From NCBI RefSeq assembly GCF_020921035.1, contig NC_063156.1, forward strand, positions 2,914,001-2,978,000: DNA of 64,000 nucleotides, written 5' to 3'. Numbering within the stretch: the stretch's first letter is position 1; every line of letters begins with the position of its first letter. Position numbers and translations under genes: made by a program. The notes below the pieces were generated by a model that saw only the letters and a list, made by a program, of their open reading frames with translations, ran no database searches and had not been told where the DNA came from. This document shows, in pieces, positions 1 to 64,000 of the stretch. The DNA comes from Rhodamnia argentea. Lineage: Eukaryota > Streptophyta > Magnoliopsida > Myrtales > Myrtaceae.

Positions 1-367
1 GGTTTTGCTCCCGTGGGTCTCGATGCAGTTTTGGGAAAAGCCGATAGAAGCGGCGAAAGAAGGAAAGGAGAGAGAGATGAAAAATTCAGAGAAGTAGATA
101 CATGTACATTCCACAGGTGATCCGTAGTCTGTGCACGAGAGATGTTAGGGATTTTTGTTTTTATTTTTTAATATGTCGCGAGAGATTTTTGTTCTGGCTG
201 GCTACAGCAGATTGTAATTGTACAGAAACACGTATTGCATTGTCGAGAATACAGAGGGTTTCCGAAGGGATTGTTCGATACATGGACTCGGATGAGTGCT
301 TTACATTTTACATTTCTTTTCATACCGCTCGAGAGGCTTTTTTTTTTTTTTTTTTTTTTTTGGGGGG
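1..367. other. unclassified left flank
   Basis: No gene is recognised in this stretch. It contains a T homopolymer of more than 20 bases followed by a short G run that directly abuts the left terminal inverted repeat of the next element. The small open frames here are low-complexity (poly-Phe) and are not supported as genes. Confidence 0.5.
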
Positions 368-459
368 GAGAAAATATTGGGTAGGCCGGCCACAACACGT
401 CACCGTGCGCCCCGGCCAATTAGGAGGGGCCATATCAGTCGGGTGGGCTCCATCGACTT
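368..459 (+). repeat. left terminal inverted repeat (outer part)
   Basis: Reverse-complement counterpart of 5377-5478. The shared blocks include the terminal GAGAAAATATT, CCGGCCACAACACGTCACC, CCCCGGCCAAT, CATATCAG and the closing CGACTT. Similarity continues discontinuously into the GC-rich subterminal zone. Confidence 0.8.
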
Positions 460-1233
460 ACCTGCACATAAAATTTCTTTTTTCTTTCTTATTTTTTAAA
501 AAAATATTACTTTAATAGACCTGTGTACATTAATTACCCTAGCCTCTTTTCCTCTCTCTTCTCGCTCCTTCTCAAGAAAGAAGACATGACCCTTCGATAT
601 CTCTCCCTCTCTGGCTTTTGAAATTTTGGGTCTTCGTCTTCGCACCCTACTCCGGCTTCTCCATGCTCTCTGCTCCAGTACTCGTTTGGTCTTTTCTCCG
701 TCGCTCGCTCTCCCTCTGCTCCGGCGCACGCTTGCTCTCGTTCGGTGCTCCGGACTCCTCCGATGCTCGTTTAGTCTTTGCTCGGGTGCTCACTCTGTCG
801 CTTGTTGGGTCTCGCTCGATTGCCTCGCGCGGTTCTTGCTTCGCGCAATGCCACGCCATTCCTTCACGGGTACACTCTCTCGCGCTAATTTTCAATTTTC
901 CTATTAGCGGTGGCATACGTATAAAACTGGTAGAGATGACATTGGGTTGGCCGGTGAAATAACTTCAACTCTCCCCTCCAAAAGCAAAATGAAAAGGGAT
1001 TTATTTATGTCCAGGATTTCACCGGGACATGAAGAGTGGCCTTTTGCCGCCACCGAGCCCGGCCACCACAGGATAGTTTGATCGGTCTTGGACGAACAAC
1101 GGGCTGCGTCGCGCAAGAGCATGTAGATGCACTCAGCAGCAATGCGGGATGACAAACAACAGACCGCAAAATTGACGGCCAACCGCCGATCCATGGGGCG
1201 AGCGTGGAAGGAAGTGTTACTCCTCGGGAGTAG

Positions 1234-2067
1234 GTGGATGAAGTGAACAAATCGGGAGAGAATGCGTTGTTCGCGGCAGCAAAGAGAGGGAATGGGAGCA
1301 TCGTGAAGGAACTGCTCAAACATTCAACTAGAGAAGAGGTTATGAGGAAGAACATCGATGGTTTGACCACCCCGCACACTGCTTCTGGTCATGGACATGC
1401 TGGTGATTAGTTGCTAATGTTTGCATTTCTTAATTTCTTCAATTTGGCACTGGCGTCTAGATTATATGTTGCATACTTAGTCATTGAATGTGAAGTTGCC
1501 TCATTTAAGCCGATTCTTGATTAGCCTTCTCGACTACTGGTGTGTAGCTTTTGAGACAGAAAATGTGCTCACTAAGCATGGAAGTGACCTTGGACTACTC
1601 TGCCCGAGGCAAGCTTCGAACAGTCCATGAAAATGTTCTAGAAAGCAATTCCCATTTTGCAGATCTTTTAGTAATGCGGAAGTTAAAAATGGTAGATACA
1701 CTCGGCATTAACCAAAGGCGCACCTTAGTAGAATCCGTACTCACGGTGAAATGCATACATCCTGGCTGCCTAGAATTGAATCATTTGGGACTGCACGGAT
1801 GAGAAGTGGATTTCCTGAAGTTCATGATGGTCCGATAATCCTTTTGTGCTTATATGGACCTTTTCATTGCGGACATTGTTCAAATGCTCTTAGATTATGA
1901 ACCCGAGTTGATTAAGATTGCCGGCCCCTCAAATAGCAGCCCTCTTATGGCCGCGGCTACAAGACGGCATGCTTCTGTAGTCGATCGGCAAAGCTGCTCT
2001 TGACATAGCCGAAGAGCTCCCTTGCTGTCCCGAATCCATTAAACATCAGAAGCTGTCTTTCGCGTAA
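1234..2067 (+). pseudogene. captured ankyrin-repeat gene fragment
   Basis: Three conceptual pieces resemble ITN1/At2g01680-type plant ankyrin proteins. 1234-1410 reads VDEVNKSGENALFAAAKRGN, then a helix with IVKELLKH and a degraded GLTTPHTASGHGHAG repeat, ending in a stop. 1863-1993 reads ADIVQMLLDYEPELIKIAGP followed by NSSPLMAAATRRH. 1987-2067 reads GKAALDIAEELPCCPESI in another frame. The middle repeats expected between the second and third pieces are missing and the frame changes there, so this is a broken copy. The stretch 1411-1860 between the first two pieces looks intronic, which suggests capture at the DNA level. It lies inside the TIR element. It is not the same subfamily as the ankyrin-PGG gene at 49.4 kb. 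Confidence 0.72.
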
Positions 2068-2410
2068 GGGCGCTTCCCGAGCTAATGACCTTGGAGTGCT
2101 TCTGCGTCTTATGTTTTCACTCGTGTATTGCTATTTACGGACATGACATGGACATCTTCTATCTCCACGCTCATGTATTATAGTTTATGGACATTAAGGG
2201 ATCATCTTCTTCGAGTGTTTGTAAAACTAATAGCATGCTAGATTCTGGTCCTTGTATAAAAACATACCTTGTTCTATCAACAAGGAACATGGAAGCATGT
2301 TAAATGTTGAATAGAGTTTCTAGCTAAAGGCACATCCGATGGGTTTTATTTTATTGTTTTAGAATTCAAGAAGTGGTAATGAATTCGAAAAAGTCATAAT
2401 GCGGGAAAAG

Positions 2411-2531
2411 GACTTCTTCACGGAATACAGCGAGGCAAGTCAAAATGAACTTCGGGAAGTAATTGACCAGGGGAGCTATGGCATTGTTGCATCAGCAATT
2501 GGGAGAAAGGGTAGCTCTCAAGAAAATTGTC
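2411..2531 (+). pseudogene. captured MAP kinase N-lobe fragment (group D type)
   Basis: The reading frame from 2411 gives DFFTEYSEASQNELREVIDQ and then a glycine-rich loop GSYGIVASAIG. This matches the start of plant TDY-type (group D) MAP kinases, where DFFTEYGEAS precedes the loop. A one-base shift near 2508 moves the frame, after which 2511-2531 reads VALKKIV, the ATP-binding lysine motif (VAIKK in the family). Nothing after subdomain II is present. It is a truncated, frameshifted fragment inside the TIR element and cannot encode a kinase. Confidence 0.75.
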
Positions 2532-4940
2532 TATTTTTTTTAGCACCATTGCTTTGTTCACTGTAATGAAAGAAATCAGATTTGAAGGAGTGTAAATCGC
2601 AATAGCACGATTGTTTTTTATTCTTGTTTTTTTATACCTCTTATGGGTTTGTGTATGTTTCTCTTTTCTTGCAAAGTGAGCGACCGAACAACATTCGGTG
2701 TTCAAATTTGCTTAGTTGAGACGCGTTAGACTTGGCCACCATTTGGTGTTCAAATCTGCTTTTGTTGAACAAGTGTATTCTATTTTTTCATTAATATAAA
2801 ACAAGTTCAGGAAAAAAAAGACTGAAGTTAGAATAAAATGCAGTTTCTCATGCTTCATTTGTTCATCTCTTTTTATGTTGATGAACCCGAGCAAAGTGCC
2901 ACACCCAAGTTTACTTTGATGAGGCGGTGTTCGGATTGCGCATGATCATTATTGGGCCACTATAGTTTCAAGTTTTCTCTAGGTGCTTATAGCCTTGATC
3001 ATTAGGCTCGACTCCATAATCGCTTGTGGCGGACATTCTGATTGTGATTGGAAGGGTAATATATGGCCAAAAAAGGAAAAATACTCGGGACCAAGGACAG
3101 TATATAGGACAAAGTCATAGAGACATTATTCTGGAATGATTATTGTCGATACGCGATAGAATAACATTCAATTTTCACAGTGCCAATTTAATGGTCGAGA
3201 CATTGAGAGGATCTCTACAACACTAATTGACTTATTTCTACAAAATTATGTGATTAGACAAGCTAAACCGATTCCAATGACCACCCTCACGCTTGTATTG
3301 AACCATGAGAGCTCCCCATCTTCTCCCTTTAAGTATTCCAAACCTCGATACAGGTGGTGGCAATATTCCTTGCATTTCGATTTGTGGTCCGAGTATGGGT
3401 ACTCCTCCGACTACAATGATATAATAACATTGAAAGTTAGAGAACGAAAGAACGAGAAATTTTGCGAAACAATCAGCAATCACATGAATCGCAAGTGGTA
3501 CTTTGATTTACGCTAAATAACAGAGAATGAGCAACATCAAAATACACATGTTGCTAAATATTGCCTTTTGAGAATAATTCGAGGGAAGGATTTACAGCCA
3601 TTATCTCAACAACCACATCTTTCACACATAAGCCATAGGATTAGAGTATCAAATCATACATGGAACCCGACCTTCACTCAAATTTAAAGAGCTCATGAGT
3701 CATATTATAAGTGATATCCCGGCAACAAAAGACTAACAAGATCACATATCACCAAAGAAGTTAAAAATGGAAGATTAACTATTCTAGTAGGTCAAGTTCA
3801 TCATTACACAACATAGTACACACATCATTTCACGCAGAAATGACTTGTTCCGGAAGGATACAATACTAGAAGTGATATCATTAAAGTGGAGCACCCGGAG
3901 TGACATACTCTGTTACTAGATAGTAGTGGTAATTCGGGATTTAATTTGTCAATATCAAGCGATTGAAATCCTGTGACTGTATCATCAATGTGGAGAGAGT
4001 GTTGATCGTTTCTAATCCTAGTAGAAGTAAAGGGAAACCGTTATTCTTTCATCTTAAGCACTTCAGGGTGCAAAATTCCATGTACTTCTTCTTGTCCTTT
4101 CACACAAGAGATTAACATGCAAAGGCTCTATAAGTAGTCCCGTAAAACGAACCAGCCAATTCAGAAACCGAACACAAGAAGCCATCCCAAAAGCTGTTTA
4201 AAGCTTGAAAAGGTGATTAGGAGGGAATTAGGGCTTTCTGTTGCGTTTGAATAAAATAGGGGAAGTGTGCCAAAAAAACAGAGCTCTTAGGTATCTTGAT
4301 CAACATCCAACATTAACAGTTTACGAGCACGATCGCAATGCTAAGTACTTCATAATAGCATACCCGCAAAGGAAGGGCAGAAGCAACATCTTTACGAGAC
4401 TCGGTACTACGGAATCATATCTAGTGCTTCTTGTGGGAATTCTCATGTGAATTATCATGTTAAACTTTCTCCTCTTCTACCTTCCCGATATCCCTCCACC
4501 TAGCTCATGACTTTGAGAAATCCATCCGAGTAATACTCAACCGAGCACACAATTCCCGCAAAGAATGAAGTTCATTCAGCACAATCGGGTATCAGAAACC
4601 ATTGAAAAGCAGAAACCAAAAACCAAGCACTCGCTAACAGAGATAACACCAAATAAACGAATATTTTCTCTAGAAGACCTCCAACGAGAGAATAATCTTA
4701 ACTACGTAGCCATTAACAGTTCGGTTGGCAAGGGATTGGAGATAATATACGCATCTAGACATGGATGCGTTAAAATGCAGTCATTTTCTCAAAATAAATT
4801 CAGTCGAACCAATTCGTGGCTAAAAGGAAAAGAATTTAGTCGAACCAATACACTCATTGGGACGGAGCGAATAACCACACCAAAGATAAACAAGAAAAAG
4901 GAAGCCATGCACAGGGGGTCCACGGACCTTTCTTTTCTAC
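2532..4940. other. interior of TIR element, no recognised gene
   Basis: AT-rich sequence. A short imperfect direct repeat built on TTCGGTGTTCAAATTTGCTT occurs at about 2692 and again at about 2741. An open frame on the plus strand at 4565-4963 (132 codons) and another at 3250-3516 have no recognisable domain. The minus-strand reading of 4000-4850 looks like a plant 5' leader or intron, so another captured genomic piece is possible but not proven. Confidence 0.4.
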
Positions 4941-5376
4941 GAACAAGTTGCTCGAGGGCTTGAACCGGACTGCTCTTGGAGGTGCTCGAGCGACGGAGCA
5001 GAGGGCAGATGAGTGCCGGAGTAGAGAGCCCTCGAGCAATGGAGCGAAGGTCGGCGCAGAGAGCGAGCCGAGAGCCGAAGCAAAGAGCCCTAGAGCGACG
5101 GAGCAGAGCGCGGAAGCGAAAGCCGGAGCAGAGAGAGAGCCGAGCGTAAGAGCAGAGCAACCGAGCGAGCGCCGGAGCAGAGAGGAGGGATCTAAAATTT
5201 TGAACTCGCTCGAGAGAGAGGGAGGGGGAGGAGAAGTGCCTTTTTTCTTTCTTCGGAAGCAAGAAAACGAGGAGACAGAAAAAGTAGGTCTAAATCAGTA
5301 GGTAATTAATGAGGGCAGGTCTATTAAAGAATGGAAACTCTTTAAATGAAAAAAACAAAAAAAAATTATGCTCGGA

Positions 5377-5478
5377 AAGTCGGTGGGCTCCACTCGGCTG
5401 ATATGGATCCGGATGTCCATTGGTGATTGGCCGGGGTGCACGGTGACGTGTTGTGGCCGGACTACCTAATATTTTCTC
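5377..5478 (-). repeat. right terminal inverted repeat (outer part)
   Basis: Inverted copy of 368-459, ending in AATATTTTCTC. It is slightly longer than the left copy because of a small indel after the GGCCAAT block. The sequence outside the end (5479-5490) is G-rich. Confidence 0.8.
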
Positions 5479-8400
5479 GGGAGGGGGGGTGTGTGTTACG
5501 AAACCGTTCAATAGCTTCGAGATGTGCAAAAGTGTTCATGAAAATTCCCTCATTCCTATTTCATTCGCCAGGCAATTTGTTATTCAACTAGACATCGCTA
5601 CCGTTGCATGGCTCTCGACGAAATATATTATTATGCTCAGTAGCCACGTCATGTTTTTTTTTTCAATTAATAAAAAGGGTCGAGTATTCTTTTTGAAGAA
5701 ATCACGGAGGAAGGTGAACTAAATCTTCTTGAAATTGGTAGCGGGACTTGCTGAAGAAGTCGTTGTAGCCCTTGAAAATTGAGAAGATCATCACTGGTCT
5801 TGGAGAATCTATTAGATTTTTAGGAAAAATCCCCTTTAAGCCACACTACGGCTTGAACAAAAATATGAACGCAAGCACAATATGATCGAATTGCAAAAAT
5901 AAAGTCAAGAATGATGACGTAACTATTCGGATCCCCGGTGAGCTGAAAAAGATCATTCTTACCACCGATGGTTGGAACAGTGAGGGGCTAACTTGGAAGA
6001 GAATCATCAACGAGCATCTTTTTCTTATCGAGTTATATGTGCACCTCACCCCTCTTGGTCTCCTTACGGGGCTCCTCAAATTCCGTGAACGCCGCAAACG
6101 ACATCTCCGCCTCGTCATCATCACTAAATTTCTCCACTGCTGTCTAACAACGTCACCATTCTTGAGTAGCATTAAGGCTATAAATTTGAAATTCTAAAAG
6201 ATGCATAACATTGTTATTCCAACAATAACCTATGGTAATTCGACATATCGCTGCGAATATAACCGAATGATTGATTGTAGTCCTTAACCTTAGTGCTGAT
6301 TTATTTATTTATTTGCACCAAGGGCCTTTCAATCATGATTTATGGGTAGACCGCACTAAGATAGATGGACTCCAAGATGACCCTTCGTTGGAGACCATTA
6401 CATTCCTCATGAATTGATTTCATGAAATTACATCCGTCCGGAATCAAACTCGAGATGTGAAAAGAGAATCCTAATTGCTTCGATTATTCAATCGATCATG
6501 CGAATTGAAGTGACTAGTTTTCTAGAATTTGCTCTTTTTTGTCATACACCCATTTAGAAATTAACAGCTATCGATAAATTATGAAACCTGTTTGTCTGTA
6601 CTTTATATTCCACTCTATTGAATTCACTTGAGTGTACAGTGAAGCGACAATTAAAAGCATCATAATGAGCCAACTATTAGCCTACTAAATCACAAAGTTC
6701 TACGCCTTTTAGATTGAACAAAGATTGTCAAATGTATCCCGATCGGATGCAATAAGAGAAGACTAGAATCCCATCAAACACCCGCCAAATCGAACCGATT
6801 ACGAAATAATAAGTAGAATAACAAGAAAAGAAGCTTTATGATTTGAATCTTGGTGGTGAGCTCCCATGTTAAGGCATAATTTCTTCCCAAAACTTGAGCT
6901 ATCTAGAAACAGGTTTGTAACAAATATTGAATTGAATGATATTCATTTCCTAGCCAAAGAAAAGAACTAGAATGCCTCTTATGATTAATCCTCCGAATGA
7001 CTTCTGCGTGAAGCAAAACAAAATCTAGTTAACACAACTGCATTTAAGTCGATACCAAACCTAAAAGAGTGCTATGGAGTGTGTGCACTCGATAATCACC
7101 TGTTTATGTATGGCCTTAAAAATAAAATATACATGGCTACAACGAGTTATGACTAGAGAACCATCGAAAGTGCCCTTAGAAATAATAAATTGATCAACTT
7201 TCAGATCGTACAATTTTCCATCGTATAAATAATTTCCCGTCAATGTGAAATCATTTAACGAACCAGAATTTGAGTGGGAAACCTTGTATACATGAACTTT
7301 ACGCAAAATATGTATGCCGGAATATTTGACGAACTCTTTTGTAGCGCTCATCAACTTGTAATTTAGTGATCGGTTCTTTGAGAATAGGCAAGTGGGTATT
7401 CGATTCTGGATGAGGCGAGAAACGTGGATGGCATGAGCGACAAAGTGCGTGGGGGCGGGGTTTGACTTCGATGTAACGCCGCACAGATATGTGCGTAAGA
7501 CTTCGATGTAACGCAGCACGGATATGTGCGTAAGAGCAGGTTTGCAGCTACCATTATGAAAATCGTTAATGTCATTGTGAAGATCTAAAGAGGAAAAAAC
7601 TCTTGAAATGTTGCCTTTGCAGTCAATAACAAAATTATTGTGAAATGAAATGTCTCATCATTCCTTTAGCTAAAATCAAATTGCTCTAGGATGACTCTAC
7701 AGTAGTGACCTAAAATCAAGACAAGTAATATCGATCATGGATAAAAAAAAAATGAATTAAAAGAAAGATCAAAATAAGACAATTGCACCTTACCAAAAAA
7801 AAAAAAAAGACAATTGCAGAGTTTAGTGGGTTTTCCCATTGTGTCACAAATTTCTAAAAAGAAAAACTAGTTTTTGAATTTCCAAACAAATAGAAGGATG
7901 AAAATATCACTATAAATATTTACCCCAATCGCTAAATAGATTTGCATTAGAGTTTCATAAACATAGAAAAGGAAAAGTAGAGAGGAAAAGCTTGGGGTGG
8001 TTCACGTTCGCTAAAGGCATAACATCAAACAACAGTCGGTTAAGTGAATTTTTTTATCCAACAAGGGTGCGAATTCTTCTAGTTGAGTCTCTCAAATCGA
8101 AATTAACAAAAGCCATTTCAAACCAACTTCTCCGATCCATTACTAAATTTTGTTGCGGAAAAAGTGTTTGGATGGGGTTAGAACAAACCTCATGCACTAC
8201 TGGCATGTTCTATTTAAGTCCGCAATAAAATATCAATTGCAGATTGAGTAGCAAGTTACAAAAAAGTAATTAAAGATTGATGTAACAAAATACAAGAAAA
8301 ATCATCTTAAAATATAATACAAGAGTAGAATCATCTAAATACAAGAAAAAAACCTCATGCACTGCTAGCATGTTCTTATATTTTGATTATCCGACTTTTT

Positions 8401-9326
8401 GGTTATTAATAATTCTAGATCTTTTTCTCCTTAAACTTACTTTAAGCAAAAAAAATTTATTCATTGAAATTGATTTCCTAGGAAAACTGGACAAAAAAGT
8501 CACTCCATTTCCTTGGGAAATTGTGGGGTGTAGAAAGCACCGTTACTCTACCTAGAGTAACTGAGTAACGGTGCCGTTGCCTAGGTATTTTCCTTTCAAA
8601 AATCCCTTTTGCCTTCACCAACGTAGAAGGTTTTTGGACACTTTCTCCTTTCTTCCTTTCGTTGACAGAGATCAGTCCTCTTTTTCGATTACATTCAGCT
8701 GAAAGCATCTCTCGTTGCCCTGCTTGCGCTCCGCTCCACTTCCGTTCAGCTGCTTTCTCTCGCGATCGCTCCGCTCAACTAATCTCGCTCCTTGGCAACC
8801 GCTCCTCACTCGCTCTCTCCCTTGCGACTTCTCCTCTGTAGGTTTTTTCTTTCTCTGTTAATGACTCTAGTCTCTTGCTCTTATTCAATTTAGTGAATAT
8901 GGACATCTACGGTTATGCTCTTAAACGTTTTGTTAAGACTGGCCCAAGGCATAAAATATTAGGAAGTGAGGGCATTGAAGCTTTTCTAATAGGTCGGAAG
9001 TCGACAGCTAAAATATTTTTCCACGAAAAAACTGTTGAAGAGATCGCATGTGATAAGTCAACAATAGTGGCTCATTCAGTGGAGGTACTTTCGAGTCTCG
9101 GCGTCTATAGGTAAATATCCTCTTTACTATAGAAAGAAATGTTTGTGTAATTACCAGCTATTATGTAGGTCAATGATTCGAATCAAATCAAAATTGCAAC
9201 TTAAAGTAGTGAAAAACATAAGGGCTTTTTTAACTCAAAATTTCAGCACATTTCATGAATCTCAAGCATGTTTCATGCACATTAAATGTGCATGTAATTT
9301 TATGAAATTTTGATATGTTATGCATC
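5479..9326. other. gene-poor region, unclassified
   Basis: No conserved gene is recognised. The minus strand has a 152-codon open frame at 7061-7519 without known motifs. A plus-strand frame at 8875-9114 (79 codons) lies downstream of a CT-rich, more GC-rich stretch at 8690-8840 that resembles a 5' leader, but the product is not recognised. A perfect inverted repeat, CACCGTTACTC with its complement, lies around 8538-8573. The rest is AT-rich with A/T homopolymers. Confidence 0.4.
7464..7533. repeat. 35-bp tandem duplication
   Basis: Two adjacent 35-bp units beginning GACTTCGATGTAACGC and ending TATGTGCGTAA (7464-7498 and 7499-7533), differing at two or three positions. They overlap the 152-codon minus-strand frame. 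Confidence 0.8.
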
Positions 9327-9331
9327 AAGAG

Positions 9332-11893
9332 TGTCGCGACCTAAAATTTGAAAAGTCTAGGCTAATGGATTATCAAGTCAATTATTCAACTAACCTAACT
9401 CGGACTCTTCCCAGTCCATACGAAATCGCAACTTAACATGCAAATATATTTGAATTGGAGTTGCCACTAATCGTTTTTGGTAGGTCGATTAGAAACCTAA
9501 GTAAATTAGTGGGAGAACTAAATTACTTCTACGAACCAGAGATTCTAAGTCCGGGTACTTGATTACACTAGATTACTTTAACGCCCTTTCGGTACCATTT
9601 TATTTTATGAAAATGAATTTTGTCAAACAACGTTAATTGATTTTAACCTAATTCACTAACAAAGGTTATCATGCGGGTGCACAATCAATCAAAGAACATC
9701 CAGAAATCAAATAAACTCGGGGAGAATGAGCCACAGAATCTAGTGTTTCTTTCTTTTTATTTATTTTTTATTTTTTACTAATGCATATGATATATGAATT
9801 CTACACTAAACAATGCAACGTTGTGATACAAATGCAAAACTAAGCTAGATGACATGCAAATTAAATTGAATTAATGTACGAGCGATGTTACGGTCTAATT
9901 AAATTGACTACATGGCTTACGAATTAATTGAAGACCTAAACATGCAAATTTTATATGATCTAGACCTAGCATGCAAATGCCATAGCAAGTTCATTTTATT
10001 TTATTTTTTGTATTTTCGGATTAATGAATGACCGTAAATAAAACTATGCCTAAAGATAATTATCTTGCATATTTTAGGGTTTAAGTTTGCCTAATCCCTA
10101 ACATATTAAAGATAAATTATTTTAGATATGAAAATCAATTCAAATACGTAGATTCTATCCTAAAATGCAAATCTAAATTAGCTTATTCTAAAAATTAAAT
10201 GTGCAAATATCTACATGATTTTAATTTAAGGATGCAATTTTATCTAAATATGACAATTGATTCAATGCAATATCTTTTAGAATTTTAAATATCATGCAAG
10301 AGGATATTTATTCTAAAGATATTATGCCAATCAAATCAAGTGGATATATCAACTGATTTTTAAAATATTTCGCTAATATTTGAGTCAATCTTTAATTCGT
10401 AATCTTACGATTAACGATTGAACTCAAATCCTTGCTCGTGTGACAAGTTGCAGATTAGAAAAAGATTCCTAATCAACTTGAAATTTTTTTTATATCTCAA
10501 GAGGTTTTTTTTTCTTTTTTTTTAAGTTCACGAAATTACATAAAAAGAAAAAAAAAAAGTATCCACAATGAATCACAACTTTTCCAAATTAAGATATGCT
10601 GCAAGATATATTCAAGAACACTCAAGTCAGATTCAAGTTTTCCAAACAAATTAGCAAGCATTCAAAATTTGATTTTTTACATGCAATTATAAAAAAAAAA
10701 TCGAATAGTGCATTATCTTAAACTAACCGACTAAATACTCAAGATTTGCAACATGTTTTGGAATCGGCGAGCTGATAGACCAATCTTTAGAGATGTAGGA
10801 TATTTCCAAACTTGATAATTCAGACAAAGTATTTTAGGATATGCAAAGTATGGTAAGATATGCAAAGTTCACAAAATAAACAATTGAACATCCAAGTTAG
10901 AGAATAGGAAATATACCTCAAATTCCTCATTATGAGTTTTCCTTTGGGAACCTTATTCCAACCGGCCGATCAAGCTTGGGAGTCACGGACTGGTTTGTGG
11001 AGGACTCTTACGCACAGAGAACTTCGGACGGTGCGGTCTTGGGTGTTTCACGTTAGTGATTCTCCAAGTGGTCCTCTCGACACAGGCTAGCATAAACTGT
11101 GAGCTGCATGGCTGAGACAGTAAAGATTTTTTTTGGGTCTTCTAGCACAATTTGGGACTTTTGAATCACCAAAATAGCAGATAACCAAAAAGTAAGTTTG
11201 TTTGTTGTTCTTTTTTATTTAACGGCTGCAAAAGGTTAGCAAGTAGAGTAGGGGAGTTGGCAATGCAATAGTAGAGGAGGAAAGACAAAGAAAAGCACTC
11301 CAGGGAAAGTGCCCGATCAAACTTCATTCAAAGTAGTCCTCCTTCATTTGCCAAAAACTATCTCTGCACCTCACTGGACGAAGCTCCCCAAATTTTTTTT
11401 TTTGCCGAAGTCCCTCTTTTTTTCAACGTAGCTCTCCTCTATGTCGGACCCTTGAAGGGTCTTCTTATAGACTTGAGCTGATTTGTTTCAACCCAAGAAT
11501 CCCTATGGAATATCACGTCTAATAATCCTCAACCTCCATGATTCAGCCAAGTTGTTATTCTTTTTGTTGGGATTTTGAACGCGTGAAAGCTACCCCTCCA
11601 CATTCCTCATGGTTATACCAAATTGCTTCTCATAATCCGTCCAAGTTCGGCACCCCACATGGAAAGTTTTGACCATATTGAATGATTAAAGAACCTTGCT
11701 GTATTTTCAATTTGTGAGGCTGAGAAACCACGTTGCCTAAGTTCGTCTACCATCGGTCCAATTTAAATGCAAGTGCAATGTGAATATTTCCTACGGAACT
11801 AAAAGTGACTTAATTATTATTTTTTGATAGGGACCAAAGGTAGTCCCTAATTTTTATGCAAAATAAAGAAAAATCAAAATTTAAGTGTCAACA
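9332..11893. mobile_element. solo LTR of a long-LTR retrotransposon
   Basis: The sequence starts TGTCGCGACC and ends AAGTGTCAACA (TG...CA termini). It is flanked by a perfect 5-bp target duplication AAGAG at 9327-9331 and 11894-11898. The early block (about 9455-9500) reads GGAGTTGCCACTAATCG with GATTAGAAACCTAAGTAAA, a sequence often seen in long-LTR plant Ty3/gypsy (Tat/Ogre-like) elements. That family assignment is from memory of the motif. No gag, pol, primer-binding site or polypurine tract is seen, and there is only one LTR, so the element has recombined to a solo LTR of 2562 bp. Confidence 0.85.
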
Positions 11894-11939
11894 AAGAGGT
11901 GACGAGAAATTTTCATGAAAAACATATCCACATATCATA

Positions 11940-13330
11940 ACAATCAAATAACATGTAAAGGGCATGAAAGAAACAAAATTTTCAAAGAATTTCGTCATGT
12001 AAATGGAACGATCGTACATATTAAAATGATTTGAATTACAATGAAAATTTTATATGTGATATATCTAGATAGTACAAACAACTTTTATCAAGAGAGTTCT
12101 ACCATTAAAATCTTTAAAAAAATCATAAAAAATCGAGAAGCAGCAAAGGTTAGATCAGAACGGAACAACCTGCGGGATTCAAACAAAATTTCAAATTTTG
12201 AATTCATAATACAAGGCACTTTTGCCATAGCAAACAATCTCGGTTTCACACGCAAAAAATACCGTTGAAAGGATCTGGATCTCAGCTACGAAATTCACTT
12301 TTTGAATTTTTTCATATTCATGTTGGATTGGTACCGCATAATCCAAATACTAAAATATGTCAGAAAATAGAAAAATACATGAATAATAGCAAATTACAAA
12401 TTCAAACCGCGAACTTCATAAATGCATTAGGCAGACCAAATGATACTAATTTTTGGACGATCTATGTATGAAATCGAAATTCTCAAAGTGATCTATGAAT
12501 ATCTAGTAGAAAGTGAAAGCGATTCGATCATCCTGGACATGCAAAATCGAGTTACAAACTCGAGATGCTCTCCGATATGAAAATGTAAAACATTAAAAGC
12601 ATTCATCAAATCATTATCGACTACTATAATAATAATCAAGCAATATGCAAAGGGCAGGAAAGAAACAAAATTTTCAAAGAATTTCGTCCTCTTAATGAAA
12701 CGATCATACCGATTAAAATGATTTGGATTGCAATGAAAATTTTATATGTGATAGATTTAGATGGTACGAATAACTTTTATCAACAGAGTTCTACCATTAA
12801 AATCTTTAAAAAAATCATCAAAAAATCGAGAAGCAGCAAAGGTCAAATCAGAACAAAACAACTTTTGAGATTCAAGCAGAAATTTCAGATTTTGGATTCA
12901 TAATACGAGGCACTTTTGCCATAGCAAACAATCTCCGTTTTACACGCAAAAATTACTGTTGAAAATATATGGATCTTAGCTACGAAATTCGTTTTATGAA
13001 TTTTTTCAAATTCGTGCTGGATTGGTACCGCATTATTCGAATATTAAAATATGTTTGAAAACAAAAAAATACATGAACAATAGCATATTACATATTCAAA
13101 TCGCGAACTTCATGAATGCATTAGATAGACCAAATGATACTAATTTTTGGACAATCTATATATGAAATCGAAGCTCTTGAAATAATCTACGAATATCTAC
13201 TAAAAAGTGAGAGCAGATTCGATCGCCTAAACATGCAAAATCGAGTTGCAAAATTGAGTTACAAACTCGAGATGCACTCCGATATGAAAATGTAAAACAT
13301 TAAAAACATTCACCAAATCATTATCGATTA
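11940..13330. repeat. 692-bp sequence duplicated in tandem
   Basis: Two direct copies with a period of about 692 bp (about 11940-12631 and 12632-13330). Anchors are ATGAAAATTTTATATGTGAT at 12041 and 12733, and GAGTTACAAACTCGAGATGC near 12548 and 13250. The copies are about 90% alike by eye with small indels. The short frames beginning MKILYVI in both copies are not supported as genes. The first copy begins close to the right target duplication of the solo LTR. Confidence 0.8.
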
Positions 13331-14640
13331 TTATAATCATGTGAAATCAACTATAAGGATTGAAGTTTGTAGATCCTATACCAACTTCATTACTTAAAAT
13401 CGATAATGATCTAGCGAGCCGAACGACGAAGCTCTTCAAGATAATTTTGCAGTACATGGGCGTTGATTCATCCGATGGACCAAGCTCAAGTTTAGATGAG
13501 TAGATTAAGTTAGTGGGGAAATTGCGTAAGAAAGCATAGATATCTCAGCTCAATGATGAGCTTTTTGCTCAAGTTTCAAAACAAACACGAAATAATCCCA
13601 ACAGGTATAAAGTTTGTTCTCTCACACAAGTTTAAATATTGTTTTGCTTTATTGTTTTTCCTTTAGCTAAATTGCCAAGTTTAAACTATTCCAGGTAATG
13701 TTTAATTAATGCTTGGGAGCTAATGTACTTATGCGCATTATCAATGCCTCATAACAGGGACATTAGTGGTTTTAGAGAAGACATTGCTTACTGCTGCACA
13801 TTTTTTTTTTTGTTTTGTTGCCACAACCACATATTTACTAACATAGATAAGATAGGTCAATGACTCCTAATGGTCGTGGGACAAAAGAAACCTATCTAAT
13901 CGAATTCAAGTTCATGTGATCAATTTAGTTCCAAATTTTTTAATTATATCAATTCATTCTTGAACTTTTTTTTAAAATAAGTCTCGTATCTTTTATCTAT
14001 TTACGAATTCAACTCTAAATCTCCAACACAAATTATGTCTCAAATTCAACTTTGTAAATCCCTTCAAGAAATCCACAAAAAGAAAAAAAAAAAATAGGGT
14101 GCAGAAGTCGCAGGATGAATATGTGAATGACATCAATCCATGATGACAACAAATATCATTGTTTTGAATGTGGGATGTTTGTAATGACGAGTCCTTCTAG
14201 ATTTGCCAAGTAAGGAAATGAGATATCTATCCACGACCAAGTCAGATTATCCGTCAAATGTCATTTGGTAAAATTAAATATGATTAGACGGTAGAGAATA
14301 CCTAACCACTCTCACATTGACTTCTCAATTTCTCTGGGGGCGATCTACCTTCGTGTGAGAATTAAGTTCTAATATGTGGTTTAAAGTATTTAATCAACAT
14401 CTAAAGCTAGAATAGTGCCATAAGTGCTAATTTCCGGGCTTTCTATTTCGCACTTTAAGCAATGAATATGACCTTTTGACCGAAAAAAAGAAAAGAAATA
14501 CGCAGTAAAAAGAAAGCTAAATACGCTCTCGGTTCATTCCATGCCGTTGTATTTAAAATCTGACCGCTTCTTTTTGTTGTTGCCAAAGTATTGTAATTTC
14601 GATTCATTGTGCGAACATGGCAAATCCGGACCCAAGAGCA
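13331..14640. other. intergenic, AT-rich
   Basis: No gene or clear element is seen. It has several A/T homopolymers (about 13800 and 14082) and the distal upstream region of the RPL9 gene. Confidence 0.5.
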
Positions 14641-14646
14641 CGAACA

Positions 14647-14858
14647 GGCCCATCTTGTTTCGGGCTTCGCACTCTCATTTAGAGAGATGGCAACTGGGCA
14701 AGTGGCGGCCCAGGAATGAATTTGGGCTGGGACTGGCCCATAATAAAAAATTCGGGCCCGGCGTGCCAGGCCGTACCCTTGCCGAGCCGGCCCAATTTCC
14801 GATCCTAAGGCAAACAGCATTGTATAAAACCCAGTCACACTCACTCCCGCTAGGGTTT
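14647..14858 (+). promoter_or_regulatory. RPL9 promoter: site II elements, TATA box, telo box
   Basis: Five site II-type motifs (TGGGCC/T or the complement GGCCCA) lie at 14647, 14707, 14723, 14735 and 14789. A TATA box, TATAAAA, is at 14823-14829 and a telo box, TAGGGTTT, at 14851-14858. This combination is a known hallmark of plant ribosomal-protein promoters and fits growth-coupled, TCP-type regulation. A pyrimidine-rich CTTCTCTCTCTC leader follows at about 14872. Confidence 0.75.
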
Positions 14859-14934
14859 TCGCCGCGAACGAACCTTCTCTCTCTCAGCCGCTCGGGTTTT
14901 CGCAGAGCCGCCAACACCAGCGTACGGAGCGAAG

Positions 14935-16424
14935 ATGAAGACGATCCTCTCGTCCGAGACCATGGACATCCCCGACGGCGTCACCATCAAGGTGAACGCG
15001 AAGGTGATCGAGGTCGAGGGCCCTCGCGGCAAGCTCACCCGCAACTTCAAGCACCTCAACCTCGACTTCCAGCTCATCAAGGACGAGGCCACCGGCAAGA
15101 GGAAGCTCAAGATCGAGGCCTGGTTCGGCACCCGGAAGACCTCAGCCGCCATCCGGACGGCCCTCAGCCACGTGGAGAACCTCATCACCGGCGTCACCAA
15201 GGGTTACAGGTACAAGATGCGCTTCGTGTACGCTCACTTCCCCATTAACGCCAGCATCCAGAACTCGAACAAGTCCATCGAGATTCGCAACTTCTTGGGT
15301 GAGAAGAAGGTGAGAAATCCTCTTTTTTGATAATTCATTTGAAACTTGACAATTGGGCGATATGGTTTGGCTGATCGTGCTATCTTCACTTTCACTGCAT
15401 TTGCTACATTTTGCCGATCCATGTCGTGCTTTTCATGGTGCTGTCCCATTTTCCTAAGGTTGTCCCTTTGGTTATTGCTGTCTTGTTCGTTGAGAGCTTG
15501 TTAGTTTTAGTGTGATGTGTTTCGGTGGTTTGGAAATCAGTGTGAATGGAAGGTTGTTTTTGAAATTTCAGTGAATCTGACAGCACCGGATTGTCTTGTA
15601 TTGATTTACGGTGGTCTCTGGATCGAAGTATTTATTCTCGCCAGGGGTTCTGAGATTTCTCTGTATTGTTAGAATCTAGTTCAATAGTTGGATTCTCGCG
15701 GTGTCCTTTCAAATGCATCGGTAGAAATGCTCGAAGTGAAAAGTCTGTTTTGAATCGAGGCTCTGCATATGAACAGCCTTGCGTCCTCGTGGTTATTGTT
15801 AATTCAATTATTATATGTAGTTTATTATGCTTTCAATTGGTTGAGGTCAGAAGGTTGCCTTTTGCCTACTAGGTTCGGTTTCTGGACTGATGTGATGAAC
15901 GAGTTCGTAACAAATCGGTTGCCTAGCACTGTGCTATATTGTTTGCTGAATGGAGACTGCCTATACTTTAGCTTTCCGGTTTGGGCTTATGTTCTGATAT
16001 CAAGTTTCCCTGAATCAAACCATTTGATGATTTTGCCCACCTCCCATCGTTTTTTACGTTACTTTTGTTGTGGTTCTAGATGAAACTGAAAATAATCCTC
16101 TTTCTTACCCGTTTTGCTCAGGTGAGGAAGGTAGATATGCTTGAAGGAGTATCTGTGGTCCGTTCTGAAAAGGTGAAGGACGAACTGGTCGTGGATGGGA
16201 ATGACATCGAGCTTGTTTCCCGATCTTGCGCCCTCATAAACCAGGTGCGTCCTACTCTTCATTTTCCTTGCATACTGAACCACCGCCGCACGCGATGGGC
16301 TCTTGCTGAGATTGTATTTCTGTGTGTCTTGAAACAGAAATGCCATGTGAAGAACAAGGACATTAGGAAGTTCCTCGATGGTATTTATGTCAGCGAGAAG
16401 GGAACCATCCTTGGGGAAGAATGA
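14935..16424 (+). CDS. RPL9: 60S ribosomal protein L9 (uL6)
   Basis: Component of the large cytosolic ribosomal subunit. Three exons: 14935-15309, 16122-16244 and 16338-16424, with GT-AG introns of 812 and 93 bp. The exons are in phase and give 194 residues, the usual plant length. The protein starts [16 protein letters not shown] and has the two uL6 alpha-beta domains. The first includes [19 protein letters not shown]; the second has [20 protein letters not shown] and [20 protein letters not shown]; the C-terminus is [20 protein letters not shown]. The start codon is the first ATG after the CT-rich leader. Exon 1 is much more GC-rich than its surroundings, as is usual for highly expressed genes. 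Identity is certain at family level. Confidence 0.97.
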
Positions 16425-18009
16425 TGGGCGAAGTATTAGCAGCGTTCGGTGTCGAGTTTTACACCTTTATGTCTTGTTTTCCATCTGATATGCTTCTTAA
16501 GGATGATTTAGCAGACTCCAATGGTCCTGTTGAGGATGAGATTTACAATTTTGTGCTATGGGAGTTTCTCTGCCTACATTCGGGTGTTTATTCGGTTCTT
16601 TTTCATATTTCAACTATATTGCAGTTCTTTCTATTAGCGTACATCATGTCCGAAAATCTGTTTCGGATGTGCTGGGACCTGCGAGAAACTCTATTCCTAT
16701 GTTTTCTGGAACACGAAAATGCGGAAGCAAATGTATGTCCTGAATTTGCCCGACGGACTATGCTGGGCAGAGCGGGAACTTGAATAGAACTAGAATCGGT
16801 TTATCGCGAATTTCGGTTGTGTTTGTTTTGAGAGGACTTTATGATAAAGAAAAATGTTTTTCATGAAAATTATTTTGGGAAAAAAAAAATTCTCCTCTTC
16901 CATCTCAGTTTAGTGAATTCGTGTTCTATATTTTAATAATGGATGTTTTCTTTGATGTGATTTTTCATTAGCCATTTTCAGTGAATTAAATGCTAGAAAG
17001 TCTGGGAAATGAATTTGCGGAAAATTATTTCACTCAACCACGGACATCCTCAGACAGACAATCAATAGGTTTACTTGTATAATTCAAGATCAATATTAGC
17101 ACATTTCCTGCGATCTAGATTACTGTTTAATCTTCTCGATGACATCGATCGGGCTAAAATTGTGTAATGGGCAAGTAAATGATGATTTTACTATTAGCCC
17201 AAGAGCTCTCTTCTAAGCTCAGGACTTGACTTATCTTGTAGGGCATAAAATGAAGAGAAAATTTCACAAAAGATCCATAATTTTAACTTAATGCGTAATA
17301 TGATGTTTGAATTTTTAATTTTTTGAATGTGGCCTTTAAACTTTAGTCTATCATATAATGTCCTTTTTGAACTTTTAAATTATTTAATGTGGTCTTTGAA
17401 CTTTTAATACATGTTCAATTTAGTCTTCAAATTATGTGCAAATATTCAATGATGTCCCTGAATTTGAACTAATGAAAAGATAATATTGAAATTTTAAAAA
17501 TTAAGTGATTATATTGATCAAATTAAAAGATCGGGGATCGCATTGCACATTAGGATAAAATTCAAAGATTATACCAAATAACTTAAAAATTCAAGGATTA
17601 CGTTACATATTTGGCTAAAGTTTCGAAATAGGTCATTTTCCCTAAATCAATTTTTTATAAAAAAAATCTCGGCGATTTGAGTTTAAGGTTTTTTTAATGC
17701 TACTGGATGTTCTGAATTGTTTGACAAGAAATCGCAATGGTCGACCCAATCTCTTCCCCAATGCTACATTGTGTGGTATGTTACGAAGGAGAGAGCCCTT
17801 GCACTGTCACACATTTTTTTGACCCATCTTTGCTTTTGCTTGGAGAGAAAGAAGGAAGGCCGACGATGATGAAGGAGAAGGTTTTACTAGGGCTTTACAA
17901 AAGCCCCTTCGCATGAAACCACCGAGCCAGCACCTCCTCCATCTTTGACACCCTCCTTCGTTTTCTTCTTCAAATTCCGACAGTGATCATCGATTGACCA
18001 CACACTAGA

Positions 18010-18011
<2 letters not shown>
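16425..18011. other. intergenic between RPL9 and stomatin-like gene
   Basis: It contains the RPL9 3' region, a degenerate MITE-like piece at about 16850-17060 (TTTTTCATGAAAATTATTTT and related), the fold-back repeat listed separately, and the upstream region and 5' leader of the next gene. No protein-coding gene is seen. Confidence 0.5.
17258..17645. repeat. fold-back MITE-like repeat
   Basis: The ends are imperfect inverted copies: the left GAGAAAATTTCAC...GTAATATGATGTTTGAATTTTT pairs with the complement of the right end through GTAACGTAATCCTTGAATTTTT. The inside repeats phrases such as TTTGAACTTTTAA. A related stretch is at about 26060-26230. Superfamily not determined. Confidence 0.5.

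Positions 18012-18041
<30 letters not shown>
18012..18041. repeat. GA microsatellite in 5' leader
   Basis: Uninterrupted (AG)n run ending directly at the start codon of the stomatin-like gene. GA/CT runs in 5' leaders are common in plants. Confidence 0.9.
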
Positions 18042-18045
<4 letters not shown>

Positions 18046-21000
18046 ACCCCATGCTCAGAAGCTCTGGTTCTCTCAGGCACGCCCTGAGATCTCTCCAGAA
18101 CCTCCGCAATTCCTCCTCCGTTTCGGCTCGCGCTCTCTCGACTGCTCCCTCGTTCCTCAGGCCCTCCTCCGCCAATCACCTCTCGCCGCGCCACCGCCCG
18201 CTGCCCCCTCTCCTCCCTCTGTCGCCGCCGTTCATCTCCACCTCTGTCCGGCACCTCCGCGTCGGCCGTGACCCCAGCACCGGGTAATTGCGCTCAATTC
18301 CTTGATAATTTTAGGTCAGTGTAGGCGTGTCGGGTAATGCGATGCTGTTAGTACCGCGGGAATCGCGCGCGTGTCGCATTTTGAATGCTGGATTCGATGG
18401 ATTTTGGAAGCGACTTACTATTGTGAAAATTGTGCCTTTGGTGTGTGGATTAGCGGATGGGATGCCACTTTGGATCGTTTGGTTTCCGCTAGTTTTTTTC
18501 TTTGTAGTGTTGTGACAATGTGAACTTGGGGTTTGCAGGTATGAGATAACGCCACCGGTGAATTGGGGGATACGAATTGTGCCGCAACAGAGGGCTTTTG
18601 TGATCGAACGGTTCGGCAAGTATGTGAAAACCCTAACTTCGGGAATCCATTTCTTGATTCCATTCGTTGATCGAATAGCTTATGTGCATTCACTCAAGGA
18701 AGAGGCCATTCCTATCCCGGACCAGTCTGCTATTACTAAAGACAATGTCAGCATTTTGATCGATGGAGTGCTCTACGTTAAGGTATAATCATGGATTTTC
18801 AGCTGCATTCTGTGTTTTCTCACGGAATGCTTCATTTTTTCCGTATATCTAGACATGAAGGTGCTGACTATGGTGGGGCTATCGCAGATTGTGGATCCAT
18901 ACAATGCTTCTTATGGCGTTGAGAATCCTATATATGCAGTCATTCAGCTAGCTCAGACAACGATGCGTAGTGAGCTTGGGAAAATAACGCTCGACAAGAC
19001 ATTCGAGGAGCGGGACACGCTTAATGAAAAGATAGTGGTGAGTTCTGCTTCTGTGGACTCTATGTCGGCACCTGATCCTTCTAGGCTAAGTTGTAGATAG
19101 CATAAGGCAACTCAGTTTCCTTGATTCTGGCTGAGTTCAAGCTTTTTCTGAACAGCTCCATTTGTCTATGTGTTTTCCACTATTGGAGTCCTGTCTGTAT
19201 CTGTCGCTTCTTCTCTATGCTTATGTCCGTCTCTGCTATTGTCGGTAGCATGTTTTTCTTCTTGTTGTTTGGATAATGCCTATGGAGTATTAGAGATGAA
19301 TAGTCATGACAGATCTAATCCAAAATTTGAAATTACATGATTATATACTTAGATGGTGTAGCTATGAGAACGAGAATGAAAGCCGTTTCTTTATGAGTCA
19401 ACTATATTTTTACAGGAGTCTATTAACGTGGCTGCTCTAGACTGGGGTTTGAAATGTCTTCGTTATGAAATACGTAAGTTGAGGCCTGTCCAAAGTTGTT
19501 ATTATGGTAATTTGACACTTTAGAGAATCTCTTGAATGCATTTATCTGTGCTTTCTTCCTTAGGGGACATATCTCCTCCTCGTGGTGTGAGGCAAGCTAT
19601 GGAGATGCAAGCAGAAGCTGAGCGTAAGAAAAGAGCTCAAATCCTGGAGTCTGAAGGTGATGAAGTCATGCATTCTAAGTGCTTATATTTAGTAGATGTG
19701 TGATGATGAGCTATGATAGTTGTTCTGTGTCATTTGTTACCGAGTCTGTGGTCACTTTAGTCACTGTACAAACTTGCTTAATGATTACTAGCATCATTAC
19801 TTCATTGCTAGCTACTGTTATTTACCATGATACTTCCGCTTGGGGTCAGCTCCATATTCTGACCATTCTGTTTTGAATATCTGCTTTCCCCCTGTAGCAT
19901 GAATAATCTGAGCAGATCCTCATATCAGTTAACTGATACTTTTAATGTTCAACAGGAGAAAGACAGTCGAACATCAATATTGCGGATGGTAAAAAGAGTG
20001 CTGTAATCCTAGAGTCAGAAGCTGCAAAGATGGATCAAGTTAATAGAGCACATGGTCCGTTGTACCGCGAATTCCTTAATCCGCAAAGGCTAATGCCATA
20101 AGACTGAAATTTGTTCGTAATCTTGTATTTTGTACACTGCTAGAATTGTTTGATACTCTGCGGTTTGCTGGATGCAATGCTTCATTTGAAAGCTGCTTCT
20201 AGTAGAGAAACTTACATTCTTTTCAGAGGAGAAATTTACTTGCAGGAACTGATGGGAATTGTCATAAGGGCCTTTTTTATCTTGTTGTAAACTTTGGCTT
20301 TCTAGTTGTGGAATGGACAAATCCTTTTCATGACATTGTTATAGGCAGAGGACATAATATCAGTAGTGTCATACTATAAGCTCTTATTTTGCCAATTGGT
20401 AGGAAATACGTTGCATTATGCCTGTATCAGTGTCATATGTAGGTTGTAGTTTTATCCTCAATTGCGTGGGCATCTTAAGTGGTTCTATCTTTGACTTTTT
20501 TCTTCTTACCACTCAACTCAATAGGAGAAGCAGAAGCCATTCTTGCTAGGGCACAAGCGACATCAAAAGGAATTGTTCTGGTATCTGATGCTCTTAAGGA
20601 GACTGGAGGTGTCGAAGTAAGCTTTTCTCTTGAATTACGGGTTTCCCAGTATTGTTGATGTAGACATTCTGTCGATGAGCAGCAATAGTACACATAATGA
20701 TAACTTTCATATACTTAAGTGGCAAAAGTTTTCTCGATTCTACGAGGATTTTAAACATGGAAGGTTCTTCTTACAAACCACAGTATTGTGCTCTATCTAT
20801 GCCATGTACTTGCAGCTTTCAAGAGGAAAACATTAGTGCGGCGTGCAGATGGTCTTGAAAAGTTAACGAGGCTCAACTGTTAGCAATAAGTCAAGTGGAC
20901 TTTGGAGAACTGACTAGATATATAGGGTAGCATTGGTGAGGGAAGATGTGCAAAAAGCCAAAAAGGTGGGAAGAACTTAGCTGTTGAAGACAATAAATGG

Positions 21001-21701
21001 AAAGTTATTTCTAAAGAAAATGACAGGGGTAACTTGCTTGATCTTCATGTTGTCAGAGGTTTCTCCCCCCAAATAAGGCCTTTGTATAGAGATTTGTAGG
21101 GATTGTCATTATCCTTTTTGTGAAATAATGGAACGTATATCCTTTATTTCTTTATTGAGAGGATGATGCTTATCAAATTACTGTTTGACTTCCCACATAT
21201 TGTGTACTCTCTACTTTGAATGCAGGCGGCTAGTTTGAGGATTGCTGAACAATATATCCATGCCTTTGGAAACATTGCCAAAGAGGTAAATGACTGCTGT
21301 TTGAAGTTTGTGTTTGATTGCATATTCCCTCCAAATAACTTAGTATTAACCAGGTTACGATTCTCATTTATTCTCATTTTAACTTCTATTTACATCAGGG
21401 CACAACATTGTTGCTTCCTAGCTCCACTGCCAATCCAGCTAACATGATGGCACAAGCTTTGACAATGTATAAAAGCCTAATCGGCGGCAATGTCTCGGGG
21501 GATGCTCCAAGTGGAGGCACTTCATCCCAGTTGATTGAAAGCTCACATGACAACCCTTCTTCCTCGGGAGAGGCTGTGGACCGTATTCCCGCGACTTCTA
21601 GAAGAAATAGCATTGAACAGCGTGAGCCAACATTTTCACTTCAAAGTCCTCCGAAGGATAGTAGAAGTAATCGCGCTGGACAATTTGATAAGAGAACATA
21701 G
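18042..21701 (+). CDS. mitochondrial stomatin-like protein (SPFH family)
   Basis: Scaffold protein of the inner mitochondrial membrane, like Arabidopsis SLP1/SLP2 and animal STOML2. Nine exons: 18042-18283, 18539-18782, 18888-19037, 19416-19473, 19564-19656, 19956-20054, 20525-20616, 21226-21285 and 21399-21701. All introns are GT-AG and the sum is 446 residues in one frame. Residues 1-80 are Arg/Ser/Leu-rich with few acidic residues, as expected for a mitochondrial presequence. The SPFH domain starts near residue 90 ([17 protein letters not shown]) and includes [20 protein letters not shown] and [14 protein letters not shown] coiled-coil flotillin-like stretch ([20 protein letters not shown]) follows. 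The Ser-rich C-terminal tail from exon 9 is weakly conserved in the family. The GA repeat touches the start codon. Confidence 0.93.
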
Positions 21702-24083
21702 TTTTTCCTGCAAAACTGTTGTGGCTGATGTTCCCGTGTTTCCGGTGTCTCGTTTCCTCACAGCAAGTCAAATCAGTTTTGAACTGTATTTTGCAAAGAA
21801 GCTCGCATTTGCTCAAGTCATTTGGCAAAATTAGGATCTTTCTTCGGATAACCTACATGAGCATTTCCTTTTCGAGGTGATGGATTTTGTTCTACAAGTC
21901 GCACTTCTATCTATTTAAATGAACTTTTTGATGGAGCGCCCAGAGCCATTTTCCTTGTAATTGTGACATAGGTCCTCATTTTGTTCAATAAATCTCATTC
22001 TGAGTTGCAGATGACTGGTGTCGATCTTTAGGCTTCAGCTCATCAAAATTCCTCTGACTTTAATTCTTCTCATGCATATGCAATTGGTCAAAAGGACTTT
22101 GTGGGCTGGGTTGAATGTGCTTCCCCGGGCCATGTCGAGTCCACTTTCGAATATGTCCGGCTTGATAATTGAAGTAGCCTATTTACCTTAAAAAAGTCAC
22201 ATACCAAGTGGTCATATCTGGTGCCAAGGGCACTTCCTCTAATTCATCCTTCCTATCTCCTGTTAAGGCTTGTGACAATCTCATCTGTTCATACCTGATT
22301 TCAAGGTGACGGTGTCGAGGTCGTGAATATCGTACCTATGAGCACAATCGATCTCCTTTCGCAGCTTTTCGCTTTCTTCACATGAAGGCAGAAAAGCTGC
22401 ACGTTTGTTTCATTATGTTGTTGAAAACTTGATTCCTGAAAATGTGTTTCCTCAATATGATATTCTGTCGGTCTAGAGATGCTGAAATGCGTTTTCCTCG
22501 GCGACTTTTCTCCTCCTTTTGTCTAAATTTCAAAGAGAAAGCAACAATCGATCTCGTTCTTCGCATGGATAAAAAAGGCACACATCCTATGACTGTTTGC
22601 ACGATCAATAATCTTTAACACAATTCGTGAAATCTCGTTCCAAAGAATAACTACAAGTACAATATCTGTTCATCTGCACAATCCTAGACATTTGGTGCAG
22701 AAAAGCTAAGAGCAAGAAGACTCGAAAATTCGCGGAAGAGCTGCACAGGTCTTAGACATGACCAACCCGGTGCACCTCTTGCTACCCTACAAAGAGAATT
22801 TCAACTCAATTTTTCCCGGTGGACGAGAAAATGGATTCGAAGAGAGATCGTACTACGTGCGGTGCCTCATCAAAGTCTTTTAGAAAATGGATTCTAAGAG
22901 AGATTGTAAGATGATCTACGACGTCTTCTCGTTGCGCCTTTCTCAGCTAGATGGACATGACTGGAAATAATTCTTGCTTATGTTCAACATACAAATAACT
23001 GTTAAATACCCATAAACCTAACTGCTCTGAAGCATCTGGCACAAAAAAGAAAAATGCTCAGAAGCAAAGTTTTGCGAGATAAACAGTATTCTCTCTTCAA
23101 GGATAAAAAAGCTTCTAGTTCTGGGAAACAAGCCGAGTCAAATGCTCAGTTCCATATAGCCACAAAACCTTTACTTCCTCTTCCTGCCAATTGACGACTA
23201 CTCGAAATTATGCATCCAAAGGATAACCTTTTCAACGCATTGCATCGATCCTGCAGAGACAGTAATAGATGTTCTATAGCGATATTCGTGACGGAACATC
23301 TTGAGATGCTTCACATCTTGACTAGTAAAAGCTCTCTATCCTGAAAATCGCAGAGGTCACATTTGAAAAAAGCCAAAGTATTTCATTGTGAATCTGGTCT
23401 TTTTCTATCTGAATGCAGAAATACCGTATTTCTTGAGCCCAAACAAACAACAAGAGGACCAGACATATAGATAGCATTACCGTCTTGTTCTTCAAAAAAG
23501 AGATTATTTAAAGCCGTAGCGTTTCCGGACATTAGAATCTACTCCAAAAACATGGTCAACCAGGACGAGAAGCGACACCCCTGAGTTTTATTTTATGCTG
23601 TCCTAGTTCACATCTCTAGAAAGCCAAAAGGAAAAGACAGTGGCGCGGAGTCAGCTTCTCACAAAGTTCCTAGGCATTTTGAAAGGAAGATTACATTAAA
23701 ATATGCAAGCAAGCAGATCACAGCCATAAAATAATGGATCGCCTGCGATAATTTGACGATTCCAGCGTACCGGCAACGATAACTATGATAGCTGTGAACT
23801 ACTCATAAGCCACACCTGTTTGCACGGCTCTTAAGGGGGAGAGAAATTTTCATGGAACATGACTTTGACTACGAGTTTGATACACTGGCGAGGTTTTTTT
23901 ACAACTGTCGTGTAACTGCCAAAGATTACAGCTCCAATGTAGACAATCCTAGGAGGAGACAAAGCAATTCGAAAGAAGTTATCTTTTTCAGCAGGTTGTT
24001 GTCTTGCTAAGTCTGGCATTCACAAATAAGCTTCATAACAAAGATTAGATAACATTTCGGATCGGGCTGGGTTGGGTCGTCAC
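21702..24083. other. intergenic between convergent genes
   Basis: This region holds the 3' ends of the stomatin-like gene (+) and the UNC93-like gene (-), which converge here. No coding gene is recognised. A short imperfect repeat of GAAAATGGATTC(T/G)AAGAGAGAT lies at about 22830 and 22884. Confidence 0.5.
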
Positions 24084-25551
24084 CTAATGAGCAAACGATG
24101 GAGCAACTTCCTTCTTAGCTCCCTCTTCGCCCTCCTTATCGTCCTTCACGGCCAACTTGACAAGAACCAGCAGCAAGGGATAGCCCACCGTCATCAGCGA
24201 CCAGTTGACAATAAGCTCCGAGAGGAACGGGACCTTGTGCGTGTCGATTTGCCACGCAACCGCTGCTCCTGCGCTCTGCACGCCTTTATAGAACCCACTG
24301 TACCTGCAGGACATAGAAAACCAGATATCAGTTTCAATGTTAGACCCAAAATATTAATCTCTAATAAATAGATGAGAAACCTGTGCGCTACCTGCTAAGA
24401 ATTGCAGAATCATCAGCCAAGGAACCAATGATCCAATAAACCATGCTCTGGAACATAGCATCCAGCAATCCATAGCTGAAATACAACACGAATGGCCCGG
24501 CATAATCAGAGCCGGAGTCCTTGAAGTCCAACTTATTGGGAAGGTCGTGGCGAGAGTAATTCAGCTGATTAGCAAGGCCGCCGCCCCAAACCGCAGTCCC
24601 AAGCAAAGCGACGATCGCAATCCCGACATAACCCCTCGTCTTCCGACTCGAAAAGCTGAAATCTAACACATAGCCGATTCCGATGGACCCCAGCATCTGC
24701 GCCCCCCAGTAGAACACATTGTTCAGCCCTCTAGTCCTCAAATTGAACATGACCCCGTTCACGTTAGTAAATTGGTAGCTGTAAAAGAAGTTGCTAGCCC
24801 AAGATGCCGGCACAATCAAGAGCATCTTCCAGTTGAGGAACAGCTTGAGAATCTCAAGTGCCTCAGTCGAAACGCTCGAGTACTTCACGTTAGTGCAAGT
24901 AGTCCCGTCGTCGCGAATCACCTTGCTCGGCGGCAAGATGGCCAGGGAAAGAAGTGCACCGAGAGTCATAAAACACATGAACCCAATATAGGTTCCATCA
25001 TTCACAGAAGCAGCTTCACTCCTGCTGTAATTCGAAATGAATGGGATTAACCCACCAATGACGCCTCCCATGTTGAAAATGCTCCAGAACAGGGAGATGT
25101 AAGTGCCCTTTCGGTCGCGCGGCGGGTACGAGGTCATGATGGCGCCCTCACCGGCCCACAGGAGGCCCGCGCCGATGCCTAGGATCGCACCGGCGGCGAT
25201 GGCGAAGGCCTGGTGGTGGTAGTGGTTGTAGTACAAGAAAGAGCCCGCGTAGAGAACGTAAGTGCTGCAACCCGCGGCGAGAGTCAAGCGAGGGCCCAGG
25301 AGGTTATATATCCCGCCGCCGAGGACGCCGAAGACGGCGAAGGTGGTGTAGAGGGCGGTGTTGGCGTTGTTGGCCGCGGTGGGGTCCACCTGGCCGCCGC
25401 CGCCCATCCCGGAGAGGGCGTTGAACATGCCGGGGCAGCAGAAGCAGACCAGCCCGATGAGGCTGACCTGGACGAGGGGCGAGTTGTACCGGAAGAGGGA
25501 CTTCTTGGGCGGCGCGGCCGACTCCTGATCGAGATTGTCCTCGAAACCCAT
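24084..25551 (-). CDS. UNC93-like MFS membrane protein
   Basis: Major-facilitator-superfamily protein closest to plant UNC93-like protein 1; the substrate is not known. Two exons on the minus strand, 25551-24392 and 24303-24084, with an 88-bp GT-AG intron, give 459 residues, close to the usual family length. Hydrophobic segments run from about residue 27 (VQVSLIGLVCFCCPGMFNAL) through the family-typical GILGAGAGLLWAGEGAIMTS-like helix (residues 122-140), then SLFWSIFNMGGVIGGLIPF (153-171) and on to the last helix in exon 2 (LMTVGYPLLLVLVKLAV). PPRDRKGTY after helix 5 is the cytosolic MFS loop. The C-terminus is charged (KDDKEGEEGAKKE). The upstream G/C-rich 5' part of the coding region creates long false frames on the opposite strand. 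Confidence 0.92.
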
Positions 25552-28500
25552 GTCGCAGATCCCGAAGAAAAGATCGGTCTTTTGGATCGATGGGTGCGCG
25601 AAACGAGGGATCTTGAGGAGATTCGTTCAAGAAACGACGAGATTGATTGCCGAAAACACTCGACGGGGAGCCTGAGTCGAGCTGAGCTGCAGATGGGCAA
25701 CTGGTTTTTAAAGAGGGTTACTGAAGGCCGTGGCGAGTAAATTAATGGATGGGAGCGCCGGAGCGGAGCTTATTATATTCTGAAAGGGATGGGAATGGAG
25801 GGGGAATCACACCCATGCCGGACTGCCAGTACTGATCTGCGCCTTTTCGGTCTTCTTCTTCTTCGTCAGGATCTTTGCACTCGTTTCAGAGCAGGCAAGA
25901 GAATCTGGTGATTCTACGGCAGTACAAAAGGCCCACGGACTTTGGGTGTCAGGCTGACGATGGGGGTGAAGATTGTTTTTCATCTTTGGGTTTCCATGAT
26001 CTGCACGTCACGGCTTTAGCTCTTTCATTCCTAACGTGGCGGGACGACACGAAGGGCTTTTGAACATTTTAACTCAACATATAATATTCAACATAGTTTA
26101 TGGACTTTTGTTCAATATGCGACATAGTTCCTAAGCTTTCAACTTATTCGATGTGGGCTTCTACACTTTTGGTACATACTCAGTTCGGTCTCCGAACGAT
26201 GTGAAGACGCTTGGTGTTATCCTTCTAACGTAATTAGGGGGCTGAGTTTTTTTTTTTTTTTTGGTCAGATGAAGATTGAGGTGGCCATGTAGCTAAAGTT
26301 CAGGAATCGAGTCAAAGTTCAGTTACCATTTGCGTCGTTTTTTGCCTTTCCTGAGGTAGGTAAAAGTGGGTTTTCCTTTTCTGATTGGCTTTGAACTTCT
26401 TGCCAGGATATTGGCGGACCTCTCAATTGGGAGATTAAAGAAACATACTAGAACGGTAAAGATGATTGCAACTTGCAAGTGCCGTTCGCATTTCCAAAAA
26501 GCTTATGCAAGTGGTCGTCCAGAGAATCTTGCATCGTACCAGGAATCCGTTTCCAGCTGGCAAACAAATCATGGATCTCTTTTTTGTTTAATACCTTGTA
26601 ATTATACCCACGGTCCGCCTAGATTTTTTTTTTTTTTTTTTAAAAACTAATGTTTTCTAGGACGGGCCGAAAATGACGTTTCTTTTTTTTGTCTTTGGAG
26701 GAAAATTCTCTTGTATGGATAGCTTTGGCGTAATTGCGGACAATGAGAGACAGCGATGCGTTCGGAATCTGCGCATTAGACTTTAATCCTCCGGTTTTTT
26801 TCCCCTTCTTTCCTTTTAATTATTGGTCCTCGGCCGGCTACGGCGTTGGTCGGCATTCATCGTTTTGCTCTCGTTCCCCCCGGACTTAACGTCCGTTTTT
26901 CCCTTTTCTGAAATCTTGGTCTGTGTGGGCAATTCTGATCGTGCTTTGATAGATTCTGTGCGTTGGAGATATGTGAAGAAATATGTGCGGGGGTGGAGAG
27001 ATGGTTTGATCCAAAAGTCCGAGAGAAACCGATCCGTAGCGCGAGTGCTATGCCGATTACGTTCGAGTCATTCGACGATTGTGCGTAAGTCGGACGAGCA
27101 GAATCGTTATCCATCGAGTGGATGAAATTGCCGATTTCCGACCTTTTGTAGGCGCACGGGATGACTCGATTTCCGAATGCGAAATGCCCTCTTGTTCCTA
27201 TCCCGACTTTCCACCGGAAAAATCAACCAGCGTGGCTTTGATTCTTCGGAAGTCTTCATCACCAACCCTCTTGATTTGACGGATTTGTCAAATTCTATCC
27301 CAAAGTCCCCCCGCCGGCCGTCGGAGAGGCCCGCACCCTTTCCCTGTCGTCATTCTGGACGAACATCCACTGGGCGTTCGGTCAACTGACAATTTTCTAT
27401 TGGCCGAGAAACGAGAAAGTCAACTTTGCAGTTTCCTCAATTCAAGTTTTTATAGTATTATAAGGATTATTATTAGCTTTTCTTTAATTCCAATTTATTC
27501 CCAGTTCTAATTTATTTGTTACTTTTTTCTTTGGGTCTTGCTAATTTTAATTACTCTTTTCTAAAATTTATTACTACTCTTTTTTTTTTTAATTTGTTAT
27601 TACTTGGCCAACGAAGAAAAGGGGCAGCGCAAGCCATGGAGTGCCAAATGGAGGATAATGCGAGGCCGAGCTCGTGCAGAACGGCAGAACTACTAGAATT
27701 GGATGTGACGTGCCTAAAATATGTCGACACTCTCTGCGAGAAGATGCATTGCCTCTGTCCAAAATCACTTGGACCTTAAAATTGAAACCGGTGATTTTCG
27801 ATCCGGATCTCTAATTCCAAGAGAGAATCGGACCGTTTAGACCGGATCAATTTTTTTTCCTTAAATGGATGTATATTTTTAAATAATACGTTAAAATTAA
27901 AATCCGTGTTGCTTGCTCGCTCCCGTTAATGACCTATCGATTTCGTTGAACCGTAAGGGAACGGTTAGTTCCCGGACCATCGAGTCTCTTGTCCAATCCT
28001 AAAAACTAGGAACGCTTCCTTTCGATTCTATTCTCTGACTCCCGAGTGAGACCGGATCCAAACAATGTACAAGAAAATTTCCAATATTGTATCCGCAACT
28101 GTCCAAAAGTAACATTCTCAATTGGTTGGCCAACGAGCGACGGGCGATCGATTGTTTCATTACTCGCTGCTTTTACTAGAAAACAACATCTCTCGTTTCA
28201 ATGTATGCCTATCGTATGATCTTTGTCATATGCACAAAATTATCTGATTTGATTCATGAAGTTTGTATGCGAATTGTTGGATTCCAATCGCCACCGATGA
28301 CCCTAATTCGGAACTTAGGATATGGATCGATCGAACGCGTTGAATTTCACCGACGCCGACAGAAGCTAGGTCACGCCTTGTTGCTTTTTTCACATGATTA
28401 ACGTTGGTGTCACAATGAATTGTCCACACACAAGGTAAAACATTTTGCGGGTGAAGTGTTGTCGATCCTAAATTTGCCATTCCGTGAATCCAATTCGGAG

Positions 28501-29203
28501 TTTAGGGATTTGGACTGATCGGACAACTTCAATTTCCATCGACATCAATTGGAGCTTACTCTGCTTGTCTGGTTATTGTCTGTGCACCTTCGATAAAACC
28601 AACCGGAAGTAAACACACATGTGATCGACTCATGAAGCAATTGGCCATGGAGATACAATGCCTTTTAGCGTAGCCGTCCATATGCACGATTGTTTAACTC
28701 GGACTCCGTTTATTTTTTGGGAAAGTAAATAATTTGAAAAATTGTATTTTCCCGAAAACGATCGCTTACGAAAAATGAATGGACGAAAAATATTTTTCAA
28801 TAATGAAAACATTTTTCTTTGGCTAATTTATTCCAAACGATACAAAATATTATTTTTTTCGAGAATGTTCATCTAAACCATTCGTTTTTCGCATAACTAA
28901 TGTAGCCTTGGTTAAAGTGAAATAAATGTACCCAAAAAAAAAAATAGTTAGGCAATGTTGTTGATCTTGATACTGCAGCGGCAGCGCATTTCAATTTTTT
29001 TCCCAATTGGGCCGATAACATTTCGGGGCAATGCTTGGATGGGCCTGGGCCTACCAGAGAAACCAGAAGCCCAACATGATTCTCGTCAGCGAGCCCACGT
29101 CATCGCAACTCACCCCTCCTAATGATATCTATCTGGACGCCATTATCATCTACAGGAGCCCGCCATTTTCAAACGAACGGTCTGCTCGAGAGTAACAGCA
29201 ACG
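25552..29203. other. intergenic between divergent UNC93-like and MutS2 genes
   Basis: It holds the promoter and leader of the minus-strand transporter gene (A/T-rich TTATTATATTCTGAAAGG near 25770) and that of MutS2. A repeat related to the 17.26-kb fold-back element is at 26060-26230. A small unrecognised frame with several Cys residues lies at 27637-27779. Diverged repeated phrases occur at 28275-28335 and 28480-28540, and an A/T-rich MITE-like stretch at 28700-28870. No convincing gene. Confidence 0.45.
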
Positions 29204-32200
29204 ATGGAGTCTCGCACGCTCTTCCTCAGCTCCATCGCCTTCCCTCCATCTTATCCTTCTTCTTTTCTGCCGGCCGTTAGTTTCAGGTCCATCTGTTTCG
29301 GAAACCGAGTTTTCCTCAATCGGTGCTCCGTCTCCGGGGCCGTCTCCGTCGCCAGCCCTAGCGGCGAATCGTCTGCTCGCTTCCAGAGCCTCAGAGTTCT
29401 GGAGTGGGACAAGCTGTGCGATTCCGTCGCTTCGTTCGCCGGCACTTCGCTCGGCCGGGAAGCCGCTAAGGTCAGTTTGGTTAATCGCCAGATTCTCGTA
29501 TTTCATTAGTCGGTTTTGATTTTGATACGCGAGTTCGATGCCTGTGTAGCTAAGAGAAGTGAGTACGGAGGCATTTGGTGATTTTGTGAAGTCGAATTTG
29601 GCTTGGAATAGCTTTTAATTGAATTCTGACACTGTTGTGGGTGTTGGGTGGTGTTGTGAAGACTCGGTTATGGTCTCTGGATCAGACGTACGAGGAGAGC
29701 ATGAGGCTTTTGAGTGAAACTAATGCGGCCGTGGAAATGCACCGACGTGGTGGTTTCAGCTTGGACTTCAGCAGCATCGATTCTGCTCTGGTCAGTGCTT
29801 TATGCTAATTTCGTCCTCTTCTAGCAACATGAAGTTTATAATCACATAGACTGCATATGATACTTCTCATTGTTTTCTCTGAGCCATACCAAATTTGTTG
29901 AGCGTCGGTGGGTCAAATCAGTTTCTGAATTAGAGATATTGGAAATCTAAGTAGACAACATTCATCTCCAACATGTTTTTACAGGTGGAATTCAATCAGG
30001 CCAGAAATTTTTCTTGCTCCTATTTTTTTCCACTTCTAGCTCAGTTTTGTGCGTGAAGTTGCTACTGGGCTCTGATACACGTCACGTGGATGTCTGGGGT
30101 CATATTAAGTGTTTTAGGTTTCAACAAGATGCTGATCTTGAGGTGTCACTAACTGCTTAATTTTGATCTTTTCAAAGGTCAAGTCTGCAATTCAGCATGC
30201 TCGGAGAGATCTACCCATGAGTGGACATGAAGCAATAGCGGTTGCATCTCTTTTGCAATTTGCTGATACTCTACAGCTGAATCTACGAGCAGCAATCAAG
30301 GAAGATGCGGAGTGGCATGGACGTTTCATGCCTTTGAGTGATGTGGTAACATTAGAGAACTCAAGTATACACAATGAGATATGGTAGCTGCATCTGTTGT
30401 TTTGCTAATATTATTCACGGACTTAATGGAGTTTAAATGTTACCTTGCAGATTCTGGAACTGACAATAAATCGAGTTCTAATTAGGTCGATACAGCAAGT
30501 CCTTGACGAAGATGGCTCTGTTAAAGACTCCGCTGTATGTTATCCAATATTTCAGAGTTCGTTGTCATGTGATAGCTTTGTTTTTATAGGCCTGGATGTG
30601 ATTCTCCATTCTCTCTCCTTCCCGTTCCCGTAGCTCATCCTAGCATTTTTTTTTCAGAGTCCTTTGCTCAAACGGTCACGTGAACAAGTGCAGATGCTTG
30701 AAAAGAGGGTAAAATCATTCCTGAATTTTTGTCCCATGCACTGAATGATTATTATACCTGCAATTGAAAGGCTTCCCTTTGGTGTTTCAAAGACTATGAT
30801 TTTTGAACATGTTTATGCACTCAGAATGGCTAATTAACTGTAATTGCTGAGGCCAACTAGAAGATGTCAGCATATTCTGCACCAGATTACAGAAAACTTG
30901 ACACAAAACTTCTTATTCCTCTCGCATCAATATTTAACTGTATCTGCTGTGTTATCATGGTGGGGAGAAATTGCCTCCATGCGATGCTTCTTATTCCTCT
31001 TGCATGAATATTTAACTGTATCTACTGTGTTTTTGTGGTGGGGGGCAATTGCCTCCATACGACGCTTCCTTTTTTTGGATAGTGAGATAATTCATTTAAG
31101 AGGCATCACTGGGATGCCAAACCATTTACAAAATCAAATGCATTCTTTTTTGAATAGTGAGATAATTCCTTTATTATTGTTATTGGTTTAATTGCCTTTG
31201 ACTTCGAGGAAGCATTTCCTCAAGTGAGTTGACTGCTGACTTTTTTAGAAATTTTTTATTGATATGCGAATGGAAATCTGCATTGCTTGCTCTCCATCTA
31301 CCTTTATTCAAGGTACTCTGTCTAAATAGAATTTCCATTTGTGGATCCTCTTCACACTTCTCAACCAGTCTCCTATTTGGTCCTTTGAAACACTGAGTTG
31401 TCTCCTTATTTGATGCTAAAAATTGATTCTAATTCTGTTTGTATTTTCTCTGTTCAGCTAAATGAGTTGATGGACAAATTAATGAGGAATGATAGGAATG
31501 AGTCATCCTTCCTGGTGAGTGCACCAATCATGCAGATCTACATGTGTGTTTACTTTGTATCTTTATATTGACTATTTTAGCTTTCATATTTTCCTTTATT
31601 TAGGGTGTGAGTAATGTCAATGGAAGATGGTGCATAAAGTCCGGAATGGATAAGCTGACAAATTTGAATGGTCTACTGATATCCAGGTGCTAAAATATTA
31701 TACATACTTCCCTTATTCTTTCCTTTCCTTTTTTTTTTTTTTTTTGCATTTCAAAGAGCTTTTGAGTGGCTACAAGTAATGCTAGTCAACTGGGAAATTA
31801 TCCAGAACTCTTCGCTTATTCAATCTTAGCTCAGAGCTGAGACTTTCTGGTACTTTGTGCCATAAGATAGTTGAAGTGTCATGTGTTGTGTAGATCTTTG
31901 TTCTACAGTTTTGCTGTTACTTTTGCTCTACAGTCTTAAGCATAGAGTACATTTAGTTTATGGACAACTAATATTAACGTTTTGATTGAACTTGGTTGTG
32001 TTTTGAGCATCCTTAAAAAGAGAGAAGTATCATGTAATTACTTCGGGGATTTGGTAATTATTTTTCTTGCATGGAAATGGTGATAACTGATATATAATTT
32101 ACATTGAAAGTTAACTTTTACTCAAGAAAGAAACTTTGTTTGCCTTCTTTGGTAACTCAAACCAGAAGGCTTTTTGTCTTATAAGGGAGGCTGGTGGACA

Positions 32201-32623
32201 ATCTGCATGATGAATGCTCTCACTGACTGCAAATAGTTATGAATTTTTTTATTTAGCGTGCTTTTTGGACTCCTCGGGTACAAGGTCATTTTGTTTAGTA
32301 GGATATCCATTCTATCCTGAATCTGTCATGGTGTAGTGGTTCAGGGAATGGAAATATTATAGAGCCACTTGCTGCCGTTCCTTTAAATGATGAGCTGCAA
32401 CGAGCAAGAGCATTGGTGGCAAAGGCTGAGGAAGATGTGCTTCTAATGTTAACAAAGAAGGTTGCATATTTTCCAGTTGATATTTCTTCTTGTCACCAGC
32501 TTCTTCTTACTTTTATATTTTCACATCGTCATTTCTCAAGCAGATGCAAATGGATCTTGATGAAACTGAAATTTTGCTGAACAGCATAATCCAACTGGAT
32601 ACGGTAAGTTCCTACTGCTACCG

Positions 32624-32672
<49 letters not shown>

Positions 32673-35600
32673 GTTTATTCTGCCGAGTGATCTTGTGTAC
32701 ACAGTTTCTAAGTTTCCTGAGTGTTGTGAAGTCTGTAGGAAATGAAAATTAGACCTCATACAGTTTGAATTATCTTTTTCAACAACTTACAAGTAATTAA
32801 ATATGTTTTTTCGGTGAAACAAGGAGCGTCATTTGGAAATTTAGCCAGTCAAGATACATCTTATAAAATATCCTTAGTAAACCCGGCATACTAGTGAATA
32901 CAATAGCTCCATATACTGCTCCTTTCCCAACCTAACAAGAGCGTCCGCGTATCCGTTTGCTTCTCTGTATATATGATCAATTCGGTATGCCTGCACTCCT
33001 TCCAGCAAGTTCCTGTACTCAGAAAAGGAGAGTTTCTATGAGGATTGCCAGATTTTTCTTTTAAGAACATGAATAACTGTCCAATTCAACATGCAAATGA
33101 GTAACATTATTCATAACAGCAAGTCTGATTTTTCTTAACGTCCAAATCTCAGCTATGAAAGCATTCTTCTTCCTATGTTACACGGGAAACCAGCTTCAGT
33201 TTCTCAGTGATCTCTCAAAAGAACTCCTGCTCCTGCTTCTACGTTTTCTGTAGACATTGCTCCATCTGAATTAACCTTAATCCACCCTTGTTCAGGCTTC
33301 CTTTGTTTCGTCCTCTGCCTTAAATTTCTTCCACGCCCATTTTTCTTCATGGTAGCATTAGATTCTCCTGCTTTAGTCAAACAAAAGGAAGTCAGTTTAT
33401 GCAAATTTTCTGATTCTTAAACAAGAATTATCTCTATTTTGCCAAAGAACCCAAAGATTCATAGGGAAAGCTGTTCCCCACGGAATTTGGGTCTTTGATG
33501 CCAGACCTTTCTTTTAACATGGTCTTTGATACCAAACCTTTCTTTTAACATTGTCTTCCATCCACTCCCAAGTATCCTTGATGACCCGGCAAGGCCATTA
33601 GGAATAGACAGGTCCCTCCAAAACTCTCAAGCCACAGGGCTGAAGAAAAACAAACGATCTGCAGATTCAGGCTGAACAACTGTTCTGGGCATTTATGCGT
33701 CAAGCCAAAAGGACTTCATTTAGAGCTATGCTATTATGGAGACTTTGCCAAATGAAATGCTTAATTCAAGGGTTGTATCAATTGTTCATATCCAAGACCA
33801 GTCTTTGCATGATCCTCAGGATATCTATTACCTTTAATCTCACAGGCAGGCTTGAGACAAAAATCTCTAACAGACCTTATGTTTGAAAAGCTACTGTTGA
33901 TAATTCTTACGAAAGTTTGTCATAAAACTGCAAAACCACTTGTTGTGATAACATTGTAGAAGGACCTATATATAACAATTCAAGGTGCTCTTCTTATTGT
34001 TTGGGCGCTAATATGCAGATAAATGCTCGAGCTACGTATAGTCTTTCATATGGAGGCACATGTCCTGATCTCCTTCTACTGGAGGAGAAGAGTAGAATGC
34101 TCGACACTGAAACATCCTTGTCAGAGAACAAAATTTCAAAATCATCGAACTCCGGCGAATGGACCCTATTTTTGCCTAAAGCTTATCATCCCTTGTTGGT
34201 CCAGCAGCATAGACTAAATCTACGCAAGGCCCGAAAGAATCTCAGCAGTGCTGCTGCAGTGAGTCATGAAATGGCTTGTAATTGAACATTCTCGTTATTT
34301 TTCTGCTTATGATACCTCTCTTTAAACTTCATGATGTATTATCTGCTCTTGCACGTGCTCATTGAATATCTAGATGCCACAAGGGATTGGTGCTTACTGC
34401 ATTATATGATGATTCAGGAGATAGGAAGGAGGAAAATGCGAGCAGGAATGTCAAATAAAGGAGAGTCAGAGATTGATCTTGGAGCCCTGAAAGAGCAGGT
34501 TAGTTTCGAATGCCAATTGTTAGCAATTTGAGCATAGTACTTAATTCTTTATTTTGACACATTTGCTGTTAATTCAGGTTGCAGCGCTCGAACAGGCTAA
34601 GCCAGTTGCAGTTGATTTTTCCATTTCCAGGGAGACTAAGGTTTTGGTCATAACTGGCCCCAATACTGGTGGCAAAACTGTATGCCTAAAAACAATTGGC
34701 TTGGCAGCTCTGATGGCAAAATCAGGTTTAATAATTGGCTTTCCTTTGTGGTGCCTTTCTGAGACAGGCGAATGGGTTGCCTGTGGCAATCTTTTTTTGT
34801 TGCATTTGTAAATTCAGTTTTCCGCTTTTTCTGTCTCTCCAGGTATAAATGTCTGCTATTCCAAGCCAGATCTATCTATTAACAGCATTCCAATTAAGAA
34901 ACACTTATTCATAGTAACTGTGGACAATCTGGATTAACGTTACATCCTGTAATGTTTAGTGTCTCACCAGGGACAATGTTTATTTATGTCATAGTTGTTT
35001 TTCACTTCTCTACTCTATCTTAAAAGATAGCAACATTCAGTTTTTCCCCCTAAATAGTTTGTTATTGCAGGCCTCTACATCTTGTCAGCTGAATCTGTGC
35101 AGATCCCTTGGTTTGATTCTGTCTTTGCTGATATTGGTGATGAACAGTCTTTGTCCCAATCTTTATCTACCTTCTCTGGACACCTGAAACAAATCAGTGT
35201 GAGCATAGCCTTCTTGGATATTTCTCTTTTGGGATTCCTTGGATTGGTTTGTAACTGCGGGAGTTATATAGACTCATATTTAACTTTTTCTCTCTATACT
35301 TTGGAAAATTCTGGAATAACTAGAAGATGAGAAAATATGATTTGAAGTTTTAGGAAATGAAATTAAGTTTAGAGGACATACGTTTGTGATTATCTTGATC
35401 ACAAAGATGTATGGTGTTTTCTCGTTGTCACGCCATCTTGTAATGATGCCACTAATCATTTCAGTTTTTAATTGATATTTTCTTATACCAAATATTTGCA
35501 GGACATTCGATCAAAATCAACAAAGCAGTCATTAGTGCTACTAGATGAAGTATGTTGTTACCGGTCTTTCTTTTACCTCTTCAAAATTGTCTGATTGGAC

Positions 35601-38021
35601 TCCTTTGAGTGACCTGTTACACAATTACAGCTCTTCTTGTGCTTACCCTGATAATATTGTGATAACAATGATAGGTTGGTGCGGGAACAAACCCTCTAGA
35701 AGGAGCAGCTCTGGGAATGTCACTGCTGGAGTCTTTTGCCAATGTTGCTCTTTTGACAATAGCTACGACCCATCATGGTGAACTGAAAACCCTAAAATAC
35801 AGGTAGTTTTTTAACTCGAATATTTGAACGACCATTGCGGACTGTATGTAGGGGTAATTCCCCTTGGCTTTCCACCCCCACGTTAATCGATGATTTATTT
35901 TGGATTGCGCAGTTATTCTAGATCTGTCGCTGGTGGCAGTGGTTTAGCTTGTTAAATCTAGTTGAAGTCACATAGGACACATCTGCTTTTGACATTTGCC
36001 AAACTACAAGATTTGTTGACCTGGGCTCTTACATATTCTCAATGATTGGCAGTGCTGCTGGCTTCGAAAATGCTTGTATGGAGTTTGATGAAGTACATTT
36101 GAAGCCTACTTACAAGATTCTCTGGGGAATTCCAGGTTTTTCATTCTTCCTCAGATGACTGCCTTAGATATGTCCTGCAGTGGTTGCACAAAGTTTAATA
36201 ATCGGTTATGCTATCATTTGCTGCTCTTTATCTGTTGAAATTGGATATGACTTGACATGAGTTTTATCTTATAGGGCGTTCGAATGCCATCAGTATAGCT
36301 GAAAGATTGGGACTGCCTGATACAATTGTCAATGATGCTCGAGAACTGTATGGTACAGCGAGTGCGGAGATAAATGAGGTAACTAGTGTTAGCTTAGGAC
36401 TGTTCTAGTCGTCAACAAAATCTTGATAACATGATAAGCAACTCCTATGAAAGGTGTACGTATGATAAGTTGGTGTACGTGTTGCTAACATATCATACAT
36501 TTGGCACTCCTTTGGTAGCCTGTGTGTTCAGTTTTTTCTGCTTGACACTCCATTGCGGTCTATACCGATACTACAAAAACATGGATATGCATTTTCATAA
36601 TCTCAGTCCATGGATTGGGGTTTACGTGAGGCTTTTTGTCATCATGTGCGTAGTGCAAGTGAAGATTATGGAAGTTTGCATTATCAGGAGTGCAATCCGC
36701 AATTTCAGCTGACTATTTATAGATTCACTTGCATTTATGGAGATTGGTTTTGTTCCCTTTTCTTTTGGTGGCAGTTGGGCTGTTACTGATGACATGTATG
36801 CACTTGCAGCTCATTACTGATATGGAAAAATACAAGCAGGAATTTCGTGAGCTGCAACGTGATTCACAATCTTACCTAATGTGAGAATCATTGGCTTCTT
36901 GGAATTGCCTCTTTCATAAGCGATCACTGCCCCTTTTGTTTTTTGGCTGAGTCGTAAATAACTAGTAACTGCTGAATCATATAAGTACTGATTGGAACTA
37001 TATCTTCTCCTTTATCTGAGTTGAGTGCTAGCATCAATCCATTTAGGTATCCTTTGCATTTGTGTCATACTCCTATGCAGACGAGTGCTACTCTTGCTTG
37101 CGTAAATACCCAGAATATTATTAAGCTTATATTTTATTAAAAGGATAAGTTGGAGTCTTCATGAAAGTGTATCTGATCACTCTCTACTTAGGTTTCTCCT
37201 GTTTGACATACTCAAGTCAGCGCACTTTGAAAGTGGCCGATGAATTTCATCCTGCAATAAGTGTATAAATATATGACAAGAACCACTTTCTTCATAATAA
37301 GTGGTTCTTTCTGCTAGCAAGGCATCATGTGAAATGAAACTTATCTTATATTGAGCTGTATCTAGCGTCTTCCTGTTTTTGTTTTAGGCTCGCGAGGGAC
37401 CTTCACAGAAAGCTCTTGGCCGCCCGGAGGAGGATTGAGGAACAACGTATTAGTCAAAAGAATAGGATGTTTAGAGAAATATCAGAGGCCGCTGCAGCAG
37501 CACGCTCAATGCTCCATAAAAGTGTGCGGCAGTTTCGTGCATCCCAAGTGCAGCACTTCCAGTCAGTTGGAGTAAAAACAAGCCCGAAGTCATTGGCTGC
37601 TAAGTGCCAAGAAAGTATAGATGAAGACAGCAAAGATCTCGTGCAAAGGAAAAGCACAACCCCGTCTGAACCTCTCAAGCAATCATCTTTAGGTACTGCT
37701 TAAGAAACGAGCTCTGCCATGTTCATTTTATTTGGAAAACAGCGTAAGTTATTATCATGGGGGGTATGTGGTGAGGACTCTCTTTCAGCAAGAGTCCTAT
37801 CTCTAGTCTTATTGTAATGGAAAAAGTCCATCTTATTAGAGTCTTTTCCCATTTATGATGCAGAGAAAAAATCTGAGCTTCCAGCAGTTGGTGCAATGAT
37901 TCATGTTCCATCCCTTGGGAGGAAAGCAACAGTTTTGAAAGTGGACTGCTCTAAGAAAGAGATAGTAGTTCAAGCTGGTAATATGAAGTTGAAATTAAAA
38001 TTGAACGAGTTTCAGACATGA
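29204..38021 (+). CDS. MutS2-family ATPase (DNA mismatch repair protein MutS type 2)
   Basis: Plant MutS2, probably organellar: exon 1 encodes a Ser/Arg-rich N-terminus with plastid-targeting character before [20 protein letters not shown]. Twenty exons: 29204-29470, 29662-29790, 30178-30345, 30451-30534, 30658-30708, 31458-31514, 31604-31686, 32337-32460, 32544-32603, 34019-34258, 34418-34498, 34578-34725, 35071-35198, 35502-35549, 35675-35802, 36053-36135, 36275-36378, 36810-36880, 37388-37692 and 37864-38021. All have GT-AG joints and add up to 838 residues in frame. Walker A GPNTGGKT is at residues 475-482, Walker B LVLLDE at 551-556, the MutS signature [13 protein letters not shown] follows at once, and the switch THHGE at 588-592. 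A coiled clamp (about 662-730) and a KOW-like C-terminal module ([19 protein letters not shown]) follow. The C-terminal Smr nuclease domain of bacterial MutS2 is not present. Confidence 0.93.
30909..31065. repeat. 78-bp tandem duplication in MutS2 intron 5
   Basis: Two adjacent copies beginning CTTCTTATTCCTCT (30909 and 30987), each containing AATATTTAACTGTATCT and GAAATTGCCTCCAT or a close variant. A further short direct repeat, ATAGTGAGATAATTC, occurs at about 31079 and 31155. Confidence 0.75.
32627..32671. repeat. CT microsatellite in MutS2 intron 9
   Basis: Uninterrupted (TC)n run of about 45 bases, 24 bases after the exon 9 donor site. Confidence 0.9.
32815..33890 (-). mobile_element. 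degenerate LINE fragment (zf-RVT plus RNase H region) in MutS2 intron 9
   Basis: The minus strand, read from 33880 downward, gives pieces of the C-terminal part of a plant non-LTR retroelement polyprotein. The zf-RVT-like part around 33800-33580 includes [11 protein letters not shown] then EFW. The RNase H part at 33404-33204 reads [21 protein letters not shown] with VLLRD, and 33000-32920 reads [20 protein letters not shown]. Several stops and frameshifts are present, so it is dead. It is inserted antisense in the largest intron of MutS2. The exact ends are not determined. Confidence 0.72.
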
Positions 38022-40289
38022 TGTGAAGTTCAAGCCCATAGTCTCCTGTTGTGGTCTAGACTTGCTATGCTGGCTATCTGGAGTGGATCTCAGTGCTCCC
38101 AAGATGTCAATCGGTGCACAGGAAAAAAGGTGGATGACTGATCTCTTGAAAGTTCGGAAGAAGAGAATTAACATTTTAACTTATGGGCTATTAGTTAACA
38201 ATTGAAATTCCGAGAAAACTTTTACTAATCTTCATGAAATGTGAATAAACAGAACTGATATCAATCCTGTTGCCATAGTTTCTCTATCTAATTGTCTCTT
38301 CTATATCTGTTTGTGTCCGGGTTCTTTATTCTGCATGAACTCAAAAACTTGTTTTATGCAGGTTCCCATCGACTCTTCATTCATTATGAATGGTGGAATG
38401 TAGAGCTAAGATAACAAAGCCATAAGTTGAAGAATGAGATGAAAAGGGCTGAAAGTTTTGAACGAGCGCTCTACTCTCACATGTAAAATACAGGATTTCC
38501 AATCCTAGCAGAAAAGGGAGGGAAACAGATGCTCAATTTCAAGTGAGTAAACAGAATTCCATGTACCCTTGCCAGATTTCCACTGTAACTGGAGAAAACT
38601 TCTTCTTTATTAATGATGAGCTGGAAGATGGGGAGCCTCAGCAGTGAATTAAAGATATGGTTGTGGACTGGGGTCAACTGGAGTTTTAACGTAGTGAAGA
38701 GTGATGGGAGTCTCAATGCACATGTTCCACGGTCCGTAGGTTATATGGTTGTGACTCAATGCCTGTTGAGCATCTCCAGCTTCCATTCAATGTCTTATCA
38801 TTTATGAAGGGAAAACGGTTATCAGTTCACAAGAGTGGATGCTTCAGGCTTCTAATAGGTGAACTGCTGTTTTTCTTCCGATTTTATGTCTTAATAGAAC
38901 AGCTATAAGCTTTGAGCACTCTTGTGGATCTGCCTGCTGACAATTATGTTATATCTGAAAACATTACGTTCATAATCACTCTGGAATCATTTATAGACAT
39001 CTCGACTATATTCTAATACTTTCATAACACCCATTTTGCAGGAGGTTTTGGACCATTAAAGTTTGCTTCAGAACAACTGCCGTGTCAAAATTTGGTTGAA
39101 TCAACTAGGAGACTAACATCCTCAAGTCTTCGCAGAAGAGCTCTAGAGATAGGTTGCATTGTTTAGAATCAGTACAACTACACAAAATTTGAGTTACTGC
39201 AACGAGTCGTTCAGTTATGCATTTGTGAGTTCTCAGACAATCTGTGATCATGTGGGTCTCTAATCCATTGCTTTATAGATGGGCATCTAGATCCCTGAAC
39301 CTCCTTGGTGTAAAAACCAAATTTTCCAGGTTCCTTGTAGATAGGAATTTCCTAGATATCACATCTGTTGTTCCCCTCGTTTCTGAACCTTGGTAGACAA
39401 AAGAAGCTTTTGCATTTGCCTGCACACTTCCACCAGATTACTCCTCTTTAGGGTAAAACACAAGGTTTTTGACCTGCTGCATCTTTGCACTCCTATCCTA
39501 TATGCTTCGAGGCTTGTTAGAGCTCCTCTCCAAATAAAGCCTTAACATGTGTCCACCTTCCCGGAGCGGGAGCTGTGCTTAAGAGACCTGAGCATATTCT
39601 CTTTCTTTACCTTCTACAGCAAATATGCCCACGAGATGGAGGAGACAATAACATATGCACCACTCTCTCTGTGCCCAAAGATAGATGCACGGGCGCGCAC
39701 GGGCGCACACATGCTACTCTACACATGATGACAAGGCGGGAGATGCTTAATCACTTCCATGTCTCAATGGATGGACTCAGTTTTGAGTGTTTCCTCCTAG
39801 CATGTCTTGCGCGCTGAGCTGCGAGTTTTGTTGTTTTGGCTATACGATGATACTTTCAAGAGACGATGGAAACTGCCGACTTTAATGTTTCAAAGTGTGA
39901 TGTTTGATAAAATTTTGTGCTTTGTGTGTTTACTTTTCAAAGGATGGAAAGCTCCTTTTCTCCTGATCTGTAGTCACTACTTTTGATCTACCAGTCGACT
40001 TGTTGGGTTGCCAAGTCTGTATAGGGAAAGATAGCAGATAAATGAAACACGCCATCGGCAGGTGACTTGCCGATGCAAGAGATGCTCACTCCTGGTGGAA
40101 TCAAAGGATCTTCTAAATTGTCTAATTGAATGGGAGATGCGTTAATATGGGGCGATTGCTTATTAGGCAAACCACCTTCAAGGACTATTATAACACACTC
40201 GGTAAAGAAACAATTTAGTATTTCAATATCTCAATATATTGCAAAACTTATAAGAGAGTTATATCGTGAAGTTCATGTGAAGTTCAAGA
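38022..40289. other. intergenic between convergent MutS2 and DUF599 genes
   Basis: 3' flanking sequence of MutS2 and, at the right end, of the minus-strand DUF599 gene. No recognised coding gene; open frames at 38613, 39575 and elsewhere lack any motif. A small GC-rich repeat, GCACGGGCGC, occurs at 39687-39710. Confidence 0.5.
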
Positions 40290-41139
40290 TCAGCTGTTTA
40301 AACCGCCAATACTCATCGTCATCGCGCTTCCCACTTCCTCATCTTTCCTCTCATCATCATCAGAAGCCTCCACTGCCCACCCAAACTCAAACGTGACATC
40401 CAAGAAATACAGCACGAAAACCAGCACGAAACAACTCAACAACATGGGGATTGGGCCGAAAATCCACAGGAAAAGAGGGAAGGAGAAGTAAAACGCCCGC
40501 AACCCCAGCGACCAGAAATAGCTTCCCCGGTTCACCGTCGAGGCCACATACTCCGCCATAGCCTGGTGGTGGTGCCGGTGCTGCGAGATCTTCTTGTACG
40601 GCACGTTGATCAGGATGCTCGCGTGGCTGTAGTACCTTATGGACTGCACGTTCAGGAGGAAGGCCACTAAGAAGCACACGAGGATGGCGAAGAACTTCAC
40701 GGAGAACCCGAACTTGCTCCGGTCCCCAAAGATGAAGAGCGAGGATTGGTTGCCGTTCTCGCTGGTCATGAGGATGGCAATGAGGGAGCTGAGGGTGATC
40801 GCCGTCGTGGCCAGCAGGGTCGACGCCATTATGTTGTTCCTCAGCGTCTGCACCGCGAGAACACCGGTTTTGGAAACATCCTGCCATTGCGGGTCGACAC
40901 GCCGCGAAAGAAGAAGGGTCAAAAAAGCATTTTCCGGGGGGGAACAAAGAAGAGGGGAGGAGACAATCGACACATACCTCCATCATAGCTCGAACCCAGA
41001 ACCGCCGGTTAATGGCGGTGATGCCGACGACGGTCCTGTTGGGGTGCTTCATGATCCGATGAAGGAGCCATGCATGGTAGGCCATCATTATGAACAAGCC
41101 CAAGGGGACCAACAAGTAATCAAGAACCTTCTTATCCAT
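40290..41139 (-). CDS. DUF599 family membrane protein
   Basis: Plant integral membrane protein of unknown function. Two exons, 41139-40978 and 40880-40290, with a 97-bp GT-AG intron, give 250 residues, a normal size for the family. The N-terminal signature DYLLVPLGLFIMMAYHAWLL (residues 7-26) with MKHPNRTVVGITAINRRFWV is characteristic, as is TGVLAVQTLRNNIMASTLLA after the junction. Further hydrophobic segments are TTAITLSSLIAILM, KFFAILVCFLVAFLLNVQSI and FYFSFPLFLWIFGPIPMLLS. The C-terminus is acidic (DDDERKDEEVG) followed by a short tail. Nothing in the sequence suggests a defect. Confidence 0.92.
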
Positions 41140-41478
41140 AATCTATAATAAGAACAGATAATTCATAAGCGAAGGAAGAAAGATGAATGAGTGAAATCTG
41201 CAAGAGCTCTCTGAACCTGAAAAAGGAGATGAGAAGAACAAGGGTTATTTTTTTTTTTTCGTGGACTTAGTAAATTGGAAAGGAGAGAAAAACAAGGGAC
41301 CTTTATAACAAACTGTGAAGAAGATGCACTTTTAGTTAAGGCGACGAGAAGTGAGAATTGAATTGGGTTTTTGCTGGCGTGGATTGGACTAGTGGAGACA
41401 CCCCTTTTCAAAACTCTTTTTTTTTTTGCCTAGGAAACATTAAATCTCTGACATGGTGGACACACCCCTTTTCAAAAC
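41140..41478. other. upstream region of DUF599 gene
   Basis: 5' flanking sequence of the minus-strand DUF599 gene. It includes a short direct repeat, ACACCCCTTTTCAAAACT, at about 41399 and again at about 41462. Nothing else is recognised. Confidence 0.5.
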
Positions 41479-41885
41479 TTTTAGATTTGATCAATTTAAT
41501 TCTACAATTTTTTTTATAATTTGTCAATTTGGTATTTCAGGCCAATTTTTGCTAGAATTTGCTAAAGCAAACGCCGGCTTTCTCACGTGGTGCAATTGAC
41601 ACTAACATGGACTATTTTTTGCAATTTCTTTTTTGAAAATTTCTGCATTTTGTATTTTTTGTTCTTTCTTTTCTTTTTCTTTCTACTAAAATCCAACGAC
41701 GGTCACCGGCCACAGTGGAAAGAAGGTTAAAGATTTATGAAAAATTTAGAATACTTAAAAAAATATGCAAAATTGTCCACGTCGTCCACATTAATGATTG
41801 ATTGTCAATCAAAATTGACTGAAAGGACTACATTGTTAAATCGACAAAAAGTTTATGACTGAATTGACATCCGAACAATATGTTT
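41479..41885. repeat. MITE-like fold-back repeat
   Basis: The two halves are imperfect inverted copies. The left half (AATTTAATTCTACAATTTTT, GTCAATTTGG, CCAATTTTTGC) pairs with the complement of the right half (GACTGAAAGGACTACATTGT, TTGACATCC), with a CCACGTCGTCCACA block inside. This is a common type of plant intergenic repeat. Superfamily and exact ends are not determined. Confidence 0.45.
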
Positions 41886-44800
41886 GTAATGTTTTTGGTG
41901 ATTTCCTTGTTCTTTTTATATAGCAAGAAATGAGAGATCATGTGTTTTCTTAATAGTCACGTATGAACGCCATTTCTTCTTCTTCGCCATAAATTAACGA
42001 GAGCTTTCGGTGTGAGGGATGAAATTACAAATTTACTAGCAGGCGTATGTCAATACCTTCAATAGCGACCCCTCTCATATGATGTCATAAGAGCTTTTAC
42101 CATATTTGAAGTTTTTCTCGTCTTTTAATAATTAAGATTTTCTTAAATTTGATAAACAATGATGAAATCATTTTCGAATTGAGAGTAGCTTTTTTTTTGT
42201 CTGTCCAATCTCTAATTTAAGTAGCACCGACATGCGACACGCGACACGACACGACACGCCGACACATCATAAAAAAAATGGAGAATTCCGACACGTTGAG
42301 ACACGGTGAATAATAAATGTATATTTTTATATATGCATATAAATGATCAATTTTATGATTATTGCAATCACATTAATTTAATTCAAATTCACAAATAAAT
42401 AAATAATTTAAAAAAGTTCTAGAATTGATCCCACATCGGTGGTGAGGGGAGAGAGACAAAAGTAAAATGACTTGATTAATGAGTCTGACATTGGTTGTGT
42501 GAGAGAGAGAAAACACGAAGTCTCTTTAAAAAGTCGGGGATGAGACTTGGAGGCTTACAAGTTGAAAGAAGGAGTCATACATTGGTTGCTTAGTGAGGAT
42601 AACAAGTAAGATGGCTCTCTAAGATGAAGTCTCTACTTTGATGCTTAAAAGTCTCTTGTCTCGACTTTTTGGCTAAGATGAAGTCTCTATTCTCTCATTT
42701 GTTTGGCCAACATGAAGCATGTAGTTTAAAATTAATGTTTTTAGTGAAAGGCAAACCGGTATCTGAGCTCGCGGAGTTGAACCCCATGCCTCCGATACTA
42801 GCATCCCTTTATCATAAAGGAACAAATGGGCTACTTTTATTAGCTCTAACTAATTGATAGTTATTTCGACTACATAATTCACCAATGAAGGAGACTGAGT
42901 CGTGAAATCAATAAAAAGCAACATTAATAGACATGACAAACATCGTCAGCTGTAATTATGATAAACAAACATTTAGTGCGGATGTAACCAAGCATTATTT
43001 TGCAGCGAAGAAATGTTTACATAAACTAAAACAACTTTTGGCAAATGAAAAATCTTCCTTCATGTAAGGATTTACAGATCTAATAAGAGATTACAAAATA
43101 ATAAACGTAACAGAATGGCACATGAACATGTGAGGATTTATAGATCTAATAGGATATTACAAAATAAGAAAGATTTAAATTTGAAAAGACGGAGATTTAA
43201 GAAATCGCATCGTTATCATCTCAATTGCTTTTGGCAATATCAATCCGCCTTTTAGTTTATCTTGTACGATTGGGATTCATCTGAATAAAATACACGGAGC
43301 TTTCACGAAGTTTATTTGTCAAAAGTTGAGTTGAAGTTACTTTAGGAATGACATAGTTAGTGCAAGATTCATTATTGAGAATTTGAGAGCAGTAAGGAAT
43401 GCCATTCTATAGCTTGTGAGTCCGTCAACTATTTCATAGATGGAATTCGCCAGGCATTTGGAATTCGACCTAAATCGAAGAGATTGTCATTTCACCGTTA
43501 CGTACTCATTTTTTCCGCCATGTTTCTTCTCCATATTTAGACTAGGAGCATTGTAGTTTCACGACCTCGAGGACTCCATCCAATCCATGCGACAAAGTCT
43601 ATTTCTGGTGGAACAAACTCAAATTAAAATATAATTTCCAATACAAGAGATCGGTGCCGAAGCAAAGGTATGAGCTGTACTCTATGCTAGCTGCTAGCTT
43701 CTTCGCTCTCCGGGAAGTGGCTCTTCTCTTAGGCTTCTCTGTAGGCCCGACCAACATTTTGACCGGCGGAGACTGAGTGGGCCAATTGATGATGCCATAG
43801 TCCAATTGGCTTTCACGGTGAAATCCAATTGGACCCTTTGGCCCATGGGGTGGTCCTATTGCATTGTCACATCATGGCCGGGCATATTTTTGCATGCTTA
43901 TATCGTATTGTGATGAAACATTTTGGTGGTTGACTTTTCATTTGTCGGCAGATTCTTAGCATAGATTAAAATTTAATCCTCTGATCGTGCATATAAATGA
44001 AAAAGATAAGAATAAAAACGATGAATGTACGGTAGAAGTGCTAGCACTGGCAATCCATTAGCATGTGTAGGCAACTTCGCAACTCGGTTGATCCTTGGAT
44101 TCTTGGTTTTGCCCCAACCATATTGGACTCTTGGCCGGTTTATACTTTCAAACTCGTATTCTCAAGCGTCGTTGTGGGTAGCATTTGTGTAATTGTGGCA
44201 TTCTTGTGGTTAATTAGCATGGTTATCTTCATTCTCGGCGTTCAATCACATTTTCATTAGAATGATCGAAATGATTGATAAGAATTAGGAAGTATAAAAG
44301 TTTAGTACTTTGACATGCGAAAAATATCCGGTTACGGAAATTAATACCAAACACAATATCCTTCACCTAACGAATGAGCATGTAAGTTAAACAATATAAT
44401 CGCGACATTATCATAATGCGGGTGTAAAGATTAATTCTAACATGAAACTCTAATCCGTGAATATCGTGGGTACATGTATAAGCACAAAGAGGGTGGATCA
44501 TACATCGCCAACGAGGACATTGAGAGAGCCCTCTCTCTCTCTCTCTCTCTCTCTCTCAACATCTCTGCCGGTCGCTCCTTGCACCCGATTTCAACCTTGG
44601 CGGTCGGATCTTGTGCGAACTCGACAACTTCGGCGGCCAAGTAGATGGTTACTTGGGCGGTCTCGGGAACGTTGCTACTAGACTTGAGTTTTAGAAATGA
44701 CAAAATGAGTTTAGAACCCATATTTAAAGGGCGTGAGTCATAAACGGATTAGTTAATAACTTAATGGGCCATAAATTGATCATAAATGGGTTAGTTGTCG

Positions 44801-45249
44801 CCGGTCTCCGCCAGTCGTCGGTCCTTGGTAGTCGGCTGGTTGCCATTGTCGCTCGCCAATGGTCGTCCGGCCGTCGGTCGTTGGAATTAGAAGAAAATAA
44901 AGAAAGGAAAAAAAAAAAAAAATGAAAAATGAGAAAAAATAAAAAAGCCAGAATTTTCTTTTATAATTATGAAAAAATTGTCCACATGAAAATTTATAAC
45001 AAACAAGTTTTTCTAAATTGAATTTATTATTGAAGTGTTTTAACAATATGGATCGAGTCGAGTATGGGTTACAAGATTTTAACTATATGAAAATGAGTCA
45101 AAACGGATTAAATGAGTCAATATAGGTCAAACCATTTTTTACCCGATCCGATGCACCCGTTTGACAGGTATACTGAGGCTACTGGTCTGATGATGTGCCG
45201 GACCGCTTGAGTTTATAGTACTAGGGGGCATTTGGGGGTAAAGGTAGAA
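41886..45249. other. gene-poor repeat-rich intergenic region
   Basis: No gene is recognised. It contains a CGACACG-rich short tandem tract (42229-42270) and an LTR/TRIM-like stretch at 42425-42665 beginning near GATCCCACATCGGTGG. There is a 63-bp near-tandem repeat at 43068-43172 (AGGATTTACAGATCTAATA). A CT run lies at 44530-44557. A probable TE end at 44700-45175 has CCGATGCACCCGTTTGACAG. Frames at 43599-43805 (-) and 44063-44260 (+, hydrophobic) have no recognisable homology. Confidence 0.45.
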
Positions 45250-48200
45250 TTTTAGTAAATGAGATGCCTTGCTTTTGCGAAAGGCGATGATGATGCAAGT
45301 GGCAAGATAAAAGAACAATCTTTCATACCAGACATGTAATAACTACACCAAGTATGAAATTTATCTTTCGAACCAAGCATGCAATAGTTATATTAAGTCA
45401 GGGATCTATTTTTCATACAAATGCAATAGGTTTATGACTTTTTTAGTAGTCTCCCTTTTTCAGGCCTTTGAATAATTCTGATTTCAACAGCTATTACTTA
45501 TAATTTGCAATCCTTTGAGCTTGCCTTGCTCAACCTCCTGCTCTCTCTCTTTCTTTTGCATTACCACCATAATTGCCCGTATTATTATTTGACAGATAAA
45601 CAAAAAACTGATATGCTTTGCTTTTGTGGAATGCAATGATGATGCAAGTGGAAAGATAAAATGACAATCCTTCGTATCAGACATACCATAACTACATTAA
45701 GCAATGAACCTATCCTTCGTACCAATGCGATAGTGTCATGACGTTTTTAGTAGTTTTCCCCCTATTTTAGGCCTTTGAATACTTCTGATTTCTCCGGCTG
45801 TTGCTTATAATCTGCGATCCTTTAAGCTTGCCTTGTTCACCCTCCCACTCTTTTTGTCACTTTTTCATTACCACCATAATTGCCCTTACTATTCCTTGAT
45901 AGACGAACAAAAAAATGAGATGACTTGCTTTTGCGGAAGGCAATGACGATGCAAGCTGCAAGATAAAAGGACAATCCGTCGCACCAAACATGCCAAAATT
46001 ACATTAATTAAGAAATTTATCCTTCAGACCAGACATGCAGTAACTACATTAAGTAAGGGATTTATCATTCGTCCCAATGCAATAGGTTAAAGACTTTATT
46101 GGTAGATCCTCTCCCCCATTGTAAGCCTTTGAATACTTTTAATTTCTCCAGCTATTGCTTATTATTTGCGATCCTTTCAGCTTGCCTTGCTCAACCTCCC
46201 CCTCTCTCTGTCTCTTTTGCATAACCACCATACTTGTCCTTATTATACCTTGACAGATTGAAAAAAAAATGAGATCCCTTGCTTTTACGGAACGCAATGA
46301 TGATGCAAGTGGCAAGATCAAAGGACAATCCTTCGTACCAGACATGCCATAGCTACATTAAGGAAGAGATTTATCCTTCGGACCAGACATGTCATAGCTA
46401 CCTTATGTAATGGCTCTATGTTTCATACCAATGCAATAGGTTAAAGATGTTTTTGGTAATTTTCCCTCCGTTTTACGCCTTTGAATACTTCTGATTTCTC
46501 CAGCCATTGCTTATAATCTACTATCCTTTTAGCTCGCATTGCTCAACCTCGCTCTCTTTGTTTGTTTTCCATTACCACCATAATTTCCCTTACTATTCTT
46601 TAACAGAGGGAAAAAAAAAAAAAAAAAGAGATGCCTTGTTTTTGCGGAAGCCGATGATAATGCAACTGGCAAGATAAAAGGACAATGCTTCGTACCAGAC
46701 ATGCCATTACTACATCAAGTAAGGGATTTATCGTTCGGACCAGTCATGCCATAACTACATTAAGTAAGGGATTTATTGTTTGTACCAATACAATAGGTTA
46801 AAAGACATTTTTACTAGTTTTCCGCTCGTGTAGGCCTTTCAATACTTCTGAGTTCTCCAACTATAACTTATAATCTGCGAACCATTGAGCTTGCCTTGCT
46901 CAACCTCCCGCTCTTTTTGTCTCTTTTCCATTACGACCACAATTTCCCTTACTATTCTTTGACCAATGTCAGAAAAAAATTAGATGCCTTGCTTTGCGGA
47001 AGGCAATTATGATGCAAGTGGCAAATAAATGGACAATCCTTCGTACCAGACATGTAATAACTACATTAAGTAAGAAATTTATCCTTCGAACCAGACATGC
47101 CATAAGTACATTAAGTGAGGGATCTATCATTCGTACCAATGCAACAGGTTTAAGACTTTTTTAGTAGTCCCCCCTTTTAGGCCTTTGAATACTTCTGATT
47201 TCTCCAGCTATTGCTTATAATTTGAGATCCTTTGAGCTTCCATTGTTCAACCTCCTGCTCTCTCTATCTCTTTTGCATTATCACCATAATTGCCTGTACA
47301 ATTCTTTGACATATAAACAAAAGAACTGAGATGCCTTGCTTTTGCGGAAGGCAATGATGATGCAAGTGGCAAGATGAAAGGACAATCCTTCGAATCATAC
47401 ATGCTATAACTACATTAAGTAAGAGATTTATTCTTCAGACCATATATGCCATAACTACATTAAGAAATGGATCTATCCTTCGTACTAATGGAATAGGTTA
47501 AAGACGTTTTTGGTAGTTTCCCCCTATTTTAGGCCTTTTAATACTTCTAATTTCTCCATCCATTGCTTATAATTTGTGATCCTTTGAGCTTGCCTTCCTC
47601 AACCTCCCGCTCTTTCTGTCTCTTTTTCATTACAATAATAATTTCCCTTACTATTTTTTGACAGATGAACAAAAAAATAAAAAAATGAGATGCCTTGCTT
47701 TTGCAAAAGGTGATGATGATGCAAGTCGCAATATAAAAGGACAATCTCTCGTATCATACATGCCATAACTACATTAATTAAGAAATTTATCCTTAGGACT
47801 AGACATGCAATAACTACATTAAGTGAGGGATCTATCTTTTGTCCCAATGCAATAGGTTAAAGATGTTTTTGGTAGTTTTCCCATTTAGGCCTTTCAATAC
47901 TTCTGATTTCTCCAGCTATTACTTATTATTTGCGATCGTTTGAGCTCACCTTGCTCAACGTCCAGCTCTTTTTATCTCTTTTGCATTACCACCATAATTG
48001 CCTTCATTATTCTTTGATAGATGAACAAAAAATGAGATGCTCTACTTTTGCGGAAGGCGATGATGATGCAAGTTGTAAGATAAAAGGACAATCCTTCATA
48101 CCAGACATTCCATGATACATTAAGCAAGAGATTTATCCTTCGGACCAAACATGCAATAACTACATTAAGTAAGGGATCTATTCTTCGTACCAATGCAATT

Positions 48201-49295
48201 GGTTAAAGATTTTTGGCAGTTTCCCTCCCTTTTCAGGCTTCGAATACTTCTGACTTCTGCTATTGCTTAGTATCTGCGATCATTTGAGCTCGCCTTGCTC
48301 AACCTCTGGCTCTCTTTATTTCTTTTGCATTACCACCATAATTGCCCTTATTATTCTTTGACAGATGAACAAAAAATGAGATGCCTTACTTTTGCGGAAG
48401 GTGATGATGATGCAAGTTGCAAGATAAAAGGACAATCCTTCGTACTAGACATTCCATAATACATTAAGCAAGAGATTTATCCTTCGGACCAAACATGCAA
48501 TAACTACATTAAGTAAGGGATCTATTCTTCATACCACTGCATTAAAGAATTTTTTTGGTAGTTTCCCTCTAATTTTAGGCTTCGAATACTTCTGATGTCT
48601 TCGACTATTGCTTATAATCTGGGATCCTTTGAGCTTGCCTTGCTCAGCCTTCCGCTTTCTATATCTCTTTTCCATTACTACCATAATTGCCCTTACTATT
48701 CTTTGACATATGAAAAAAAAAAAAAAACTTCGATGTCTTGCTTTTGCAAGGAGATGATGATGCTAGTGGCAATATAAAAAGGACAATCCTTCCTATCAGA
48801 CATGCCATAATTACATTAAGTAAGATATTCATACTTTGAACTTGACTTGCCATAGCTACATCAGTAATGGATCTATCCTTCATACCAATGCACTATGTGA
48901 AAGACGTTTTTGGTAGTTCCCCCCTTTTTAGGCCTTTGAATACTTTTGATTTGTTCGAAAAAAAAAAAAACTTCTGATTGTCCTGCTATTGCTTATAATC
49001 TACGATAAATTGTGCTTGCCTTGCTCAACCTCCCGCTCTTTGTCTCTTTTTCATTACCACCATAATTGCCCTTACTATTCTTTGATAGATGAACAAAAAA
49101 GCTGAGATGCCTTGCTTTTGTGGGGGAGGGGGGGAGTTGTGGTGGGCAAGATGAAAGGATAATCATTTGTACCAGACCTGCCATAACTATATTAAATAAG
49201 GGATCTATCCGTCGCACTTGACATGCCATAACTAAATTAAGTAAGGGATCTATCCTTGGTATCAAACATGCTATAAGTACTTTTAGGTAAGGAAT
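45250..49295 (+). repeat. about 12-copy tandem array of ~350-bp units, gene-derived
   Basis: The anchor GAGATGCCTTGCTTTTG recurs, with small changes, at about 45261, 45610, 45917, 46270, 46628, 46981, 47328, 47687, 48034, 48378, 48730 and 49104, giving a spacing near 350 bp. Each unit contains two parts. Part one (about 210 bp) runs from GGCCTTTGAATACTTCTGAT through CTTGCTCAACCTCC and ATTCTTTGACAGATGAACAA to GGCGATGATGATGCAAGTGG. Part two (about 140 bp) is built from roughly 45-bp subrepeats of the type CAGACATGCCATAACTACAT with TAAGTAAGGGATTTATCC. Part one is closely similar, in the same orientation, to 60876-61085 inside the Cys-rich gene. Copies differ by point changes and small indels. 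Short frames within it are repeats, not genes. Confidence 0.88.
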
Positions 49296-50580
49296 TTTAT
49301 ATCCGCTCAAGTCACACGTTGGAAATATTATGGCAGAAGCCGATCAAGTTGAACTCGACTTGTGGCTATAAATATGCCAAAATTTGAGTCCTAGGGACAC
49401 CAGGGCAATTCATTCAAATTCACAGACATAGTCACACACACACGGAGATGGATGTGACGCTGTCTATAGATGAACCGGAGAGTTGGGAGCAGAGAAGGCG
49501 GAGATTGGAAGCGATAATGGGGTGCGACCCAGGCCAGCGACAGCACGATCCCGCAGAATCGGACAAGATTATGGATCCCCGGCTATTCTCGATCGCAAAG
49601 GAAGGGGACATTGATAAGTTCATCAAAGCCCTGGAGGATCATTGTGCCAAGGAAAGAGTGTCATTGCCCGTCCTTCTCGGGCTACGCAGCCCCTCCAAGA
49701 ATACACTGCTTCACGCTGCGGCAAGTATGCTAAAAAGGGTGTGACCATGCATTTCAAAGTTCTATATCTTTGGCAGTCAAATTAATCTGACATGAATGGA
49801 AAACTGAGAGTGATGATATTGTCAGAGCAGTCATCGAGTTTGTCCCTCGGCACTTGATCTCCTGTCAGAACTCCAGAGGAGAGACGCCGCTGCACATTGC
49901 GGTCAGAGCCGGGAAAACCGGTGCGGTGGAGCTTCTACTTCCCCGGGGGAACCCAACATGCACTGACCACAGCGGCAACTCCCCTCTGCACGATGCCGTG
50001 AGGAATCGCCGTTATGACGTGATCCATCAGCTCCTGAGTGAAGACCCCAATCCGCTGTATCGTCACGATAAGGGAAGCAAGTCCCCATGGTGCCTAGCGG
50101 TCGAAACCGGGGACTTGGAGGTTCTCAGGATCTTGTTGGAAGGGCCAAACGAGGACGAAGACCAGAGGAGATCAGAGAGTGGAAGTGTCTTCGGCATGTC
50201 GCCGGTTCATTATGTACCAGAAAATGGATAAACCGTACCCTACTGTCGTGCTCTCTCGCTTGCTCTTTCGTTCATCCCCATATGACTAAATTCTTGCCTT
50301 GGATTTAGATATGCTGACCATGATGTGGGCAAAGAAGCCGTGGCTATTTGAATTGAAAGATGCAGGAGGCGGCACTCCCCTCCACTACGCAGCGTTCACG
50401 AATTATTTCGATGGAGTCACGTTCTTGAAAGAGAAATTGCCAACAAGCGCCATGGAGCAAGACCGCAAGGACGGCTATCTTCCTATCCACGTCGCTTGCA
50501 TGATGAATCGTGTCAAGATCGTCGACGAGCTACTTGGGCAATGGCTGGACCCCGCAAAGTTTCTAACTAAGCTGGGACAA

Positions 50581-51208
50581 TAGGGGTGAGCGGTTCCGGG
50601 TTCCTTATAGGTTCCATCTGGAACCTGGAACTTACTGCCCTGAACAGGTTCCTCATTTTTTGGAACCTGGAACCTGGAACCTGGAACCTACTCGTCATAC
50701 CTTGGAACCTAGAACCTACCCCGTCACGGGTTCTAGGGTTGGTTCCAGGATACCCGAGAACCTATCAATTTCTTTTATTTTTTCATTTTTAGTTAAGCAA
50801 AATGAGAGTGAACGCTACAACATTTAAGAGAAAGTAGAAGTGAGTGATTTTAGGTTACATACAGGCTACATTTAGAACATGAAACTAATCCACCGCAACA
50901 CGTTTATCATTTTTTGGAGCCTGAAACCTAAAAAATTGTTTGGCTCCAAATTATACACTCATCATCGGATACCATAGAACATTGTATGATCATGCAAAAA
51001 TATATACCAAGAAAAATATAAAAATTTATTTCGGAATCTATGGTCCAGGTTCCGGGTAGTGGAACATGGAACCTATCTGTTGGAATAGGTTCCTTAATTT
51101 TTGGAACTTGGAACCTACCTTGTATATCTTGGAACCTGGAACCGGAGCGAATCCTACGGGTTTCGGTTCCGGGTTCTCGGTTCTACCCTGGAACCATGCT
51201 CACCCCTA
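50581..51208. mobile_element. hAT-like MITE in ankyrin exon
   Basis: 628 bp with perfect 11-bp terminal inverted repeats TAGGGGTGAGC and GCTCACCCCTA. It is flanked by a perfect 8-bp target duplication TGGGACAA (50573-50580 and 51209-51216). Eight-bp duplications and TAGGGGTG-type ends are hallmarks of hAT elements. The inside is rich in GGAACCTGGAACC and GGTTCCGGGTTC repeats near both ends. No transposase. The host reading frame (LGQ then NILHVSAQCG) resumes directly after the second duplication copy. Confidence 0.93.
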
Positions 51209-51294
51209 TGGGACAAAACATTCTTCACGTCTCGGCGCAGTGCGGATGCCTTGGAACCGTCGGATACATATTGAATAGACCCGATTCTGATCAC

Positions 51295-53013
51295 GGGCTT
51301 TTTATCAAAATAGGATTAAAAAAATAAATTTATTAAAATAGGTTTTAATTTTTTTTTTACCACTTTGAGTGTGGCTCAACGCCTAAGCCTTTGTTTTGTT
51401 TTTTTTTGTATTTTGTATTTTTTTACGTTTTTATAACATTCATTTTATTTATAATTTTTTTTCTTTTGAAGCTTATTTTTATAACATAATTATCAATAAT
51501 TAATTAAGATATATAATTAATAAATAATTTTATATTTATATAATTAATTAAAAATATTCATAAAATAAAAGTGGTAAGATATATAAAAAAATATGAGATT
51601 GTCATAATAGATAACAATCGTTTACCTCAAACTACCGAGGGAGAGCACGTACTAAATGAGGAGTTCAAACTGTCGAGAGAAAGCACCGAATAAGGAGGCC
51701 GACTTTGCTTTTATCTCAAATTCTACAATATAAAAAATTCAGAAATTAATTTAAACATTACGAAAATATTAACAATAAAATAAAAACATAGTACTAACAA
51801 CCTACAATAGCATCAATTTACATAAAAATGTAATACTTAATTGAAAAATTATTTATTACCCATAAAGGCGCCCGAGGTGAGGGGGATCTCCTTTAATGAG
51901 CAATTGAGGCTGATGAAAAAAAAGTATCGAGTTGGAAAAATGAATGACAGCAACGAAAGGGCTCTACTTTTAAGGCGAAGGAAAGTGCGAGGGAGAGTGC
52001 ATGGCGAGGAAGAGGGTTTTTGAGTGAGGCGAGGGAGAGCCTTTGGGGAGGAGCTTCTGAGGCAAGGGAGAGTGCGAGGCGAGGGAGAGAGTTTCTGCCG
52101 AAAAGCTTCTGAGGCGAAGAGTGTGGGAGACAGAGCTGAAGAGCTTCTTAGGGGTGAGCATGGGCCGGGTCCAAATCTAGACCCCGAAACGGACCTCGTT
52201 ATAATCGGTTCCCAGTTTTTAGAACCGACCATGTTTGTCTTAGAACTTGTTTTAGAACCGATCCTATTTTTCGGTCCAAGTCCAGGTCTATCCGAAAACT
52301 TGTTTTTATTTTTTTTAATCAAAATAATATGAGTATCGATGAAATAAACAATAAAAATTACAATTCACCAAAAGCAACAGTCCAAAATATAATAGATAAT
52401 ACGACAAGATGGGAAGAAACAGAGGATCGAGAGGAGGTGAGGGACGTGAGGCAACCAAAGGACAAACGATGATGGACTAGACACTAAGGTTTTTTTTAAA
52501 AAAAAAAAAACTAAAAACCAGTTCTAAAATCGGTCCAAGTGGGTCTTCACCTAGAACAGGAAATCGCACCAATTTCAACCGGTTCTCAAAAATTAGAACC
52601 GATTCCCGGACCGGTTTAAGCAGGAACCGATTCCCGGACCGGTTTAAGCGAGAACCGATTCCCGTTCCAGTTTTTCGGGTGGGCCGATCCGGGTTTCGGG
52701 TAAACCCGGTCTAGTTGCACACCCCTAGAGCTTCTGACTGGGGTAAAAATGAGGGAAGCAGAGCCTTATGCTCTGTAGCGCCTGTGAAGGCACTGCAGCA
52801 CCTTTAATCGGGTGTTGTAGCACCTTTGCAGCGCCTTTAATTGGGCGCTGTAGCGCCCGTGGGCGAGCGAGGGGACCCCCTCGCTCGGCAGGTTTACTGC
52901 CGAGTTGGCCCCGCTCAACACTCTAACTACCGAGCCACACCCAAAGTAATAAATTTTTTTTAACCTATTTTGGTAAGTTTATTTTTTTTTTGTCCTATTT
53001 TGGAAAAAAGCCC
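51295..53013. mobile_element. MULE-like element in ankyrin exon
   Basis: 1719 bp. The ends are inverted copies: the left GGGCTTTTTATCAAAATAGG matches the complement of the right end CCTATTTTGGAAAAAAGCCC with few changes, and the inner ATTAAAATAGGTT pairs with AACCTATTTTGGT. Flanking 9-bp duplications are TCTGATCAC (51286-51294) and TCCGATCAC (53014-53022), 8 of 9 identical, which fits Mutator-type insertion. No transposase frame is seen. It contains a nested hAT-like element at 52149-52727 and a GAGGCGAGGGAGAG-type repetitive stretch at 52020-52140. The host reading frame resumes after it with LINARDVEGSTPL. Confidence 0.88.
52149..52727. mobile_element. hAT-like MITE nested in the MULE
   Basis: 579 bp. 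The ends TAGGGGTGAGCA and TGCACACCCCTA are inverted with one mismatch. It is flanked by a perfect 8-bp target duplication GAGCTTCT (52141-52148 and 52728-52735). The inside has repeated GGACCGGTTTAAGC and GAACCGATTCCCG units. It shares terminal sequence type with the element at 50581 but is clearly diverged inside. Confidence 0.92.
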
Positions 53014-53992
53014 TCCGATCACCTTATAAATGCAAGAGATGTAGAAGGGAGTACGCCTCTGCACTTGGCCGCGTTGCGTTGCCAACCTACCGTCGTGGAT
53101 CTTGCAAGAGACGGAAGAGTTGATCTTGGGCTGCTTGATGATGATAACATGACGGCTCTCGACCTGGTAGAGCTGGACATGAAAAATTGAAAACATTTGA
53201 TAATTTACTCTGCAAGGTACAGCCTTTTACACTTTTCTCACTGGTGATCATGCATCGCAAATTGTTATACCAATCAGAGACGGAAATAGATTATATAATT
53301 AGTGGCCAAAATCATAATGTTTTGATTTCTTCTTCTATTATTTGACTCATTGCTGGCAGGAGTTAATGTGGTTGATTTTGTTTTATGTTGGAACACCGAG
53401 AAGTAGAGAATTAGCTATCTGTGAGTCAACCGGTCGGAGCTCACGGAAACGATTGGAACCACCGAAACTGGACGTGTTCAAGGACCATGTGAGTACTCTC
53501 CCGGTCGTGGCAGCGCTCATTGCTTCCGTCACTTTTGCTGCGGGAGGATATAATGGTTCTGGCCCAGATGCCAGAAGCTCCATATTGCTCCACAAAGCCA
53601 TGTGCACCGTCTTTGTGATTGGCAACTCCATAGCTACGTATAGCTCGATCACGGCGATCGCGATGCTCTTCTGGACACTATATAATGACCCTCACGTGAC
53701 GGTGTTTGCCATTTACGGAGCAACGATCCTATCGTGGGTAGCTCTTGTCGCAATGCCTTTCGTATTCATGGCAGGCGTCTCCATGACCGTAACCAAATTC
53801 AGATGGCTTTCGAGTTTTGTCCTGGTCTCTGGATCCTTCGTCCTCTGCATTTCCCTGAGTCTCGTCGTGGTGTCTTCTTTCCGGGCTGCGCGGGGACTTC
53901 CTCCCTTTAATTTGTACCGGGTAGCAATTGCTCCTGGGCCTTCAGGGATAGCGAGGAGGCGGAGGGCAAGGATTGGGACTGTGGGACGTTAA

Positions 53993-54476
53993 GCTACCTC
54001 CCTCCGGGGCACTCGTGACGATAAACCTCCGCCCCCCTCTTGAATAGATCATTTAGCGTACAGCTTCCGGAAAGATGGCGTCTGATCCGTCCTCGAATCT
54101 ATTATCTTCTCATTAATTATGTACGGATGTGTGTACTTTTAGTACCTTTTTCTATTTGTTTCGTGGAAAAGGAATGCTGTGAAAGTTATTTTTCTAAAAA
54201 TGATTACTTGTATCAATTAAAATAATTAGCCAATGTGAAATATTGTCATTATCAAAATTAATTTATATTTAGATGTGCATGGATGATGAAAATTTTATTC
54301 ATTTATTCATTTTCAAGCGATGTAGGCGATTGTTTTTAAGAGAATATTTTTCAAGTCTTTCATATTTTGCCGGACAAATGCACTCGGTTATATTAGTTGC
54401 TGCTGTTTCGATTTGGCTAGGCTACATGTTTGAGGTCAGAATTAGTGGTCTGCAATTTAGTGATCCAAAACCCTTT
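53993..54476. other. 3' flank of the broken ankyrin gene
   Basis: AT-rich downstream sequence with no gene recognised. It ends at the MITE that starts at 54477. Confidence 0.5.
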
Positions 54477-55025
54477 GGCTGCGTTTGGTTGTCCGTATAA
54501 AACTCGGGATATGATATGTTTTATCCTATCCCATGTTTGGTAGGTGTCCCGGATAGTATAATGTTGGATATAGAGGGGATATAACCCGGATAAAAAAATT
54601 CGAGGGGAGGGGGTAGGATAAGGTCGGATTGGATTTCTCTTATCCGTCATATAAAAGTTAACTTTTAAAATGATGACAACTTTCTTGTCTCATTTGTTTC
54701 TATTTTCATTTTATTATTTTTTTTTTGCAAAGAGGTTTGAAAATCTAATAAAATGTATATATTTTCAAGTTTTTTTTGTGTATGAGAACGTTATTTTTAT
54801 AGTAATAAGATCGGAATATTTCATGAGCATCACGTAGGGGCATATATGTCATTTACATTGATATACGGTTTCTACCAAATGTAGGATATGATAGGATATG
54901 AAAATATCCGACTTTAAATCCGCAGTTTACCAAACAATGGATAGGATATGGCCAAATCCCTAGATTTCTTATCTCATCCTATCCAATCTTATCTTAACCA
55001 GAAATCCCGACGACCAAACGCAGCC
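54477..55025. mobile_element. MITE with 17-bp TIRs, PIF/Harbinger-like
   Basis: 549 bp. The ends GGCTGCGTTTGGTTGTC and GACGACCAAACGCAGCC match as inverted repeats except at one position. The apparent target duplication is TTT (54474-54476 and 55026-55028). Three-base duplications suggest PIF/Harbinger, but TTT is weak evidence. Subterminal sequences (GGATATGATATGTTTTATCC and its relatives near 54900-54990) are also inverted. No coding capacity. Confidence 0.82.
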
Positions 55026-55028
55026 TTT

Positions 55029-57620
55029 GTGATTAGCTACCGCAATGATATCTATAGATAATAGCAAAGGTTGGCAGAGTGGAGTTTTGAAATTGAGTCA
55101 CACCATCAAAAAGTTGCATTCCCTTTCACTTTCCTTAACATTAGTTAGACACATAAGCTTAAATCAATTAGAAAAGAAAATGATTCATCTCATCCAATCT
55201 AATATAATGTGTCTAGGAGAATATATCGGTATCAATTTGCCTTACATATTAATTTGGATGTTATATGATATTCGTCAATAAATCTACACTCACCAATTAA
55301 AATTTTTATTTGTTTCTCTTTTACATTATTGACTTATAATGTTTCTAGTTATAATAAAATAAGGATTGTGTAGGGTAACATCTACTTATTTGTCAGATTA
55401 TCAACTTACCTATTTTGGCGACCCTCTCGAGGGAGGACCCTTGAGGGTTCATCTCGTTAAGGTATTTTCCCATGAGTGTGAACATTAGCCAAATCAAGAA
55501 AACAACCTTAAAGATTGTTAAGAGGATTTGAAGGGCTCGACTCCTCAAGAGCAATGGCTCTCCCAAAGCCCCATACCTTATGGCAATGGTCAGGGATATT
55601 TCGTTTTCAAAATTTTATATTTTCATTAGTTTGGAATCGTCGCTAATCTTTTTTGGGAGTTGGTTAGAAACCCGATTAAGATGAGGAGCAATCAAAGTTC
55701 CAAGTATAGGGACTTGAATTGGTTGTTTTTTTCCTACAAGTGTTCCCACATTTTTTTTGTTTTGGGTCGAGTGTTCACACATGTTTGGTTAGTTGGTTTT
55801 TATCCTAAAGTTCGGTGGAGCCATCTCTAAGTGGTCATACATTTCTTTTTGTAATCCATTTTCATGCAATTCTACAGTGAACCCTTTTTTATCTAGAAAA
55901 AGAAATTAACAAACAATCACGTTAAAATCACAATGCGATAAGTAAAACATGCAAAGCAGTGAAAGCACGAATTATTCTAAGTGCAATGAGAGAACCCGCA
56001 GCTCTATCAGGTATGATGGAAAGGAAAAACCCGATACAAGGTCGGGCAAAAAAAAAAAAGTACTACATGGCCTTGTTGACGAGTCTCGAGACATGAGCCC
56101 ACGGTAGCTTATCACTAGAGACTTGCAATCTTAGGCAAGGAAAGGGAACCCGCTATTCAAGGCTACAAGAAATCCTAAGTTTTCAATTATCCAAAATCGG
56201 GCGTCATCACATCCAATTAGTGGATAAAGTGCGTCATTAATCCTTTTCAAGTAGTCTCAAGGTCACTCATGGTTCAAATTCCCTTATTCATTTAAGGTTG
56301 TGAAACTTGAACTAAGCTAACGACTACGTTGATTTTATTTGGTTTTGTGTGGTATTTCTAACTAGAAATGTTTTTTAGTTAAGGCTATTTAGAAAATATC
56401 CTTATGAATATTTTGATTCTAACAAAATTGTATCATATTTTATAGAATCTGGTAAGTACTCTAAGTGTTTTATCATATTGGCCAATAAATCTAAACTCAC
56501 CACTTAATGATTTCCCCATGAACTGTAAGGGCGTATGAAAATGACGTTGACCCTTGATGTCTCGTATAGCTTTATAGTTCGGATGTAAGCACAGTAAAAA
56601 AAAAACATCTCAAGGACACCAGCATTATAACATGCCACAATCTCGAGATGCATTGAATCATTGTAAATGTACTAAATGAGAATATTCGCATAAAGCAAAT
56701 CCGATCTGACTATCATCAGCTCATATCTGATTGTGAATGACTTGACTCATGAGAATACCCCAAAAATGTCCCACAGAGTAGACTCAAGTCAAGACCGGTG
56801 CATACTGCCTGCAAAGCACATCACCAGTACCAACAATCCTTTTGTATCCACGTTCGAACAACACTCTTTCGAGTTCACTCGTGTAGCAAATGCTTTATGT
56901 TCCACACTGCATCTTGAACCTCAGTGGAATCTGGCTGTGGGATCCGCTGCTTTCAGCAATGGCAATTTTATCCACGGACAAGATGAGGCAAGGCATTTAT
57001 TTCATGTCAGTATTAGCCATAAAGTTCACCTGGGGTGCCTGATGTACGGTATGTGAACTTATGCGAGAAGAGGTCTGAGGGGGCTTGGGAAAGAAAAGGA
57101 CAGTTATGATCATTAAGCTCAACATCGAAAAGGGTTTATCACTTGCCCTCCTTCAAATTAAACCTGCAAAGATACTAACGTCAAGATCGAATTAGACACA
57201 GAGCCTAGAAGATATAGTCAAATCAACAGGCAAATGATGCACAGAAAACTCTGAATAATTTATGAGATAATACATTACCCATACGGATACATTGCCCTTG
57301 GATCAGCAGATTGTGTAAGAAGTGGGAAAATCAAATTGAACTGCTTTTCAAAGCTCAGTCACCATAGTTTAATTTTGGAATGTCAAAAGCTCGTGCTGTC
57401 CAGCAAAAATTCATCACATTCATAGATACTCCAAAGAAACAAGGACAGAATTCTTGCCAACAATCCAATAGATACACCAATTAAAGATTCAGCTCAGGGG
57501 CTTAAATTACATGCTACTGCATTGACACTTAAATGATCGTAGAAAAGGAGAAAAACAAAAACAAAAATGGCACGAGATCATACCAGTCAAAGGTATGTAT
57601 AGTGTACAGATGCAGCGCTC
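55029..57620. other. intergenic with LTR-like fragment
   Basis: No gene is recognised. Around 55610-55720 the sequence TTGGAATCGTCGCTAATCTT with GGTTAGAAACCCGATTAAG resembles the conserved early block of the solo LTR at 9.3 kb (GGAGTTGCCACTAATCG...), so 55590-56230 is probably a fragment of a related long-LTR retroelement without clear ends. A short palindromic stretch, CCCTCTCGAGGGAGGACCC, lies near 55421. The right part is the 3' flank of POP5. The frame at 56733-57056 has no recognised domain. Confidence 0.45.
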
Positions 57621-58659
57621 CTAGTGCTCCAAAATTTTAATCTTTTCTTGGCAGTTGTGCATCTGCTGAATCACCTCAGGTGAGAGACGAGAACCAGAGA
57701 CAAGCTTGTACTGCTCAAATTTCAACTCATCACACTTCAAGGCAGCTTTTTTACAGGCCTTGATACTTCCTGGCACCAATAGAGATCGCACTCAATTAGC
57801 TTCAAGGAAAAGATCCTGCTCTTTCCAGCGAATTATGCATGCCATGATCAGAAGAAAAGAAACGCCAGCTAATAACCTCACATGAAATTTCCCAATCTGC
57901 AAGCAAATCATGCTGGTATCACAATAACAGCACTGGAAATTCAGGGCCATCGTGCTTTCAAAGTTTAAGCTTCTGTTAATGCAACTCGTGTAAAAAAACA
58001 CAGTTTACTAATCCAGGTACTCTACAAAGATAATAGTGAGAAAATTTTGCGCCTCCTATATTTGTCTAAGCTCAACCACAACAAAAGTTGATCCCGCTAA
58101 CCTTACCTATTTACAATCACTAGTAGCAGAATGCAGCAAAAATTTCGTGATTCGATTCGACAAGTAAAGGACGAATTTTGTGCTATGCAAGATCCTGCTT
58201 GACCCACTTGTTTGACTCACCGCTCAAGTCAAGTAAATTAAACAGCACCGGGCAATTTCCCACGGTTGTGACCAAGGTGATTGCAGCCCAAACTTTCTGG
58301 TGCTCCTCCCTAGAAGCTCTGATAATGCAAAGCTTCGTGATGGGATTCACATACTTGACTGCGCGAAGATCACATGGTCGACAATGAATGAGTCACAGTG
58401 CTTCGTGGCAAATAACAGAGAATTAACCTCCAAACACCCAATAATTCAGGATCGGACGGATCCATTGGAAACGATGAGTACCTTGAAAGGATCCAAGAGA
58501 CGAAGCGAGACCGCACTCCCCGAAGTTCACGAGAATGCTGTCTCTTATCGCTTTGGATACATTAAATTGAGTCAGTATGATGGGGTCATCAACCCCAAGC
58601 TCTCGATTCGGATCCAAGAAAACCTCCATTACCATGTACCGGTTTTTGAATCCCACCAT
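57621..58659 (-). CDS. POP5: RNase P / RNase MRP subunit POP5
   Basis: Protein subunit of nuclear RNase P and RNase MRP, which process tRNA 5' ends and pre-rRNA. Three exons on the minus strand, 58659-58482, 58358-58221 and 57769-57621, with GT-AG introns of 123 and 451 bp, give 154 residues, the normal plant length. Exon 1 reads MVGFKNRYMVMEVFLDPNRE, then PIILTQFNVSKAIRDSILVN and FGECGLASSLGSF. Exon 2 continues VKYVNPITKLCIIRASREEH, then LVTTVGNCPVLFNLLDLS. Exon 3 is GSIKACKKAALKCDELKFEQ ending KIKILEH. These are the conserved Rpp14/Pop5 family blocks, with a plant-type C-terminal extension. The start codon is the first in-frame ATG and matches the family start. A likely 5' UTR intron lies upstream. 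Confidence 0.95.
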
Positions 58660-59350
58660 GATCTGCGGTCCACTACGACGATGGCCTGCGCTGTTTCAGA
58701 ACCAACACAGAAGAGATGACCTAGATAAAGGTAGGAAATCACTTGGGAAGATCAAGGCGAAAACGTCGGAGAAGAAGGAGGGGTTTTAGGCTTTTAGCTG
58801 CCGGCGCTCCACGGTTCCTTCCATACAAACAGGGTGACCGGTTCCTGGGAGGGCCGGTTCTCAACTTAGAACCGGAAATCGGACCGGACTGGGCCCGTTT
58901 CCGGCTGGTGGAACAGGTACCCACTCCAACCCGGGACCGGTTCCCATATTGGACCGGGACCGGCAGCCCTAATTTCCAGAGTAGAGTTGCAAAATGCACA
59001 GATCACAGCATGAAAAGTGCACTTTCCCTCTTTTTGCCTGCTATCAACCAGCAAAACCTCAAAGTTCAGACTTATCCAGATCCGGAACACCACAATCGGC
59101 CTCACGTCTCACCAAAACATAAGGGAAAAATGAACAAAATAAAAATCAAGAAATTTACCTCGTTTTTGTGTGCAAAGAGCAGGGGCTTCCTTGCGTGACG
59201 ACGGCAACCAGCGAGGGAGACGATTGCCGGGACCGAGCGTCGACCGCGAGAGAGGGAGGTGAGACTGAGCGGCGAGCGAGCGCGAGAGGGAAGACTGAGC
59301 GTGCGGCCAGCGGCGATAGCGAGAGAGAGCGTAGCGAGTCGAGCACTTGC
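58660..59350 (-). promoter_or_regulatory. probable POP5 5' UTR with intron
   Basis: Read on the minus strand, a CT-rich, GC-rich stretch (59350-59159) ends at a good donor (AACGAG then GTAAATTT). An acceptor (TTTATCTAG then GTCATC) occurs at 58721, 61 bases before the POP5 start codon. The predicted leader intron is 59158-58721. The hAT-like fragment at 58830-58971 would lie inside it. This is inferred from splice signals alone. Confidence 0.45.
58830..58971. mobile_element. hAT-like MITE fragment, GGAACCGG-rich
   Basis: A short element-like stretch with ends CAGGGTGACCGGT and the inverse of ACCGGCAGCCCTA (imperfect TIRs). It has repeated CCGGTTC and GGACCGG motifs, like the interiors of the hAT-like elements at 50.6 and 52.1 kb. 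A similar motif-rich block recurs at 59426-59530 without clear ends. No 8-bp duplication is visible. Confidence 0.5.
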
Positions 59351-60202
59351 TGAGCTGAGATTGATGAAGACGATGAGGGAAATCAGAAGGGAAATATCAG
59401 CCTAGAAGAGAGAGACATCGCCACCGGTTCTCCTGGTCCGGTTCCGCTCATGAAATCGGAACCGGATTGGTCTCGGCAGAAATCGGCTGGAACCGGGCGA
59501 CCGGTTCGATTGAGACCCGTCCGATTTTTGGGTTGGATGGGGATGCATAGGGCGATTGGGCCTGTACAAAAAAATGCCCAATTAGGTCAACCTATTTGGG
59601 CCTGATGGGCCTGACTTTCCCGAGCGGCTCTCGAAGGCCCACCGATCATCTGGGTGCCATTCAATAGGCCCAGTTGACCGAGCGCACTTTTTTCTCCGTC
59701 CATGACGCGGAAGGAGACACGTGGAGAGCGAGGATAGGCCGAGATCCTTCAAAAGTCTACCCCACCTCCCTTCATTTTCTCCCAATCAGGAAGCAAAACA
59801 AAAAGAAAGAAAAAAAAAACAAACACGTTTGAATAAAGATGAGAGAGAGAGAGAGAGAGAGAGAAAGACGTTAGACACGTGACAGTGAACGCTGGTTGAT
59901 ATCTCCGCTTTATAATATTATCCACTTTTTTTTTTCCTTACTTCTTTTTATTTTTGTTTTATTCGGAAATTAAATTAGCCCCCTCGAAAGGTATTCGATC
60001 TGACAAATTTACCCTTCATTTCGCACGAATTTCACCCGCATTTCATTTCTATCTACTTCTCTCCTACTCATTTGTTGCATATTATTATCTCTCTTTCCCA
60101 CTTCCTCGTCAACGTCACGAGAAGAAAGAGAGGGACAAGCCCCGTGCGCACCACCCCACCCCCCTTCTCCTCTCCCCGCGTCTCTCTCCCCTCCCCATTC
60201 TC
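59351..60202. other. intergenic between divergent POP5 and Cys-rich genes
   Basis: It contains the GGAACCGG-rich block at 59426-59530, a GA run at 59840-59862, A/T homopolymers and a CT-rich promoter zone. No gene. Confidence 0.5.
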
Positions 60203-60338
60203 TATAAATGCTACGCTCACTCCCCCTCCCTCGTGGCTTTGCTTTCAGGATAGAGAGAGAAAGAGGTTAGAGAGAGAGAGTGAGTGTGGAGAGACGGGGA
60301 GAGGAAGGGCCGGAGGCGTTCCGTGGCTCGACGAGCTG
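60203..60338 (+). promoter_or_regulatory. TATA box and first leader exon of the Cys-rich gene
   Basis: TATAAA at 60203-60208 within a CT-rich promoter. It is followed by a GA-rich probable leader and a strong donor (GAGCTG then GTGAGTGG) at 60339. The leader exon would run from about 60235 to 60338. Inferred from signals; no transcript evidence. Confidence 0.5.
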
Positions 60339-60780
60339 GTGAGTGGCTTTGTTCTGGGTTCGATCAGCTTTTTTCATGTGATTTATGGGCTTTTTGCTGG
60401 TCATGGTGATGTCGTTCGGCTGTAGAATTTGTTGGTTCTTCTTCTTGCCTTGTTGGTCTGAAGAGGGTCTTCATTTTTGTCGTGTATGTTGTCCGTGCGA
60501 TGCCTTTTGGGCATCGTTTGCCGGGGAATGATTCTGATCTGCCAGTTGCATGCTCGCGTGGTGTAGATCTGGTGGAGAAATAGCTAGTGTTCCTAATTCT
60601 GGGTTGGTGATAGAGGAGGATTATATGCTTTATGAGACCGGGTCTGCGAGAATTAACCATTGAATTGGAGCTGCGATTGTGGTTTGAGGACGACTGACCC
60701 ATCTTCTTTTTACCCTCTCTGAGTCTCTCTCCATGGAGAAATTAAGATTTTGACCGAATGTCAGTGTGGTCAGCTTACAG

Positions 60781-60783
<3 letters not shown>

Positions 60784-60814
<31 letters not shown>
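60784..60814. repeat. CT microsatellite in leader intron
   Basis: (CT)n run of about 31 bases, about 60 bases upstream of the segment that is homologous to the 45-49 kb array. Confidence 0.9.
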
Positions 60815-60817
<3 letters not shown>

Positions 60818-60875
60818 ATCAATGGTCTCCAGTATGAACATACAGAGCAGCTGGGACCTGTATTTGACTTTTTTG

Positions 60876-61085
60876 GCCTTTGAATAATTCTGTTTTTCTC
60901 CGGCTATTGCTCATAATCTGCGATCCTTTGAGCTTGCCCTGCTTATTCTCCCACCCTCTCTGTCTCTTTTCCGTTACCTCCTTTATTGCCCATATTATAT
61001 TTTGATAGATGAACAAAGCACTGAGATGCCTTGAGGTTGTGGAAGGCGATGATGATGCAAGTGGTGAAAGATAAAACGATAATAC
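60876..61085 (+). repeat. single copy of the array unit's 210-bp part, inside the gene
   Basis: Closely similar, in the same order and orientation, to part one of every unit of the 45.25-49.3 kb array. Shared blocks are GGCCTTTGAATAATTCTG, TGCGATCCTTTGAGCTTGCC, CTCTGTCTCTTTTCC, GATAGATGAACAAA, TGAGATGCCTTG and GGCGATGATGATGCAAGTGG. It looks like the 3' end of an intron plus an exon start (TTTTGATAG then ATGAACAAAGC). A small frame, 61009-61074 (21 codons before the stop, containing VVEGDDDASGE), begins exactly at this putative acceptor and may be an upstream ORF. The 45-bp subrepeats of the array are absent here. Confidence 0.8.
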
Positions 61086-61240
61086 CTGAAGAATTTGACA
61101 GCTTTCTACACCATTTACCCTTTTGTAGAAAGTTTGATCATTTTTTCGTGATTTGTTGGGCTCTGCAGAACATTCCTGGGGAAGGTGGTAGCGTTTGGAA
61201 TATAGTCTTGGAGTTGAGAAGTTACTAGTCGAAGGAAGCA

Positions 61241-61678
61241 ATGGAGGTATGTGGCAAATCCGTCGTAGCAGGGGCTGGAAATATTATTTATCTGTCAACT
61301 ATTTTAGGCCGAGATGGGCCTATTCCAGTCCACAAATGCGATCGGAAATGCCAAAACGAACATGTGTGTGGAAACATGTACCTTTGTAAACTGACAGGAC
61401 TGACCCACATCTGTGACAAGAATTGTAACCAGAGGATTTTGTATGATAACCATAGTTCACTTTGCCTAGCAAGCGGCAAGATTTTCCCTCTTACACCAAC
61501 TGAGGAACAGGCTGTGAGAGGCGTCCGTAGGAAGCTCGATGCTGAAAGTTCTTCCTCTGAAAGCTGTGCTTTTAAGCGCAGGCGTGATGCACAGTTTCAT
61601 CCTTCTCCATTTGAGAGATCCTTCTCTGCTGTCAGTCCTATCTGCAGCCAAGTCGGAGAGGGGATGGACATGAGCTAG
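61241..61678 (+). CDS. uncharacterised Cys-rich plant protein
   Basis: 145 residues from MEVCGKSVVAGAG; the function is not recognised. The central part looks like a metal-binding module. Residues 30-74 carry regularly spaced His and Cys: VHKCDRKCQNEHVCGNMYLC, then LTGLTHICDKNCNQR and NHSSLC. After it come TPTEEQAVRGVRRKL and a basic stretch KRRRD that could act in nuclear targeting, then a Ser/Pro-rich tail. The codon pattern and intact frame with a typical spliced leader upstream support a real gene. An acceptor (CTCTGCAG then AACATTCC) at about 61169 would begin the last exon. Upstream exons could extend the protein, since a small frame begins at 61009, so the true start is uncertain. The 3' end is the TAG at 61676. 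Confidence 0.65.
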   Translation: MEVCGKSVVAGAGNIIYLSTILGRDGPIPVHKCDRKCQNEHVCGNMYLCKLTGLTHICDKNCNQRILYDNHSSLCLASGKIFPLTPTEEQAVRGVRRKLDAESSSSESCAFKRRRDAQFHPSPFERSFSAVSPICSQVGEGMDMS

Positions 61679-64000
61679 ATTATTAATAATTGTCCTTTAT
61701 GCTATGTTCCTTCTGGAACATTTTCTCCTTTACTTGAACTTATGTCAAAGAACTTCATGCGGATACTTAAAAATGGCAGGCTTGATATATCCTGCCTTTT
61801 GTAGGAGGACCTTATTTCTATTATTGTTTAATGCAATCTTGCCTAACAATTTCTAGATAAATTCTCTCTCGAGTCTGACGTTGATCCCAATATTGTAGTT
61901 GAACTCTGTAACTTATTGTACTACAGTTTCTGAACTGTACCTATCACATGGTGCTTCTGGTCAATGCGGCCATTGTTGTAGCATCTTTAATAGTTATCTG
62001 TTCTTTTCCTTCACTCCCTCCTCTTCTTTTCTTGATGGCATTTCCCTTTCTTTTCCAGATTGAGTGGGGACAGGGAGGAAGGTTATCTGTAATGTAAAAG
62101 GTGTAGAAGAGATTATTGACTGATGCCTCTTAGCTCTTCTTTTAATATTGTCTGTCAGATATGTGTGATGGTTATGATCCATTGGTTTGTCAAATTTGAC
62201 CACTGTTGACCCATGCAGGGATGCTTTTCCGAGTTCCCAGATCGAGGACAATATAGAATTGGTGTATGGCTGAAACTTGGCTTCATTACTTAATGCATAT
62301 TATGTGTACTTACGAGTGTGGAGAGAGAGAGAGAGAGAGAGAGAGAGGGCGAGCAATAATTTATCTCTTAAGTCTTTTCCTTTTTGTTGCATTATGTTTA
62401 TCCTTGGCTGTTTTTTCTTGGGTGTTGATGTTCTACATGGTAATTTTGCAGGGTTGAAGCATGTGCACTTTCAGGAGAGTCTTACTTATCTGTTGAATAT
62501 TGATGAATGATCTATTTTCATCCAAAATTTTCTGAAGTTGAAAGATCTGGAGCTTTTAGTTTATTTGTGTTCTTTTCTCGTGTGTAGGAAAATTGGTTCC
62601 CCAGTGGCAGTCATGCAGAATTATCACTCAGGAAGATGATGAGAACAGTGCTGATCGTGGTGTCCTGATAGCCAAATACCAGGTGGACTTGGTGGAGATG
62701 AACGGAAATATGCATGATCTATCTCTTGGTGGCTTCAAAAGCTTTGAATCATGTGTAGCAACTGAGAATTGCTGGGAATTGTTCTCGAGCTTGTCTTCTT
62801 CGGCACAAAGAATTCCAAATGTTTGAGGAGGGAAAACTTCATGGTTCCTACTTGGCTCCTTTTGGATGTATCTGTTTGCATCGCAAAAACATTATCTCTG
62901 GTGGACTATTGGCAGTTTGGTGAAGGTCGGTGCCCCATCTTGGGAAGCCAGAGAAGTGTCTGTCCCAAGAAGGCCAGTGGAGAGTTTGGTTACTTTCTAA
63001 CAGCAAAGCTACTGGAAGCCAAGCATCTGTATATGCACATAAAGAATCACTTTTGCCTCCATTTGTGTTTGAGAACCTGCTGAATTTTTGCGGGTTCCTT
63101 GCTCTGCTGACTTGTAGTAAATCTGCAACAGCTTGGTTTGCGCTGGGGTATTGCTCAACTAAGCTTCTGCAGATCCTGGGAAATGAAATGGGAAAGTCAA
63201 CCTAGTGCAATCTGTTCTATGTCATCCCCCCCTAGCAAAATCTTGCCTCACTTTTATGTTCAATCTGTATTTATTCTTAAAACTATCTGGTCTGATGTAT
63301 ACACGCCCAAGATGGGATTGCTCTCTGCAGTTTTTCTGGCTTTTCAATTTATGGAATACGAAGAGCTTTATCCTGTCTCTGGTGCTATGTGATGTCAGGT
63401 GGCTCAGGCATCTTGTTTTGAAAGATCGGTTGAACAGGTGCATTGTTGTGGGTGGTTAGCGTTTTAATCGTTAGGGATGACTAAATTTTCTGGCAGTGAT
63501 GTCTGGTCTGTGACAGGAAAACTAGTCACTGTATAACTGCAGCTAGGCTCAGATAGAAGTAGTTCTTTTTCTGATGTGTGCTAATCGAATGATAGTTGGT
63601 TTGTCCTTCTTTTTATTTTTTATTTTTGTGGGGGGGGGGTCAAAGAATGGTAATTAGTTGAACAGCCCAGTGAGATGGGATTTTTGTAATCCCAGAATCT
63701 GTAACATTTTGGGAACTTCTGTGATACTGCCTTTGATTTAGACAGTTTCTGGGTTTGCAACTTAACATTCAGGGTCATTTATAGTGTTCTAGCATCCTGT
63801 AAAATCCGATCGAGTGGCTAATGCTTTTGATTGCTTATCAGCCGTTGAGTGCTTATCAGGCCGGACTCAAAGCCCATGGACTGTAAAGGTTATTTTTAAG
63901 ACTGCAAGGCGTTGTTGGCTCAGCTCAAAGGAGTCTCAGTTTCTTAAGATCCAAGTTTACAAACTCTTATTCAGCTCAAATACATCTTTCCTAAAGGCAA
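61679..64000. other. 3' region of the Cys-rich gene and right flank
   Basis: No conserved gene is recognised. It has a GA run (62321-62348), a G homopolymer (63630-63640) and several splice-like signals (TTTTGCAG at about 62445, GTGTGTAG at about 62580). These suggest alternative or 3' exons of the upstream gene, but no coding similarity supports them. Confidence 0.4.
62321..62348. repeat. GA microsatellite
   Basis: (GA)n run of about 28 bases downstream of the Cys-rich coding region. Confidence 0.9.

Follow-up and report, generated by a model that had tools for sequence, protein, structure and literature searches.

The window, the whole 64-kb stretch of DNA analysed here, carries an old composite tandem array whose unit joins a segment also found upstream of a Cys-rich reading frame 12 kb away to a short tandem repeat of 45 bp. 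We tentatively favour the gene side as the seed of this array, at a little less than an even chance. The fuller account, in which a leader-intron segment 12 kb away and a local 45-bp repeat seeded it together, with donor and product within 16 kb, is put forward more guardedly, as a possibility somewhat below even. The array (45257-49297, 4.04 kb) comprises one truncated, ten complete and one terminal unit, copies of a single unit set head to tail as in any tandem repeat array. Its parts, and the related segment on the gene side, are as follows.

45257-45463, + strand: U0, truncated first unit, with the 3' end of the gene-like part and two 45-mers
45464-48931, + strand: U1-U10, complete units; U1 of 307 bp with one 45-mer, U2-U10 of 342-357 bp with two each
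48932-49297, + strand: U11, terminal unit, the most divergent, with three 45-mers at its end
45667-45711, + strand: 45-bp subrepeat, an example, one of 24 in the array
60870-61083, + strand: gene-side copy of the common segment (BLAST), without 45-mers

The units U1 to U11 start at 45464, 45771, 46125, 46477, 46834, 47181, 47533, 47889, 48236, 48578 and 48932, and nine of the ten complete ones measure 342-357 bp, the remaining one being 307 bp long. TRF reported a period of 352 in 10.2 copies at 45667-49265, with the 45-bp subrepeats inside, and in a second row a period of 307 at 45412-46026. The sequence-only reading had counted about 12 units of ~350 bp, and TRF and BLAST agree with it (one truncated, ten complete and one terminal unit). 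From its GCCTTTGAAT start, a unit runs through the gene-like part (~205 bp), 45-mer 1 and 45-mer 2, which are followed by an incomplete, degenerate third 45-mer and then by the spacer. The 24 45-mers are distributed as one in U1, two in each of ten units and three in U11. The truncated U0 is closest to U5 (86%, E 3.7e-64).

When 60876-61085 was compared with the window by BLAST, 12 matches were found in the array, all in the same orientation. Eleven units matched at 73.0-80.3% identity (E 7.5e-30 to 2.2e-49) and the truncated first unit over 55 bp; the query was covered over ~200-210 bp in nine of the 11 unit matches, over 189 bp in unit 5 and over 147 bp in unit 11. Thus the match of some 210 bp per unit to 60876-61085 in the same orientation, as first read from the sequence, holds for 11 units. 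A unit dimer aligned to 60701-61250 scored 284, against a top score of 48 among 200 single-base shuffles, for which one unit was used in place of the dimer. Outside the array, the gene copy is the sole copy of the segment that BLAST found within the 64-kb window. Scanned viral contigs and prokaryote genomes, collections without plants and therefore of little information here, yielded no relatives; two stretches in viral contigs that fitted a peptide pattern encode no relative.

The rest of the unit was described earlier as 45-bp subrepeats that the gene lacks, and both subrepeat scoring and blastn-short bear this out, with a spacer in addition. The 45-mers score 49-78 in the array, against a best of 14 on the gene side (60-62 kb) and of 19 at 30-42 kb, and a 45-mer trimer found no match in the window outside the array at E<=1 (blastn-short). 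In nine of 11 units the homology to the gene ends 2-5 bp into the first 45-mer, and in U4 and U6 the gene alignment continues 33 and 30 bp into the 45-mer region; all 11 boundary alignments have one gene copy in common and hence are not independent. These results support a composite unit, in which a gene-like segment is joined to a short tandem repeat. Directly beyond the segment, the homology test gave P=0.05 on the 5' side (P=0.02 for the nearest 60 bases, which hold GAC, a T-run and GG, and P=0.33 for the whole upstream stretch) and P=0.353 on the 3' side (P=0.043 when the 45-mer was compared with 61084-61300); given the number of tests, all uncorrected, the low values are suggestive at most of homology there. 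Four comparisons of the array flanks with the gene (300 shuffles each) gave uncorrected P values of 0.45, 0.80, 0.037 and 0.99, with no clear further gene sequence.

On the gene side, the segment lies upstream of a small reading frame, within what may be an intron of the 5' leader.

61241-61675, + strand: Cys-rich small reading frame, without a Pfam match at E<=1
60339-61168, + strand: possible 5'-leader intron enclosing the gene-side copy, with donor TG|GTGAGT and acceptor CTGCAG

A scan with a general plant splice-site consensus found four donors (60266, 60339 and 60760 at 6/8, 61247 at 7/8) and 14 possible acceptors, among which 61128 and 61168 fit best and equally well (3/3). The leader-intron model is tentative because the best donor, 61247, falls inside the reading frame. 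The segment could sit wholly within a predicted leader intron at 60339-61168. The earlier proposal that it spans an intron end plus an exon start gains no support from the same consensus, since the acceptor inside the common segment (61008) fits at only 1/3, weaker than 61128 and 61168. A short reading frame within the gene copy likewise had no Pfam match at E<=1.

Distances and trees were computed for the common part with U0 left out, as it has only part of the segment. The array is old: its units are on average 17% apart and largely unhomogenised. The mean distance was 0.173 among the 11 units and 0.219 between gene and units (K2P 0.199 and 0.261), a difference of 0.045 with a 95% confidence interval of 0.004-0.087 by column bootstrap. 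Measured against the unit consensus, the units lie at 0.085-0.148 (leave-one-out) and the gene at 0.151. The split between gene and units is probably older than the amplification of the units. Aligning the units with the gene copy to build a tree, as the sequence-only reading had envisaged, gave a near star-like topology in which none of the nine inner branches was starred, with a bootstrap that did not stabilise; the pairs U8/U9 (93/94) and U1/U6 (92/87) were grouped, and no supported branch placed the gene relative to the units. As a test of polarity the tree was set aside for this reason. The 45-mers in position 1 are 0.230 away from those in position 2, both within and between units, and like positions differ by 0.193 and 0.186 (the third 45-mer of U11 left out); because unlike positions are farther apart than like ones, the duplication of the subrepeat appears somewhat older than the amplification of the unit. 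The homogenisation by concerted evolution that a strict definition of a satellite demands was not seen (mean distance 0.173, near star-like tree). We do not file the array as a true satellite because its units are unhomogenised, and the "satellite birth" of the earlier reading overstates the case.

How the array grew is recorded faintly in the relationships among its units. Neighbouring units are scarcely closer than others (0.188 vs. 0.197), and a Mantel test against position gave P=0.028 with U11 and 0.185 without it. After re-phasing, some later copying is evident in the pairs V0/V5 (96/96, the sole starred branch) and V8/V9 (93/96). Similarity was highest at a lag of five units (P=0.015, rising to 0.084 when the choice among lags 1-7 is allowed for; the last re-phased unit, V11, left out). 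V1 is nearer V10 than V6, and among the best three partners of V3 the only lag-5 partner is V8, in third place. Taken together, this gives only a hint of block duplication of units five apart. The pairs at this lag that are closer than their mean distances predict are V0/V5, V1/V6 and V2/V7 (45260-46268 vs. 46979-48031).

If the array was seeded from the gene side, the non-coding segment that now occupies 60870-61083 would have been copied to a site directly upstream of the ankyrin gene described below, and the copy would have come to adjoin 45-bp subrepeats there. Amplification would then have raised the composite to about 12 units, with unequal exchange or break-repair duplication as the probable route and perhaps with some multi-unit copying; afterwards the array would have decayed, largely without homogenisation. 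The homology, the composite structure and the near star-like divergence are what we observed; the gene side as donor and the mechanism of duplication are our inference. In favour of this direction are the composite structure with a homology that stops at the first 45-mer in nine of 11 units, the position of the gene slightly outside the units (0.219 vs. 0.173) and the same orientation of the two places, 12 kb apart; against it, the gene lacks a supported placement and the array flanks lack clear further gene sequence. The original proposal that a gene segment was copied, joined to a short repeat and amplified is upheld for the composite and for its boundary, whereas the star-like tree does not bear out the gene as the source. 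Were the array the donor instead, part of one of its units would have been inserted into the leader region of the gene. The authors who described CharSat01-52 prefer such an insertion into non-coding parts of ppfia1 (PMC8210747), and if the array turned over later, the gene copy would now fall outside its units, as it does. However, the gene copy is just the part without 45-mers, a coincidence that we estimate at ~3% (11 of 352 positions) if the piece was taken in random phase from an array with a period of 352 bp, and it is not nested among the units, a placement without support; we regard this direction as unlikely. CpG-type differences in the unit-gene alignment, judged by eye as another test of polarity, ran two each way and were discarded.

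A third-party source would also account for much of what we observed: a dispersed repeat or non-autonomous transposon could have reached the gene and the array site by independent insertions and then multiplied, together with the 45-mers, at the latter. The near-equal distances of gene and units from one another agree with this, and the low CpG ratio at both places would also suit a repeat at both. Repeat pairs are not rare in the window, with 10 other self-match rows at E<=1e-4, four of them more than 1 kb apart, which counts against the gene as donor and for a dispersed element. Transposon-derived tandem repeats are moreover well documented, and transposon sources have been reviewed (PMC9659126). 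On either side of the gene copy stands ATTTGAC, a direct repeat of 7 bp (60862-60868 and 61093-61099), as a target-site duplication would, but a repeat as good or better occurred at 6.4% of 3000 random positions (P=0.064), and the candidate at the array flanks has 6 bp (P=0.16). By eye, the two ends of the array also share an 8-bp repeat (GAATTTTA), which we disregarded as it overlaps the last 45-mer. The region 43500-50500 has 10 inverted-repeat pairs, none with its two arms on opposite sides of the array; around the gene copy, inverted repeats were looked for by eye only. The single copy outside the array in the 64-kb window also tells against a dispersed repeat, although it still allows thousands of copies in a plant genome. 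We consider a third-party source a real possibility, below an even chance and only a little less likely than seeding from the gene side.

Pfam matches in the window comprise UNC-93, ribosomal L6, Band 7, DUF599, ankyrin and PGG, the last two directly downstream of the array. Such a gene content marks the window as nuclear DNA of a plant.

49448-53989, + strand: ankyrin/PGG gene pieces, with the first ATG ~150 bp past the array

The ankyrin/PGG reading frame is in pieces, which either introns or decay may explain, and a TATA-like box was seen by eye between it and the array (49367-49374). At 50586-51116, the ankyrin gene region has direct repeats of 58-90 bp that are 71-81% identical and include a TGGAACC run. 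Elsewhere, a 0.7-kb direct duplication at 11933-13340 has copies 86% identical set end to end, and the inverted repeat pairs 368-538/5301-5478 and 666-733/5114-5184 are 75-76% identical and ~5 kb apart; the two pairs are possibly one dispersed element.

We found no evidence that the array has a function, and it is most likely inert. In favour of a role ahead of the ankyrin gene, as regulatory repeats or as a non-coding RNA, the array ends ~150 bp before the start codon of that gene and, by eye, ~70 bp before the TATA-like box; of four pieces that were folded, one exceeded its shuffles slightly in stability (z -1.96; nine of 200 shuffles as stable). The other three folds were no better than shuffles (z +0.93, +1.04 and +2.64), no block within the unit was conserved beyond column shuffles (P=0.41), and Rfam gave no match in the window at gathering scores, so that we hold a functional array to be very improbable. 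The spacer end was less conserved than column shuffles, partly through gaps, and two long reading frames spanning the array had no Pfam match at E<=0.01. An effect on the ankyrin gene is conceivable, albeit unsupported. C-to-T or G-to-A changes account for 80 of the 224 differences between units and their consensus in the common part. With CpG ratios of 0.51 and 0.57, the array (45253-49303) and the gene segment (60870-61083) both lie below the window (0.79; GC 40.5%), and this composition would suit methylation-linked decay at both places.

This array belongs to a wider kind, that of tandem arrays sharing a segment with a gene, and the seeding of a tandem repeat from gene sequence is already known. 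Valeri et al. (2018) reportedly traced the CapA satellite to an intron of NOS1AP. The literature describes satellites as arising by tandem amplification of various sequences, including a single-copy primate intron (PMC7004042), and CapA of New World monkeys as derived from the NOS1AP intron, with duplication and unequal crossing-over proposed (PMC7210261, PMC8210747, PMC7004042). As described there, CapA resembles our array in having a tandem unit homologous to intronic sequence (a predicted intron here), but it is abundant, with ~1.5-kb units, whereas we have ~12 old units of ~350 bp at one known place; its direction is given by species with a single copy only, compared to our array without an outgroup. 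Plant satellites such as PisTR-A grew from short tandem repeats of LTR retrotransposons (PMC7004042, PMC9659126). A short tandem repeat likewise contributes to the longer array here, whereas no retrotransposon was identified near it, without a systematic search. CharSat01-52 of fish has one sequence in the non-coding part of a gene and in tandem arrays, as here, and its authors favour insertion into the gene, whereas our boundary leans the opposite way (PMC8210747). In rice, tandem and ectopic-donor insertions of 10-1000 bp via inaccurate break repair are described (PMC7407515), and by analogy such repair would be a plausible founding mechanism of the array.

If the segment is a dispersed repeat, the array is an ordinary case. 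If the gene is the donor, the locus would preserve in compact form the beginnings of a composite tandem repeat, with the donor, the subrepeat that was added and the resulting array all inside 16 kb; the array apparently was never large, and it would bear on why some arrays become satellites and others do not.
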